Positions 1-56,768 of a stretch of DNA of 56,768 bases are shown piece after piece. The notes below the pieces were generated by a model. The model saw only the letters and a list, made by a program, of their open reading frames with translations, was not told the origin of the DNA and ran no database searches. The stretch covers positions 1 to 56,768 of the forward strand of contig JAGTQU010000008.1 in NCBI GenBank assembly GCA_018396695.1, read 5' to 3'. Source of the DNA: Candidatus Bathyarchaeota archaeon. Its GTDB lineage: Archaea; Thermoproteota; Bathyarchaeia; TCS64. The stretch's first letter is position 1; every line of letters begins with the position of its first letter. A program made the position numbers and the translations under genes.

Positions 1-274
1 AGCATGGTATGACGAGGAATCACCAGACGAGAAGTTCTTGGTCTTCCTGCCTGTGATAAAACAAGGGGCTAATGATGATAGAAATTATGTCAAAAAAGCA
101 GTCAACTGGGCGTTAAGAAATATCGGAAAACGGAACCTAAATCTGAACAAGAAGGCGATTGAAACGGCAAAAGAGATTCAAAAAATAGATTCAAGAAGTG
201 CACAGTGGATTGCTTCCGATGCGATTAGAGAGTTAACAAGTGAAGCAGTTCAAAAGAGACTGCAAGAGAGATAA
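1..274 (+). CDS. DNA alkylation repair protein, C-terminal part (5' end outside window)
   Basis: The reading frame is open from the first bases of the window (AWYDEESPDEKF before the first possible start), so this is the C-terminal ~90 residues of a longer protein. The stretch RNYVKKAVNWALRNIGKRN and the closing SAQWIASDAIREL resemble the C-terminal helices of the AlkD-like HEAT-repeat DNA alkylation repair family (COG4912), which removes bulky or charged alkylated bases. The usual family length is about 220-240 aa, so most of the gene lies upstream. The TTG at 38 is an internal codon, not a start. Assignment rests on motif resemblance only. Confidence 0.75.
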   Translation, partial: AWYDEESPDEKFLVFLPVIKQGANDDRNYVKKAVNWALRNIGKRNLNLNKKAIETAKEIQKIDSRSAQWIASDAIRELTSEAVQKRLQER

Positions 275-343
275 ATAAGGGACACAGGATTTGATCCCTC
301 ATCTTTGTTAATCAGAAGTGAGAAATTTAAACAAGTCACGTAA

Positions 344-384
344 CCCGGGCTACCATTGTCTAGGCGCGAATTTATACTATTTTT
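344..384 (-). repeat. Left arm of inverted repeat pair flanking the RibD-like gene
   Basis: Read on the minus strand, this is AGTATAAATTCGCGCCTAG followed after 11 nt by CCCGGG. The plus strand at 1413-1452 carries AGTATAAATTCACGCCTAG followed after 12 nt by CCCGGG. The 19-nt core matches at 18 of 19 positions. The two copies face outward and enclose about 1 kb. Each contains a TATA-like GTATAAATTC, so they may be outward promoters or the ends of a mobile cassette. Confidence 0.7.
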
Positions 385-564
385 AGGCTGGTTTTCGCGG
401 ATTTCTTAGCATCTGCTTTTGCACGGCTGTAGTTAGTTGGGCGAGTTGGTGGTTTTCGAGTTGGCTGTTGTTGATGATTGCGCGCAAATAATTTTGTTAG
501 GATTGATGTTTCTTGCGATAATTGCCAGATTGGGATCAAATTTAGGTTTCTGATTGGGTTTCAT
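383..564 (-). pseudogene. Possible frameshifted remnant ORF, function unknown
   Basis: On the minus strand an ATG at 564 opens a frame beginning MKPNQKPKFDPNLAII. Partway along, the composition appears to continue in a second frame (INNSQLENHQLAQLTTAVQKQ) that runs to the TAA at 383-385. Joined by one frameshift, the two give about 60 residues with ordinary protein composition. I do not recognise the family. It ends inside the left inverted repeat arm, which fits a decayed cassette. The call is weak and chance ORF fragments are possible. Confidence 0.22.
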
Positions 565-683
565 TCATTGAGGCAATGCTCGCGCGCGTTTAATCGAATT
601 TGTAACTGCTAATGAGCAAACACAAAGGCTTAAATCCCAAGTCGCTATACGAATCCCAAGTAGTTTTAGGGAGAAATACAAAA

Positions 684-1301
684 ATGAGAAAACTTATAGT
701 TCAAGAATTTGTGACGCTTGATGGAGTAATGCAGGCTCCAGGAGGCCCAGACGAGGATCGACGAGGCGGATTCGAACACGGAGGATGGATATCTCAAAAC
801 TCCGACCAGATTGAGGGAAAATTCATCAGGGATTCAATTGCAACGTCTGGGGGACTCCTCCTTGGAAGAACAACATACGAAATATTTGCTTCTTACTGGC
901 CTCTACAACGGTCCGACGACGAACTAGCAAAGATGATGAACAGCCTCCCAAAATACGTCGCTTCAACGATGCTGGAAGAACCATTGAAATGGAGAAACTC
1001 CACGCTGCTTAAAGGAGATTTAGCCGAAGAAGTTTGGAAACTTAAGCAAATGAATGGAAAGAACCTTATCGTGATTGGCAGCGGCGTCCTCGTTCAATCC
1101 TTGATGCAAAACAATCTAGTTGACGAGTACCGATTGATGGTCCATCCGATTGTTCTTGGAAGTGGAATGCGCCTCTTCCGAGAAAACAGCCCAAAAACCA
1201 CTCTTAAACTGATTGACAGCAAAACCACAACCACAGGTGTCGTGATTCTGACCTATCAACCGGAGAAAAAAACACCTGAGCGAGGTAAAAAGGAAAGTTA
1301 A
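684..1301 (+). CDS. RibD C-terminal / dihydrofolate reductase-like protein
   Basis: A 205-aa protein of the RibD C-terminal domain family, with a DHFR-like fold that binds NADPH. It begins MRKLIVQEFVTLDGVMQAPGG, the typical family opening, and ends with a beta-rich segment (YRLMVHPIVLGSGMRLF, then GVVILTY). Family members reduce pterin- or deazaflavin-like substrates, but the substrate here cannot be told. I chose the ATG at 684 because AGGGAG lies about 10 nt upstream and homologues start at this residue; an earlier TTG-type extension adds 24 residues of non-family sequence. The subfamily is common in bacteria, and the gene sits alone between inverted repeats, which suggests acquisition by transfer (inference). 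Confidence 0.85.
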   Translation: MRKLIVQEFVTLDGVMQAPGGPDEDRRGGFEHGGWISQNSDQIEGKFIRDSIATSGGLLLGRTTYEIFASYWPLQRSDDELAKMMNSLPKYVASTMLEEPLKWRNSTLLKGDLAEEVWKLKQMNGKNLIVIGSGVLVQSLMQNNLVDEYRLMVHPIVLGSGMRLFRENSPKTTLKLIDSKTTTTGVVILTYQPEKKTPERGKKES

Positions 1302-1412
1302 AGGAATTAATGCGGACATTTCAAAACTAAAGACTGAATTTACTGGCCGAGTGATAGTGTGCCCTACGCGCTAACAGAAAAAGAGGGGATATGACGGTTC
1401 TATCCGAGGCTG

Positions 1413-1452
1413 AAAAGTATAAATTCACGCCTAGGCTCCCGTCATTCCCGGG
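1413..1452 (+). repeat. Right arm of inverted repeat pair flanking the RibD-like gene
   Basis: Contains AAAAGTATAAATTCACGCCTAG and, 12 nt later, CCCGGG. It is the reverse complement partner of 344-384. It lies about 110 nt after the RibD-like gene stop and about 50 nt before the end of the convergent glycosidase gene, so no gene needs a promoter here. Confidence 0.7.
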
Positions 1453-1500
1453 CTATTAAAATCATTGATAATGTAAGATCTTAGTTAAGCGTTTAATTCA

Positions 1501-2838
1501 CTATTTCAAATGTTTAGATATCTCTGCGAGGAAGAAACCGCTATCTTTGATTATCCTCCTCTGGGTTTGATAATCTACGTATATGACGCCGAAACGTTTC
1601 GTATAACCATAAGCCCACTCGAAGTTATCGAGGGTGCTCCAAACGAAGTATCCTCTGAGGGGAATACCTTCTTCAGCTGCTTTCAATGCTTGTTCAATAT
1701 GCTCTATAAGGTATGCGACTCTTCTCTCATCATGTATTCGTCCGTCAGGAGAGATCGCATCAGGAAAGGCTGCACCATTCTCTGTCACATAAATGTTTGA
1801 TACGCTGTAATTCTCATGGATCCACTTAAGGATCTTGTAAAGCCCCTTCGGATAGACCTCCCATCCCATCTCAGTGTACTCTCCTGGAGGGTTTATCCTC
1901 TTCATATCTACAGGAGGCAGATCGGATCCTGAAGCTATGACACTCCTCCTATAATTGTTGAAGCCTAGAAAGTCAATAGGCTCTTGAATTAGAATCATAT
2001 CATTCGGCTGGACGGATGGAGCATTATCTCCATAGAGTTTAATCATCTCCTCAGGATACTCTCCCTTAAAGATTGGGTCGAGGTACCACCGATTCTGGCA
2101 CATCTCCCATCTTCTCGCAGCCGCAATATCATTCAAACTTTGACTAGCGGGCTCAACAAAGTTTAGATGAATAACTATTCCAATCTTTCCACTGAGGACG
2201 TTATCTCGAAGAACTTGAACAGCGGCTCCATGGGCAAGATAAGCATTATGAGTAGCCCTAAGAGCCGCATCTACCCCTAGCCTGAGCCCTGGTGCATCCT
2301 CTCCTGTGACGTATCCTTGCCACGTAAACTCCCACGGCTCGTTTAAAGTAGCCCAGTATTTCACGCGATCTCCTAGCTCCGTGCTCACAACTTCAGCAAA
2401 TTCTACGAAGTCTTCAACTATTTCTCTCCTAAGCCAGCCGCCCCCTTCTTCTTGAAGCTTTTGAGGGAGGTCAAAATGGTAAAGAGTGACGAATGGAGTT
2501 ATTTTAGATTCTAAGAGTGCATCTACAAGATTACTATAGAATCGTAGTCCTTCTTCGTTAACTTCTCCTCTCCCCTTAGGTAGCACTCTAGACCAAGATA
2601 TGGAGAACCTATAAGCATTGACTCCTAGACTTTTCATCAATTCTACATCTTCACGCCATCTATGGTAATGGTCGCAGGCGATATCTCCATTAGTTCCATC
2701 CTCTATCTTTCCCTGACTATGGCTGAAAACATCCCAGATACTTTGTCCTCTCCCGCCTTCAGATGATGCTCCTTCAATTTGATAAGCTGAACTGGCCGTA
2801 CCTAACAGAAAGCCTTGAGGGAAATAAATTTCATACAT
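1501..2838 (-). CDS. Family 1 glycoside hydrolase (beta-glucosidase/beta-galactosidase type)
   Basis: A 445-aa cytosolic GH1 enzyme of usual length. The N-terminal signature FLLGTASSAYQIEGA is at residues 10-24. The acid/base glutamate is E167 in TLNEPW, and the nucleophile is E353 in YVTENG. The substrate-binding WSTLDNFEWAYGY is at 400-412. These features define a retaining beta-glycosidase releasing terminal beta-linked sugars. The sequence looks closer to the shorter bacterial-type enzymes than to the ~490-aa Sulfolobus LacS type. It is transcribed alone, divergently from the DUF401 gene, with a TATA-like box near 2883-2888. Sugar specificity cannot be read from sequence. Confidence 0.95.
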   Translation of the reverse strand: MYEIYFPQGFLLGTASSAYQIEGASSEGGRGQSIWDVFSHSQGKIEDGTNGDIACDHYHRWREDVELMKSLGVNAYRFSISWSRVLPKGRGEVNEEGLRFYSNLVDALLESKITPFVTLYHFDLPQKLQEEGGGWLRREIVEDFVEFAEVVSTELGDRVKYWATLNEPWEFTWQGYVTGEDAPGLRLGVDAALRATHNAYLAHGAAVQVLRDNVLSGKIGIVIHLNFVEPASQSLNDIAAARRWEMCQNRWYLDPIFKGEYPEEMIKLYGDNAPSVQPNDMILIQEPIDFLGFNNYRRSVIASGSDLPPVDMKRINPPGEYTEMGWEVYPKGLYKILKWIHENYSVSNIYVTENGAAFPDAISPDGRIHDERRVAYLIEHIEQALKAAEEGIPLRGYFVWSTLDNFEWAYGYTKRFGVIYVDYQTQRRIIKDSGFFLAEISKHLK

Positions 2839-2882
2839 TTCTAAATTATCTTAATCTCCTATATATCTCATAACAACCTAAG

Positions 2883-2888
2883 TTTATA
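2883..2888 (-). promoter_or_regulatory. Putative box A (TATA) of the GH1 gene
   Basis: On the minus strand, TATAAA within GAATATAAACTTAGG lies about 45-50 nt upstream of the GH1 ATG at 2838, which predicts a short leader. No strong Shine-Dalgarno precedes the ATG. Confidence 0.45.
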
Positions 2889-2999
2889 TTCTTTCAGAAG
2901 ATCGAAAGCAAGCTAGACTATTTAGAAAGTTTTATAATAAGATTCTTCATTACTCGATGGATTACGGAAGGGTTACCCACGTTACAGACAATTGGAGTA

Positions 3000-4184
3000 T
3001 TGGTAGCCTTCGGGCTGCTCATCGCTCTACGCCTTAAGAATATAGATTTCACATTATCTTTAATTGTTTCATCCCTAATACTAGGATTTACTTCAGAGAA
3101 ACCACCAACCATATTCATTGATGTAGCCATCACAACCTTGACTGACCCAGTTACGTGGGACATATTCTCCTCAGTGGCGCTCATTACCCTATTGGGATAT
3201 ATCCTAAAGGAAACAGGCTTAATGACGGAGACGATTGGAGCTTTAAGGAGTTTTCTATCAAGTAGAGTCCTTCTTTCCGCTATACCTGCATTATTCGGAA
3301 TATTGACGATGCCCGGCGGTGCATTAATGTCGGCGCCATTCAATGAGCCTGAGGCAGACAGATTAAAGCTGAAAGCAGAGCATAAAACCTTCGTCAACGT
3401 ATGGTTCAGACACGTATGGTTTTGGGCCTCTCCTCTATCGCCTACCCTAATTCTCGCGGCCGCTCTCGCAGGTTTCAGTCAGAGAGAGTTCATCTTCGCT
3501 GAGGCTCCTATGCTGTTTGTAAGTATCCTCATTGGCTTAGTTGCTTCTCAAGGCTTCCTTAAAAGGGGGGAAAATGCTAATCAAAAAGGAAAGTACTATT
3601 CTTCAGCTTTAACGGGTCTGGCTCCAATAATTCTCGTAGTCATTCTGAGTCTGATTGGCTTACCAGTATGGTTGGCTTTAACTCTAGGCTTGATCGTGGC
3701 GCTAGCAGTGAAACACGTCGGTCTCAAACATCTTCTAGTTTTCCTCAGAAAGGGGATAAGATGGGACATAGCCCTCACAGTTTTGGCGATGTTGTATTTC
3801 AGATATCTCATACTAGCCTCGGGCTCAGTCAATAGCCTTCTTTCATCTCTTCTCAACAGTGGAATACCATTGCTCTTAATCCTGATAGCTGTACCCGTCT
3901 CAGTAGGCATGATATCAGCCACCCCAAGCATGGGTCTTGCAATAGTCTTCCCCCTTCTCATACCTTTATCTGGAAGTTTAAGCGTATACTTGTCAGGATT
4001 CATTTATGCAGGAATCGTCGCAGGGTATCTTGCGTCTCCTATGCATCTATGTTTAGTTTTGACAAACGGGTATTATCAATCAAGTTTAGGGAAGGTTTAT
4101 AGATATCTTATCCCTTCCACTATCGCCCTCTACCTCGTGACGGGAATCTATAATCTCTCCATGAATAATCTTTACAACATATAA
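3000..4184 (+). CDS. DUF401 family membrane permease-like protein
   Basis: A 394-aa polytopic membrane protein with about ten hydrophobic segments and a conserved MPGGALMSAPFNEPEADRL loop (residues ~100-125). The overall plan matches the DUF401 family, related to anion/gluconate-type permeases of unknown substrate. The start is uncertain. TTG at 3000 is the only usual start codon near the expected N-terminus, yet the frame is open back to 2874 and has no ATG or GTG there. Homologues often begin just ahead of this first helix, so a rare start codon upstream is possible. The gene is monocistronic and divergent from GH1. Confidence 0.75.
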   Translation: MVAFGLLIALRLKNIDFTLSLIVSSLILGFTSEKPPTIFIDVAITTLTDPVTWDIFSSVALITLLGYILKETGLMTETIGALRSFLSSRVLLSAIPALFGILTMPGGALMSAPFNEPEADRLKLKAEHKTFVNVWFRHVWFWASPLSPTLILAAALAGFSQREFIFAEAPMLFVSILIGLVASQGFLKRGENANQKGKYYSSALTGLAPIILVVILSLIGLPVWLALTLGLIVALAVKHVGLKHLLVFLRKGIRWDIALTVLAMLYFRYLILASGSVNSLLSSLLNSGIPLLLILIAVPVSVGMISATPSMGLAIVFPLLIPLSGSLSVYLSGFIYAGIVAGYLASPMHLCLVLTNGYYQSSLGKVYRYLIPSTIALYLVTGIYNLSMNNLYNI

Positions 4185-4242
4185 AAATGAGCTTACAATT
4201 CCTCATTAGGACGAAAAGAGTGCTAATTAATACATTAATAAG

Positions 4243-4746
4243 CTAAGGAGCTGTCCAGGAGAGGTATTTTGATGTGGTAAACTTTTGTTTCCATCTCTGT
4301 CCTAATCCTATCTGCACTACTTCAGGCAGTATCTGCTTGAGAAATCTTTCACCTGGTTTCCCAGAAACGATCCCTTCGCAATCCGGATCGAGATAAATAT
4401 AGAGTGTTTGTCCGTTGCTCACGTATTCGCTTCTATCTCCTCTACTATATACCGGTTTAGAGTGAATACGGAATGGAAAAAGCTTACATGCTAAAGGCTT
4501 AATGCCCTGAAGTTCACAGACCCATCTACCCTGAGACGGATGCTGAAATATGCACCGACCGTTAAAACTATGCTTTAAATAGACTCTGCCTAAACCAAAG
4601 TCGAAGGCATCGTATCCGTATATTTTAGCGACGCGGACGTATTCATCCATCTTAAGAGGGACATGGTATCCTACACAACACTTTCCACAAGCTGTACATG
4701 ACCAGGTGTGGACGTCTCGCCAAGGTATTAATGCGCTTTTATCCAT
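4243..4746 (-). CDS. YkgJ-family cysteine cluster protein (putative Fe-S protein)
   Basis: A 167-aa protein with the YkgJ/CxxCxxCC signature: C17, C20, C23 and C24 in WSCTACGKCCVGYH. Further cysteines follow in GRCIFQ, WVCELQ and LACKLFPF. The family (zinc- or iron-chelating domain) probably binds an Fe-S cluster, and its biochemical role is mostly unknown. The length is normal. It is a single gene, convergent with the DUF401 gene, with the ATG at 4746. Confidence 0.8.
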   Translation of the reverse strand: MDKSALIPWRDVHTWSCTACGKCCVGYHVPLKMDEYVRVAKIYGYDAFDFGLGRVYLKHSFNGRCIFQHPSQGRWVCELQGIKPLACKLFPFRIHSKPVYSRGDRSEYVSNGQTLYIYLDPDCEGIVSGKPGERFLKQILPEVVQIGLGQRWKQKFTTSKYLSWTAP

Positions 4747-4828
4747 GATGTCACATTCTTTAAAGTTCCGAGACCTAAATACCTAACGAATCACGTTATA
4801 ATTTTTCCAGGTTTTTAATCGGCTTAAA

Positions 4829-4993
4829 TCATTGGCGTTGTTTCTTTTTCTCCTCTTCTTCAAGAGCATAAAGCAACATGTTAATGTCATAATGTTGCTT
4901 GATGAGTTTGATTGTAAATCTTGCGAATAACATAAATACGGTAAGCGAAAAGGCTAAGATAACTACTGTCCAGAGAGTAATAGTATCCACCAA
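4829..4993 (-). CDS. Small single-pass membrane protein (54 aa)
   Basis: Start TTG at 4993 is preceded by GGAG with a 6-nt spacer on the minus strand. The product begins MVDTITLWTVVILAFSLTVF. It has one hydrophobic segment (about residues 5-25), a basic stretch (RFTIKLIKQ) and a strongly charged tail EEEEKKKQRQ. The predicted topology is one helix with the charged tail inside. It lies alone in the 380-nt gap between the YkgJ and GNAT genes, all on the same strand. I do not recognise a family. The Shine-Dalgarno and coherent protein features support a real gene. Confidence 0.6.
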   Translation of the reverse strand: MVDTITLWTVVILAFSLTVFMLFARFTIKLIKQHYDINMLLYALEEEEKKKQRQ

Positions 4994-5127
4994 TAGTTTC
5001 TCCAACCATATATTAGCTTAGCCTCATAAATATTTGACCCTCAAAACGCTTACTAATGCTAAATTTCCTGTTCTCTATCTTTAAAACGATGAGAGAAACA
5101 TTATATTTTTCAAGATGTAGAGCTGGT

Positions 5128-5649
5128 TCACTCCTTATCTACTATAGGTTTAGCCATAACCCATGCGTCTTCTCCATCCATATAATAGCCGAGATTCTTC
5201 TTCAGTTTGATGAACCCGATCTTTTCGTATAGGCTTATAGCTGAATTGTTAGTCACCCTAACTTCAAGGTAACACTCCGTGGCTTTATATTCCCTCTTAC
5301 CATTCTTAATCGCTTGGATAAGCAGGTTTGTCCCTATTCCCATCCTTCTATAAGGTTCTCTAACCGCTATTGAGACCACATGGAGTAGCCTCGTTGGCTT
5401 TAAAGTCTGAAATTTGGAGAGTCCAGTCTCCACACGGCACATGATATACCCTTGAATACTTCCATCAACCTCAGCTACAAGGAAAGTCTTGGGAAATCGA
5501 TCGTATAGATCCCTGAAGAAAAAGAAAGTATAGTTTTCAGGAAGGGTTTCGAAGTTGATCTCCATGACCTTGTTGATATCTTCCAGCCTAGACTGCCTGA
5601 TCGTAAAAGCCTTAAGCTCCAATTTAGACTCTTTATCCGTCTTCCTCAA
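5128..5649 (-). CDS. GNAT N-acetyltransferase, RimI/NatA-like
   Basis: A 173-aa single-domain GNAT protein. The acetyl-CoA pyrophosphate-binding motif RRMGIG is at residues 101-106, after the beta-4 segment LLHVVSIAVREPY. The RimI-type ending ECYLEVRVTNNSAISLYEKIGF is at 125-146. Such archaeal proteins acetylate N-termini of nascent or ribosomal proteins, so this is probably the N-terminal acetyltransferase, though other GNAT substrates are possible. It faces away from the M50 protease gene, and the 93-nt gap must hold both promoters. Confidence 0.85.
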   Translation of the reverse strand: MRKTDKESKLELKAFTIRQSRLEDINKVMEINFETLPENYTFFFFRDLYDRFPKTFLVAEVDGSIQGYIMCRVETGLSKFQTLKPTRLLHVVSIAVREPYRRMGIGTNLLIQAIKNGKREYKATECYLEVRVTNNSAISLYEKIGFIKLKKNLGYYMDGEDAWVMAKPIVDKE

Positions 5650-5742
5650 AGGATTTAAACGCTATGTATAAATGATGCTTCTAGATAGGTTTTTACCTTT
5701 CCAACCTGATTTATGGAGAGTAATCGTTAACGGTGCAAGAGC

Positions 5743-6861
5743 TTGGCGTCGTATAGGATAGTTGAACCGATCGTTGAGGAAACGATAGAACGAAGGTTCA
5801 TAGTTGAGGATAAATTCTATTCAATGAATCAACCAGTATTCGTCATTAAACCCCGCGGAGAGGGGGATCCTCGGCAGCTTCTGAAAAACGAGTTTAAACA
5901 CCTTGTAAAGGAGTTAAGTATGCTAAATTATTATCCTAGACTTTCTGAAGAGGATAACCGTTATCATCTCACTCTTCTATCGAAGCCTCTATCGAAACCA
6001 CAAAGCTACACAAAGAATCTAATTCTCCTAGCTGCTACGGCTGCAACAATATTCATCGATGGCTTTCTCCGGAGTAATAATCCTATTCTCACGGAAGCGT
6101 TGATGTCTGGGGTTCCCGTAATTGCAAATGCGGTACTATTCACGATTGCTATCCTCGGAGTATTTGGCATGCACGAGTTAGGGCATAAACTCTTAGCGAT
6201 GAAGAGAGGTATCGAAGCCTCTATGCCCTACTTTATTCCAGCTCCGCCGGGTATGGGAGGGACTTTTGGAGCTGTAATAACTCAGAAGGAGCCTCCTGTG
6301 AACAGAGACGCGCTTTTCGACTTAGGATTCAGCGGGCCTTTAGTTGGGTTCATTGTAACGATATTTGTAGCTATTTTGGGGTTTAGTCTATCATTCACGG
6401 TTCCTCTAAGCGTGGTTGAGCGATGGATGCTTAAATTTCCTGATGTTAGGTTTCAATCGATACCATTCCCTTTAATCCTCGAATTCCTAGCCTCGATCTT
6501 CAAATCTGTAGATGAGAACATGGTTTTGATACTGCATCCAGTCGGGTTTGCTGCTTGGGTCGGTTGCCTGGTAACTTTTATAAATCTCATCCCCTCTTGG
6601 CAGCTCGATGGAGGACACATCAGTCGCGCCGTATTCGGGGAGATGAATCATAAAATAATCTCCGTGGCTGGCGTACTCTTGCTTTTAATTTCTGGATATT
6701 TTGTCATGGCTATTATGATCGCTTTCTTCATGATGAGAACTGGAGGAGAGTCTGCAGCTCCACTAGACGACATCTCCCCTCTAAGCTTTTCGAGAAAGCT
6801 TTTATTCTTCGTCTATCTTGCTATGATGGCTCTGACTCTCATCGTTCTCTTTCCTTTCTAA
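5743..6861 (+). CDS. M50-family membrane metalloprotease (site-2 protease)
   Basis: A 372-aa intramembrane zinc protease. A soluble N-terminal domain of about 90 residues precedes several transmembrane helices. The zinc motif is HELGH (H144, E145, H148), and the third ligand region is LDGGH (288-292). The conserved GTFGAVI and GFSGPLVG stretches lie between them. The family cleaves transmembrane substrates, often anti-sigma-like or regulatory proteins; no substrate is evident nearby. The start is TTG at 5743 with no strong Shine-Dalgarno. The last 60 nt overlap the convergent LarA-like gene. Confidence 0.9.
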   Translation: MASYRIVEPIVEETIERRFIVEDKFYSMNQPVFVIKPRGEGDPRQLLKNEFKHLVKELSMLNYYPRLSEEDNRYHLTLLSKPLSKPQSYTKNLILLAATAATIFIDGFLRSNNPILTEALMSGVPVIANAVLFTIAILGVFGMHELGHKLLAMKRGIEASMPYFIPAPPGMGGTFGAVITQKEPPVNRDALFDLGFSGPLVGFIVTIFVAILGFSLSFTVPLSVVERWMLKFPDVRFQSIPFPLILEFLASIFKSVDENMVLILHPVGFAAWVGCLVTFINLIPSWQLDGGHISRAVFGEMNHKIISVAGVLLLLISGYFVMAIMIAFFMMRTGGESAAPLDDISPLSFSRKLLFFVYLAMMALTLIVLFPF

Positions 6862-8079
6862 GATAGGTAGTGTGTAACACCCGTGAGTTACTAAGATCGT
6901 CTTCTTCCTTCTGCGCTCTTCAACAGCTAGTTTTAAAGCCTCATTAGCTGTTTTCGCTATCTTGAAACCTAAGGGTTCGACGAAAGTCTTTGGCAGAGCT
7001 GAGACCAGGATCACTTCATTTGTTTTCAATACGTTTTTGATTAAATGAACTGATTCGGCTCCTAGGATATATCTCCTCTTCAATTCGCTTAGAATATTAA
7101 TGTGGGCAAGCTTCATAAATCCTTCAGCCCCTAAACCTTCCGAACACTCTGCCAAAAGAACGATCATAGTTCCCTTCCTTACAATCTGTCTTATGTTTCG
7201 TAGAGACCAGATCGAATGGTATAGGCTGAAATCGAATCTTATCCCTCCCGCGCTCACTACAACCACGTCTGCATCGACTTCTGTTTTAACATTGAACGAT
7301 GAACCAAACTCGACTAGAGCATTCCTCCAAGACTCTTCTAGGTTTCCAGAGTATGCTTTAATTAGTCCTCCATGAGGGTTAGTCACAAGGTTGATTGCGA
7401 AATCATTGCCAGCCAGACTTACAGCTTCGAAAGTATCCTTCAGGATGGGATTTTCTTCGACTATTCCAGGTGCAACATTATTTTCAAAAGCTTTTACTCG
7501 AATAGCTTCTAATGTTTTTAGACTGCAGATTCCTGGAATGATTGCTCTATGCGCACCACTGAATCCGGTGTATGGATCGGGATTAAACTCGCCTATCGAT
7601 ATTCTGATCTCGGATGAAGCATATCTATGGTTAATCTCTACGCTCGCCTTCCCTCCTATTTGACCAACATTAACAACATTCTCCGACGAAGGTAGGTGTT
7701 CTTCAATCGTGATCGAGCTGAGTTCTGTATTGCTTTGAATCATTTTCCTCAGTTCAGGGTTACCTTTCTCACGGGATCCGCTCCCTATAACGATGACAAT
7801 TCTTTCTTTCGAGATATTCCCAGAAAGTTCTTCTACTAAGGCTGAGACAGCTGTGACCGCTAGGTTAGGCTCCATCAAGCCGTCAACAGCTATGGCTACT
7901 CTAGAATCTGGTTTAAACTCTATGAGTCTCTTAAAGTTTTTTTCCAGCGACCTTGTTATCTCCTGCCTAGGTTCTTGAACCCTCGGGCTAGGGTTAGGCT
8001 CGATTACTCCAGCGAGATCATTTATAGGAATAGTTAAGTGCACTTCGCTCCTTCCGTAAGGGAGCCACATCTCCACCAT
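6802..8079 (-). CDS. LarA-family (DUF2088) protein, atypical
   Basis: A 425-aa protein of the LarA/lactate racemase fold; both domains are present and the length is usual. The core signature GFSGAHRAIIPG is at 172-183. In nickel-pincer LarA the corresponding stretch is PHxxAGFSGGxK. Here the His aligns with D168 and the pincer-binding Lys with R178, so the canonical lactate racemase chemistry is doubtful. The family is diverse, and other hydroxyacid or non-racemase roles are possible. No larB, larC or larE is in the window. The 3' end overlaps the M50 gene by 60 nt. Confidence 0.8.
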   Translation of the reverse strand: MVEMWLPYGRSEVHLTIPINDLAGVIEPNPSPRVQEPRQEITRSLEKNFKRLIEFKPDSRVAIAVDGLMEPNLAVTAVSALVEELSGNISKERIVIVIGSGSREKGNPELRKMIQSNTELSSITIEEHLPSSENVVNVGQIGGKASVEINHRYASSEIRISIGEFNPDPYTGFSGAHRAIIPGICSLKTLEAIRVKAFENNVAPGIVEENPILKDTFEAVSLAGNDFAINLVTNPHGGLIKAYSGNLEESWRNALVEFGSSFNVKTEVDADVVVVSAGGIRFDFSLYHSIWSLRNIRQIVRKGTMIVLLAECSEGLGAEGFMKLAHINILSELKRRYILGAESVHLIKNVLKTNEVILVSALPKTFVEPLGFKIAKTANEALKLAVEERRRKKTILVTHGCYTLPILERKENDESQSHHSKIDEE

Positions 8080-8146
8080 AGATATCGATACCTCAAAGAC
8101 TACACACGTTTATCTCAATTATCCTTAAATGCTCCTAGAGGAGAGA

Positions 8147-8980
8147 TCAGCTGGTTACTGTTCGCTTCTTATTCGCTATCTCATTCGATAATTGGGAGAG
8201 AATAGCTGAAGCCTTTTCAAGCTTATCTTCCGCCTCCTTCTTGGAACGCCCGGTTGCTGATATCCAAACTTTGATCCCAGCCTCGCCGTGAGGTTTAACC
8301 ATGGATTTAATGTAAACGGATCTTTCCCCCCTCATCACTTCGTCTATAAGCGAGGCTAGTATTGACTCGTCTTTTAAAGGTACGAGGATTATTCTCTCAG
8401 CATAAGAAGCATCGGTTTTCTCCCTGAGTAAAGGCTTCACCTGATTCTCGAAGATCCAAATCATTTCTTTAGGTACTCCTGGGAGACAAATAATCACGCT
8501 TTCCTTGGTTTTTATTAGGACTCCTGGTGCTCCCCCTACCTTGTTGTCAAGAGGCTTGGCGCCTCGAGGTAGAATAGCCATCTTCCTTCTCGATTCAATT
8601 ATCTCGGGTGTATCTACTTTCCCTTCTCTATATAGTTCAAGATACTGTCTAGTCACTATTGAGAGGGCTTCAGGATTCAACTCTAGGCTAGAGTTTAAGG
8701 CTTCAGCCACTCCCTTCAAAGTCTTATCGTCATGCGTCGGTCCTAATCCTCCAATCGTTATGACTATGCTACACGAATCAGAGATGAGTCTTCGAATGGC
8801 TTTAGCGATCTCGCTTTCATTATCTCTAATTGTCATCTGCTCCCAGACTCGGATGTTTATGGCTTTTAGTTGAGAGATTATCCAATGGCTGTTAGTATCT
8901 GCTATAACTCCATCTAGGATCTCATTTCCAATGACTAGTAGACCAATCTTAACAGATTCGGCTTCCAACGGTCTTTCCAT
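8147..8980 (-). CDS. CinA-like protein with MoaB/Mog-type nucleotide-binding domain
   Basis: A 277-aa protein with the molybdopterin-binding-like fold. Early motifs are GLLVIGNEILDGVIADTNS (12-30) and ITIGGLGPTHDD (75-86), followed by GGAPGV and CLPGVPKEM. This is the COG1058 group, the N-terminal half of CinA, linked to pyridine nucleotide (ADP-ribose) hydrolysis. The NMN deamidase C-terminal domain of full CinA is absent, as in most archaeal versions. It shares a strand with the LarA-like gene 67 nt downstream, so it may be cotranscribed. Confidence 0.85.
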   Translation of the reverse strand: MERPLEAESVKIGLLVIGNEILDGVIADTNSHWIISQLKAINIRVWEQMTIRDNESEIAKAIRRLISDSCSIVITIGGLGPTHDDKTLKGVAEALNSSLELNPEALSIVTRQYLELYREGKVDTPEIIESRRKMAILPRGAKPLDNKVGGAPGVLIKTKESVIICLPGVPKEMIWIFENQVKPLLREKTDASYAERIILVPLKDESILASLIDEVMRGERSVYIKSMVKPHGEAGIKVWISATGRSKKEAEDKLEKASAILSQLSNEIANKKRTVTS

Positions 8981-9077
8981 TCAAAATAGGAAGTATCAGC
9001 TAATAATGGTTTTTATGTCAACCTAAACCCTTTAAGGTCTCTTAATTAGCAAGGCCATCCACGTTTTCAGGCAGGCT

Positions 9078-9638
9078 CTAAAGAGGATTAGAGCTTAAAG
9101 CCTTGGCGAGGCTGTAACCAGCTTTTTCAAGCATCTCTAACTTATAGTCCTTTGAGATTCTTGTGATGGGGATTAAATCGAATATTTGGAAACCGAGTCT
9201 CCTCAGATAATCTTCAAGATTTAAAAGAGCTTTCACCGCTCCCATTCCGCTACCTCCTGCAGATGCTATGCCTATCGCCTTCTTCGTAGATAGGTTTCTG
9301 AAACCGTTAAATGATTCGCATCTTCTAAGTCTGTCTAGAAAAATCTTTGCTGATTCGCTTAAGTCATGCCAGTACACAGGTGTTGCAAAGACGTGAGCGT
9401 CGGCTTCATAGATCTTTCCTCTTAATGTCTCAAAATCATCCTTCAAGATGCATTTTCCCTCCTTCCGGCACATGCCCCAGCCCCCGTCACATGCGATACA
9501 GGGTTTTACATCGAATCTGCAGAGATGCGCCAACTCGGCTTCACCCCCCGCATTTTTGAACCCTTTAAGAAAGGACTGGACTAAGCTTGAGGTTAACCCA
9601 TCGATATTTACGCTCGACTGGATTGCAAAAACTTTCAT
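9078..9638 (-). CDS. Flavodoxin-fold NAD(P)H-dependent oxidoreductase, Fe-S flavoprotein-like
   Basis: A 186-aa protein of the NADPH-dependent FMN reductase/iron-sulfur flavoprotein family. The FMN phosphate loop region is SSVNIDGLTSSL near residue 10. A cysteine group C48, C51, C58, C64 lies in CIACDGGWGMCRKEGKC, followed by FATPVYWHDLS. The C-x2-C-x6-C-x5-C spacing differs from the compact cluster motif of typical Fe-S flavoproteins, so cluster binding is uncertain. It should transfer electrons from ferredoxin or NAD(P)H. GAGGTG precedes the ATG at 9638. A 21-nt repeat (9684-9704) sits just upstream of the likely box A. Confidence 0.85.
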   Translation of the reverse strand: MKVFAIQSSVNIDGLTSSLVQSFLKGFKNAGGEAELAHLCRFDVKPCIACDGGWGMCRKEGKCILKDDFETLRGKIYEADAHVFATPVYWHDLSESAKIFLDRLRRCESFNGFRNLSTKKAIGIASAGGSGMGAVKALLNLEDYLRRLGFQIFDLIPITRISKDYKLEMLEKAGYSLAKALSSNPL

Positions 9639-9683
9639 GAGCCCACCTCTTTTATTAAATCTCTTTCTTATTAAAAAGATTGA

Positions 9684-9704
9684 CGAAAATCGATTCCGTG
9701 GAAA
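9684..9704 (-). repeat. Copy 1 of a 21-nt dispersed repeat upstream of a promoter
   Basis: The plus strand reads CGAAAATCGATTCCGTGGAAA. It matches 29380-29400 at 20 of 21 positions. It lies 46-66 nt upstream of the flavodoxin ATG, just ahead of a TTTTTAATA box (9669-9677, minus strand). The core AATCGATT is self-complementary. It may be a shared operator or activator site. Confidence 0.6.
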
Positions 9705-9883
9705 GCATCATTTTTGGAATATTATAAGAGATCTTAGAGTTTATACAGCTTAAATATTAACGTCGCTAATTTTGAGTTTTAAAAAATGGATAAACGATCC
9801 AAGTCTTTTGAAAGCAAATTATTGGGCTTTAGATCCTTCTCTCCCGAATGATTAATTTTGCATAGACCTTAAACAGTTTATGA

Positions 9884-9956
9884 TAGACTGGGCGGGATTT
9901 GAACCCGCGACTTTCGGCTTGCGAAGCCGACGATCATACCCCTGATCTACCAGCCC
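9884..9956 (-). tRNA. tRNA-Ala (anticodon CGC)
   Basis: The minus strand folds as a complete 73-nt tRNA. The acceptor is GGGCTGG/CCAGTCT with the alanine identity pair G3:U70. The D stem is GATC/GATC. The anticodon stem TCGGC/GCCGA encloses loop TTCGCAA, giving anticodon CGC. The T arm is GCGGG-TTCAAAT-CCCGC and the discriminator is A73. No CCA is encoded (TCA follows) and no intron is seen. A box A lies upstream at 9982-9990. Confidence 0.97.
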
Positions 9957-9981
9957 CCTGTATCAAGGAACTTTTCTACCG

Positions 9982-9990
9982 AAATAAAAG
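9982..9990 (-). promoter_or_regulatory. Box A of the tRNA-Ala gene
   Basis: CTTTTATTT on the minus strand is centred about 30 nt upstream of the tRNA 5' end at 9956, the expected archaeal TATA-box distance. Confidence 0.5.
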
Positions 9991-10116
9991 AGATTCGCCT
10001 AGTCCTCTGAATTTTACAAGATTACATTTTTCTGTTTAAGGAGAACATGATTAGGATGAGTTTTTACGATCATAAACTCTTTACTTCGAGAACAACAATC
10101 ACATATTGGACTGATT

Positions 10117-10971
10117 ATGAAGCTCCTTGTAACAGGCGCAGTTGGACGGCTCGGCAGAGACCTTGTGACATTAGCCTCGAAAAGATATGTTGTCCGTGCT
10201 TTTGATCTACCCCAGGTATCATTTCAACCAATTGAAGATGTAACGAATACTGAAGTTTTTCGTGGAGATATTACTAATCTTAAAGATGTCCGTGAAGCAT
10301 TGCGCAGTGTTGACGGTGTAATCCATCTAGCTGCCGTGTTGCCGCCTAAAAGCGAGCAGGATAGGCTTCAAACAATGAAGGTTAACCTTGGAGGAACTCG
10401 CAATTTAGTTGAAGTTTTGAAAGAAAATCAAGTTCCGTTAATTTTCGCTTCTTCAGTTTCCGTCTATGGGGTCACTGCTCATGAGCAGCCCCCGATACGA
10501 GAGGATCACGTTTTACATGCATATAATGCATACTCTGAAAGTAAGATAGAGGCAGAAAAATTAGTCAAAGCTTCAGGCATCCCTTACATTATTCTTCGCA
10601 TCTCCGCCATCTCGGTTGCAGAACTGGTCGAGCTTCCTGATGCGATCCCCTTTAGAGCTGATCAACGTGTGGAGTATGTTTTCGTCGAAGATGCTGCACA
10701 GGCGTTGCTATCCGCATTCGAGATGCGTGAAGCTTTGGGAGGCATCTACAATATTGCGGGTGGGGCATCATGGCAGATGACGGGAGAAAAATATATCAAA
10801 TTTTTCTATGATGCTCTCGGGGTCGAAGTTGAGCCTAATTTCTCTAAAGAATATACAAGCCTAGATTGGTATGATACAAGCCGGAGTAGGTTCTTGAACT
10901 ATCAGAAAACATCTTTAAATGATTTTCTTAACCGTTTAAGAACTGTTGGAGAGGAACTTGGGTTAAGGTGA
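10117..10971 (+). CDS. NAD(P)-dependent sugar epimerase/dehydratase (extended SDR)
   Basis: A 284-aa extended short-chain dehydrogenase. The N-terminal nucleotide motif GAVGRLG is at 7-13, then DGVIHLAAVLPP, the serine region FASSVSVYG and the catalytic YSESK (Tyr and Lys). Family members epimerise, dehydrate or reduce nucleotide-sugar substrates, and the exact one cannot be assigned. The C-terminal part is shorter than in UDP-glucose epimerases (~320 aa). It starts with ATG and its stop overlaps the next GTG start by 4 nt, so the two are translationally coupled. Confidence 0.88.
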   Translation: MKLLVTGAVGRLGRDLVTLASKRYVVRAFDLPQVSFQPIEDVTNTEVFRGDITNLKDVREALRSVDGVIHLAAVLPPKSEQDRLQTMKVNLGGTRNLVEVLKENQVPLIFASSVSVYGVTAHEQPPIREDHVLHAYNAYSESKIEAEKLVKASGIPYIILRISAISVAELVELPDAIPFRADQRVEYVFVEDAAQALLSAFEMREALGGIYNIAGGASWQMTGEKYIKFFYDALGVEVEPNFSKEYTSLDWYDTSRSRFLNYQKTSLNDFLNRLRTVGEELGLR

Positions 10972-11336
10972 GTATATTGAGCGAGGATTTGAAAGTGTCG
11001 AAAGAAGGATTGCTAAAAGCCCTCGAGACCTTGAGAAGCATACCTGCCACTTCGTTTCCTGCTGCTGAAATAAGAGAGGTAGATGCAAGGATTCAAATGG
11101 CGAATAATATTCTAATTCAAAACGAGAAGAAGATATGGCTGAGATCGAAAGATGGGAGAGAAATATTAAATGAAATTAGGTCTACAGTTGATAAGCTTCT
11201 TAGCGAGATAACTAAGCTTCAAAAATCTCCTGAGAGAGAGCTATGGGGCGGCTTTAAGCAGACCTTGGAGAAGCTCGAGAACCTTTTGATGAAGATAGAA
11301 GAGGAGAGTAGGAGACGAAGCATGGTTGTAACATGA
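10968..11336 (+). CDS. Small helical (coiled-coil) protein, unknown function
   Basis: A 122-aa protein, almost entirely charged and helical, with heptad-like Leu/Ile spacing (for example the segment from EILNEIRSTVDKLLSEITKL to the C-terminus). It has no cysteines, signal peptide or membrane segment. GTG at 10968 overlaps the epimerase stop (GTGA), indicating coupling. I recognise no family. A protein partner for the epimerase or an adaptor role is possible but is only inferred from the operon. Confidence 0.7.
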   Translation: MSILSEDLKVSKEGLLKALETLRSIPATSFPAAEIREVDARIQMANNILIQNEKKIWLRSKDGREILNEIRSTVDKLLSEITKLQKSPERELWGGFKQTLEKLENLLMKIEEESRRRSMVVT

Positions 11337-11591
11337 TCGAAGGGATGATGACTTAATCGATGTGAAGATCCAAGCTATTGATGGATCTATGCTTAATTCC
11401 CTAGCTGAGCCAAAAGTACGAGGACAAACAATTCGCGTAGAATAGGAAGGTCAAGCTCAAATATTACATGACTATGGCATAAATTCTGATCTTTCCCATT
11501 TTAAATTAATTAAAAGGGTCTCTATACCCGATTATTATATACTACTTATAGCAAAGTTTAGATTGAAAATTAAAATAGGGAGTGTGGCGAA

Positions 11592-12929
11592 TTGCCAAGC
11601 AAAGTTTATTTTATGGATGATCGGTACACGGGTTTATCCTCTAGTCTACCGGCGAAGGCTAGACAGCTATTCGAGCATGCAGGACTTCAAGACTGTTTTA
11701 GCCCAGGCGACTCCGTGGCAATTAAATGCCATATGGGGGAATGGTATAATACCGCATACCTGAGACCCATCCTTGTCCGGGCGATAGTAGACGCTGTGAA
11801 AGAAAATGGAGGAACCCCCTTCGTAACTGACACGACAACGGCTCCATACTACTACTATGGAAGCCGAAGCACAGCCCAATTCTATCTAGAAACGGCTGCT
11901 GCAAACGGCTTCACTAAGGAGTCTATGGGTTGCCCAATTCTCATAGCTGACGGTAGCTATGGGATTGATGATGTTAGAGTAGATATTCCAGACGGTATTC
12001 TACTTAAAGAGGGGTTTCTAGCCTCAGGGTTCCATCAAGCCGACGCTGTGATCGTGGTCAGCCACTTTAAAGGGCACGTCAGCGGAGTCTTCGGAGGAGG
12101 GATCAAGAACGTAGCTATAGGATGTAGCTCGAAGCGGGGGAAGATTAACATTCATCTTACGACTCATCCAGAAGTAGGATGGAATAACTGGAGTTTCAAA
12201 GGAGAGAACTGTATCGGTAGAGATTGCCCCGACGCAACCCTCTGCGATAATATCTGCCCTGCCGGAGCAATTCATGTTGTTGAAAATGGAATGATATACG
12301 ATAGAGAAAAATGTGTTGGATGTTTTGGGCATCAGAAACCCCTTTTCAACTGTAAGGTTTGGGGAGACGAAAAACTAAACGACTGGAGACACTGGTTCCT
12401 CATCGCCATGGGAGACGCAGCAACAGGATACGTCAGAGAGATTGGGAAAAATAATGTGGGCTTCATCACATACGCCATAGACATATCTCCTGGATGCGAC
12501 TGCGCCCCAGGTTCGGATCGGGTGATCATACCTAACATGGGCGTATTCGCTTCAAAAGACATGGTTGCAATCGATACGGCTACCCTTGACATGTCAACCC
12601 GAATGCCCGGTATTCCCGGCTCACAGGCAGTTGATAAGAACATCATGGAACCAGGAGTCGAGAAGTTTACAGGTCTCATAGGTCGGAGTCAGTGGATTAC
12701 TGTGAACACATGTTCACGTCTTGGAATAGGATCCAAAGATTACGAGCTTATCATACCCCCCGTATCTGACGACGAGTCGAAGTTCTGTTTCCCCTACTTT
12801 AGCCCAGAGAAGCCATCAGGATACTATTTGGCTAAAGGACTTATAAGGTTTAAAACCCTATTACCTGAAAGAGGTTTCAAATATAACAGGATCCCATCAG
12901 TTCCACTTAACGAGTTAATTGAACGTTAG
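11592..12929 (+). CDS. DUF362 protein with ferredoxin-like Fe-S region
   Basis: A 445-aa protein of the DUF362/COG2768 family. The N-terminal two thirds holds the DUF362 core (GDSVAIKCHMGE near residue 40, VVSHFKGHVSGVFGGGIKN near 150-170). A cysteine-rich segment at about 200-255 (ENCIGRDCPDATLCDNICPAGAI, then KCVGCFGH) resembles a 4Fe-4S ferredoxin pair with altered spacing. It is likely a cytosolic electron-transfer or redox protein whose partner is unknown. The start is TTG at 11592. The 255-nt gap upstream contains its promoter. Confidence 0.85.
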   Translation: MPSKVYFMDDRYTGLSSSLPAKARQLFEHAGLQDCFSPGDSVAIKCHMGEWYNTAYLRPILVRAIVDAVKENGGTPFVTDTTTAPYYYYGSRSTAQFYLETAAANGFTKESMGCPILIADGSYGIDDVRVDIPDGILLKEGFLASGFHQADAVIVVSHFKGHVSGVFGGGIKNVAIGCSSKRGKINIHLTTHPEVGWNNWSFKGENCIGRDCPDATLCDNICPAGAIHVVENGMIYDREKCVGCFGHQKPLFNCKVWGDEKLNDWRHWFLIAMGDAATGYVREIGKNNVGFITYAIDISPGCDCAPGSDRVIIPNMGVFASKDMVAIDTATLDMSTRMPGIPGSQAVDKNIMEPGVEKFTGLIGRSQWITVNTCSRLGIGSKDYELIIPPVSDDESKFCFPYFSPEKPSGYYLAKGLIRFKTLLPERGFKYNRIPSVPLNELIER

Positions 12930-13045
12930 CCCCTTTTTTCCATATTAAAGTAATAGGGAAGACGGGTCTTTTAGAAGATATTTTTGGGGCGTTAAATACT
13001 CGGCAAACATCATGATTTATAGCTAGATTCTGATAATCATGGCTA

Positions 13046-14014
13046 ATGGATCCAAGAATAATCTGTATTTCTCACAGGGAAGACGCTGATGGTATAATAT
13101 GTGCTTCATTTCTACGTAGGATTAAGAACGCATCCACTATTCTTGTATCATATGACGAATTAGAGAGTGCGCTATCTCGGGTAAAGCCACCGGTACATGA
13201 ACTATACATTTGTGACGTAAATATTAGGGAAGAATTGATGAGCCACGTTCTAAGGATATCTAGATTCTCCAAGGTTACAATTGTTGATCATCATCCAACT
13301 GCGAAGGATGTACTAGATGAGCTTGGGAAAGCAGGAGTACATATCGTTTTCAGTCCAGTGGATTGTGCAAGCGTTCTACTATACGACCACTTCAAAGACA
13401 AGTTGGGTAGAGAAGGCGCTCGACTAGCAGCTTACGCTGCGATATCTGACCAGTTCGAGGACGGTCCCATAGCATTGGAAATCATTTCGAAATTCGATAA
13501 ACACTATGTCCATTTTGAAGCCTTGATTTTAACATACGCATTGTTGAAGGAGAACTCATTAGGTTTCAGAGATATTATGATGGATGCCCTCAGTAGATAC
13601 ATCTTTCCACACAAAATTACCGGTATTCTACAAAAGGCACTTGAACAAGTAGAAGTGGTCTCAAACCTCATCGAACTGCTTCCAAACCGTTCAAAGCTGA
13701 TTGATAGATTCGCTTATACTGAAGTAACAGACGAAGTTTCTCTTGGAACAGCGGCGGGGTTAATCCTAGACTCTATGGATGTTGACGTAGGTTTAAGTTA
13801 TAAAAAGAATGGAAAGGAATACATTGATCTATCTATAAGAGCGAGGCGGGGTCTCAAAATTCACCTAGGTGAAGTTACGAAAATGATTGCAAAGAAATGT
13901 AATGGATATGGTGGAGGGCATAGTAGGGCTAGTGGCGCAAAGATCCCAAAAAAGAATTTTACCCTTTTCCTCAAAGACTTTGAGGAAGCGATGAAAAATA
14001 ATGATTCTATTTAA
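13046..14014 (+). CDS. DHH-family phosphoesterase
   Basis: A 322-aa DHH/DHHA1 phosphoesterase. Motif I is HREDADGI (8-15). The second Asp region is YICDVNI, and the DHH motif is VDHHPT. The C-terminal DHHA1 nucleic-acid-binding motif GGGHSRASGA is at about 290-300. These Mn-dependent enzymes hydrolyse phosphodiesters of short RNA, ssDNA or cyclic dinucleotides; archaeal members include RecJ-like and nanoRNase-like types. The ATG at 13046 is about 25 nt after a TATA-like GATTTATAG, so the mRNA may be almost leaderless. The 3' end overlaps the convergent small gene by 8 nt. Confidence 0.88.
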   Translation: MDPRIICISHREDADGIICASFLRRIKNASTILVSYDELESALSRVKPPVHELYICDVNIREELMSHVLRISRFSKVTIVDHHPTAKDVLDELGKAGVHIVFSPVDCASVLLYDHFKDKLGREGARLAAYAAISDQFEDGPIALEIISKFDKHYVHFEALILTYALLKENSLGFRDIMMDALSRYIFPHKITGILQKALEQVEVVSNLIELLPNRSKLIDRFAYTEVTDEVSLGTAAGLILDSMDVDVGLSYKKNGKEYIDLSIRARRGLKIHLGEVTKMIAKKCNGYGGGHSRASGAKIPKKNFTLFLKDFEEAMKNNDSI

Positions 14015-14234
14015 CCAATTTTTCTAGAACAACTTTAATCGAACCCTTTGAGATCGCCTCAGAAATCGAATCTAAAATATAATCGTATCTTTCTAATCCT
14101 GTTTTATCAATTTTCACTTCTTGAATGAAAACTAAGTTTCCAAAACGGTCTAACCCTTTCAGCTCCCAGATCTCTTTATGACTAGATCTAGGTGAAATTT
14201 CGCTACACATCTTAAAATTATTAGATCTTTTCAC
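14007..14234 (-). CDS. Small conserved-looking protein, unknown (75 aa)
   Basis: A 75-aa protein with beta strands in the middle (EIWELKGLDRFGNLVFIQEVKI) and a helical end (YDYILDSISEAISKG). It has no cysteines, membrane segment or recognised family. It follows proteasome beta on the same strand after 35 nt and overlaps the DHH gene stop by 8 nt from the opposite strand. Its composition is protein-like, so it is probably real. Confidence 0.5.
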   Translation of the reverse strand: MKRSNNFKMCSEISPRSSHKEIWELKGLDRFGNLVFIQEVKIDKTGLERYDYILDSISEAISKGSIKVVLEKLVK

Positions 14235-14269
14235 CTATTATAAATTAAAGTATTTCTAGATCGAGTCTA

Positions 14270-14887
14270 CTAGACTTTTAGTGGAGTCTTCAAAGAATAA
14301 AACCTCTCCTCGACCTCATCATGCCTTATTAGAAGCATGTCGACCCCGTCGCCGCTGATGGCGTCCCTGGCTGATGCGGATTTTATTGCTTTAAGCGCCA
14401 AATAGGCACCCTCCTCCAATGTCATTCCATCTTTATATTCTGCTTCTAATAGACCCATCGCTATAGGCGCGCCTGAGCCTGCTGACACAAATTTATCTGG
14501 GATTACGCTACCTAAGGGATCTAAAGAGTAGACTGCTGGGCCCTCTTCATCTACTCCTCCAACTATTGTCTCCATAAGTAGCGGGTAGAGGCGCCTTTGG
14601 AATAAGAGATTCCCGATTAGTTTAGCAGTAGCCTTGACCGAGATAGGTCTATTATTCTCAAGGTTATAGAGGTTAGCATATGCTGAAGCTTCTCTAGTCA
14701 ATGCTTGCATATCTGATACCAGTCCCGCGAAGGCCAAGCCTATATTCTTCGTCAGTTTGAATACTTTTTTCCCTGATCTACTCATAAGCAGATGTCCCCA
14801 ACTCACCCTTTTTTCCGATGCGAGTATAACTGCCTCTTTACATACGAGGCCTATCGTGGTTGCTCCTTGAAGCTCTTGATAACTCAT
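14270..14887 (-). CDS. psmB: Proteasome beta subunit, non-catalytic type (Ala at Thr1)
   Basis: A 205-aa 20S proteasome beta subunit. The fold signatures are clear (GLVCKEAVILASEKRVSWG, GSGAPIAMGLLE, SGDGVDMLLI). The catalytic Thr1 of active subunits, which follows Gly at the propeptide end (G-TTT-hydrophobic-G), is replaced: here the sequence is QGATTIG, with Ala at residue 9. Other active-site positions remain, namely E25 (position 17), R27 (19) and K41 (33). It should therefore assemble but not autoprocess or cleave, like the Ala-type beta1 of Sulfolobus. A second, active beta subunit must be elsewhere. The alpha subunit is at 29482. It is downstream of Bax1 on the same strand. Confidence 0.93.
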   Translation of the reverse strand: MSYQELQGATTIGLVCKEAVILASEKRVSWGHLLMSRSGKKVFKLTKNIGLAFAGLVSDMQALTREASAYANLYNLENNRPISVKATAKLIGNLLFQRRLYPLLMETIVGGVDEEGPAVYSLDPLGSVIPDKFVSAGSGAPIAMGLLEAEYKDGMTLEEGAYLALKAIKSASARDAISGDGVDMLLIRHDEVEERFYSLKTPLKV

Positions 14888-15039
14888 CGAAGATCCCTTC
14901 TTAGAACATGAGTATTAAACGAAAAATATTAATGTGTTGCCTAAATTCGTCGAAACTCTTGAGTCTTTTTCACACAAATTTTACAGTTATATGCTCTTGG
15001 ATGCGAAGACTCTACGACAATAAAGATTATTGTTTTTCA

Positions 15040-16173
15040 TTACCTTTTGATCCTGTGAACTTTACTTTCGCCACGGTTTTCAGTCCATTCGATAGAGTAC
15101 CCGAGAGCTTCTAAGACTTGTATAGGATGTTGGCATCCCATCTTTTTAAAAGCCTCGAGAACTGTTCTTAATGTAAGCTTTTCTCGCTTCTCAAGCTCTT
15201 TGGTGATTAGATCAAGTTTAGTTTTCGAGATGAAGATGCTGCCGAGATCTGCCAGATCCTCTCTTCTTTTAAGCAATTCTCGAACACTAGCCTCGGTTAT
15301 ACATTGAGAGTTGGCTAGTTCTTCAACTATGATCACATCTGGTAATTGTTTTTCTCTCGAATGAGGCTTAGGCGGCTCGTGCGAAACCTGATATAATTTT
15401 TTATAGGTAAGTAATGCCCCATGCTTCTCTTTAGAGACCTCTAGAATATAATTTCTACCGGATTGCCGCAGCTCTGCTTTAATCCTCCAGTCATCTTGTA
15501 GCATAAGCTGAGCTATTACCTTCTCCAACTCTGACATTCTGGATTTAGAGTATTTTGTTGAGTACATCTTCAATGTGATCCTTTTAAACTCGCCTTCGCT
15601 AAAAACTATGGATTCTCCGAGTTTTAAGCTAGGCTTCTCTACGGTTCCTTTAAACGTCAACTCCATCTCATATGACTGTGTTAAAATGCCTGTGATCAGT
15701 GCAAAGTTGTATTCTTTCAAGAGCTCCATCGGTTCTGGGGGGGTAAACTCTAGGATTCTCTGCTCATCTGATAGATCGGCGTAAAGCGCATCCTCTATCT
15801 CTATAGAATCAACTCCGAACTTTGATGAAACTTTTGAAAGAATCTCTCGTCTCATATTCTCCAAAGCGAGCACTCTGTTTCCAACTTCTTCGAATACAGC
15901 TCTGCGGACCTCAACTGGGTTTAAAGAGATCTTGGAACCGAGTTTGCATCGCTGCTCGAGCATGAATCCGAGCCCCCTCACTAACTTGTAGTCATACCCT
16001 AAATCCTCGCAGCTGTCGAGCGACTCTTTTAGCTCCCTATATTTTTTCCCTAAATTATCTTCAAAAATTGATATGAGGGTTTTTGCTAGGCTAAGTTTGG
16101 TTTCGTCTGCATAGAGCGGCACAACTATTCCTTTTCTTCGTCTAAACCTTAAAAGGTCTAATGGAAGCGTCAA
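15040..16173 (-). CDS. bax1: Bax1 (DUF790) XPB-associated nuclease
   Basis: A 377-aa DUF790 protein, the family of Bax1, the archaeal partner of helicase XPB. Bax1 is a structure-specific endonuclease that cuts near ss/dsDNA junctions and stimulates XPB; the pair is proposed to act in nucleotide excision repair. The C-terminal part contains VIIVEELANSQCITEASVRELLKRRE. Its GTG/ATG overlap with the upstream XPB gene (4 nt, 16170-16173) shows translational coupling and supports the assignment. The length matches the family. Confidence 0.88.
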   Translation of the reverse strand: MTLPLDLLRFRRRKGIVVPLYADETKLSLAKTLISIFEDNLGKKYRELKESLDSCEDLGYDYKLVRGLGFMLEQRCKLGSKISLNPVEVRRAVFEEVGNRVLALENMRREILSKVSSKFGVDSIEIEDALYADLSDEQRILEFTPPEPMELLKEYNFALITGILTQSYEMELTFKGTVEKPSLKLGESIVFSEGEFKRITLKMYSTKYSKSRMSELEKVIAQLMLQDDWRIKAELRQSGRNYILEVSKEKHGALLTYKKLYQVSHEPPKPHSREKQLPDVIIVEELANSQCITEASVRELLKRREDLADLGSIFISKTKLDLITKELEKREKLTLRTVLEAFKKMGCQHPIQVLEALGYSIEWTENRGESKVHRIKR

Positions 16174-17498
16174 TCCTGTTTACGCCTCTTACTGAGCCTA
16201 GTCTCTACAGTGCCGACTGAGACTAATTCTATGAGTTTAGCTTTCTTCTCTTTCTTCCTGAGTACTCTGCCTAGACGTTGTATGAAGGATCTGCTGCTTC
16301 CTGTCCCGCTCAGGATCACAGCCAATGAAGCGTCGGGCACATCTACTCCTTCTTCGAGAACTTTACTTGTGACTATCCTTCTATACTCGCCTGAACTGAA
16401 TTTTCGGAGTATATCCTCCCTCTCTTCACGAGGAGTCTGATGCGTTATTGCTGGTATAAGCATCTCTCTACTAATTCGGTATACCATGCTGTTGTATTGA
16501 GTGAAAATGATGGTTTTTTCTTCCGAGTTCTCAAGAATCAGATTCTTCAAGTAGCTTATCTTAGCTTCCGAGTTTAAGGCGATCTCCATTGCTCTGTTTC
16601 TTGATAGAAGGGCTCGCCTAGCTTCAGGGTCGAAGCCGCTTCGCATAATCAGCCTCTGAAAATCTCTAGCGCTCTTCATCTTGATCCCCCTTTCCCTAAT
16701 AAACCTTTGATAAACATTATAGTGCATCTCATACTCTTCACGTTCAACCCTTTTAAGAGGCACATGAATGGTTTCTATCGTATAGTCGGCGAGATGGGTT
16801 CCAGCTAGGTCCTCAACGCGCATCTCATAGACTTTCTCCCCTACGAGTTCAGGTAATAATAGGTGGAACCCATCCTCCCTTTTAACAGTAGCTGATAGCC
16901 CAAGCCTGTAGAGGGCTATATACTCTTCACCAATTTTTTTGAAGGTTGGTGCAGGGAGATGATGAACTTCGTCAAAGATTAGGAGATTAAACTTGTTTCC
17001 AAGTTCTCGAGCCCTTAAGCTCGCCGAGTCGTACGTAGTCACCGTCAGAGCCTCGACAATGTCTTTTCCTCCTCCAACGATTCCAACCCTCTCTCCGAAA
17101 GTCTTCTCCAATTTTTCCTTCCACTGTTCAACTAAAACGAGGGTCGGGACTATGACTAGAGTAGAGGTTCCAGCATCCTCGATAGCCTTTAGAGCGATCA
17201 TAGTTTTTCCAGCCCCTGTAGGAAGCACTACGACCCCTCTCCGGTCAGCATTCTTCCAAGCCTCTAGAGCCTCTTTTTGATAATCCCAGAGCTCTAATTC
17301 GCTAATGCGTTTGTGAAATTCAGATACTTTTGATATCTTATCAACATAGTTCACTTCCCTTTCTTTAAGATCTTTGATCACTTCTCTGTAACGAAATGCA
17401 GGAGCTCTGAAGGCGCCTAAGTGGTAATCGTATTTACCATAGATAATAACTCCACCTTTCGCGATTATTGATCCGTCTATGAAGCTTAGTTCTATCAA
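16170..17498 (-). CDS. xpb: XPB-type superfamily 2 DNA helicase
   Basis: A 442-aa archaeal XPB. Walker A LPTGAGKT is at 92-99, the DEVH box (FDEVHH) at 175-180 and SAT at 202-204. The XPB-specific RED motif (R207, E208, D209 in SATVKREDG) separates it from other SF2 helicases. The C-terminal motif VI is FIQRLGRVLRKK. The N-terminal damage-recognition-like domain is about 65 residues. It unwinds DNA in repair together with Bax1, which is encoded immediately downstream. Confidence 0.95.
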   Translation of the reverse strand: MIELSFIDGSIIAKGGVIIYGKYDYHLGAFRAPAFRYREVIKDLKEREVNYVDKISKVSEFHKRISELELWDYQKEALEAWKNADRRGVVVLPTGAGKTMIALKAIEDAGTSTLVIVPTLVLVEQWKEKLEKTFGERVGIVGGGKDIVEALTVTTYDSASLRARELGNKFNLLIFDEVHHLPAPTFKKIGEEYIALYRLGLSATVKREDGFHLLLPELVGEKVYEMRVEDLAGTHLADYTIETIHVPLKRVEREEYEMHYNVYQRFIRERGIKMKSARDFQRLIMRSGFDPEARRALLSRNRAMEIALNSEAKISYLKNLILENSEEKTIIFTQYNSMVYRISREMLIPAITHQTPREEREDILRKFSSGEYRRIVTSKVLEEGVDVPDASLAVILSGTGSSRSFIQRLGRVLRKKEKKAKLIELVSVGTVETRLSKRRKQD

Positions 17499-17554
17499 TT
17501 CTCTTCCTCGACGATTCTATTTATAGAAAAAGGCATGTTTTGCACCTCCTTCGC

Positions 17555-18652
17555 CTAGGCTGGAACCGATCTTTTCCTGAATCCGATTCCCCTGCACTTT
17601 ATTTTGACAGGCTTCCCTAGCTCTCCATCGACCTCGAAACTTATCTTCAGCATCCTTTTTGCCAATTCGACTGCTGCTAAGATGTGAGGTGTCAGTCTAC
17701 TGGCTGTAAAACATGATTCACCCTTTGCTAGTGAACACCAAATTATGAGGTTATCGGCTGTATGAAAGTCAACTGAGGCACCCGTCTCAATCTGGCTTAA
17801 TAAAGACTCAGCAGCTTCCAACCCAACTCTCTCAGCTGGCTTTCCCCTTTCTCCAAGAGCGTCTGCACCGATGAATGCCGAGTTTTCTCTCACCGACCAT
17901 AAGCAAATATAGCTCCCAGGGGACAAAGGTGCTGAATCACCTTTAATTACCACTTTGTTTATCTCTGTTCTGAAGCCTCTATCGTTTAGAATTTTCTCTG
18001 CTGTTCGAGCCTGTCTCTCTGCAACATGTTCTGGTAGCTTCCCGCATACTGAAACTCCTTCCACAAATCTGATTTCAGGCTTCGGCTTCAGTATAAGAGG
18101 TTTTAAGTCCTCGATCGGTTGGATGGAGGCTTCAACTTCTCCTCCTCCTTTAGGGTAGAATCCTTCCCTAATCGTCTTTAATCTTGCTTCGAGTCCCATC
18201 GATCGAGCTGACTCTAGTATGACTCTATCCAGAATCTGGATTGGTGGAGCCTGCCTAACTACTGTGCCTCCTTTAGCGATAATCTTTGAATTGGAATCCA
18301 CAAATGCCATTATTGGGATTATGCTTTGTAGCAGAAGGCTTACGCTCCCCGCTGTTTTGATATCAAAGACGTATTCTCCACCGTGAGGAGGCTTAGGCGC
18401 GAATGTTAACTCCTTAGACCCAACTTCCAAACCTTCTATTCTAGTGTTGCAGAGCTTCGCTACAGCTTCCACAGTAGTTAGATGCTGTGGCTTTAACCCT
18501 GGTGGTTTTCTCCCACCCCGGATATTGAAAATCTTGACGGGGGCTTGGAGAAGGGCGCTGTATGTTAGAGCCATACGCAGAATCTGTCCTCCCCCCTCCA
18601 TCATGGAGCCATCGATCTCTATCAAGCCCCTGTCTCCTAAGAAACTGATCAT
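17555..18652 (-). CDS. rtcA: RNA 3'-terminal phosphate cyclase
   Basis: A 365-aa RtcA. The N-terminal signature MMEGGGQILRMALTYSAL is at about 17-34, followed by GGRKPPGL. The catalytic histidine lies in VDFHTADNLIIW near residue 295. The enzyme converts RNA 3'-phosphate to 2',3'-cyclic phosphate using ATP through an enzyme-AMP intermediate, in RNA repair and end processing. The archaeal length is slightly above the usual ~340. It follows the B3/B4 gene by 2 nt and lies 56 nt before XPB, so one transcript is likely. Confidence 0.95.
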   Translation of the reverse strand: MISFLGDRGLIEIDGSMMEGGGQILRMALTYSALLQAPVKIFNIRGGRKPPGLKPQHLTTVEAVAKLCNTRIEGLEVGSKELTFAPKPPHGGEYVFDIKTAGSVSLLLQSIIPIMAFVDSNSKIIAKGGTVVRQAPPIQILDRVILESARSMGLEARLKTIREGFYPKGGGEVEASIQPIEDLKPLILKPKPEIRFVEGVSVCGKLPEHVAERQARTAEKILNDRGFRTEINKVVIKGDSAPLSPGSYICLWSVRENSAFIGADALGERGKPAERVGLEAAESLLSQIETGASVDFHTADNLIIWCSLAKGESCFTASRLTPHILAAVELAKRMLKISFEVDGELGKPVKIKCRGIGFRKRSVPA

Positions 18653-18654
18653 CC

Positions 18655-19299
18655 TTAAGAAAACTTCAAAATATACTCGGTGGCGATCTTCCTCGCACTT
18701 AATAGATGTTTCTTGTCTATGTTTGGTACTCCGCAGATAAGTAATATGAGACTCCGTGTATCTTCAGTTATTTTTGAAGATTCTGCATCTCTGTAAGGAT
18801 ATATGGCAATCAGTTTTTCATCATCAGATATTACGATTTCACCCCCTTTTAACCGAGTTGGAGCATTCATCCCGATCCCTAGGAAAATCTCACCATCACA
18901 TGCTTGTCTCATTACAAGTTTTCCCTTTAACCTCTCTCTATCAAATGCCGCTATAGAGATGGTTGACTCTATGGAGGCGAGATTATATGCATCGACGACT
19001 GTGTTTATTTTCGGCAGCTGGTTACCACGGAGAATCCTCCGTATCAGTGCTTCGGATGCTGGTCTGTTTTTTGTTGGATCCAGACCTATCCTCCAAAAAA
19101 AGTCTCTGTAAGCTCTAAAGACCGAATGTTCCTTCAACTGTTCCAGAGTCCATTTCTCTTTCACTTTTTTTGCGATCTCAACTTTAAATTTTTCAAGCTC
19201 AGGGTTCTCTCTGCTAACTTTTATCCCTTCGACTATAACGATCTCAATGTCTAATCCAGGATACTTTGATGAGAGAGCTGGTTCAATGCTTAAAGACAC
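18655..19299 (-). CDS. B3/B4 tRNA-binding domain protein
   Basis: A 214-aa stand-alone B3/B4 domain protein (COG3382), like the editing domain of phenylalanyl-tRNA synthetase beta. The characteristic stretch FRIGLDP-type sequence occurs here as FFWRIGLDPTKNRPASEAL, followed by INTVVDAYNLASI. Free-standing members are thought to hydrolyse mischarged tRNA, but function is unproven for most. It sits between NadM and RtcA with gaps of 6 and 2 nt, so it is cotranscribed and consistent with RNA quality control. Confidence 0.85.
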   Translation of the reverse strand: MSLSIEPALSSKYPGLDIEIVIVEGIKVSRENPELEKFKVEIAKKVKEKWTLEQLKEHSVFRAYRDFFWRIGLDPTKNRPASEALIRRILRGNQLPKINTVVDAYNLASIESTISIAAFDRERLKGKLVMRQACDGEIFLGIGMNAPTRLKGGEIVISDDEKLIAIYPYRDAESSKITEDTRSLILLICGVPNIDKKHLLSARKIATEYILKFS

Positions 19300-19305
19300 T
19301 TTAAC

Positions 19306-19872
19306 TCAACCATGGTCATCTAGGTCATCTAACTCTTTAATGTTCGCTCTAGAAGTATCCATTTTCGCCAAGTCTCTTATCCTCTCCTCACCATCGATCT
19401 CTTGAACGATTTTATAAACCGGATCAGGCACTAGGTTCTTCCAATCTTCTTTTTTCAGGATACGCCTCCGTATCTCAGTCGCCTCTAACTCGTCTCGTCT
19501 AAACATCCGAATCTTCCGCACATTATATCCTGATTCGAGAAGGAGTCTCCTTGTCAAAGGTTGATTTGTGTAGACAACTTCAAATCTTGGGGTTTGAGAC
19601 TCAACCTGTGAAACCCATACTCTATGGGCTGGTGCATCAGGAATTGGGATTAGCAAATATCTGGACCTATCTATTCCAGAAGCATCTAGAGCTGCCTGTA
19701 TCATCTCTATTCTTTCTCCCGCTGTGAAGGGGTTATCAAGCTCATGGCTCATCTGCGAACTACCGATAACTATGACTACTTCTTCCACCTCGTTTAATAT
19801 CATCTTTATAGCGTGAAGATGCCCGTAATGGAATGGTTGAAATCGTCCTATGAATAATCCTCTTTTAAACAT
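19306..19872 (-). CDS. nadM: Nicotinamide-nucleotide adenylyltransferase, archaeal type
   Basis: A 188-aa nucleotidyltransferase. It opens MFKRGLFIGRFQPFHYGHLHA, where the HxGH-type motif binds ATP. GSSQMSHELDNPFTAGERIEM is diagnostic for archaeal NMN adenylyltransferase, and the C-terminal ATEIRRRI corresponds to the ISSTxxR motif. It joins NMN and ATP to NAD+. I chose the ATG at 19872, because AGGGGTG precedes it by about 6 nt and the family starts here; upstream TTG/ATG codons would add nine residues. It is the first gene of the minus-strand operon that includes RtcA and XPB. Confidence 0.93.
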   Translation of the reverse strand: MFKRGLFIGRFQPFHYGHLHAIKMILNEVEEVVIVIGSSQMSHELDNPFTAGERIEMIQAALDASGIDRSRYLLIPIPDAPAHRVWVSQVESQTPRFEVVYTNQPLTRRLLLESGYNVRKIRMFRRDELEATEIRRRILKKEDWKNLVPDPVYKIVQEIDGEERIRDLAKMDTSRANIKELDDLDDHG

Positions 19873-20050
19873 CAATTGCACCCCTTTAACTTCTTTCAAA
19901 AAGAGTCAAACAATCCTTTAACATTATCCCTTAATCACGACGTGTATGGGACTATTCAGAATCTTCTTGGAGTATGCTTATTACAAAACTCTATTTAAGC
20001 CATTAACCTAAGGGTTATAGAGAGGATGGCGGATAAAACTTGTCAGGGGC

Positions 20051-20632
20051 GTGAGGAATAAAGGATTGAAACTTCTCCATCTCTCCTGGAGTAACTGTCA
20101 AATATTAATAGAGTCGGTAGCTGCTAAAATCAAAAGAAGTGGGTTCAAGTCTGATCTGATAGTCGCTGTTAGTCGCGGAGGCTTTATCCCAGCCCGAATT
20201 TTATGCGATCAACTTTCCTTAAAACGGCTGGCAAGTCTTCAGATAGAGTATTATCAAGGAGTAGGTGAGAGGAGAGATTCTCCTAAGATAATATATCCTC
20301 TGAATGCTGAGGTTAAGGGTCTTAGAATTTTACTTGTAGATGATGTCTCAGATTCAGGAAGCTCCCTTAGGTTTGTTAGAGATCACATACTAAGCCTAGA
20401 AGCTTCAGAGGCGAAAACGGCAACCATACATATGAAACCTTGGACGAAATTCAACCCGGATTATTATGCCAAAAATACTGACGCTTGGATAGTTTACCCA
20501 TGGGAAACTCTAGAGACCGCCAACTCCATTGCAAGAAAACTCGGCCTTGAGGGTCTTAACGGAGAAGAGTTAAAAAAACGATTAATAACTCTAGGGTTCT
20601 CAAAAAAAGTCGTCAGCAAACTTAGCTTATAG
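20051..20632 (+). CDS. Phosphoribosyltransferase (purine type)
   Basis: A 193-aa type I PRTase. The PRPP-binding motif LLVDDVSDSGSSL is near residues 95-107, and the earlier SRGGFIPARIL is the PPi loop. It probably salvages hypoxanthine, guanine or xanthine; the base cannot be told. GTG at 20051 lies too close to CAGGGGC to use it, while TTG at 20066 with GAGG about 9 nt upstream is an alternative start that drops five residues. It is divergent from the NadM operon. Confidence 0.88.
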   Translation: MRNKGLKLLHLSWSNCQILIESVAAKIKRSGFKSDLIVAVSRGGFIPARILCDQLSLKRLASLQIEYYQGVGERRDSPKIIYPLNAEVKGLRILLVDDVSDSGSSLRFVRDHILSLEASEAKTATIHMKPWTKFNPDYYAKNTDAWIVYPWETLETANSIARKLGLEGLNGEELKKRLITLGFSKKVVSKLSL

Positions 20633-20634
20633 CT

Positions 20635-21483
20635 CTATTCAAGCATATACAGATATTCTTCATACACTCTCCCATTCACGACCGTTCCAGGTTGAAGTTG
20701 CTTCAATTTCTTGTTTTTAATAGTCTCTAAAAAGATTTTGTTAGCTTTTTGTACGCTTAAATCCTTATTTTGAAGAAGTGTTAGCGGAATACTCGCCTCG
20801 ATTACGCGAGCAGGAAAAATATGTCGAGTAGCCTTCGGAATAAATAACCTCCCATTCATAGCCGACTCTAAAACTTGTTTCTTACCGATCTTAGGTGGAT
20901 AGATGATTGCAAAGATGGATCCAGTTTCCAATTTTTCTAATGCTTGCCGCTCAGCCTCGTAGTTTATTTGTTTCCTCATATCTTTCAAACAAGTTTCTAA
21001 CCTTCTTACAGCTTCAAAAGCTAATTGGATATCTTCTTTAGAAAGTTGTACAAGATACTTACTATCGTAGAGACTCAAGAATAGTTGGTTCTCCATAGGA
21101 GTTTCAATATTTACTTGGAGGAATCTTAAACCCGTTTTTTCGGATAGAAAGATAGGATCAAATCGCTCAGAAACTGTTCTACACCAGCGCTCTATTCTAA
21201 TACTCTCACTCATATAATCTACGAGGCAGACGCCTACGAATCTGCACCCAAATTTTCGAAGAGCTTCAACTCGATGCATGCCGTCAAGAACAACTAAGGT
21301 TTCCTTATCCACTATAACTGGTGAGATCTGCCTCTGATCTTTTCGGATTTTGCTTATCAATGTTTTAAGCATCTCTGGAACAATTTCTTCATGTAGAACG
21401 AGCCTATCAATCTCGATTAGAGTAATTTCAAAGTTTTCATTCTCATGTTTTATAGAATACGATTGAGATGTATAGCAGCTCAA
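20635..21483 (-). CDS. ParB/SerK-like domain protein
   Basis: A 282-aa protein with an N-terminal ParB/Srx-like domain. ISPVIVDKETLVVLDGMHRVEALRKFG holds the DGMHRV phosphate-binding signature at about 69-74, then VCLVDYMSESIRIERW. This arrangement resembles archaeal SerK, an ADP-dependent free serine kinase, more than chromosomal ParB. There is no helix-turn-helix segment of partition ParB. A serine or small-molecule kinase role is therefore plausible but unproven. It converges with the PRTase gene (2-nt gap) and is downstream of S17e. Confidence 0.65.
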   Translation of the reverse strand: MSCYTSQSYSIKHENENFEITLIEIDRLVLHEEIVPEMLKTLISKIRKDQRQISPVIVDKETLVVLDGMHRVEALRKFGCRFVGVCLVDYMSESIRIERWCRTVSERFDPIFLSEKTGLRFLQVNIETPMENQLFLSLYDSKYLVQLSKEDIQLAFEAVRRLETCLKDMRKQINYEAERQALEKLETGSIFAIIYPPKIGKKQVLESAMNGRLFIPKATRHIFPARVIEASIPLTLLQNKDLSVQKANKIFLETIKNKKLKQLQPGTVVNGRVYEEYLYMLE

Positions 21484-21574
21484 TTTAATCTATAAAATAT
21501 TCTTAAAACAATATATTACTTCATCCATTTTTGGGATTCAAGAAGAATGTTTAAACCAAAGGGGACGGGCAGGC

Positions 21575-21814
21575 TTATGAAGATGTTTGAGGGGCCTCCT
21601 CTGTAATTTGAGTCTCTTCCGCTTGAGTTTTTTTAACCTTCATCATAGTTGTTAAATATCCCGCTATTCGATTCCTAAGGCGTTTTGAGACAGTGAAGTT
21701 TATTTCCTTCAGAAATTGCTTGTTCTGCTCAAAAACATCATTGAAGCTTTTTGGATATTTTTCTAATAGGTCGTCGGCAATTCTTTTTACTAGCTCGGTT
21801 CTGATCTTTCCCAT
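21575..21814 (-). CDS. rps17e: 30S ribosomal protein S17e
   Basis: A 79-aa protein with the eS17 core: MGKIRTELVKRIADDLLEKYP, FNDVFEQNKQFL and the basic RLRNRIAGYL. The acidic Thr/Glu-rich tail after about residue 62 is longer than the minimal archaeal form. It is a small-subunit ribosomal protein found only in archaea and eukaryotes. It is monocistronic or leads the SerK-like gene (91 nt). Confidence 0.95.
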   Translation of the reverse strand: MGKIRTELVKRIADDLLEKYPKSFNDVFEQNKQFLKEINFTVSKRLRNRIAGYLTTMMKVKKTQAEETQITEEAPQTSS

Positions 21815-22169
21815 TCATTCACCTTCGATTATTAAGTCGATTCTCAATACGGTTAGATACGCCTATTAAAGCTTAACTCTTCAATAAAAATTTTGATAAT
21901 AGAATAATAGGTTTTAAGGAATAGACGTGCAAAAATCGTTATTACTGTAAATTTTGCCCTCATATCTACTAAAACTAAGGCGAAAATAAATAATGGTCTA
22001 GATGTCATCACGTATATTGAATTAAATCATAAAATTCAACTTCTTTCATCAAAAGGGAGGAAAATATAAAAAATATTCTAGTTGAACGTTTTTAAAACTG
22101 ATGATTTGAGGAAATAGTAAAAAGTATTAAATATTCATAAGCTTCAAATTAAAAAAGGGCAGATTTTAT
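21815..22169. other. 355-nt AT-rich divergent intergenic region
   Basis: Between S17e (minus) and histone (plus). I see no ORF or RNA gene. It must contain both promoters; the histone box A candidate is GTATTAAATATTC at about 22124-22136. Confidence 0.6.
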
Positions 22170-22388
22170 ATGGTAAATGAGATTAAAGTGGCTCCCATGC
22201 ATAAAATAATCAAGCGTGCTGGGGCTGCCAGAGTCAGCGAAGAAAGCGCTGAAGCTTTAGGCAGAGTATTAGAAGAAGTCGGAGTGAAAATTGCTAAAGA
22301 AGCAATGGACTTTGCCCGTCATGCTGGACGGAAAACTATCAAGGCAAGAGACATTGAGATCGCTGCTAAGAAAATAATAGAGCGATAG
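22170..22388 (+). CDS. Archaeal histone
   Basis: A 72-aa single histone fold. The fold is complete: APMHKIIKRAG (helix 1), VSEESAEALGRVLEEVGVKIAKEAMDFARHAG (helix 2) and RKTIKARDIEIAAKKI (loop and helix 3). It forms dimers and larger stacks that wrap DNA. There is no tail. It is expressed ahead of the geranylgeranyl reductase, 39 nt downstream. A second, divergent histone is at 47827-48033. Confidence 0.97.
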   Translation: MVNEIKVAPMHKIIKRAGAARVSEESAEALGRVLEEVGVKIAKEAMDFARHAGRKTIKARDIEIAAKKIIER

Positions 22389-22427
22389 AAATAATATACT
22401 CCTCGTAGACGAATCTTTAGAGGAAAA

Positions 22428-23621
22428 ATGCGTCTTCTCAAATATGATGTTGTCATCGTCGGTGCAGGGCCTTCGGGAAGCTCCGCAGCAAAGACCGCAG
22501 CTGAATTAGGAGTAAATGTTATTCTATTGGAGGAACATCCTCGAGCAGGTATCCCCAACCATTGTGCTGAAGGGCTCAGCCTAAACGGTTTGAAAGATGC
22601 TGGTTTAGAGCCGACGGAGAAGATAATTAGTCAGAAGATCACGAAAGCAAGGGTTTATGCGCCGAACAAGAGGTTCCTCGAGTTAACAAGTTCAAATTGG
22701 GTTGGCTATACTATAAAACGCGACGTGTTTGATCAGATCCTTTCAGAAAAAGCCTGCTCAGCAGGTGCCGATTATTTCACGAATACTAAGGTGATAGATG
22801 TAATCAAAAAGAATGGAACTGTTGCCGGAGTTGTAGCTCTGCAAGGAGACGAGAAAATAAAGATAGAGGCTAAGGTGGTAATCGGTGCTGATGGCTTCGC
22901 TTCTGTTGTTCGAAGGTCAGCTGGGCTTGGAAGATGGTTCCTTGATGTTGTATCCTGCGCACAATACCGGCTAGGCAACCTTAAACTCGATGAACCTTGG
23001 GTTAACGAGTTCTATATTGGATCGAATGTTGCTCCTGGAGCTTATGCATGGGTTTTTCCCAAGTCTTCTGAAGAAGCAAATGTAGGTTTAGGCGTGAGGA
23101 GGGTTCATACGGATTCTGCTATCTCTTATCTTAAACGGTTTATAAGCTCTGACGATAGATTCAAAGAGGCTAAAATTTTGAGCATTACCGGTGGGATCAC
23201 TCCTGTTTCAGGAGCAATTGAAAAATTTGTCAGCAACGGTTTAATGCTTGTCGGAGACGCAGCTGGGCTTCTCATTCCTTGTACAGGGGCGGGCGTTCAT
23301 ACAGGAGTGGTTTCTGGAAATTTGGCTGGAAAAGTGGCGGCTGAATCAATAGAAGATGGAGATACCTCAGCTAACCGGCTAGCTGAGTATAAGGACAAGT
23401 TTCAAGAGACTTGGGGTAAGAGGATCCAAGATAGTCGAAAAGTAGTGGAAATGTTAGATAAGTTTGATGATGAAGATTTGAATCTTCTAGCTGAAGTTAT
23501 AACCAGCGAAGATATCCTTGCTTTAGCTAATGGACACGATGTCGCACGGGTAGTTAGCAGGATAGTCCGGCGTTCACCTATAAAAATCATGAAATTATTG
23601 GCGGCTTATATGCGTAGTTGA
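22428..23621 (+). CDS. Geranylgeranyl reductase family protein
   Basis: A 397-aa FAD flavoprotein. The GxGxxG motif (VVIVGAGPSGSSAAKTA) is at 8-24, then the acidic end LLEEHPRAG. The second FAD site is LVGDAAGLLIPCTGAGVHTG near 280-300. The family saturates the geranylgeranyl chains of archaeal membrane lipids (digeranylgeranylglycerophospholipid reductase) using reduced ferredoxin or F420H2. The length is usual. It lies between histone and thermosome, a housekeeping neighbourhood. Confidence 0.92.
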   Translation: MRLLKYDVVIVGAGPSGSSAAKTAAELGVNVILLEEHPRAGIPNHCAEGLSLNGLKDAGLEPTEKIISQKITKARVYAPNKRFLELTSSNWVGYTIKRDVFDQILSEKACSAGADYFTNTKVIDVIKKNGTVAGVVALQGDEKIKIEAKVVIGADGFASVVRRSAGLGRWFLDVVSCAQYRLGNLKLDEPWVNEFYIGSNVAPGAYAWVFPKSSEEANVGLGVRRVHTDSAISYLKRFISSDDRFKEAKILSITGGITPVSGAIEKFVSNGLMLVGDAAGLLIPCTGAGVHTGVVSGNLAGKVAAESIEDGDTSANRLAEYKDKFQETWGKRIQDSRKVVEMLDKFDDEDLNLLAEVITSEDILALANGHDVARVVSRIVRRSPIKIMKLLAAYMRS

Positions 23622-23699
23622 ACTTGTCTTAGGTAAACTTTATATCTTGACCAAATTTTTGATTTGTAGTTAAAAATTATTATCTGGAGGGGATCTGAT

Positions 23700-25337
23700 T
23701 TGGCATATATGTCTGGAAAGCCCGTTCTCATATTGAAAGAGGGGACTTCTAGGAATCGGGGTAGAGACGCTCGGAAATCGAATATTCTAGCAGGACAGAT
23801 CATAGCTGAGGTTCTAAAATCCACGTTAGGCCCTAAAGGCATGGATAAAATGCTCATAGACAGTCTAGGCGATATAACGATAACTAATGATGGAGCAACG
23901 ATTCTGAAAGAGATAGATGTTCAGCACCCAGTCGCTAAGATGATTGTTGAAGTAGCTAAGACTCAGGATGATGAAGTTGGAGATGGCACTACGACAGCGG
24001 TTATTCTTTCAGGAGAGTTGCTGAATAAAGCTGAAGAGCTTCTCAACGAAAACATTCATCCTTCAATTATAATCTCTGGGTTCCAGAAAGCTTCGGACAT
24101 TGCAATGAAGACCCTTGAGAAGGTCGCCATTGATGTCGATCTCAATGATACAGAAACTTTGATGAAACTGGCTGTAACTTCGATGCGAAGTAAAGCCGTC
24201 TCATCTTCAAGAAACTATCTCGCTCGAATAGCCGTTGATGCGATTAGACAGATCGTCGAAGAAAGAGATGGAGAAATCATAGCTGACGTGGATAATGTTC
24301 AGATAATAAAGAAGATAGGAGATAGCCTAGATGAAACTCAGCTTATTAAAGGGATCATAATCGATAAAGAGGTTGTACACCCTGGGATGCCGAAGATCGT
24401 AAAAGATGCTCACATCGCTCTTTTAGATTCTGCTCTTGAGATCGAGAAACCAGAATTTAGTGCTGAGATAAGAATCAAGAAACCCGAGTCAATCAAAGCC
24501 TTCCTTGATCAAGAGTCGGAAATGCTAAAGAAGATGGTTGAGAAGATCAAGGCTTCTGGAGCTAACGTTCTGTTCTGTCAGAAAGGGATAGATGACGTTG
24601 CCCAGCACTTCTTGGCAAAAGAGAGCATTCTAGCTGTAAGACGGGTAAAAAAATCGGATATGGAGAAGCTTGCGAAGGCTACTGGAGGAAAGATAGTCTC
24701 CAACCTGATGGATCTAAAGACATCTGATCTAGGAAGCTGTGGTCTAGTAGAAGAGCGTAAAGTTGGAAATGACAAGATGGTCTTCGTTGAAGATTGTAAG
24801 AATCCGAAGACTGTAAGCGTTTTTATTCGTGCCGGACTCGAACGAATGATCGATGAAGCGGAGCGTACTATGAATGATGCTCTCTACGTGATCTCAGATG
24901 TTGCCGAGCTCCCCAAGATGGTTGTAGGTGGAGGCGCAGTTGAGATGGAGCTTTCAAAAACGATTCGAAACCACGCCAAACAGATGAGTGGTAGGGAGCA
25001 GCTAGCGATAGAAGCCTTCGGGAATGCTCTTGAGATAGTTCCTAAAACCTTGGCTCAAAACGCTGGTATTGATATTCTCGATATCATGGTGCAACTGAGA
25101 GCTACACATGAGAAAGATGATGGCAGCCACTATGGAGTGAACGTGTATAACGGCAAAGTTGAAAACATGTTCGAATCTGGAGTGCTTGAGCCTCTTGCAA
25201 TAAAGATGCAGGCGATAAAATCCGCTGTCGAAGTAGCCTCGATGATACTCAGGATAGATGAAGTCATAGCAGCCAGCGGGAAAGAGCTTCCTGGGGCACC
25301 TGGGAAGGGAGAGCAGCCCGAACCAGGAGAGGAGTGA
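23700..25337 (+). CDS. Thermosome (group II chaperonin) subunit
   Basis: A 545-aa chaperonin subunit. It contains LKSTLGPKGMDKM, TITNDGATILKEI and the ATPase GDGTTTAV (near 95-102). The C-terminal MILRIDEVI ends in a Gly/Pro/Glu-rich tail. It folds cytosolic proteins in an ATP-driven ring of eight or nine. The start is TTG at 23700, supported by GGAGGGG 7 nt upstream. The next in-frame ATG (23709) has no such spacing. Confidence 0.97.
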   Translation: MAYMSGKPVLILKEGTSRNRGRDARKSNILAGQIIAEVLKSTLGPKGMDKMLIDSLGDITITNDGATILKEIDVQHPVAKMIVEVAKTQDDEVGDGTTTAVILSGELLNKAEELLNENIHPSIIISGFQKASDIAMKTLEKVAIDVDLNDTETLMKLAVTSMRSKAVSSSRNYLARIAVDAIRQIVEERDGEIIADVDNVQIIKKIGDSLDETQLIKGIIIDKEVVHPGMPKIVKDAHIALLDSALEIEKPEFSAEIRIKKPESIKAFLDQESEMLKKMVEKIKASGANVLFCQKGIDDVAQHFLAKESILAVRRVKKSDMEKLAKATGGKIVSNLMDLKTSDLGSCGLVEERKVGNDKMVFVEDCKNPKTVSVFIRAGLERMIDEAERTMNDALYVISDVAELPKMVVGGGAVEMELSKTIRNHAKQMSGREQLAIEAFGNALEIVPKTLAQNAGIDILDIMVQLRATHEKDDGSHYGVNVYNGKVENMFESGVLEPLAIKMQAIKSAVEVASMILRIDEVIAASGKELPGAPGKGEQPEPGEE

Positions 25338-25414
25338 AAAACTTTTCCAGTTTTTTAGACTATTTTGAAGTGAAAACATTTAACCATCTGAATTCTATAC
25401 TGTTTTGATGCGTA

Positions 25415-26296
25415 TTGTTAAGGACTAATCGAGATAGTCTAATTAAAATCTCAGTTATGGGGATGATATCTAGCCCTGTCATAGGCGAGTCCGTATATAA
25501 AATCTCAGCAGAGGGGGAGCCCGTTATCCTTCCAGGTGTTGGCGGAATAACCTATAATCTTCGAGTGGGGGACTTGGCTTGCGGCTGGATGGCTGACCAT
25601 GTTGAGCCAGGGGTGAGCCTGGAGGGTGTAACTGATCCTAGGATGCAAGGGCAGAGTAGAGGTTTGAACGTTTTAAGTTGCATCGGCAACGAGGCTTTGG
25701 TTATTGAGGGAGACGCTAAGGGAGAGCGGGGAGTGGTAGTTGGAAAACATGGGGGAATTGAACATGTCATGGTTGACTTCTCTCCTGAAATTATGGAGAA
25801 GCTTGTAATCGATCAGAAAGTGATGATTAAGGCTTACGGAGTGGGATTGAAACTTCTCGACCTTCCAGAAGTTCAGGTCTTCAACGCGGATCCTAGGCTC
25901 TTGGAAGCGATGGATCCAAAAGTAGTGGAAGGAAAACTCGAGATACCGGTTACACATACAATCCCGGCAGCTATCATGGGATCCGGCTTAGGGGCTAGTC
26001 ATGTCTCTTCAGGGGACTATGATATAACGCTCTTTGACGATGCGGTCGTCGAGAAATACGGGCTCACTGATCTCCGCTTAGGTGACCTTGTTGCTATTCT
26101 AGATGCGGACAACAGTTATGGGCGAATATACCGGCAGGGAGCTATAACCGTTGGCATCGTGACTCATTCTAACTGCGTAATTGCAGGGCATGGGCCAGGA
26201 GTGACTTCGCTTTTCACTTCAAAGAATGGAAAGATAAGGCCCATTATCGCTGAAGACGCAAACATAGCTAAAATCTTAAAAATCAGAGACTATTAA
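25415..26296 (+). CDS. DUF4438 family protein
   Basis: A 293-aa soluble protein that resembles the DUF4438 family. It has Gly-rich beta-strand sequence (VILPGVGGITYNLRVGDLACGW, ~38-60) and later PAAIMGSGLGASHVSSGDYDI (~190-210). There are no recognisable catalytic motifs that I can name; the fold is likely beta-rich and multimeric. TTG at 25415 is used as the start because the family begins at this residue. It is 77 nt after the thermosome. Confidence 0.8.
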   Translation: MLRTNRDSLIKISVMGMISSPVIGESVYKISAEGEPVILPGVGGITYNLRVGDLACGWMADHVEPGVSLEGVTDPRMQGQSRGLNVLSCIGNEALVIEGDAKGERGVVVGKHGGIEHVMVDFSPEIMEKLVIDQKVMIKAYGVGLKLLDLPEVQVFNADPRLLEAMDPKVVEGKLEIPVTHTIPAAIMGSGLGASHVSSGDYDITLFDDAVVEKYGLTDLRLGDLVAILDADNSYGRIYRQGAITVGIVTHSNCVIAGHGPGVTSLFTSKNGKIRPIIAEDANIAKILKIRDY

Positions 26297-26339
26297 CCCT
26301 TAGCAGCAAGAATTCAATTAACAATTTTAAGGTGGAAAA

Positions 26340-26346
26340 CTTAAAT
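26340..26346 (+). promoter_or_regulatory. Box A of the tRNA-Glu gene
   Basis: CTTAAAT about 30-36 nt upstream of the tRNA 5' end, preceded by purine-rich GGTGGAAAA (BRE-like). Confidence 0.5.
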
Positions 26347-26375
26347 CTCAGTCAACGCGAAGTCTCTATAGCCTA

Positions 26376-26454
26376 GCTCCGGTCGTCTAGTCCGGTTAAG
26401 GATACGGGCCTCTCGAGCCTGTGATCCCGGGTTCAAATCCCGGCCGGAGCACCA
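26376..26454 (+). tRNA. tRNA-Glu (anticodon CTC) with encoded CCA
   Basis: Acceptor GCTCCGG/CCGGAGC, D stem GTC/GAT and T arm CCGGG-TTCAAAT-CCCGG. The anticodon stem CGGGC/GCCTG encloses loop CTCTCGA, giving anticodon CTC (reads GAG). The tRNA body is 76 nt (26376-26451), followed directly by CCA at 26452-26454. No intron is seen. Confidence 0.97.
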
Positions 26455-26604
26455 AATATTTGTTCCCTTACTTAAAACAGCGTAATTATCAGACCTTTTA
26501 ACAGGTAGCATGAATCTATTACTTGTTAGGGTTGTTTTAAGATGATGTCTAAGATGGCGAATCTTCCCTTTTTACTTATTCAAGTGCTCTTATTAATGCT
26601 GATT

Positions 26605-28236
26605 TTACCATCTGAGGATTCTCAACTGTTCAGAATATCCGTCGAAAATCTCGGCGATCTTAGCATAGTTTGGCGTAGGTTTGCAGTAGACTCCATAAAA
26701 GGTTCCACTCCTTGCTGACCATCCTTCAGGGTAGAATTTTAGATGGTGCTTCTTGGAAACATGGGATTGATTATTGAAAATAATGGTTAAGAAAGGAAGC
26801 GAATATTCCTGAGCGAGACCGTAAGCTGCTATGACTGGATTGTAGTTGAAAGCTTCATCCCCCTCTAAAGCGATCACGGCTTTTTCAGGTTTAGCAAGCT
26901 TTATGCCTAATGCTACGCCTAACCCTTGCCCGAGTCCAGTATGAGCAACTGGTCCAGCGGCTTTAAACCATATCCCTGAAGCGTTTCTATTCCTCTCTAT
27001 GAGCCTATAGATCGTTTCGCCATAACTTATCATCTCGTGCACAATCACTATATTCTCGTCGATAACTTCGTTAATACAAAAACAAAACCATTGAGCATCA
27101 ATAGGAGAATCATCCTTAACCTTAAGAGCTTCTCTTCTCCATCTCTCCCTAATCTCTTCATGTTTTATAGAAAGTGTTTTCCTACGTTTTTCAACCTTGT
27201 CAGCTATGTTACCCTTCGAGATTTTTTCTTTCACAAGCTCAACGAGGGAAGGTAGCGCTAAGCTTGAATCAGATTTGATCGACGAATGGGAAGGATAGTT
27301 GTAAATGGAGTATTTAACCTGCAGAGGATCCAAGTCCATGAACACTATCTTAGCACTCGAGTTTCTCAGAATGCTACTGGGTGGATGCCAAGGTGGCCAG
27401 CCGCTCGCATCGATAACTAGAATCAGATCCGCTTCCGAAGCATAAGGGTTTATGTTGTATCCAAGATGCATAGGATGGTTTGTCGGAAAATTCATATATC
27501 CCGGAGCCTCGAAAACAGGAACTGAGAGAATATTTGCAAACTCGATTAATGCTTCGACGGCAGTGGGGCTTCTACCCAAGTATCTAGTATAGATGATCGG
27601 AAGATCTGATTTAATGAGCAATTCCGCTAGTTTATCTAGCATACTAGGATCAGATTGGATAGGTGTAGGTGAAGATCTTGGAGGAATCCTTATCTTCTTA
27701 ACCTTCTCAAAAAGTAGTTCCCTGGAGATTGAGAGTAGAGTAGGCCCCTTCACATCCGCCGATGCTATATCGAAAGCCCTTGAGATTATGCTTAAAATAT
27801 TAACATTTGAATCGGGCGCGTCCGACCATTTAACATAATGGTCTACAAGCCTCCGCTGTCCACCTACTTCAGTAAACGATAGGTAGGGGGGCCAGGCGTT
27901 CCTCAACTTCTCCATCATGAGTCCTGTTCTGCCCTACGATCAGAACCACAGGTATGTTGTCAATATACATTGCTTTGAGCTCCATCGCGCCGTGGAGAAG
28001 CCCTGTGAGAACATGTGCCAACACAACTTGAGGCTTACAAGTTGCCATAGCGTAGCCTTTAGCAAGTGATAGAGACAAGCCTTCATGCCTGGAGTTTATA
28101 TAATAAGGCTTCCGACCCTGAGAGTTATGTTTTGTGTGATACTTCCAAATATGGATAAACTCGCTTCCAGGAAAATAGAAAACGTAATCGACTCCAATTT
28201 TTCGAACTTAACGTATCCTCCAGCTGCTTTTTCCAC
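26605..28236 (-). pseudogene. Thiamine-diphosphate-dependent enzyme broken by two frameshifts
   Basis: The minus strand encodes a ThDP enzyme of the acetolactate synthase/benzoylformate decarboxylase family, in three frame pieces. Piece 1 starts at GTG 28236 (MEKAAGGYVKF). Piece 2 continues IGVDYVFYFPGSEF through SRHEGLSLSLAKGYAMA to RTHDGEVEERLAP. Piece 3 (YLSFTEVGGQRR onwards) runs to the stop, with the ThDP motif GDEAFNYNP...FNN. The breaks are at a T5 run (28198-28202) and a G6 run (27886-27891); adding one base at the first and removing one at the second restores about 543 aa, the family's usual size. They may be sequencing errors or true inactivation. Confidence 0.8.
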
Positions 28237-28688
28237 ATAATCTATTCATATTTAACAGATTTTTCAAAAGCCATCTAAATTCCATTTAGAATGAGGTATA
28301 TAATTCATTAAGTTTTATCAACAATCTATAACGATCGTCTTATAATTTACTTCAAATTTGAAACAATGTTCGAAGCTGTTGAAGAACTATACTCTAAATT
28401 GCTTAGTTTGAAGAAAAGAAAGTTTAACGTAAATATCTACGATTTAATCTGTAGAGTATCCCTTACTTATCGAATTATTGGTTTGATATACGAATTCTTC
28501 AAAAAGGGCTTAAAATATATTTTAATTAACAAGAACTATAGTTTAGACTATTTACCCTCCTTTTCTTGGGGTTTTTTCTCCTTTTCTGGTGAATCTTTTC
28601 TTTCTGTTCCCGAAAACGGATTAGAGTCCCTGAACAGGCTAGAGAATCGTTTTATCTAAACAATGTTAAGGAGGAGCCAGGTGAACAC
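28237..28688. other. 452-nt AT-rich intergenic region
   Basis: Between the ThDP enzyme and the wHTH micro-operon. It contains one doubtful plus-strand ORF (28366-28659) and, at its right end, a TATA-like TTTTATCTAA near 28650 with GGAGG before the wHTH start. Nothing else is recognisable. Confidence 0.5.
28366..28659 (+). CDS. Doubtful ORF, 97 aa
   Basis: A reading frame beginning MFEAVEELYSKLLSLKKRKF with amphipathic helices in the first 60 residues. The Phe/Ser-rich end looks like translated noncoding T/C-rich DNA. A TTATAATTTA element 20-30 nt upstream would allow a leaderless mRNA. There is no Shine-Dalgarno and no family resemblance. It overlaps no other gene. Confidence 0.2.
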   Translation: MFEAVEELYSKLLSLKKRKFNVNIYDLICRVSLTYRIIGLIYEFFKKGLKYILINKNYSLDYLPSFSWGFFSFSGESFLSVPENGLESLNRLENRFI

Positions 28689-28955
28689 ATGGCTAGAAGG
28701 AACGACCTAGACATATGCGCCAGAATCCTAGAGGTCTCCAGGATGGGGGCCAGGAAGACGCAGATAGTCTACCAGTCTAACCTGAACTTCAAGATAGTGG
28801 AGAAGTACCTTAAGAGGCTCACAGAGAGCGGGCTCCTCAAAGCAGGAGACAGCTTCTACATCACCACAGCGAAAGGAGCAAGATTCCTAGAACAATACAG
28901 AGGACTAATGACACCCTTAGGTTTTGAAACATCTGATAAGGTGGTGTTATCTTGA
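28689..28955 (+). CDS. Winged helix-turn-helix regulator (HTH_45/ArnR1-like)
   Basis: An 88-aa archaeal winged-helix protein. DICARILEVSRMGARKTQIVY is followed by the recognition region NFKIVEKYLKRLTESGLL and the wing YITTAKGARFLEQY, the typical arrangement of the HTH_45 (ArnR1-like) family. It should be a small DNA-binding transcription regulator. GGAGG at -15 and ATG at 28689 define the start. The first 190 nt are noticeably richer in GC codons than neighbouring genes. Its stop overlaps the TTG of a 41-aa membrane peptide (TTGA). Confidence 0.88.
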   Translation: MARRNDLDICARILEVSRMGARKTQIVYQSNLNFKIVEKYLKRLTESGLLKAGDSFYITTAKGARFLEQYRGLMTPLGFETSDKVVLS

Positions 28956-29077
28956 GTGGGGATTCAAGCTTGGTTGAGAGAATTATCGGATATTTGATAA
29001 TAGCTGGTGCTATTCTGATCAGCCTGATATCTCTCATCAGGCTTGTTAGTCTCCTTTCATCCATAACTCTTCAGTAA
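28952..29077 (+). CDS. Small membrane peptide (41 aa) coupled to the wHTH gene
   Basis: TTG at 28952 overlaps the wHTH stop by 4 nt (TTGA), a classic coupling signal. The product LSGDSSLVERIIGYLIIAGAI and onward is a single, very hydrophobic helix (about residues 10-35) with one Arg, ending LSSITLQ. It is too short for automatic calling. The predicted role is a membrane anchor or sensor for the regulator (inference). I know no family. Confidence 0.65.
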   Translation: MSGDSSLVERIIGYLIIAGAILISLISLIRLVSLLSSITLQ

Positions 29078-29105
29078 ATTTGGAGGAGAAAAGGAGGTGT
29101 TGAAT

Positions 29106-29261
29106 ATGAGAGATAAAATATGTCCTCTTCAAAGTTACTGTAACAATTTCAAGAAGACGAAGAGCGGTTCCTGCTCTTCAAAATTAGAAGATATTTTAGA
29201 TTGTTATCGCCACTTTGAAGAGAATCAATTTAGACTGGAAAAATTGTTGCAGAGTAGTTAG
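29106..29261 (+). CDS. Small Cys-rich protein (51 aa), putative metal binder
   Basis: ATG at 29106 follows a strong Shine-Dalgarno (GGAGG, about 9 nt upstream) and lies 28 nt after the membrane peptide gene. The product has C6, C12, C23, C33 and H36 (spacing x5, x10, x9, x2) and then a charged helix HFEENQFRLEKLLQ. The Cys pattern suggests zinc or iron-sulfur binding, for instance a metal or redox signal. No family is recognised. It is the third gene of the micro-operon. Confidence 0.65.
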   Translation: MRDKICPLQSYCNNFKKTKSGSCSSKLEDILDCYRHFEENQFRLEKLLQSS

Positions 29262-29379
29262 ATTCCAGATTTTGAATATATTTATCTTAAAAAATAAACT
29301 TCCTAGTTTAATAACTGATATTTTTAAGTGAATACGATTTTCGATCTTTGAGTACTAAAATCTTGACTATATATCTAGC

Positions 29380-29400
29380 CGAAAATCGATTCTGTGGAAA
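29380..29400 (+). repeat. Copy 2 of the 21-nt dispersed repeat, upstream of psmA
   Basis: CGAAAATCGATTCTGTGGAAA; 20 of 21 identical to 9684-9704. It lies 14 nt ahead of the likely box A of the proteasome/exosome operon (TTTAAATAG at 29415-29423). A CGATTTTCG at 29335-29343 is an exact inverted match to its left 9 nt. Confidence 0.6.
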
Positions 29401-29481
29401 ATCTTTTAGCATGGTTTAAATAGTAAGTATGTTGTTAAATCTTGAAAAAGTTTTAACGGAGAGCATGAGGAGGGCAAAGAT

Positions 29482-30186
29482 TTGTTTATGCCAAGGGCGT
29501 ATGATAGGGCGATAACAATTTTTTCGCCTGAAGGACGTCTATATCAGGTTGAGTATGCTTTAGAATTAGTGAAGAGGGGCGCCCCCATAGTAGGAGTAGT
29601 TTCAACTGAGGGGGCAATTCTCGCGGCTAATGAGACTCCCGAGAGCAGGTTAGAAGATCCAGAGTATTTCAGGAAGATCTTTCAGTTGGACGATCACATA
29701 GGAGTTGCTATAGCGGGATTAAGTTCTGATGCTAGGGTTCTCATTAGTCAAGCTAGGATCATATGCCAGAGCAACCGTCTCCTATATGATGAACCCGTTG
29801 ATGTAGAGACTTTATCGAGGAAAATAGGAGATCTCGCTCAAATCTATACACAGCACGCAGGTGTCCGCCCCTTCGGGGTGAGCATGATCATCGGTGGAGT
29901 AGACTCATCTGGACCTAGGGTTCTGACAACCGATCCAAGTGGAACGTATCGTGGTTATCTAGCCATAGCAGTAGGTAGGAAGAGCGACGAAGCCAATAGA
30001 TTCCTTGAAGAAAAATATGATGAAAAGATAAGAATCGAGGAGGCCATAAGATTAGCGGTCGATACGGTTAAAGTAGCTTCTGAGGCTGAAGTTTCGTCAA
30101 AAGTTGTGAAAGTAGCTGTAATCCCCGTAGATTCTCGAATATTTAGAAGACTAACTGAGAAGGAAGTAGAGAAATATCTGAAATAG
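29482..30186 (+). CDS. psmA: Proteasome alpha subunit
   Basis: A 234-aa 20S proteasome alpha subunit. The alpha signature RAYDRAITIFSPEGRLYQVEYALE is at residues 5-28, then GAPIVGVVSTEGAILAANE and RPFGVSMIIGG. It forms the outer heptameric rings that gate the chamber and bind PAN-type ATPases. The start is TTG at 29482, set by AGGAGGG at 7-nt spacing; ATG at 29488 is too distant from it. It is the first gene of the superoperon, followed 10 nt later by SBDS. Its beta partner in this window is the Thr1-less subunit at 14270. Confidence 0.97.
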   Translation: MFMPRAYDRAITIFSPEGRLYQVEYALELVKRGAPIVGVVSTEGAILAANETPESRLEDPEYFRKIFQLDDHIGVAIAGLSSDARVLISQARIICQSNRLLYDEPVDVETLSRKIGDLAQIYTQHAGVRPFGVSMIIGGVDSSGPRVLTTDPSGTYRGYLAIAVGRKSDEANRFLEEKYDEKIRIEEAIRLAVDTVKVASEAEVSSKVVKVAVIPVDSRIFRRLTEKEVEKYLK

Positions 30187-30196
30187 TGGCACATTT

Positions 30197-30886
30197 ATGA
30201 GCGAGAAGTATACACTTGTCCGATACTCACATTCAGGAGAAAAGTTCGAGATCCTAGTTGACCCTGATCTAGCTCTCGCATACAAGCGGAGAGAAATAAC
30301 TGATATTTCAAAAACTATGATCGTAGACACTATATTCCTAGACTCGAGTAAAGGGATAAAGGCCTCGAAGGAGAAACTCGAGGCTACCTTTGGGATTAGT
30401 GATCCTTTAGAGGTTGCGAAAATCATATACGATAAGGGACAGCTCCTCCTCACAGCTAGCCAGCGGAAAATGTTGACTGAGCAGAAGCTAAAACAGATTG
30501 TAAACATAATCTCTCGAACATATGTGGATCCTAGAACAAAACTCCCACACCCTCCTGTTAGAATTGAGAATGCGATTGAAGAAGCCAAGGTCTCGATCGA
30601 CCCATTTAGAGAGGCAGAAGAACAGGTAAAAGAGATCGTTAAAAAATTGATGCCTATTATACCTTTAAGCGTTGAAAGTCTGGAGATAGCTATAAAGATA
30701 CCCTCCGAGTTTACAGCCAAAGCTTACGGTATAGTGAAGAACATGGCAGAGATTAAAAAACAGGAATGGCATTTCGATGGATCATGGATAGCCTTAGTCT
30801 CGATACCTGCCGCAATGCAAGGCGAATTTCTAGAAAGACTTGGAAAGGCTACGCAAGGAAACCTACAGACGAAGATTATGAGGTGA
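30197..30886 (+). CDS. SBDS-family ribosome maturation factor
   Basis: A 229-aa protein of SBDS size and order. The N-terminal FYSH domain is MSEKYTLVRYSHSGEKFEILVDPD, then LEVAKIIYDKGQLLLTASQR, a middle three-helix region and the C-terminal ferredoxin-like domain (EWHFDGSWIALVSIPAA). With an EF-2-like GTPase it releases aIF6 from new 50S subunits. It lies between psmA and rrp4 in the conserved operon. Confidence 0.96.
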   Translation: MSEKYTLVRYSHSGEKFEILVDPDLALAYKRREITDISKTMIVDTIFLDSSKGIKASKEKLEATFGISDPLEVAKIIYDKGQLLLTASQRKMLTEQKLKQIVNIISRTYVDPRTKLPHPPVRIENAIEEAKVSIDPFREAEEQVKEIVKKLMPIIPLSVESLEIAIKIPSEFTAKAYGIVKNMAEIKKQEWHFDGSWIALVSIPAAMQGEFLERLGKATQGNLQTKIMR

Positions 30887-30892
30887 AGAAAA

Positions 30893-31585
30893 CTGTCTAA
30901 AAATTTTGAAACGAGAGACCTCGTAATCCCAGGAGACCTTATCTTCGAAGGTAATATAAGAACTGGAGAAAACACATATCGGCATCAAGGGAAAGTCTAT
31001 GCAACCCGAATCGGATTAGTCGAATACGGCCATGACATGGTTTCAGTGATAGCCTTAGAAGCAGGTTATGTTCCTTTAGTAGGCGACTTAGTTATTGGGG
31101 AGGTCATAGATTTAGAAGCCGATTCATGGATAGTCGATATCAATGCTCCTTCGGATGCGGTATTAAATGTTCAAGACGCGATAGGGCAGCCATATAAACC
31201 TGACATAGAGATGCCTAAAATCCTCGATGTTGGGGAGACGATGGTGGCAAAGATTGTGGAATTGGATAGGAAGATGACCCCGATCCTGTCAATATTGGGC
31301 AAAGGTCTAGGTAAGGTTGAAGAAGGTCTCCTTCTCAAATTAACTCCATCCAAGATACCGCGTCTTATAGGCAAAAAGGGGTCGATGGTTAACATGATCC
31401 TTAAAGAGACGGGCTGTAATATTATAATCGGACAGAATGGACGGATCTTGGTCTCATGTAAAAATCGGAAGCAAGAAGAGATTGTTGTTAAAGTGATCGA
31501 TAAAATTGAAAAAGAGGCTCATACAACCGGTCTTACAAACAGGATTCAGAATTATATTAAGGAATTGAAAGGTGAAGATAATTGA
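30893..31585 (+). CDS. rrp4: Exosome RNA-binding subunit Rrp4, with probable CTG start
   Basis: A 230-aa protein if started at CTG 30893. The N-terminal domain [18 protein letters not shown] is encoded only upstream of the first ATG (31037). It is followed by an S1 domain ([20 protein letters not shown]) and a KH domain with [13 protein letters not shown]. Starting at the ATG would remove 48 residues, including most of the N-terminal domain that anchors Rrp4 on the Rrp41-Rrp42 ring. GAGGTGA lies 7 nt before the CTG, and no ATG, GTG or TTG lies in frame after the preceding stop. Rrp4 caps the exosome and selects RNA. Confidence 0.9.
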
Positions 31586-32358
31586 CGCCGAAAAAGGTTA
31601 AAGAAGAGTTTTTGAGAGTTGACGGTCGAGCGTGGGATGAGCTAAGACCGCTAAAGATAGAAAGCGGCGTTCTATCTAACGCCGATGGGTCTGCATATAT
31701 TGAGATGGGGAAAAACAAGATTATCGTTGGTGTTTTTGGGCCTAGAGAGGTTCATCCAAAACACTTGTCTAAACCACATACTGGTGTTCTTAGATGCCGT
31801 TATCATATGGCTCCCTTTTCTACAGATCCTCGCAGATCTCCAGCCCCCTCTAGGAGGGATACTGAGATAACGATGGTTATGAGATATGCTCTCGAACCGG
31901 CGATTTTTCTAGAACGTTACCCAAGATCTTCTATTGACATCTATGCCGAAGTGCTGCAGGCTGATGGCGGGACGAGATGCGCGACGATTACCGCGAGCTC
32001 TGTGGCGTTAGTCGATGCCGGGATACCGATGAGAGATCTTGTCGCTGCGTGCTCCACGGGCAAATATAACGGTAGGATAATCTTAGACTTAGGAGATTAT
32101 GAAGACAAAAATGGTGAGGCGGATGTTCCAATCGCGTATATGCCTAAACTCGAACAGATAACTCTACTTCAAATGGATGGGATTTTAACTGCTGAAGAGT
32201 TTGAACAATGCATATCTCTGTCAATCGAAGGATGTAAGAAGATCTATGAAGTGCAGAGGGAAGCGATAAAGAAAAAATATGTAGTTGAAAAGAGTGAAAA
32301 AGAGATCGAAAAAGCTGAGGAATTCATTGAAGAATCTAGGGTGGAGGATGAACAATGA
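31582..32358 (+). CDS. rrp41: Exosome catalytic RNase PH subunit Rrp41
   Basis: A 258-aa RNase PH-like protein, the active subunit of the archaeal exosome. It begins [21 protein letters not shown] and has the [22 protein letters not shown] phosphate/RNA site (arginine pair) and [10 protein letters not shown] containing the catalytic Asp. It performs phosphorolytic 3'-5' RNA decay and tailing. TTG at 31582 overlaps the rrp4 stop (TTGA). The C-terminal 30 residues are a charged helix ([14 protein letters not shown]). Confidence 0.96.
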
Positions 32359-33167
32359 TGTCAAGCAAATATGGTATAGCTTCGAGGCTCAAATCCAAAA
32401 GAATCCAAAAACTAATATCTAGTGGAAAACGTGCTGATGGTCGAGGATTTGATGAATATAGGCAGATCACTATAAAGACAAATGTTCTTGAGAAAGCAGA
32501 GGGATCGGCGGAGGTCTTCATCGGAAATACTAGGGTTCTTGTAGGCGTAAAAATAGGTGTAGGTACGCCTTTCGAGGATACACCGGGAGAAGGAGTTTTA
32601 GTCTGTAACGCTGAGTTTGTTCCTATAGCCTCCCCATTCTTTGAGCCTGGGCCTCCAGACGAGAACTCTATCGAACTCGCCAGAATTGTGGATCGAGGCT
32701 TAAGATCAGCTGGAGTAGTCGATTTCTCAAAACTTGATTTGATCCCTGGAAAATTAGTTCATGTAATTAATATCGACATCTATATCTTGAATTATGATGG
32801 TAACCTAATTGACGCTTCCGCTTTCGCGGCAATAGCTGCGCTCAGAACCTCAGTTAAACCTGTCTACGAGGTTAAAGAAGGCGAAGTGAAGCCTACCGGC
32901 GTGAAAGAAAAGCTAGAAGTTTTGAAGACCCCGATAGCTGTTACAATGGTTAAGATTGGCAACAGCTTGCTTGTCGACCCTTCGGCTGACGAGGAAGAGG
33001 TTATGGAAACCAGGATCACTGTAACTCTAGAAGATGAAGGGAATATTTGCACCATACAGAAAAGCGGCTCTGAACCCCTGAGTTTTGATGAAATTAAGAA
33101 AGCTGTAAATATCGCGAAGGTTAAGGCTTCGGAGATTAGATCGAAAATCGCTGGTGGTGAAGGATGA
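32355..33167 (+). CDS. rrp42: Exosome RNase PH-like subunit Rrp42
   Basis: A 270-aa RNase PH fold protein, the non-catalytic partner of Rrp41 in the hexameric ring. Signatures: [36 protein letters not shown] and [13 protein letters not shown]. It lacks the arginine pair and acidic active site of Rrp41 but is needed to form the catalytic interface. ATGA overlap (32355-32358) with rrp41 indicates coupling. Confidence 0.96.
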
Positions 33168-33409
33168 GTAAAAAGAAAAGGGGCTTCGGTCCCAAGTTAA
33201 GAACCCGTGCTGGATTCTCTGTAAGAAAGCGCTGGATAAAAATAGTATCTAGGATGGAAGCTCCTCATACATGTCCTAGTTGCATGAACCAAAAAGTTAG
33301 GAGAATGAGCATAGGGATCTGGGAGTGCAGGAAGTGCGGATTCCAGTTTGCAGGAGGAGCGTATCAGCCTTCAACAAAGATAGGTCAAAGCTCTGCTAGA
33401 ACGGAATAG
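33164..33409 (+). CDS. rpl37ae: 50S ribosomal protein L37Ae (eL43)
   Basis: An 81-aa zinc-ribbon ribosomal protein. The zinc ligands are CPSC and CRKC, spaced by VRRMSIGIWE-type sequence, after the basic N-terminus RAGFSVRKRWIKIV. The length is typical. It overlaps rrp42 by 4 nt (ATGA). Confidence 0.96.
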   Translation: MSKKKRGFGPKLRTRAGFSVRKRWIKIVSRMEAPHTCPSCMNQKVRRMSIGIWECRKCGFQFAGGAYQPSTKIGQSSARTE

Positions 33410-33441
33410 AAATCTTTTATCTATTCTTTAGGAGTTCTTTA

Positions 33442-33708
33442 ATGTTTCAACCAGAGGAATACCCTGCAAATGCGATCATATCTATTACAGGAAGAGCGAA
33501 TTTCGCAAATATTCTTTGGAAATCCCTAAAACCAGAGGTGGAGAGGCCCTCATCATCCCGCTCAAGAATCTTACTGGATCTTCAAGAAGAAACCATTAGG
33601 ATTATGATATCTGCTTCAGACGTAACAGCATTAAGGTCCGCCTTGAATAGTTACCTGAGATGGGTGAAAAGCATCACAGATGTTTTAGATAAAGCTTCGA
33701 ACGGCTGA
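33442..33708 (+). CDS. pcc1: KEOPS complex subunit Pcc1
   Basis: An 88-aa Pcc1-like protein. The ending ISASDVTALRSALNSYLRWVKSITDVLD is the family signature. Pcc1 is the dimerisation subunit of KEOPS, which makes t6A on tRNAs reading ANN codons. It is 32 nt after L37Ae, its usual archaeal position. Confidence 0.92.
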   Translation: MFQPEEYPANAIISITGRANFANILWKSLKPEVERPSSSRSRILLDLQEETIRIMISASDVTALRSALNSYLRWVKSITDVLDKASNG

Positions 33709-33757
33709 AAATTGCGATAACTATAAAGATGTGAGGCTAGAGGTTTAAGAGAGGCAT

Positions 33758-34123
33758 ATGTCTGACAGTGAACTCCCTGAAGGACTCCAAGAGAGGCTTG
33801 CTCGACTTCAACAGCTTCAAAATATAGTTCAGTCATTATCTCTTCAGAGGCAGAGGATCGAGTTCGAACTTAACGAGGCTGAACAAGCTCTCAAAACCCT
33901 TGAAGGTTTGGCTTCAGATGCAAAAGTCTACAAGTCTGTTGGGGCAATACTCGTGGAGAAGCCTAGGGATGAAGTTGTTAAAGAATTGAATGAGAGTAGA
34001 GAGTTGCTCCAGTTAAGATCGAAAGCTCTTGAAAAACAAGAGAACAAGGCACGAGAGAGATTGAACAGTTTACAGCAAGCTATCCAAAAAGAGCTTATTC
34101 AGAAGCAAGACCTAGGTTACTAG
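33758..34123 (+). CDS. pfdB: Prefoldin beta subunit
   Basis: A 121-aa coiled-coil prefoldin. The two long helices (LQERLARLQQLQNIVQSLSLQ and VVKELNESRELLQLRSKALE) flank a beta hairpin (KVYKSVGAILVEKPR). It passes unfolded proteins to the thermosome. The last 29 nt overlap the convergent PAC2 gene. It is the last gene of the superoperon. Confidence 0.95.
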   Translation: MSDSELPEGLQERLARLQQLQNIVQSLSLQRQRIEFELNEAEQALKTLEGLASDAKVYKSVGAILVEKPRDEVVKELNESRELLQLRSKALEKQENKARERLNSLQQAIQKELIQKQDLGY

Positions 34124-34835
34124 GCGAAGATCTTCTTATCTTCTCGAAGAACCCTGGCTTTGATTCTTGCTTAGTTTCTGTAACTCTTTTAAACGTTTCA
34201 TGTCTCTTCACGAGTAGGCTAGTATCAACCCCAAATTTGAACATCCTATTTAAAGCTTCAACGACAGCAATCGCCCCTCCGAAATCGATTGAAGTCAGCA
34301 AGTTTGTTGGAACGAAAAGTGACGACCAAGAGACCTTTTGTTTTATACACCAGTCTACAATAGAAGCGTTGATTCCCGATATGGCGCTCTCTGAGATTTT
34401 TTGTATGCCGAACTTGGCTACGTCTCTATCTTCACTAAATCCTAAAACGATGCTATCCTTCCTCTGTAATGTGAGAGGCATACCTTCAATGGAAACGAGT
34501 TCTTTAACACCTTTATCCTTCAGCCACTCCATGATCTCGTAGCCGATGTTCCATGCGTGTTCAGATGTTAGCATAATCTCGCTGACTATTAAGAAAAAAT
34601 CATCGTCATCGCTTCCATATATCCGTATAGCATGTTCAGGTCGGCCTTCAAGGATCATCATCATGGGCGGAACAATTTTGGATTCAACGTACGCTTTCTG
34701 CTTGAACCCTTTGCTGCGTATTATGTACATGGCAGCCGTGTTCCCGATGAAGCCAGGTCCAGCGAAACCTGTTATAACGGTAGGATTCCTCCGCTTCACA
34801 GAGGCTACTTCAAAGATCTCTATGCTTTTTGACAT
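34095..34835 (-). CDS. PAC2-family proteasome assembly chaperone-like protein
   Basis: A 246-aa protein of the PAC2/COG2047 family. The N-terminal TVITGFAGPGFIGNTAAMYII and the segment LVSIEGMPLTL are typical. Related archaeal proteins (PbaA/PbaB type) and eukaryotic PAC2 assist proteasome assembly. Its position at the end of the psmA operon, on the opposite strand, agrees with that. It overlaps pfdB by 29 nt tail to tail. Confidence 0.9.
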   Translation of the reverse strand: MSKSIEIFEVASVKRRNPTVITGFAGPGFIGNTAAMYIIRSKGFKQKAYVESKIVPPMMMILEGRPEHAIRIYGSDDDDFFLIVSEIMLTSEHAWNIGYEIMEWLKDKGVKELVSIEGMPLTLQRKDSIVLGFSEDRDVAKFGIQKISESAISGINASIVDWCIKQKVSWSSLFVPTNLLTSIDFGGAIAVVEALNRMFKFGVDTSLLVKRHETFKRVTETKQESKPGFFEKIRRSSPSNLGLASE

Positions 34836-34895
34836 TTCTATACTTCTATTAAAAAGAGTAGATGACTAGCTTAAAAAATAACCTTACAATTTCAA

Positions 34896-35921
34896 TTGTT
34901 GAGTGTGTTTCAACGTTTGTGTTCAAGGGTGAGCCGAACCGAGGTTGAGGCTTTAAAGGATCTCATTCAAGGTAATATTCTTCTACTATGCCATAAAAAA
35001 GCAGATCCGGACGCGATATGCTCCGCCTATGCTTTTAATAGTTTGATAAAGACGCTTAATAAACCATCATCCTCGAAGATCTTGCTTCCGGGAGGAGCAA
35101 GTAGAGTATCGAAGAGGTTGATGAAGAAGATCGGCATAGAAACAGTCGTAGAAGCCTCAATACAAGAAGCTGATGTCTTAATATTTTTCGATATCGGAAC
35201 TTTATCTCAATTAGATGAATGGGAGGAGCTTGTAGTTAGCTCTCAGACGCCCAAAATCTTCATAGATCACCATTCTCCCCTTGAACTGGTGGAGCGGCTT
35301 TCAACTATTTACATAGTTAACGAGGATGCTACGTCGACCTGCGAGATAGTATACGATATATATGAAGGCTTAGGGGTCACACCAGACTGTGAAGCTGCTA
35401 GGGCAATGCTTATTGGGATAGCATACGATTCGAAGCACTTCAGGATGGGGGATGCTAGAACCTTTAAAACTGTCTCCAAGCTTTTAAGCCTTGGTTTATC
35501 TCTTGAAGACGAATTATCTGTACTGGATGGCGCAGTTGATAAGTCTGAAAAGATTGCTAGACTGAAGGCTGCACAGAGGATGAAACTAATGACCGTCTCC
35601 AAATGGGTTGTGGCTACTTCGCATATAAGCTCTTTTCAAGGGTCAGGTGCTCGAGCATTAATCGATCTTGGTGCTGACCTCGCTCTAGTCGCTGGAGGAA
35701 AAAGGGGAACAATCAAGGCAAGTATTAGATCAACTCGTGAGTTTTTCAAGGAAACTCACATCCACCTTGGTAGAGATATAGCGAAAAAAATCGCAGAAGA
35801 ATTTTCAGGGGCTGGCAGCGGTCACTCTACATCTGCAGGGATAAATTGCACAGGAGATGTGAAGTTATTTCTCAATCGGGCTAATGCGGTTATAAAGGAG
35901 GAAATTGAAGGATTAGCGTGA
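34896..35921 (+). CDS. DHH-family phosphoesterase (nanoRNase/RecJ-like)
   Basis: A 341-aa DHH/DHHA1 protein. Motif I is CHKKADPDAICSAYAF (33-48), then DVLIFFDIGT and the DHH motif FIDHHSP. The DHHA1 motif is GSGHSTSAGI near 305-314. It probably degrades short oligonucleotides or cyclic dinucleotides. The TTG start at 34896 is not well supported: GTG codons downstream are alternatives, and the domain proper begins at about residue 22. It is divergent from PAC2. Confidence 0.85.
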   Translation: MLSVFQRLCSRVSRTEVEALKDLIQGNILLLCHKKADPDAICSAYAFNSLIKTLNKPSSSKILLPGGASRVSKRLMKKIGIETVVEASIQEADVLIFFDIGTLSQLDEWEELVVSSQTPKIFIDHHSPLELVERLSTIYIVNEDATSTCEIVYDIYEGLGVTPDCEAARAMLIGIAYDSKHFRMGDARTFKTVSKLLSLGLSLEDELSVLDGAVDKSEKIARLKAAQRMKLMTVSKWVVATSHISSFQGSGARALIDLGADLALVAGGKRGTIKASIRSTREFFKETHIHLGRDIAKKIAEEFSGAGSGHSTSAGINCTGDVKLFLNRANAVIKEEIEGLA

Positions 35922-35980
35922 AGGATTAAAATAATCCATATATATGTTTATATCTTTTTTAACGGAGCCTAAAACCAACG

Positions 35981-37732
35981 GTGGATAAACCCTTGGGCAT
36001 TGTAGAAGTCAGGGATCTATGGTATAGATACCCTGGGATTTCAGAGCCAGCTCTCAAAGGATTGAATTTGGAGATTGAAGAAGGGGAATTCATACTTCTT
36101 ACGGGTCCAAGTGGTTGCGGTAAAACCACCTTCTGCAGATGCCTCAACGGGTTGATTCCGCATTTTTATAACGGCGATTTGAGGGGCGAAGTGACTATTA
36201 ACGGTCTCTCAATAAGAGAAAATCCTATCAACAGGTTGGCTACGAATGTTGGACTAATCTTTCAAAATCCAGATAACCAGATCTTCGCTTTAACAGTTGA
36301 GAAAGATGTTGCCTTCGGTTTGGAAAACCTTGGAGTTGAAAAAAATGAAATGCTGAAACATATTGATTGGGCGCTCGATAGAACTGGCTTACAAGAGATG
36401 CGCCAACGAGCAACATATGAGCTTTCAGGTGGCCAGAAGCAGAGGCTTGCAGTAGCATCGATATTAGCTATGAAGCCAAAGATTATCGTTCTTGACGAAC
36501 CTACCTCCTTTTTGGATCCTATGGGCGCGGAAAAGATCTTTAATGTCCTTCTAGCCCTCAATAAGGAGGATAAGATCACTATTATTCTAATCGAGCATAG
36601 GATAGACCTGGCCGCCCGCTACGTAAACAGAGTAATACTATTCAATGATGGAAGGATAATCGACGATGGTCCCCCAGAAAAAGTGTTCAGCGCTGAAGAG
36701 TCTAGGTTAGCTGGTGTTGGTATTCCAAAGATAATCCAACTAGGGAAGAGACTCAGACGAATGGGAGTTAATCTTGAGGACCTTCCTTTAGATGCATTAA
36801 CGTTCACTGAAAAATTAAAGGAAAAACTTGTGAATAAGAAGATTAGCCTTCTCGTAGAGACAAATACGAAGGTAAATCGAATTATGGAGGATTCAGGAAA
36901 CAGGCCTATCATAAAGGTGTGTGACATATCCTATTCTTATCCTAACGGGGTGGAAGCGATCAAAAACATCTCGCTTAATATATCTAAAGGCGAGTTCATC
37001 GCCATTATGGGTGAGAATGGGGCTGGAAAGACCACCCTTGTTAAGCATTTTAACGGTCTATTGCGCCCTCAAACAGGAAAAATCTTTATCGACGGGATCG
37101 ACTCAGCGACGATGAGTGTAGCAGCACTAGCTAGGAAGGTAGGCTTGGTCTTCCAGAATCCAGATGATCAGCTGTTTTCTGAGAATGTCGAGGAAGAGAT
37201 ACAGTTCGCTCTTAAAAACTTTGGATTCAGCAGAGAGATAATCGAAAAGAGGGTTAATTGGGCTCTCAATCTACTTGATATAGAAAGGTACAGAAAATCT
37301 AGTCCTTTCGTTTTAAGTGGTGGAGAAAGGAAGAGAGTTGCTTTAGCATCAGTTCTCGCTTGGGACCCAGATGTTCTCGTCCTCGATGAGCCAACGATTG
37401 GTCAAGACTATGCTCAGAAAGAAAGACTTAGACATTTCCTCTTACAATTAAGGTCTCAAGGTAAAACTACGGTGATAGTGACTCATGATGTTGAATTCGT
37501 GGTGGATAGTAAGCCTAGAATACTGCTGATGTCTCAAGGACACATCATAGCTGATGGACCTACAGAACTTGTTATGACGGATTTTGAAATGTTAGAAAAG
37601 GCTTCAGTCTCTCCTCCTGAAATTTTAAAAGTGTTTAGAAGTATTTCTGATCTAGGGTTCCCTAAAAACGTTTTTGATGTAGATGAGGCGGCAGAAATCA
37701 TATCGAGATCGTTAAGAGGAGGGTTAATTTGA
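35981..37732 (+). CDS. ECF transporter ATPase, fused tandem A components
   Basis: A 583-aa protein carrying two complete ABC ATPase domains. Domain 1 has Walker A TGPSGCGKTT (about 44-53), signature LSGGQKQR and Walker B IIVLDEP. Domain 2 has GENGAGKTT, LSGGERKR and VLVLDEP. Both have the FQNPDNQ/FQNPDDQ Q-loop typical of ECF (CbiO/EcfA) ATPases. It energises vitamin or metal uptake with the EcfT gene directly downstream (4-nt overlap). No S component is found here. GTG at 35981 is a weak start, with GGAG about 14 nt upstream. Confidence 0.95.
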   Translation: MDKPLGIVEVRDLWYRYPGISEPALKGLNLEIEEGEFILLTGPSGCGKTTFCRCLNGLIPHFYNGDLRGEVTINGLSIRENPINRLATNVGLIFQNPDNQIFALTVEKDVAFGLENLGVEKNEMLKHIDWALDRTGLQEMRQRATYELSGGQKQRLAVASILAMKPKIIVLDEPTSFLDPMGAEKIFNVLLALNKEDKITIILIEHRIDLAARYVNRVILFNDGRIIDDGPPEKVFSAEESRLAGVGIPKIIQLGKRLRRMGVNLEDLPLDALTFTEKLKEKLVNKKISLLVETNTKVNRIMEDSGNRPIIKVCDISYSYPNGVEAIKNISLNISKGEFIAIMGENGAGKTTLVKHFNGLLRPQTGKIFIDGIDSATMSVAALARKVGLVFQNPDDQLFSENVEEEIQFALKNFGFSREIIEKRVNWALNLLDIERYRKSSPFVLSGGERKRVALASVLAWDPDVLVLDEPTIGQDYAQKERLRHFLLQLRSQGKTTVIVTHDVEFVVDSKPRILLMSQGHIIADGPTELVMTDFEMLEKASVSPPEILKVFRSISDLGFPKNVFDVDEAAEIISRSLRGGLI

Positions 37733-38523
37733 GTTTACTTGAAGGATTAAGGTTTAGCAGAGGATCGTCCCCTTTACACGACTTGGATCCTCGAGTAAAA
37801 TTCTTTATGACTTGTATCCTTTTCGTGGCAGCTATACTATTCCATGAATTTTCAATGCTCCTCATCATCTTTCTCTCTCAAATCCCCATAATAATCATAG
37901 GAAAGATCATCAAAGAGTGGCTGAAGACTCTAAAAGGTGGGCTACTCTTAGCAACCATGATATTTGTGACGAATTTAGTCTCGCTTTACTTTTTCAGAGG
38001 ACAGCAACTCACCTTGGATATGTTGGAATACTCTCTCGCACTCACCTTCAGGTTTCTAATCATGATAACATCATTTTCAATCTTCTTTCTTACAACCTCT
38101 CCTGATAAGCTAAGTTTAGCACTTGAGAAGGCTCAAGTGCCTTATGAATTCAACTTTGCCTTTATAACTTCGATCCGATTTGTACCTGTGATCGCTGAAG
38201 AAGCCCAGTCTATAATGGATGCTCAAAAGTCTCGGGGACTTGAACTTGAAAAGGGGAGGTTTTTATCAAGAATTCGAAACTATATTCCCATACTACTACC
38301 ATTGATTGTTAACTCGATTCGAAGAAGTCTTGAACTTGCCGAGGCGATGGAGTCAAGAGCCTTCGGAGCTTCGAAAAAGCGCACAAACCTATACGAACTC
38401 GAGATGAGTGTGCTCGACTATTTAGTTTTAGGATTCACACTCTTGATCTTAATAATCATAGTCTATGTAAGATTTTTCATGCAGACGTTTATGCCTATGT
38501 TTCCTCCGGTTAGAATATTGTAA
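37729..38523 (+). CDS. ECF transporter transmembrane component T
   Basis: A 264-aa membrane protein with about six helices. The N-terminal SPLHDLDPRVKFFMT and the EcfT coupling motifs (AQKSRGLELEKG and EAMESRAFGA, Ala-Arg-Gly type) are present. It links the ATPase pair to an S component. TTG at 37729 overlaps the ATPase stop (TTGA). Confidence 0.95.
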   Translation: MSLLEGLRFSRGSSPLHDLDPRVKFFMTCILFVAAILFHEFSMLLIIFLSQIPIIIIGKIIKEWLKTLKGGLLLATMIFVTNLVSLYFFRGQQLTLDMLEYSLALTFRFLIMITSFSIFFLTTSPDKLSLALEKAQVPYEFNFAFITSIRFVPVIAEEAQSIMDAQKSRGLELEKGRFLSRIRNYIPILLPLIVNSIRRSLELAEAMESRAFGASKKRTNLYELEMSVLDYLVLGFTLLILIIIVYVRFFMQTFMPMFPPVRIL

Positions 38524-38593
38524 ATAGAAAAATTTTATATATATACTAGATATTCAATTGGCAGTATAATAAATAGAATAATGGTGCTTGTTA

Positions 38594-39634
38594 ATGGAAC
38601 CGAGAAAAGTTCAGAAAGTAGGGTACTCAACTTTATCTATATCGTTACCAACAGACTGGGTTAAGAAGACCGGCATACAGAAAGGGGATCTAGTCTTCAT
38701 ATCTGAAGAGAAAGACCGCAGCTTAAAGTTGACTGTAGAGCCAGCAAAATCCGAAGAACAGAATGTCTACATAGTTAATGTTGACAGATGCGATAACGTC
38801 AAAATTTTGGAGAGAATAATCGTCGCTAACTACGTTCTGGGGAGAAACATCATCAAGGTTGAATCTTCAAGACGTTTAATGAGAGAAGAGATAGAGAGCA
38901 TCAGAAATGTCGCTCAAAGACTTCTAGGCCTTGGCATAATCGAAGAGAGTGATTACCATTTAATTCTCCAATGCTCGATAGACCCTAAAAGTTTTCCATT
39001 ACCTACAGTTTTGAGGAGACTCTACATGATAACCTCTATTATGTTCAAAGAAACGGTAGATGCTATTATCGATGACGATGTGGAGTTGGCTAAAGATGCG
39101 CTCATCAGGGAGCCCGAGGCTGATACCATCTATTGGTTGCTGACTAGGCTACTGGCTTCAGCTCAAGAGTCGAATGCAGTTGCCGATGAGATTGGTGTTA
39201 AAGAACCTTTAATACTTATTCAGAAAAACATCATCGCAGTCTTCCTTGAGATGATCGGCGACAGGATTCTTCAAATAGCGAATAAAATAATTGAGCTTAA
39301 CGATAAAAAAATTAGAAACAACGCGCTTATGGACCGCCTTTCACAGATAGGGCTTATGACTTTAACCATGTTCGATAAGGCTATTAATAGCGTGTTTGAA
39401 GGAGATGTGAAAGTAGCTAGCGACGTCGTCGACATGCGAGATTTGGTTGAAAAAGAGGAGAATAACCTTGAGAGATATTTCCATGGAAAAGCAGACATAG
39501 AGTCTGTTTCAATAATAAACTCCATTGTCTGGAATCTGAAACACATCTCTGAGTTAAGTGCAGCTATAGCCGAGATTGCTATAGATAAAGTTTTAATGGA
39601 TAATAATGAAATGTGCAGTATCATGAAGAATTGA
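38594..39634 (+). CDS. PhoU-like regulator with AbrB/SpoVT DNA-binding domain
   Basis: A 346-aa protein. The N-terminal swapped-hairpin AbrB-like domain is PRKVQKVGYSTLSISLPTDWV, and PhoU helical repeats fill the rest (ETVDAIIDDDVELAKDALIREPEAD, and LTMFDKAINSVFEGDVKVA). Archaeal proteins of this plan regulate phosphate transport. I chose ATG 38594 because GGTG lies 7 nt upstream; TTG 38588 is the alternative. No Pst transporter is nearby, so the target is unknown. Confidence 0.92.
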   Translation: MEPRKVQKVGYSTLSISLPTDWVKKTGIQKGDLVFISEEKDRSLKLTVEPAKSEEQNVYIVNVDRCDNVKILERIIVANYVLGRNIIKVESSRRLMREEIESIRNVAQRLLGLGIIEESDYHLILQCSIDPKSFPLPTVLRRLYMITSIMFKETVDAIIDDDVELAKDALIREPEADTIYWLLTRLLASAQESNAVADEIGVKEPLILIQKNIIAVFLEMIGDRILQIANKIIELNDKKIRNNALMDRLSQIGLMTLTMFDKAINSVFEGDVKVASDVVDMRDLVEKEENNLERYFHGKADIESVSIINSIVWNLKHISELSAAIAEIAIDKVLMDNNEMCSIMKN

Positions 39635-39726
39635 TTCTCAAAAGTTCTTCTCGCGCAAATTTTTAAAAAGATAAAGTCAAGTAAAAAATTTTCTTTTCTT
39701 TGCTTATATAAGTTTCGGAGATGAGA

Positions 39727-39741
39727 TATATACTGTATATA
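39727..39741. promoter_or_regulatory. 15-nt perfect palindrome upstream of the hexuloisomerase gene
   Basis: TATATACTGTATATA: 7-nt arms around one T. It is about 70-85 nt upstream of the ATG at 39810 and could be an operator. AGAACGA at 39745-39751 follows it. Confidence 0.45.
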
Positions 39742-39792
39742 CTAAGAACGATGGACATGGTCTCTAATAAGAAAATTAGATATAACAGTTCT

Positions 39793-39809
39793 TCGTTCTC
39801 CTAGAACGA
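39793..39809 (+). promoter_or_regulatory. Inverted repeat directly before the hexuloisomerase start
   Basis: TCGTTCT-CCT-AGAACGA: 7-nt arms and a 3-nt loop, ending one base before ATG 39810. It could form an mRNA hairpin at the start codon or be an operator. Its right arm AGAACGA also occurs at 39745-39751. Confidence 0.5.
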
Positions 39810-40400
39810 ATGAGCTTCGTTAAAGAAGTAACCAGCTGGATCCTCTCAGGAATAAACGGTATTATACAATCGGTAAACGATGAAGAAATTGAAGATATGA
39901 TTCAAACGCTCCTAGCCTCCAAGAGTAATAAGATTCTCCTTCTTGGAACAGGGAGGAGCGGCTTCGTTGGGAGAGCGTTTGCACTGAGACTCATGCATCT
40001 CGGTTTCAACGTTTATGTTAGTGGAGAGACGATTACTCCAGCGCTCAGCCCTGAGGATCTTATAATAGCAATTTCAGGATCAGGTTCAACTAAAACCGTT
40101 GTAACTCAGGCTGAAGTGGCTAAAGAGATAGGGGTGAAGGTCATAGCCATTACCTCTAACCCCAATTCACCAATTACCAAATATGCAGACAAGGTAGTTA
40201 TTGTTAAGGGTAGAAGCAAGGTAGATAAGGAGATAGACTATGAACGAAGGCAGATTACTGGAGAATACGATCGTGCACCTTTAGGCACCATGTTCGAACT
40301 TTCCGTCATGGTTTTTCTAGACGGAGTTATAGCTGATCTCATGCAAAGGCTTGGAGAAAGAGAGGTTGATTTAAGGAAAAGACATGCCAATGCTGAGTGA
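39810..40400 (+). CDS. 6-phospho-3-hexuloisomerase
   Basis: A 196-aa SIS-domain isomerase. The sugar phosphate site is LLLGTGRSGFVGRAFALRLMHLG (46-68). SGSGSTKTVV follows, and RRQITGEYDRAPLGTMFELS is diagnostic of PHI. It interconverts 3-hexulose 6-phosphate and fructose 6-phosphate in the ribulose monophosphate route, which archaea use backwards to make pentoses. The partner hexulose-phosphate synthase is not in the window. No Shine-Dalgarno is seen; an inverted repeat abuts the ATG. Confidence 0.93.
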   Translation: MSFVKEVTSWILSGINGIIQSVNDEEIEDMIQTLLASKSNKILLLGTGRSGFVGRAFALRLMHLGFNVYVSGETITPALSPEDLIIAISGSGSTKTVVTQAEVAKEIGVKVIAITSNPNSPITKYADKVVIVKGRSKVDKEIDYERRQITGEYDRAPLGTMFELSVMVFLDGVIADLMQRLGEREVDLRKRHANAE

Positions 40401-40461
40401 GAATCTTATTTAACTCTGAAAATAAGTTGCAAGAAGCCTTAAAAATAGGCTTTTTTTGCAC

Positions 40462-40470
40462 TTATATAAA
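40462..40470 (+). promoter_or_regulatory. Box A of the EF-2 gene
   Basis: TTATATAAA about 70 nt before the ATG at 40536, giving a leader of about 40-45 nt. It is one of the clearest TATA boxes in the window. Confidence 0.55.
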
Positions 40471-40535
40471 AAATAGATTTAAAAGCAGCTTTTTTGGAGT
40501 GTATAGGGAAATCATGGTAAGGGTTTGATAAGGAC

Positions 40536-42743
40536 ATGCCTAAGTATAAACAGACTGAGGAAATCCTAAAGTTAATGCGTGATAAAGAGCGGATAAGGAA
40601 CATAGGCATAATTGCTCACATCGATCATGGAAAAACAACCATGAGCGATAGCCTCCTAGCTCAAGCAGGTTTGATGGCACCTAGCAGAGCAGGCGAGATG
40701 CGGGCTCTCGACTATCTTGAAGAGGAACAAAGGCGAGGGATCACGATCAAAACTGCCAATATTAGCCTCCTCTATGAAGAGGACGGTAAGCCCTACGTTA
40801 TAAATCTGATAGATACTCCTGGACACGTTGACTTCTCTGGAAAAGTTACGAGAGCCCTGAGAGCTTTAGATGGATGCATATTGCTAGTAGATGCTGTTGA
40901 AGAGTTCCAGATCATGACTGAAGTACGGTTAAAGGCTGCGCTAGAAGAGCGAGTAAAGCCTGTACTATACATCAACAAATTTGACCGATTAATTAAGGAA
41001 CTCAAGATGGAGCCGAATGCTATAATGCAGAAACTCCTTAGAATCATCAATCAATTTAACTCCATAGTCCAGACTTACGGTATAGACGAAATTAAGAATA
41101 AATGGACTGTAAACTTTGCTAATGGCAACGTAGCCATTGGCTCAGCCATGGATCTTTGGGGATTCACGTTGCCGATGCTCCAGAGAAAAGGTCTAAAATT
41201 CAATGACATAGTCCAATATTATAGCGAAGGAAAGATTGAGGAGCTTAGAAACATTCTGCCTCTCCATGAGGCCATTTTAGAGATGGTTGTCCACCATATT
41301 CCAAACCCCGTAGAAGCTCAGCCATTTAGGCTCAAACAAATATGGCGTGGCGATCCTGAGAGCGAGGTTGGGAAAGCAATGTATACGCTCGATGATAATG
41401 GACCTCTAGTAATCTGCATCACAAATGTAATTATAGATCCGCAAGCCGGGGTCATCAATACGGGTAGAGTTTTCTCAGGCACTATTAGGAAGGGTGAAGA
41501 CGTATACCTGTTAATGGCTAACAAAGAGTATAAGGCACAGCAGGTCAGCATATACATGGGGCAGTACAGGGAGATCGTTGATGAGATCCCAGCCGGCAAT
41601 ATCGTTGCACTACTGGGCTTGGATCAGGGAAGAGCGGGTGAAACCATAGTGAACATTGCGTATAAGGAGAAAGTAGTGGGATTCGAGCAGATAAAGTATA
41701 TCTCCGACCCTGTTTTAACCGTAGCCCTCGAGCCTAAAAGACCTGTAGACCTACCTAAGCTAATAGACGCCATGAATAAATTATCTATTCAAGACCCAAA
41801 CCTTATAGCGACGATAAACCAGGAGACTGGAGAATATCTCCTCTCAGGAATGGGTGAACTACACCTAGAAATTGCTATAAAGGACTTGATAAAAGAATAT
41901 AAAGTCGACGTTGTAGCGAGCGAGCCAACGGTTGTCTACAGAGAGTCCATTCGAACCGAAACTGGCCCCTTCATGGGGAAAAGCCCGAACAAACATAATA
42001 GATTATGGTTCACTGTTAAACCCCTCGATAAGAAAATAATCGACCTAATAAGAGAGGGGGAGCTAAACGAGGCGCTATCGAGGAGGAGGCGACTAGAAGT
42101 CTTAATGGAGAAAGGTGGATGGTCTTCAAGAGATGCAAGGGAGGTTATGGCCGTCGACCAGAACGCTAACCTTCTCATAGATGCAACGGTAGGAATACAA
42201 TACTTAAGGGAAGTTAAGGATCATATTGCAAGTGGATTCCATTGGAGTGTTGAGTCCGGACCATTCTCTGGAGAGATTGTCAGAGGGACCCAGGTAACTT
42301 TGACTGATGCGCAGCTCCACGAGGACCCTGTGCACAGAGGACCGGCTCAGATCATGCCTGCAACAAGGGGGGCGATTTTCGCCGCCATACTTTCCGCTCA
42401 ACCGACCCTCCTTGAACCTATATACAAGATACAGGTTACGATACCTCCTGAAGAACTTGGAAATGTAACAAGCCTAGTAAGCAGGAAAAGAGGGAGTGTT
42501 CACAGCGTAGAGCAGAAGGGGCCCGTCGTTGCAGTAACAGGCTTTATACCCGTTTCAGAGACTCTTGGACTTGCTCAAGAGATGAGAGCTGCCACCTCTG
42601 GTAGGGCTTTCTGGCAGAGTACTTTTGACCATTGGGCGCCAGTTCCAGATAGCATTCTGATGGATGTAGTTCAAAAGGTGAGAAAGCGTAAAGGATTGTC
42701 TCCAACTCCGCCTTCAGCTGACGAGTATATTGTAAAAGAGTAG
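40536..42743 (+). CDS. fusA: Translation elongation factor EF-2
   Basis: A 735-aa translocation GTPase of usual archaeal size. G1 AHIDHGKTT is at 27-35, G3 DTPGHVDF near 93 and G4 NKFD near 148. The diphthamide histidine is H600 in PVHRGPAQ. All five domains are present, and the C-terminus ends RKRKGLSPTPPSADEYIVKE-like, as expected. It moves tRNA and mRNA through the ribosome and also works with SBDS in subunit maturation. It has a strong own promoter. Confidence 0.98.
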   Translation: MPKYKQTEEILKLMRDKERIRNIGIIAHIDHGKTTMSDSLLAQAGLMAPSRAGEMRALDYLEEEQRRGITIKTANISLLYEEDGKPYVINLIDTPGHVDFSGKVTRALRALDGCILLVDAVEEFQIMTEVRLKAALEERVKPVLYINKFDRLIKELKMEPNAIMQKLLRIINQFNSIVQTYGIDEIKNKWTVNFANGNVAIGSAMDLWGFTLPMLQRKGLKFNDIVQYYSEGKIEELRNILPLHEAILEMVVHHIPNPVEAQPFRLKQIWRGDPESEVGKAMYTLDDNGPLVICITNVIIDPQAGVINTGRVFSGTIRKGEDVYLLMANKEYKAQQVSIYMGQYREIVDEIPAGNIVALLGLDQGRAGETIVNIAYKEKVVGFEQIKYISDPVLTVALEPKRPVDLPKLIDAMNKLSIQDPNLIATINQETGEYLLSGMGELHLEIAIKDLIKEYKVDVVASEPTVVYRESIRTETGPFMGKSPNKHNRLWFTVKPLDKKIIDLIREGELNEALSRRRRLEVLMEKGGWSSRDAREVMAVDQNANLLIDATVGIQYLREVKDHIASGFHWSVESGPFSGEIVRGTQVTLTDAQLHEDPVHRGPAQIMPATRGAIFAAILSAQPTLLEPIYKIQVTIPPEELGNVTSLVSRKRGSVHSVEQKGPVVAVTGFIPVSETLGLAQEMRAATSGRAFWQSTFDHWAPVPDSILMDVVQKVRKRKGLSPTPPSADEYIVKE

Positions 42744-42804
42744 AATCATATACGACATTTTTCAGCTAAAATTTTTCAACTCTATATGAAAGCTTTGATC
42801 ATAT

Positions 42805-44175
42805 ATGCGCATAATCAATGAACAAGTATTGAGGGGAAATGCGAGATCTGAGCCTTTAAGAAGCTTAAGAGAAGATGCCTTGAACATCCTATGCTCAGCA
42901 GTCGAAGCAGTGGATCCTAGAGAAGCTGTTTTTAGAGTTTTAACCTCCGAAAAGAAGGCGGTATGTATCAAAGATCTAACAATAAATGAACCGTCGAGGA
43001 TTATAGTTACAGGCGGCGGAAAAGCGAGTGGGCGTATGTCTGAAGCTGTCGAAATGGTTCTAGGCAACAGGATAAGTGAAGGCATAGTCATAGTTCCCAA
43101 AGGTACGAAATCTAGTTTCAAGCTTAACAGAATACAGTTAGCTGAAGCCCCGCATCCTATCCCAGATGAAAGCTCGATCGAAGCTTCAAAACGCATATTC
43201 TCTCTACTGACGGATTTAGAGGAAAGTGACCTTGTATTGGTTCTCATTTCCGGCGGAGGCTCCTCCCTCATGACGCATCCTGCAAGAGGGGTAAGCCTTG
43301 AGGATATTCAGAGAGTTACGACCCTACTTTTGAAGAGTGGCGCCACTATCCATGAGTTAAACACTGTGAGAAAGCATCTATCAGCGATAAAGGGTGGCCA
43401 GCTTGCGAGGAGGGCTTATCCCTCGCAGGTCGTCTCCCTCATACTAAGCGATGTAGTAGGAGACCGTTTAGATGTGATAGCTTCAGGTCCAACCTCACCA
43501 GACGATACAACATTTAAGGACGCTTACATGGTTCTCAAGAAGTACGGGCTTTTAGAAGAAGCTGGAGAATCGATAAGGCGACGATTAGAAGCCGGATTGA
43601 AGGGGGAAGTACCTGAAACTCCAAAGAGTGGAGACAAAACATTCAGAAGAGTGTATAACCTAATCATAGGAAATAATTTTACAGCCGCTCACGCAGCGAA
43701 AAAAGAGGCTGAAAATCTAGGGTATCATAGTATCCTGCTATCTACACGGGTGGAGGGGGAGGCAAAATATGTAGGAATGGTGTGCGCAGCGATTGCTAAT
43801 GAGATATCTTCTACAGGCTTTCCAACCGGAAGACCTGCCGCAGTCATCTTAGGAGGGGAGACGACAGTGAAAGTGTTAGGGGAGGGGAGGGGAGGTAGAA
43901 ATCAGGAGCTGGCTTTAAGCGCAGCTATGAAACTCGATGCTTACCAATGTGTGATAGCAGCTCTAGCAACAGATGGTGTTGACGGTCCTACGGACGCGGC
44001 TGGAGCTATTATTGACTCTTGTACAATTGAACGCGCCAGAGAAGCAGAACTCTCTCCTGAAGAGTACCTCTCCAATAATGATTCCAATACCTTCTTCTCT
44101 ACTTTAGGGGACACCATTTTAACTGGCCCTACAGGCACGAACGTAAACGACATTTTAGTCATACTCGCAGCATAA
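42805..44175 (+). CDS. Glycerate 2-kinase (MOFRL/DUF4147 type)
   Basis: A 456-aa class II glycerate kinase. Motifs: ITGGGKASGRMSEA (VTGGGKASG, ~71-80), LISGGGSSLMTHPA, LNTVRKHLSAIKGG, and in the C-terminal MOFRL domain GGETTVKVLGEGRGGRNQELAL and ATDGVDGPTDAAGA. It phosphorylates glycerate to 2-phosphoglycerate in the archaeal non-phosphorylative Entner-Doudoroff or serine routes. It is 61 nt after EF-2 and ends 15 nt before the toprim gene. Confidence 0.94.
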   Translation: MRIINEQVLRGNARSEPLRSLREDALNILCSAVEAVDPREAVFRVLTSEKKAVCIKDLTINEPSRIIVTGGGKASGRMSEAVEMVLGNRISEGIVIVPKGTKSSFKLNRIQLAEAPHPIPDESSIEASKRIFSLLTDLEESDLVLVLISGGGSSLMTHPARGVSLEDIQRVTTLLLKSGATIHELNTVRKHLSAIKGGQLARRAYPSQVVSLILSDVVGDRLDVIASGPTSPDDTTFKDAYMVLKKYGLLEEAGESIRRRLEAGLKGEVPETPKSGDKTFRRVYNLIIGNNFTAAHAAKKEAENLGYHSILLSTRVEGEAKYVGMVCAAIANEISSTGFPTGRPAAVILGGETTVKVLGEGRGGRNQELALSAAMKLDAYQCVIAALATDGVDGPTDAAGAIIDSCTIERAREAELSPEEYLSNNDSNTFFSTLGDTILTGPTGTNVNDILVILAA

Positions 44176-44190
44176 TTTAGGTGAGGGGAT

Positions 44191-44592
44191 GTGATTAGAG
44201 CCGATAGGTTTCAGGCCCTTCTGGATTTGATCGAGCTCTTAAGCTCAATCGATAGTTCAGTTGACGCTATAATCGTCGAAGGGTCTAGAGACCGGGAGGC
44301 TCTCCGCAGACTAGGCTTTGATGGGGTGATAGAGATGCATTCGATGAAAGGTTTTTCCGAGGAGGAGCTTGTTGAAGAGATAGGATCGAAATACAAAAGC
44401 GTACTGCTTCTGACAGACTTTGATGAGGAGGGCAGACAATTGAATAAAAGATTGACGCGTATTTTTGAAAGGAGAGGGGTTAAGGTTGATCTAGGGCTTA
44501 GAAGAGTTATTGGGAGACTGATGGCTACCCTTGGAGTCTACTCAGTAGAAGATTTGGAAAATATTAGATTACGAATAGGCTCAGCTATATAG
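44191..44592 (+). CDS. Toprim-domain protein (UPF0292-like)
   Basis: A 133-aa protein that is essentially one toprim fold. The Glu motif is AIIVEGSRDREALRRLG (~28-44), and the DxD motif is LLLTDFDEEGRQL (~72-84). Stand-alone archaeal toprim proteins resemble the primase DnaG/RNase M5 catalytic core; the function is not established. GTG at 44191 follows AGGTGAGGGG. Confidence 0.85.
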   Translation: MIRADRFQALLDLIELLSSIDSSVDAIIVEGSRDREALRRLGFDGVIEMHSMKGFSEEELVEEIGSKYKSVLLLTDFDEEGRQLNKRLTRIFERRGVKVDLGLRRVIGRLMATLGVYSVEDLENIRLRIGSAI

Positions 44593-44666
44593 AGAACCAG
44601 TCCCAATGGCAAGACCGAGAGCTTTTAATTATTCAACAAATAATTATTTTTACAGGTGTTTAGAAG

Positions 44667-44864
44667 TTGGTGAGTAGGGAAGCAGAAAAGAAGGCTGAAA
44701 GAGTAACGATTAATCTCGACGAAGTTATCGTTAGATCGGATGGTTCAAGAGTTACTATGAGAGAGTTCGTCAAAGAGATGCTTTTCTATAATCCTGATTT
44801 CAGGATAGAGAGCAGTAAAAGCGGCAAGATATGGTATATAAAACGGAGAAGAAAGATGGACTAA
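44667..44864 (+). CDS. Small basic protein, unknown (65 aa)
   Basis: A 65-aa protein. The N-terminus is charged (SREAEKKAERVTINLDEVIV). The C-terminal half MREFVKEMLFYNPDFRIESSKSGKIWYIKRRRK looks like a small alpha/beta nucleic-acid-binding module. TTG at 44667 (or GTG at 44670) follows AGGTG by 8 nt. It lies 74 nt after the toprim gene. No family recognised. Confidence 0.55.
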   Translation: MVSREAEKKAERVTINLDEVIVRSDGSRVTMREFVKEMLFYNPDFRIESSKSGKIWYIKRRRKMD

Positions 44865-45087
44865 ACGTTTCCTATAAAACTTAAGCGAAACGTTCTTATC
44901 TAAAATATGAACCAATTCCGCTTTTTATTATCGCGTTATAAAAAATTGAAAAAACAGATTATCTAACAGTGAGTTGCCATGTCCTACTCTTCGTAGTTTA
45001 TCTCCTAGATTTTGAGTTAAACCCCCATTTTCTCTCGGAAAATATTTAAACTATGGAATGGAGTAAGAAGATCTAGGTAGTTGGGTA

Positions 45088-45846
45088 ATGTCCGAGATAC
45101 TAAAGATACAGAATGTTAGGAAATACTTCGGAAAATTTGCTGCCGTAGACGATATCAGCTTCAGTTTGAAGGAAGGGGGCATCTACCTTCTCGTAGGGCC
45201 TAATGGATGCGGAAAAACAACCCTTGTGAACTGCATTACAGGCATCTTCAAACCTGAAGAGGGCAAGATCTTCTACAGAGGTAAAGACATCACCGGATGG
45301 GAGATGTACAAGATCGCCCGTCAAGGTCTCGTCCGAACCTTCCAGATAGCATCTCCTTTTCTAAGCCTAACAACGCTGGAAAATATGTTAGTAGCTCTGC
45401 CGGATAATGCGGGTGAGAACATTTTCTATTCTCTGATCAAACGTTCTTGGCTTGACAGCGAAGTAAGTGCTGTCAGAAGAGCAGCAGAACTTTTGCGCAT
45501 TCTCGGTCTTCGACATGTTTGGAATATGCCTGCGAGAACCCTTAGCGGTGGAGAGCTTAAGCTCTTAGAGATCGGCAGAGCCTTAATGAGCGGAGGAGAA
45601 ACAATCCTCTTAGACGAACCTGTCGGTAGTATTGATCCGAAACTCTGTCACCAGATATTCAACCACGTTTTACGGCTGAGAGATGAATTGGGAATCACTT
45701 TCCTAGTCATCGAACATAGGCTCGAAGTTGCAGCCCAGTATGCTGACCATGTCTTCGCCATGGATATGGGTAAACTAGTCTGCGAAGGGACTGCCGAAGA
45801 AGTCTTCGAAGACCCGAGAGTAGTAACCTCCTATCTAGGTGAGTAA
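45088..45846 (+). CDS. livG: Branched-chain amino acid-type ABC ATPase LivG
   Basis: A 252-aa ABC ATPase. Walker A LVGPNGCGKTTLVN (~37-50), the LivG-type RTFQIASPF Q-loop, signature LSGGELKLLEIG and Walker B ETILLDEPVGSIDP. The C-terminus EVFEDPRVVTSYLGE is typical of LivG. It should energise uptake of branched-chain or similar amino acids or amides with LivF, which follows after 2 nt. Neither permease (LivH/LivM) nor binding protein is adjacent. Confidence 0.93.
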   Translation: MSEILKIQNVRKYFGKFAAVDDISFSLKEGGIYLLVGPNGCGKTTLVNCITGIFKPEEGKIFYRGKDITGWEMYKIARQGLVRTFQIASPFLSLTTLENMLVALPDNAGENIFYSLIKRSWLDSEVSAVRRAAELLRILGLRHVWNMPARTLSGGELKLLEIGRALMSGGETILLDEPVGSIDPKLCHQIFNHVLRLRDELGITFLVIEHRLEVAAQYADHVFAMDMGKLVCEGTAEEVFEDPRVVTSYLGE

Positions 45847-45848
45847 GT

Positions 45849-46598
45849 ATGGGGAACATTATCGAAACTAAAGGTCTGAACGTTGGATATGGGCCGATCC
45901 ACGTTATCTACGACCTCGACTTTGAGGCTCCAGAAAATCAGGTCACTGTGATCGTAGGACCAAACGGTGTAGGCAAGACCACTCTGCTGAAGGCCATAAT
46001 GGGTTTGGTCACGGTTTACTCTGGTAAAGTCGTATTTCTAGGAGAGGATGTGACTAAGCTTCCAGCGCATGAACGCACGAAGAAAGGGATTGGATATATG
46101 CCTCAGGTAGGAAATATCTTCAGTCGGCTTACTGTCGGCGAAAACCTGAGAATAGCCGCATACACTGTAAAGGATCCGAGTTTCATTAAAGACAGAATGG
46201 AGATGGTTTTCAACCTGTTCCCAAGGTTGAAGGAGTTTACGATGAGAGCAGCTGGAACTCTCAGTGGAGGAGAAAGACAGATGCTTGCTGAGGGCATGGT
46301 TCTCATGAGGGATCCTAAGGTCATGCTAGTCGACGAGCCTACTGCAGGATTGATGCCTAAGCTTGTAAATGATGTTCTAAAGAAGCTTGAAGAAATGGCT
46401 GAAACCGCAAACCTGCCAATAATACTGGTTGAACAGAGGGCGAGAAGGGCACTCGAGGTCGGAGACGTTGCATATATGATGCGCGGTGGAAGATTCACTT
46501 TCAAGGGGACAGCTGAAGAGTTGCTTAACCATCCACAGTTGACTGAGATGTACCTAGGTGCAGTTGAAGCCCATGAACTAAAGCATGTGAAAGAGTAG
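45849..46598 (+). CDS. livF: Branched-chain amino acid-type ABC ATPase LivF
   Basis: A 249-aa LivF. Walker A IVGPNGVGKTTLLKAIMG, the GIGYMPQVGNIFSRLTVGENL Q-loop, LSGGERQMLAEG, and VMLVDEPTAGLMPKLV. It ends TEMYLGAVE, the usual LivF ending. It is cotranscribed with livG. The missing permeases must be elsewhere or the pair serves another transporter. Confidence 0.93.
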   Translation: MGNIIETKGLNVGYGPIHVIYDLDFEAPENQVTVIVGPNGVGKTTLLKAIMGLVTVYSGKVVFLGEDVTKLPAHERTKKGIGYMPQVGNIFSRLTVGENLRIAAYTVKDPSFIKDRMEMVFNLFPRLKEFTMRAAGTLSGGERQMLAEGMVLMRDPKVMLVDEPTAGLMPKLVNDVLKKLEEMAETANLPIILVEQRARRALEVGDVAYMMRGGRFTFKGTAEELLNHPQLTEMYLGAVEAHELKHVKE

Positions 46599-46662
46599 CT
46601 TCCCTCAACCCTTTTTTAGAAGCCTTAAAATAATGCTAATCCTTGTTTTTACTGGATAAGCA

Positions 46663-47136
46663 TTGAAAATTTTAATAATATATGATAGTAAGACGGGAAA
46701 CACTCAGAGAATGGCTGAAGCTATAGCTGAAGGCATAAACTCGGTTAATGGAGTTTACGCTGAAGTTAAGAAGATAGGCCAGCCTTGGCCTCTATCTTTG
46801 ATCGCTGATGCGGAGATGGTTCTATTTGGGTCCCCTGTCAATTATGCTGACGTAACCGATGGCATGCGAAGCTTCATCGAACATCTTAAAAGGTATTTAA
46901 AAGATGGCAAGGTGAAGATGATTAATAAACGCGCAGCAATATTCGGTAGCTATGGCTGGGATGGCGCTTGGATAATGGAAGATCGACTTAAAAACATGAT
47001 TTCAGAACTAGGGTTAAAGTTATACGATAAAGTATTAGTTAAGACGGATAACGAAATAAAGAACCGTGCAGCCGAGGCACTGCCACAGTGTAGAGAGTTC
47101 GGGAAAGAGATGGCTGAGTCGCTCAGAAGACAATGA
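46663..47136 (+). CDS. Flavodoxin-like FMN protein
   Basis: A 157-aa flavodoxin fold protein. The FMN phosphate loop is IIYDSKTGNTQRMAEAIAEG (5-24), then LFGSPVNYADVTDGM, and AIFGSYGWDGAW near residue 87. It resembles the flavodoxin domain of A-type flavoproteins (FprA) without the metallo-beta-lactamase domain. It is a likely soluble electron carrier. TTG start at 46663, 64 nt after livF. Confidence 0.9.
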   Translation: MKILIIYDSKTGNTQRMAEAIAEGINSVNGVYAEVKKIGQPWPLSLIADAEMVLFGSPVNYADVTDGMRSFIEHLKRYLKDGKVKMINKRAAIFGSYGWDGAWIMEDRLKNMISELGLKLYDKVLVKTDNEIKNRAAEALPQCREFGKEMAESLRRQ

Positions 47137-47177
47137 TTCAAAAATCCTTTTTGCTGTTTAATAAACTACCCTTTTTG

Positions 47178-47819
47178 TCAGATTGCTTTGAATCCTAAAA
47201 GATATATGATTAAAGGCGTCAAAGTTACTTCAAGAACGGCAGCTAAGACTAACAAAGGCACTATCCTGAAAACATAGAGGCTAAGAGCGCTGCGAAGCTC
47301 TTGTTTGAGACTTCCTTGTCTTCTAAGGCTTTTTACCAGCTTGAACCCAAGCCCCATACCTGCAGCCATACTTAGAAGTATCGCAGGTATCTCGACGACT
47401 CCGTGTGGGAGTAATGCGGCGACTGTGAAGAAGAAGCCGTGCTTAAGGCTCGTCGTATATGATATCCATCCTACGAAGAAACCATTAATCATCACAAACA
47501 ATAGCGGGAGGATTCCTAACGCTATTCCCAGAAGCATCCATATAAAGCTCTTATAGACATTGTTTACGATGATATAGACGAATATAAACGGAAGACTCCA
47601 ATCTTCCATTTCAGGTATAGAGCCTAAAACCTCTTCTAACACATCTGTTGGAAGCAGGTTTCCTAGAAAGAAACCGCATAATAGCGACACGAAGAATAAG
47701 GATAAGCATACCATAAACGGTACGCGCAACTCCCACACGTACTGCGCATGACTTTTGAAGAAGAATCTTACGAAGAATGGGGGGCGCCTAGTTTCAGTCG
47801 CCATATTAGGATTCTGCAA
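47178..47819 (-). CDS. SpoIIM-family membrane protein
   Basis: A 213-aa protein with about five transmembrane helices, of the stage II sporulation protein M family (PF01944-like). Conserved core: VYIIVNNVYKSFIWMLLGIALGILPLL and PHGVVEIPAILLSMAAG. In archaea the family has no sporulation role; membrane remodelling or transport is guessed. TTG at 47819 follows AGAAGG within the end of the histone gene, so the two are coupled; ATG at 47804 is an alternative. Confidence 0.85.
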   Translation of the reverse strand: MQNPNMATETRRPPFFVRFFFKSHAQYVWELRVPFMVCLSLFFVSLLCGFFLGNLLPTDVLEEVLGSIPEMEDWSLPFIFVYIIVNNVYKSFIWMLLGIALGILPLLFVMINGFFVGWISYTTSLKHGFFFTVAALLPHGVVEIPAILLSMAAGMGLGFKLVKSLRRQGSLKQELRSALSLYVFRIVPLLVLAAVLEVTLTPLIIYLLGFKAI

Positions 47820-47826
47820 GCCGTCT

Positions 47827-48033
47827 CTACCTTCTCTGAGCTTCTCTCACATCCCTAGCTAAAAGAGTTTTTCTATTCTCTTCCTTAGCTATCGAAATGG
47901 CTTTCTTAGCGATTTCTGCAGCATATTCTCCGACGACTAGCCTCATCTCTTCGCAAGCCTCTTCACTAACCTTTATATCCCCATATTTCTTCAGAAGCCT
48001 CCTCATAGGCGCGAGCGTAAACTCTTCAGCCAT
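47827..48033 (-). CDS. Archaeal histone-fold protein (second)
   Basis: A 68-aa histone fold: FTLAPMRRLLKKYGDIKVSEEACEEM (helix 1 and first loop), then VVGEYAAEIAKKAISIAKEENRKTLLARDVREA. It is more diverged than the histone at 22170 and slightly acidic in helix 2. It could form homo- or heterodimers. Seven nucleotides separate its stop from the SpoIIM TTG. Confidence 0.9.
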   Translation of the reverse strand: MAEEFTLAPMRRLLKKYGDIKVSEEACEEMRLVVGEYAAEIAKKAISIAKEENRKTLLARDVREAQRR

Positions 48034-48086
48034 GTTATATCATCAACCAAATTTAAGAATGCCCAATTATTTTAATTTCTGTTGGT

Positions 48087-48758
48087 ATGCTGAACCTAGT
48101 CTTCGTAGAAGCCGCCCTTGAGACGGTTCCAGAGAGCATTCAGAACCATACCGCAGTGGTGAAGAATGCGGAACGTTCGGGGAAAAAACCTGTAGAGGTT
48201 CTGCTGGACAGGAGCCTACACCATGCTGCTATGAAGAGCCTGCCTAAGGCTGAGAAGCGTGGGAGACCAGATATTCTCCACTTCTGTCTCCTAGAGGCTT
48301 TAGGATCGCCTTTAAACATGGAGGGGGGTCTAAGAATATGGGTTAACACCTTCGGAGGCTACACAATAAGTGTTTCGCCTAAAGTTAGGCTCCCAAGAGA
48401 TTGCAATCGGTTTAAAGGATTAATGGAGCAGTTATTCAAATTTAGGAGAGTTCCTCCTGAATCTTCTGAGCCGTTGCTAACCGTAGAGGAGATGGGTCTC
48501 CAGGAACTAATCAAGGCGATGAGACCTGACAAAGTCATAGCTTTATCCAGCCATGGGAAACGCGTAAACTTAGTAGATCTATGTAACAGCCTGAAGAGGG
48601 TTGAGAATCCTGCCGCATTCATAGGGGCTTATCCGACGGGACCATTCGAAGAAGGTACATTATCATTGGTGGATGAAGTTTTCAGCATATATCCTCTATC
48701 TCTGGAGGCTTGGGTTGTTACCTCGCGCCTTATCTACCAGTTTGAACGCAAAAACTAG
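48087..48758 (+). CDS. nep1: Nep1/Emg1 rRNA pseudouridine N1-methyltransferase
   Basis: A 223-aa SPOUT methyltransferase. Signatures: LLDRSLHHAAMKSLPKAEKRGRPDILHFCLLEALGSPLN (44-82) and the knot region FIGAYPTGPFEEGTL near 190-204. It methylates a conserved pseudouridine in 16S rRNA during small-subunit assembly. It starts with ATG at 48087 and is divergent from the histone. Confidence 0.96.
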   Translation: MLNLVFVEAALETVPESIQNHTAVVKNAERSGKKPVEVLLDRSLHHAAMKSLPKAEKRGRPDILHFCLLEALGSPLNMEGGLRIWVNTFGGYTISVSPKVRLPRDCNRFKGLMEQLFKFRRVPPESSEPLLTVEEMGLQELIKAMRPDKVIALSSHGKRVNLVDLCNSLKRVENPAAFIGAYPTGPFEEGTLSLVDEVFSIYPLSLEAWVVTSRLIYQFERKN

Positions 48759-48860
48759 AGGAACCATAAATCGGATAAAAATAAGCATAAAAATTTTTAA
48801 CACTTGAAAAATGCTTAGAAAAATCTTATTTTAAAAAGAAAAGCTGGGATCTAATCTGTA

Positions 48861-50312
48861 CTAGCCCTCATCAGGATTTTTTTCTCCACGTCCCTTGAAC
48901 ATAAAATGTCTACGCCATTGGAATTTTAGGAGATTATCGTAATTGTCTAGGAATGATTCGAGTTCTTCAAGTCGGCTTCGGATAGACTCACCGTATTCTT
49001 CACGGAGCCTTATTCTAATCTCTTCAAGCTGGTTTTTCAAAGAGTCGAGCTTAGTTTTGAGGTCTTCGGCATCTATTCCTCTAGCTTCCAGCTTCTCTAT
49101 GCTTTTATTTAGGACTGTGACCCTAGCTTCAAGCCTTTCGACCCACTGGTACGCAAACATTATTTCCTTGCGGTAGATATTAGCCATCATGCTGCTGAAG
49201 TTCCTTAGCTCGTATCCCAGGTCATCTATTTCATCTTCGTCATAGCTCGAAATCCTGAGCCTGATCTCGTTTAACCTCATCCTTATGCGGTTAAGGTTCA
49301 TCAATGTTAAGGCGACTTCCTGCTGTGTAAATCCAAACCCCTTTCTATTGAGCCACATGATCATATTCTCGAAACGGTTCTGGCATTGTTCTATGAATTT
49401 TTCAGCCTTTTCAAGTTTGAACTTTTTCGCTATGTGAGATATGAGCGCCATAGACCTGCCTAAGATGCCTCTAGCCTCCGCCAGCTCTTGAGCGGCTCCG
49501 CTGACATCCCCCGAGTCTAAGAGCTCCTCCGCATCTTTAAGATTTTGTTCAGCCTCGGTTAAATTGTTTCTCAAATCACTTACGTCAAATCCGTTCTCCT
49601 CGAGCTTATCGGCCATCTCTTCAAGTTTGTCGAGAAACGCGTAGGCCCGATCTATAGCAACCCTCAGTCTTTGTTCTTCTCCTTCCTCTTCTGTTTCCAT
49701 TCTCTCTACGGCTTTCGCTAATCGTAGAGCAGTGTTAAACTCTTGTAGCGCCTGGAGGGCTTTGTTAACAGATTCAGTGTAAAGTTCCTCCTCGAAAAGA
49801 TCCATCGACTCGTCAAGCAGCTCCACACCGTCTTCGTAGCTGCTTGTCGCATCTTCAGGGATAGCGGCATTGTTCTCCTCCAATTCTTCAAAGACTGCTT
49901 CAACCCTTGCCTTCGCTAAGTTGCTCATTGAGATTAGCTTCTCAGCCAGACTCTTCGTCAATCTCATGACGACAGTGAAACTTGTCTCAGCCTTAACGGT
50001 GCTCGAACTACTCAGCGTGGCTGTCACAGTATAGTCTCCGAGGAGCGCGCAGACTGGTAGGCGAAACTCTGTTGAGTAGTTTCCTTCCTCTGTCGATGTA
50101 ACGTTCGTGACGAAGACTAACCCTAGCGTATTGTTGATCTTGATCAAGACCTCGCTGTTCGGATCAGTAATACCTGAAATCCTAACGATCTCGCCTGGGA
50201 CATAGCGCTCCTTGTCTGTGGTTACAGTTATCGAAGAAGCGTTCACTAAGACTATGGATGCGGACACGGCTAATAGGGCTATCACGATGATTGAGGCTAC
50301 CTTTTTATCCAT
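48861..50312 (-). CDS. Secreted coiled-coil protein with N-terminal Ig-like domain
   Basis: A 483-aa exported protein. It has a signal peptide (MDKKVASIIVIALLAVSASIVLVNA), then an Ig-like beta domain (ITVTTDKERYVPGEIVRISG to SFTVV, ~26-115). A long, highly charged helical region with many heptads follows (for example LDKLEEMADKLEENGFDVSDLRNNL). No C-terminal membrane helix or anchor is seen, so it is free or surface-bound by other means. ATG at 50312 is chosen: GGTGA is 6 nt upstream and the signal peptide starts here. It is the last gene of the minus-strand cluster, 84 nt after the regulator. Confidence 0.75.
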   Translation of the reverse strand: MDKKVASIIVIALLAVSASIVLVNASSITVTTDKERYVPGEIVRISGITDPNSEVLIKINNTLGLVFVTNVTSTEEGNYSTEFRLPVCALLGDYTVTATLSSSSTVKAETSFTVVMRLTKSLAEKLISMSNLAKARVEAVFEELEENNAAIPEDATSSYEDGVELLDESMDLFEEELYTESVNKALQALQEFNTALRLAKAVERMETEEEGEEQRLRVAIDRAYAFLDKLEEMADKLEENGFDVSDLRNNLTEAEQNLKDAEELLDSGDVSGAAQELAEARGILGRSMALISHIAKKFKLEKAEKFIEQCQNRFENMIMWLNRKGFGFTQQEVALTLMNLNRIRMRLNEIRLRISSYDEDEIDDLGYELRNFSSMMANIYRKEIMFAYQWVERLEARVTVLNKSIEKLEARGIDAEDLKTKLDSLKNQLEEIRIRLREEYGESIRSRLEELESFLDNYDNLLKFQWRRHFMFKGRGEKNPDEG

Positions 50313-50396
50313 TTTGTTCACCGCTTTAATACGGTGATTATTTCCTATTAGAGGACTCCTATGAAACAAAATGGAACGAGTGTTCCACCGAAAGCC

Positions 50397-51695
50397 TCAT
50401 GGAACCCGATACTTCGCTTTGATTCTTATCAGGTTCTGTCCTCCCACGTTTCTCACCTCCACTATCCCCTCTTTCTGGAGGCGGCGGATTAGTCTCCATG
50501 CGCTTGTTTTCGGGATGTCAAAGTGTTCACGGATGTCTGATGCAAAGGCTTCTCCATCAGACTCTGCTAGAAACTTGAGCACCTCCTTCTCCTCAAGCCT
50601 AAGATTCTTCTTCTGCTCGAAGATGAGGTTCAAATCGACCTGACCTTTAGGCTCAGCTAAGTCAGGTCTCTTCTCTTCTCTAAGGGTAGAAGGTTTAGGG
50701 TGGCGCCTTCTCCAAAGTATGAGAGTTAGAGCGGCTACAATACTTAAGCCAATGATAACAACAGGTATGATTGGAATCGATGTCGGTAATTTAGCCTTAG
50801 CTGCAGCATTTTGAGCCTGAAGTGCATAGGACTCCGAAGATGCATAATCCTTCGAGCTCATAGCTTCAAGAGCCTTGTTTAGAAGGGCCTCAGCCTCATC
50901 TAAACCTGAAAGCCTCCCTTCGCTTCTCGCGGTCTCTATCATCTCTGAGGCTGTGTCGATCTCCCGTTGAGCCGAGACCGCTCTCTGGTAAGACTCAGCA
51001 GCCTGCGATTTAGCTAGATTTGCAAGCCTTTCTGCTTCGACATACATCCTCTCAGAGTAAGCATCTTTAGCCAGCTGTAGTGTGGTTTCAGCCTGAACCA
51101 GATTTATTCCCTTCTCCTTAAGAGAGATAATAGTCTGTTCAGCATCTTTAATCGCTGTTGACGCATTCTCCTTAGACCCGATAACGCTTAGAATATAGGA
51201 GATCCGAATGCTGCCTGAGGGCATCGTTATCAGAGGATGACCGTTAAGGCTTTCTATAGAGGTTGGTAAAACGTTAAGATCCACTACTGTCGAGTTCTCA
51301 GGGAGTAGTATGCTAGCAGGGATTGGGGTATAGACGTAGAAAGTCCATATATTGTAAGACTTATTCGTTAGATCGAATGTCTCGTACGAGACTCTTACGA
51401 GTATGGCTCCGAGGGAAAAGATTGTTACTGTTCCATCCTTCAATGAAAAGTCGAGCGGTAGACCATCCTGGTCTTCAACGATTAAATACTGGAAATCTGA
51501 CCCGAATAGGGTTAGGTTAATACTCTCAACAGTAGGATCAACTTTTACAGTGTAGATTACGCTGACGTACCCGTCTGGATAAATATTGAAAGTCAAGTCC
51601 TCTTGAGTATAGTTCTCGGCTCTTACGTGAGGAGCGAGTAAGGTGAATGCTAATATCAGAAGAACTATTGAATATTTCCGTTTTATTGAAGACAT
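50397..51695 (-). CDS. Membrane-anchored winged-helix transcription regulator with extracellular domain
   Basis: A 432-aa one-component sensor. It has a signal peptide (MSSIKRKYSIVLLILAFTLLAPHVRA), an extracellular beta domain to about 180, and a repeated-helix region (~185-300; ENASTAIKDAEQTIIS, LAKDAYSERMYVEAERLANLAKS). One transmembrane helix is at ~305-327 (IPVVIIGLSIVAALTLILW), followed by a basic linker and a cytoplasmic winged helix at ~363-425 (EKEVLKFLAESDGEAFASDIREHFDIPKTSAWRLIRRLQKEGIV). It should read an external signal and control DNA directly. The ATG at 51695 begins the signal peptide; a TTG at 51770 is the only longer option. Confidence 0.8.
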   Translation of the reverse strand: MSSIKRKYSIVLLILAFTLLAPHVRAENYTQEDLTFNIYPDGYVSVIYTVKVDPTVESINLTLFGSDFQYLIVEDQDGLPLDFSLKDGTVTIFSLGAILVRVSYETFDLTNKSYNIWTFYVYTPIPASILLPENSTVVDLNVLPTSIESLNGHPLITMPSGSIRISYILSVIGSKENASTAIKDAEQTIISLKEKGINLVQAETTLQLAKDAYSERMYVEAERLANLAKSQAAESYQRAVSAQREIDTASEMIETARSEGRLSGLDEAEALLNKALEAMSSKDYASSESYALQAQNAAAKAKLPTSIPIIPVVIIGLSIVAALTLILWRRRHPKPSTLREEKRPDLAEPKGQVDLNLIFEQKKNLRLEEKEVLKFLAESDGEAFASDIREHFDIPKTSAWRLIRRLQKEGIVEVRNVGGQNLIRIKAKYRVP

Positions 51696-51789
51696 CAGTT
51701 TAATTGCAATTTTTAACTGGTTAATTAATATTCTGAACCTATATTCAGTAATAAGCGCCTCATAATTCAAAAATCGTTCTCAAGAAAAA

Positions 51790-52137
51790 TCATATAAAAC
51801 GGATTAGTGCGAAGCCGATTAAACCCAGAATTGCAACGATCACTGCAAATATTATAACTGCTATTATTGAGACGGCTAACGCCATCAGCCATCCGCAATC
51901 AAAGAAGTGTTTGATGAGTAAGAGCCATAGTATCAACTGGATTATTGATGCTGTAAATCCTGTAAAGAAGACGCCGAATACTGTACCTATCAGGGTTCCG
52001 AATACCACAATCATAACAGCGTCGCTGAACTTTGCTTTCTTCCCGCCGACTAGGCTTCTTCCAGATAGCCATAGAAACGGGGAGATGAATATAACATTCA
52101 CAATGATGTGTATTATAATTCTGTCTAAATTAACCAA
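51790..52137 (-). CDS. Small polytopic membrane protein, unknown (115 aa)
   Basis: A 115-aa protein with four predicted helices (IIIHIIVNVIFISPFLWL; AVMIVVFGTLIGTVFGVFF; IIQLILWLLLIKHFF; and the C-terminal AVSIIAVIIFAVIVAILGLIGFALI). The loop SGRSLVGGKKAKFSD is basic. It has no recognised family. It is 12 nt after the HAD gene and upstream of the membrane regulator on the same strand, so it may be part of that system. Confidence 0.6.
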   Translation of the reverse strand: MVNLDRIIIHIIVNVIFISPFLWLSGRSLVGGKKAKFSDAVMIVVFGTLIGTVFGVFFTGFTASIIQLILWLLLIKHFFDCGWLMALAVSIIAVIIFAVIVAILGLIGFALIRFI

Positions 52138-52149
52138 TTCTTCCTCTCC

Positions 52150-52860
52150 CTAATTCGTCTTCCATTTAATTATTTTTGGTTCCTTAAAAGATTTTAACAT
52201 GATTTTTCCTTTTACCCTATTGCTATTTTTTATTCTCTTCTCGAACTCTAAAAGATCGTGGACGATATGGTTCCCTTTCAATCTTCTTGAACGGTCGAGA
52301 TGATATGCAGAAATCCCGATTTGAGAGGGGACTTCACAGTCAAATTTTGCATGATCCCCCACATGAGCGCAATCTTCAGGTTTAACGTTCAGGATCCCGC
52401 AGATTCTTCGATAAAATTCAGGCGACTTTTTCACTTCCCTAAAATCTGAAGGGGCTGAGAATATTCTAGTGAAGAACCCTGTTAAATCTCTCAGTTGAAC
52501 TTCGAGGAACTCTCTGATCGTGTTAGACGTGACGATTAAAGTATACTCATCCTTCAGTCTCTCCAGGACACCTTTAGTCTCAGGATAGAATCTACAGAAA
52601 CTCTGCCTCGCTCTCAAAAGCTCTCTCCAGTCCCCTGCGAGACCCAGAGTCTTAAACCAGTAACCAATATCATACCATTCAATCCTCTCATCTCCAATCC
52701 TGTTATACTCTTCCAATAACCTTGTCTTTGCTTCTCCGAAGCTCAGTCCTAGTTTTTCAGCATAGAGGCGAGGGATATCATGCTCCCAGATCAAAGTGCT
52801 GAACTCGGGCTCTACTAAAGTCCCCTCGGAGTCGAAGCTGATCACTTTGATTCGATTCAT
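52150..52860 (-). CDS. HAD-superfamily hydrolase with DxE active site
   Basis: A 236-aa HAD phosphatase-like protein with an alpha-helical cap. Motif I is ISFDSEGTLVE (D10, E12): the nucleophile Asp is present but the usual second Asp is Glu. Motif II is VTSN, motif III a Lys in KKSPEFY, and motif IV HVGDHAKFD. Substrate unknown; cap position resembles the 2-haloacid/glycolate phosphatase group. The Glu at position two may lower or change activity. Confidence 0.85.
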   Translation of the reverse strand: MNRIKVISFDSEGTLVEPEFSTLIWEHDIPRLYAEKLGLSFGEAKTRLLEEYNRIGDERIEWYDIGYWFKTLGLAGDWRELLRARQSFCRFYPETKGVLERLKDEYTLIVTSNTIREFLEVQLRDLTGFFTRIFSAPSDFREVKKSPEFYRRICGILNVKPEDCAHVGDHAKFDCEVPSQIGISAYHLDRSRRLKGNHIVHDLLEFEKRIKNSNRVKGKIMLKSFKEPKIIKWKTN

Positions 52861-52981
52861 CCCCCATAAGAGGATAAGGACGTCTTAAAAAGATGACTAG
52901 ACGAATCTAGACAATACACCAAATCTTCTTTGTCAAAACATTTAAGATATTTATTAGAATAAAAATGAGTTGGAGAGAGTT

Positions 52982-53287
52982 ATGGAATTCAGCGACGTGA
53001 AGATAACGGTTCTTAAGAAGCTAAAAACCGGAGATATACTCAAAGAATACGGTGTTGGCGAGGTTGAAGCAGAATGTCCATACGTCAAACAGGGGCATGA
53101 ATACATATCGAAGGAAATGAATATCCCTGAAGGGTTCTGCAGTTGGGCTTGGGCGGATATCCAGAGGGATGTCGTCCATCTAGCGATGGGTGGAGACTTC
53201 CCTTGGATAAGTAAGAAAGATGTCATGGTCTCTTGCTGCACTGACGGACTTAGACCAGTCGTCTTTAAATTGGAGAGGATTAAGTAA
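52982..53287 (+). CDS. TIGR04076-family small protein
   Basis: A 101-aa protein resembling the TIGR04076 family: VKITVLKKLKTGDILKEYG, then the cysteines of ECPYVKQGHEYISKEMNIPEGFCSWAWADIQRDVVHLAMGGDF and VMVSCCTDGLRPV. It is usually an uncharacterised anaerobe protein with conserved Cys, perhaps metal-binding. I chose ATG 52982, since GGAG lies 6-8 nt upstream; a TTG at 52970 is the longer option. It precedes the BKACE genes. Confidence 0.8.
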   Translation: MEFSDVKITVLKKLKTGDILKEYGVGEVEAECPYVKQGHEYISKEMNIPEGFCSWAWADIQRDVVHLAMGGDFPWISKKDVMVSCCTDGLRPVVFKLERIK

Positions 53288-53407
53288 GCAAACTATTCAA
53301 AATTTGATTACCCCTCCTTTTTATGATGAGGATTAAAAATAAGAGTCTATAAGGTTAGTCTTCATAAAGATTTAATGTAGATCAACATATTTTGTTTATC
53401 GAAGATT

Positions 53408-54259
53408 ATGGACAAGTTGATAATCACAGCGGCTGTTACAGGAGGAGAACCCGTATCACGGGAGATGACTCCCTACGTCCCCTGTTCACCTGAAGAGATA
53501 GCTGAGGAGACAGCTAAGTGCTGCGAAGCCGGCGCGTCTATTGTGCATCTTCATGCCAAGGATCCGGTCACGGGGAAAACAGCCGCAGACCCTAATCCCC
53601 TTTTGGGGGAATATATAAATCTGATTCGGGACAGATGTGACATCGTTATTAATGTTACTACTGGCGGTGGTAGAAGAGTTTCTGGATCATCTTTAGATAA
53701 GATGATCGAGGAGCGATGCTATCTTGGTCAAGAGATGTCGTCTATTAACATGGGGTCGATAAATTTTTGGACTAAACCCTATAACGGAATCTTCACTAAC
53801 GATGTGCCCACTATTGAACGCTGGGCAGGCTACATGAAGAAGGCGGGTGTGAAACCCGAATTAGAAATCTATGATACTGGTATGATCAATACTGCAAAAA
53901 TTCTCTGCGATAAAGGCGTCTTCGATCAGCCTCTACACATACAGTTCGTCATGGTGGGGGCGACTGGAATATCTCCGACCCCTAAGGCTCTTCTATACTG
54001 CTTAGACCAGACCCCGTCGAACTGGACTTGGTCTGTATGCGCTCTAGGTCGACATCAGCTGCCTTTAGGAGCGGTTGCGATGACTCTAGGCGGGCATGTT
54101 CGAGTAGGGTTTGAAGACAACATCTACATCAGATATGGAGAGCTCGCTAAGAGTAATGCTCAGCTAGTTGAGAGGATCGTCAAAGTGGCTGAGGCGCTCA
54201 ACATCGAGGTCGCAACCTCTGACAAGGCGAGGCGGATCCTTGGCTTAAGGAGGAGATAG
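53408..54259 (+). CDS. Beta-keto acid cleavage enzyme (BKACE, DUF849), first copy
   Basis: A 283-aa (beta/alpha)8 zinc enzyme of the BKACE/3-keto-5-aminohexanoate cleavage family. It begins MDKLIITAAVTGGEPVSREMTPYVPCSPEEIAEE. The zinc ligand motif IVHLHAKDP is at ~45-53. INVTTGGGRR, ELEIYDTGMI and SWSVCALGRHQLPL-type sequence (here WSVCALGRHQLPLG) follow. It combines a beta-keto acid with acetyl-CoA to give acetoacetate and a new CoA ester. Substrate unknown. It is followed by a close paralogue after 2 nt. Confidence 0.93.
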   Translation: MDKLIITAAVTGGEPVSREMTPYVPCSPEEIAEETAKCCEAGASIVHLHAKDPVTGKTAADPNPLLGEYINLIRDRCDIVINVTTGGGRRVSGSSLDKMIEERCYLGQEMSSINMGSINFWTKPYNGIFTNDVPTIERWAGYMKKAGVKPELEIYDTGMINTAKILCDKGVFDQPLHIQFVMVGATGISPTPKALLYCLDQTPSNWTWSVCALGRHQLPLGAVAMTLGGHVRVGFEDNIYIRYGELAKSNAQLVERIVKVAEALNIEVATSDKARRILGLRRR

Positions 54260-54261
54260 AG

Positions 54262-55125
54262 ACGGAGAAACTCATCATAACTGCGGCGGTTACTGGAGGC
54301 GAGTATGTTTCCAAGGCGACGACACCTTACGTCCCCAGCACAGTTGATGAGATCGTTGAGGAGGTTGTCCGAAGCGTAGAGGCGGGAGCATCAATTGTTC
54401 ATCTACATGCGAAGGACCCCGCGACCGGTGAAGCATGGTCCGGGGATCCTAACCCGTTGCTGAAGGAGTATATTAGACGAATAAGAGAGCGGATCGATGT
54501 CGTTATCAATATCTCTACAGGGGGAGGTAGAGTCGGGAACCCTCCTGAGAAGTGGGATGAGCTCGTCAAGGAGAGGTGCCGGCTAGGTGCTGAGATGATG
54601 TCCCTGAACATGGGGACTATGAACAGGTGGGCTGAGCACCCGACTGGTCCAATCTTCTTGAACACCGTTGAAATGATTGAACGTTGGTGCGGCTTCATGG
54701 TTGAGGCTAACGTGAAGCCAGAGCATGAGATCTATGATACGGGGATGATCAACATCTGCAAACAGCTCGCTGAGAAGAGGATAGTTCTTGAGCCTCTTCA
54801 CGTACAGTTGGTGATGGTTGGGCGCACAGGGATCCTTCCAACCCCGAAGGCTCTGCTCTACTGTCTAGATCAGTTGCCTCAGGGTTGGACTTGGAGCGTC
54901 TGCGCCCTTGGGAGGAATGAAATACCTATGGCAGCTATCGCTATGGCGATGGGAGGTCACGTAAGGGTAGGCTTCGAGGATAACATATACCTCAGGCGTA
55001 ACGTTCTCGCGAAGAGTAATTCGGAGCTGGTGAGAAAGGTTGTAAACATCGCTAAGGAGCTTGACAGACCTATAGCAACTCCAGATGACGCAAGGGAGAT
55101 CCTGAAGCTGAAAACGCCCATTTAA
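54262..55125 (+). CDS. Beta-keto acid cleavage enzyme (BKACE, DUF849), second copy, probable ACG start
   Basis: A 287-aa paralogue with the zinc motif IVHLHAKDP and YDTGMINICKQL. The first usual start codon in frame is TTG 54457, which would cut away 65 residues including the zinc motif. The frame upstream reads T-EKLIITAAVTGGE, matching M-DKLIITAAVTGGE of the first copy; the Met position is ACG 54262, 8 nt after a perfect GGAGG. Either ACG is used as start or ATG mutated/was misread. The stop of copy 1 (54257-54259) overlaps this Shine-Dalgarno region, so the genes are coupled. Confidence 0.88.
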   Translation, partial: TEKLIITAAVTGGEYVSKATTPYVPSTVDEIVEEVVRSVEAGASIVHLHAKDPATGEAWSGDPNPLLKEYIRRIRERIDVVINISTGGGRVGNPPEKWDELVKERCRLGAEMMSLNMGTMNRWAEHPTGPIFLNTVEMIERWCGFMVEANVKPEHEIYDTGMINICKQLAEKRIVLEPLHVQLVMVGRTGILPTPKALLYCLDQLPQGWTWSVCALGRNEIPMAAIAMAMGGHVRVGFEDNIYLRRNVLAKSNSELVRKVVNIAKELDRPIATPDDAREILKLKTPI

Positions 55126-55246
55126 GTCCTTCCGATATAGATCGTGCGAAACAGGATTCAATTTTTTATAAATTCCTTTTTCAATGACTGCAAACGAGAT
55201 ATCAGGTTCGAGAAGGGTTTATCGATTTTCTTCGTCTTATCGATCT

Positions 55247-56035
55247 CTACTTCCTAATAACTATGCCAGCGGGGTCTATCTCCTCACGTAGCAGCTTAAG
55301 CTCCCTAACCGTCGGAGGTTTAGTTGTCGAGATCTCTTCAGAGATTATCATGTCGAAACCCGTGTTATCCAAAACATCTTCCAAAGTCACACCTGGATGT
55401 ACGGAGAGCAGTTTCATCCTCTTGGATCCTTCGTCAAAACCCATTACGCCTAGCTGAGTAATAACCCTATATGGACCCGTATTCGAAGGAAGCCCAGCAA
55501 TTTCACGTGCTCCTGGACCTGTAAGGTAACCTGGAGTCGTTAGGAAATCGAGTTTTTCAACGAAGCGCCGTTTGTCATGCTGCATTAGAATTATTGTGCG
55601 TCGGCATAGAGAGCCAGCATCATTTGCTCCCCCGCTTCCTGGAAGGCGAACCTTCGGATGGTCATGTGGACCTATGACTGTAGTGTTAAGGTTGCCGTAT
55701 TGATCGATCTGCGCAGCCCCTAAGAAGGCGTAGTCGATTAAGCCTGCCTGAGCACATCCCATAACATAATCCATGTTAGCCGCCATCACGGCCCTGTGAA
55801 AGGTTCTGCTGTCGCCAACGCTTATAGGGATGGTGGGGATTACTGGTCCTATTCCTCCAGCTTCGAAGATTATCAAAAGGTTTGGGGCATGCGTCTTTTG
55901 AGCAAGCGTAGCAGCGATTATCGGAAGGCCTGTTCCAACTAGGACGGTGTTTTCATCCTCTAGTATTCGACTTGCAGCACACGCCATGAGTTCGACTGCT
56001 GTGTAGTTCATCTTTAGCTCCCCGTCCACGGGCAT
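55247..56035 (-). CDS. CoA-transferase family I, beta subunit
   Basis: A 262-aa subunit of a two-component class I CoA-transferase (glutaconate/3-oxoacid type). It has VLVGTGLPIIAATLAQ, the putative catalytic Glu in LIIFEAGGIGP, GAAQIDQYGNLNTTVIG and LPGSGGANDAGSL. It transfers CoA between acyl-CoA and a carboxylic acid. The start overlaps the alpha gene by 22 nt. It faces the BKACE pair, 121 nt away. Confidence 0.9.
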   Translation of the reverse strand: MPVDGELKMNYTAVELMACAASRILEDENTVLVGTGLPIIAATLAQKTHAPNLLIIFEAGGIGPVIPTIPISVGDSRTFHRAVMAANMDYVMGCAQAGLIDYAFLGAAQIDQYGNLNTTVIGPHDHPKVRLPGSGGANDAGSLCRRTIILMQHDKRRFVEKLDFLTTPGYLTGPGAREIAGLPSNTGPYRVITQLGVMGFDEGSKRMKLLSVHPGVTLEDVLDNTGFDMIISEEISTTKPPTVRELKLLREEIDPAGIVIRK

Positions 56036-56768
56036 TTCAACTGTTCCTCCAGAGACTCTATCCTCTCCAAGAGTTTCATCTTCTCCTCGCCTCCGACAAG
56101 CTGAATATACTCCCCGAAGCTTTCGACTGACAGGATATACTTTTCAAGGTATTCTCTAACGCCTTCGTCGGTTCTACTCATTCTAAGCCACTCGGCCATA
56201 TGTTCCTCGTCTGAGTAGTAGAGCCCGGGCATGTTGCCTGGATGGGATCCGTATTTAACTTCGCAGACTGCGTCCACTAGGAAGTAGGGGATAGCTGTTC
56301 TTCCAGGGTCCTTTCTTACCTCTTCTTCATCGATGATCTTCTCTGTTGTGACGATCAGCCTTTTAGCAGCCCTAGCTAAGTCGATGTCTTCTATCTCGAT
56401 GCCATCGATCTGCGCGTTACCGTATTTATCGCATCTGTGTACGTGAATTACGGCGAAGTCAGGGTAGCATGCAGGGATCAGGCATAAAGGCTTCCCGCTG
56501 AAGGGATCCTCAACAATCTTTGCAGAGCTGAATCGGAATGTGTCCGTCCCTAACATTATCCTAGCTGGTAGGAAGGGTAGCCCCATGGCTGCTGCTTTGA
56601 ACCTCCACTGGAAACCAGCGTTAGATATCTCTGCAGCGACCTTGACACGCCCGCTTTCAACAGCTCGCCGTCCCGCGGGAGAGAGACCTCTAAGCTCATG
56701 ACCGAAACTATACGCGCATTCAACCTTGTCCACAACTTTTCCAGCTATAAGAATATCGATGAAGAAGA
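56014..56768 (-). CDS. CoA-transferase family I, alpha subunit (5' end outside window)
   Basis: At least 251 residues of the alpha subunit: GKVVDKVECAYSFGHELRG, then FLPARIMLGTDTF, AVIHVHRCDKYGNAQIDGIEIED and DLARAAKRLIVTTEKIID. The frame stays open to the window edge, where it reads ILIAGKVVDKVEC before the first in-frame Met/Val start, so the true N-terminus (about 60 residues) lies beyond. It pairs with the beta subunit; the substrate is not determinable. Confidence 0.88.
   Translation of the reverse strand, partial: FFIDILIAGKVVDKVECAYSFGHELRGLSPAGRRAVESGRVKVAAEISNAGFQWRFKAAAMGLPFLPARIMLGTDTFRFSSAKIVEDPFSGKPLCLIPACYPDFAVIHVHRCDKYGNAQIDGIEIEDIDLARAAKRLIVTTEKIIDEEEVRKDPGRTAIPYFLVDAVCEVKYGSHPGNMPGLYYSDEEHMAEWLRMSRTDEGVREYLEKYILSVESFGEYIQLVGGEEKMKLLERIESLEEQLKCPWTGS

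Follow-up and report, generated by a model that had tools for sequence, protein, structure and literature searches.

The window analysed here comprises 56,768 nucleotides of a contig from a Candidatus Bathyarchaeota archaeon (JAGTQU010000008.1). Between positions 48861 and 52137, three open reading frames lie on the minus strand, which encode a transmembrane sensor/regulator (50397..51695), a secreted protein, referred to as the partner (48861..50312), and a small four-helix membrane protein (51790-52137). Translation of the sensor likely starts at the ATG at 51695 rather than at the TTG at 51770. From the N- to the C-terminus, the sensor is composed of a signal peptide, a beta-sandwich outer domain, a stalk in the form of a helical hairpin, a single transmembrane segment that comes after the stalk and is followed by WRRRHPK, and a cytoplasmic winged helix. 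The latter scores above the cut-off for Pfam DUF7343 (31.3 versus 27.6 bits) and is likewise matched by MarR_2 and the IclR HTH domain, i.e., it is of the MarR/IclR type. An AlphaFold2 model calculated with 32 homologues reached a mean pLDDT of 90. This agrees with the anatomy that an earlier note on this DNA had read from the letters, namely a signal peptide, an outer domain, a helical stalk, one membrane helix and an inner winged helix.

Homologues of the sensor were found across the phylum. The recognition helix (IPKTSAWRLIRRL) follows a pattern, P[RK][TS][ST]xWR, that is kept across sensors. In Foldseek searches, the fold nearest to the outer domain was the beta domain found at the N-terminus of M1 aminopeptidases (E ~1e-5, probability 1.0). 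Because this match covers the domains only partially, with an rmsd of 5-6 Å or more, it reflects a distant fold likeness, and we make no family claim. The sensor combines a DNA-binding domain (DUF7343) and one transmembrane segment in a single protein, in agreement with the definition of transmembrane transcription regulators by Demey et al. 2023, which asks for a DNA-binding domain and at least one transmembrane segment. Histidine kinase and receiver domains, as they characterize two-component systems, were detected at accepted scores neither in the sensor nor in the partner.

The partner, for which the ATG at 50312 is the likely start, carries a signal peptide, one MG2/Ig domain and then a long chain of helices (structure model pLDDT 88) with helical-hairpin character, and lacks a C-terminal membrane anchor. 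This bears out the prediction of a secreted protein with an Ig-like domain and a long helical region. The Pfam match for the MG2/Ig domain (E 5e-6) lies under the curated cut-off, and Foldseek related the domain to macroglobulin MG2. The emphasis that had been placed on the Ig domain did not hold: an MG2 match was present in only 9 of 42 partners, so that the domain is not a core feature and was rejected as the key recognition part. The absence of a C-terminal transmembrane segment extends to all partners (0/84), and 80 of the 84 have a hydrophobic N-terminus. Since partner sequences are poorly conserved (18% mean column identity), no specific binding surface is obvious on them. The Ig-like N-terminal region, with the helices next to it, weakly resembles the S-layer stalk protein SlaB (NF040788); identification as SlaB was rejected, because the match scores 35.5 bits where the cut-off is 700, is confined to the Ig part, and the partner is devoid of a C-terminal transmembrane segment. 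Neither the window's partner nor nine other partners scanned matched the LTXXQ/CpxP family.

To establish which of the three genes belong together, 101 genomes were searched with each protein, loci were picked by sensor score and open reading frames were called. Co-occurrence of the three genes had been named in advance as the check on which the proposed system should stand or fall, and it separated them clearly: sensor and secreted protein passed strongly, while the small membrane protein failed. The latter (115 amino acids, four hydrophobic segments) has no match in Pfam and represents a widespread uncharacterized family of its own, encoded in 63 of the 101 genomes and, outside the window, at unrelated loci. 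In none of the 62 other genomes does a homologue adjoin a detected sensor. Its existence and topology are as predicted, its membership in the system is not, and it was rejected as a third component. A different four-helix membrane protein of 185 amino acids, which does not match the window's protein, is encoded directly upstream of the sensor gene in two related genomes (L093:7227-7784 and L095:7089-7646).

Among the class-level relatives of the window, the partner gene is the immediate neighbour of the sensor gene at 52 of 57 loci; when the query was only the window's secreted protein, it was recognized next to 42 of the 57. A partner profile was built from these class-level partners and is hence independent of the phylum-level loci, where it identified a partner as immediate neighbour in 30 of 40 cases, compared with 1 of 231 non-neighbouring open reading frames. 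Some of the misses sit at contig ends (L171, L175, L160), and at L177 a probable partner that carries a perfect copy of the operator described below escaped the profile. Sensors without an adjacent partner occur in Nitrososphaeraceae-like genomes (L161; L160 being a contig end). At L161 the stalked sensor (4818-6353) adjoins a gene that appears CBS-domain-like by eye, and there is no secreted partner nearby. Relative to the sensor gene, the partner gene is located downstream, upstream or in convergent orientation, and all three arrangements are kept. With regard to relatives of the window in a named collection, a search with a single protein yielded nothing, while a sub-alignment of close relatives succeeded; all relatives thus found stem from Candidatus Bathyarchaeota metagenome-assembled genomes (MAGs) save one labelled uncultured archaeon and one labelled Methanomicrobia.

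For 32 pairs, the distance matrices of sensors and partners correlate with a Mantel r of 0.89 (permutation maximum 0.30). Five genomes contain two to four pairs each, and here the true pairing gave a higher r than every other assignment (1152 paralogue swaps, mean 0.55). We thus conclude that the sensor and partner genes duplicate and diverge as a cassette. Some loci depart from the common composition. At two of them (L102:9611-11299 and L191:4572-5831), the outer domain of the sensor lacks a winged helix and is joined to other domains and transmembrane segments; beside it lies a partner gene, which at L191 retains its operator. At L169, the neighbour of the sensor is a protein of 669 amino acids with a signal peptide, a region resembling Lon/S16-type proteases by eye, helices and a C-terminal transmembrane segment (5729-7738), perhaps a variant partner.

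Upstream of the partner gene in the window lies a perfect palindrome, TGGAAC-ACTC-GTTCCA (TGGAACACTCGTTCCA, 50372..50387, minus strand), which we regard as a candidate operator. A third half-site, GTTTCA (50362..50367), follows on the same strand 10 bp past the second one, and GTTCC-like half-sites at such spacing recur in many aligned partner promoters. Further along the minus strand are the element GTCCT-CTAATA (50346..50356), i.e., a last GTTCC-like element plus a TATA-like box about 35 nt ahead of the start codon that is conserved as GTTCCTNTAATA or TTCCTTATAA, and GCGGTGA (50318..50324), read from the sequence as the likely ribosome-binding site for the ATG at 50312; GGTGA precedes the start codon in many relatives. 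In the aligned promoters the order is as follows: the palindrome, about 5 nt, often an extra GTTCC half-site some 10 bp on, the GTTCCTNTAATA/TTCCTTATAA element, some 30-37 nt and the start codon. The spacing of the half-sites by about one helical turn would fit subunits bound to the same face of the double helix. With few exceptions, the loci have the palindrome ahead of the TATA region and without overlap.

Upstream of partner genes, the dyad GGAAC-N4-GTTCC occurred nine times, and at most three times in shuffled sequences. The consensus of the operator is TGRAAC-N4/5-GTTYCA, to which the copy in the window conforms perfectly. With up to one mismatch, it precedes 48 of 84 partner genes, whereas among 503 control genes taken from these loci only 5 have it. 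The enrichment over controls holds for class-level (37/53, Fisher p 1e-39) and phylum-level partner promoters (11/31, Fisher p 1e-11), with p-values that treat loci as independent and somewhat exaggerate the strength of the enrichment, given a few near-identical relatives and a consensus read partly from these loci. By score, a good operator is absent from the remaining 36 partner genes; several of these are accompanied by sensors with PRTTTWR-type recognition helices, and some are operon members with the operator before the first gene. Covariation of TS versus TT in the recognition helix with the presence of the operator (34/9 versus 10/25) is confounded by ancestry and was set aside as evidence. 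The operator follows the partner gene in every gene arrangement. A shared palindrome upstream of the sensor genes themselves was rejected, as only 2 of 97 have one. At many Bathyarchaeial loci the sensor gene runs into the operator, whose first three bases, TGA, serve as its stop codon, and apparent 4-nt ATGA gene overlaps in these relatives are therefore mostly over-long open reading frame calls.

The site is nearly unique: in the 1.9 Mb genome to which the window belongs, there is exactly one perfect match to TGRAACN4GTTYCA. A wide regulon was rejected, as the one-mismatch sites inspected in the genome fall almost exclusively inside genes. One intergenic site with a single mismatch (TGAAACGATTGTTCTA, L233 ~1501, G000:C35:16180-16195) lies 46 nt upstream of the gene for a 160-amino-acid protein with an N-terminal hydrophobic segment, which is possibly a second target in this genome. 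Extra genes for proteins with N-terminal signal-like segments, accompanied by operator-like sites, were also seen by sensor-partner pairs at L115:5647-6342, L132:4734-5282 and L181:5783-7555, and the local regulon can thus include a second secreted protein. The conserved operator in the partner's promoter lends independent support to the earlier proposal that a signal is passed directly to DNA, and indirectly suggests that the sensor may control transcription from the membrane.

The pair also occurs in ammonia-oxidizing archaea. Archaeal amoA was present in the nine genomes tested, which belong to families f27 and f59. In f27 an operon encodes, in this order, a soluble HTH_45 winged-helix protein, the sensor and the partner, and ahead of the first of these genes the operator is present as a tandem, TGAAAC-N4-GTTCCGCT-N4-GTTCCGCT. 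This tandem operator was found at the sensor-partner locus in 11 of 12 ammonia-oxidizer genomes and is the sole site genome-wide in ten of them. G102 has three tandem sites, all within the sensor-partner locus, and the single match of G193 is outside this locus. The reversed tandem pattern, used as a control, gave one site in total. The HTH_45 gene that heads the operon (L172:5322-5609, with matching genes in L162-L168 and L193) could encode a co-regulator. The MAG labelled Methanomicrobia (L217) carries a partner gene (2084-2959) preceded by a perfect operator, TGGAACGGGCGTTCCA-N5-GTTCCTTAAG, and a sensor gene (3006-3797); note that this label could be wrong, and none of our arguments rests on this locus.

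We consider it probable that sensor and partner form a dedicated transmembrane one-component circuit, in which the secreted partner is under the control of the sensor and probably feeds back on it. The beta domain and the helical stalk would be exposed outside the membrane and the winged helix inside, where a dimer of the latter is proposed to bind TGRAAC-N4-GTTYCA in the partner promoter, a short distance ahead of the TATA region. That the winged helix binds the operator is suggested by the lack of any DNA-binding protein other than the sensor that accompanies the operator in every arrangement. Bound sensor would then set transcription of the partner gene, and the position of the palindrome upstream of the TATA region points to activation. 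The secreted helical partner may act beneath or inside the S-layer and, by analogy with CpxP acting on CpxA (PMC4160245) or TcpH on TcpP (PMC11323476), would most likely touch the outer part of the sensor and feed back on it. A ligand-sensor pair, as suggested previously, would be a plausible description. The state of the envelope, be it the surface or the S-layer, is a natural guess for the signal, because the only clear target of the sensor is a secreted rod.

Parts of this model can be drawn differently. The sensor might read another cue, such as a peptide, a glycan, a metal or the state of the membrane, and the partner would then be a regulated output only, serving as a scaffold or chaperone at the surface and making no contact with the sensor. 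An operator in the partner promoter is just what a plain regulator-target pair would have, partner sequences are very variable, and an outer domain that resembles a peptidase domain could bind small ligands. However, the tight co-evolution of sensor and partner beyond species history, together with their common helical-hairpin style, suggests contact, although shared locus and operator could supply part of this signal. We regard a mere output role as a real possibility, albeit one that we do not favour. Slightly less probable is that the sensor represses the partner gene and is released by an outside signal. Single-site local control of adjacent genes is common for repressors, and in the short promoter version, where no more than about 5 nt separate the palindrome from the TTCCTTATA element, bound protein could block TFB. 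The predominant placement of the palindrome ahead of the TATA region speaks against this, and so may the flank upstream of the TATA box, a poor purine-rich BRE that would fit an activator-dependent promoter.

It is improbable that an unlinked transcription factor binds the palindrome and that the sensor is a mere neighbour acting on other genes. The HTH_45 protein of the ammonia oxidizers could indeed bind there, but the domain scan did not reveal HTH_45 beside the window's pair, and the constant companion of the operator is the sensor. An ordinary chance neighbourhood of three genes is an adequate description for the small membrane protein; for sensor and partner it is refuted by pairing, co-duplication and operator statistics, and as an account of the whole locus its probability is minute.

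Transmembrane one-component regulators as such are a known kind of protein and widespread in archaea (PMC10269533), and examples with accessory proteins are ToxR-ToxS and TcpP-TcpH (PMC10269533, PMC7496328, PMC11323476). The sensor shares with these the combination of a membrane-tethered winged helix and an outside sensing part in one polypeptide, and the control of ToxR and TcpP by an extracytoplasmic accessory protein is proposed here to have its likeness in sensor and partner. In contrast to the layout of ToxR, TcpP and CadC, with an N-terminal cytoplasmic winged helix, a transmembrane segment and an outer domain, the order is reversed in the sensor, the winged helix of which is C-terminal and MarR/IclR-like; furthermore, its outer domain is unrelated, and the partner is soluble and secreted, with the operator on the partner gene. 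ArnR and ArnR1 of Sulfolobus, a studied archaeal case, are HTH regulators of the one-component type that are bound to the membrane and act on surface structures (PMC6396743). They carry the HTH at the N-terminus and two transmembrane segments at the C-terminus, along with a HAMP-like part, unlike the sensor with its C-terminal winged helix and single membrane segment, which thus falls outside ArnR/ArnR1 as characterized there; the passages considered here describe no secreted partner for ArnR (PMC6396743). Sensor layout and outer domain therefore differ from those of ToxR, TcpP and ArnR. A further parallel is CpxP-CpxA, in which a secreted helical accessory protein is paired with a membrane sensor of envelope stress (PMC4160245). 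CpxA, unlike the sensor described here, is a histidine kinase acting through CpxR, and none of the partners scanned matched the CpxP/Spy family. The Cpx system also acts on the gene for its own accessory protein, as we propose for sensor and partner gene. By domain match, the sensor is related to COG2512/DUF7343, which, judging by the COG name, we take to be archaeal 'membrane-associated transcriptional regulators'. In the open-access literature searched, we found no description of the sensor family, its outer domain, the secreted partner or the operator.

Very little is known of how archaea sense the state of their envelope. The sensor, its dedicated secreted partner and a DNA switch readable from the sequence are conserved from Bathyarchaeia to ammonia-oxidizing archaea, some of which are culturable. 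The operator turns a vaguely defined family of membrane-associated regulators into a testable circuit and helps to find sensor-partner pairs in which the partner has diverged too far to be recognized, as at L177. Tentatively, and with less confidence than we place in the circuit as such, we suggest that this may be an archaeal circuit for envelope sensing that spans the phylum, belongs to the core of ammonia oxidizers and is common among Bathyarchaeia. A secreted helical rod would be its sole regulated product and at once the ligand of the membrane-tethered transcription factor, so that a closed loop would gauge the state of the cell surface without a kinase.
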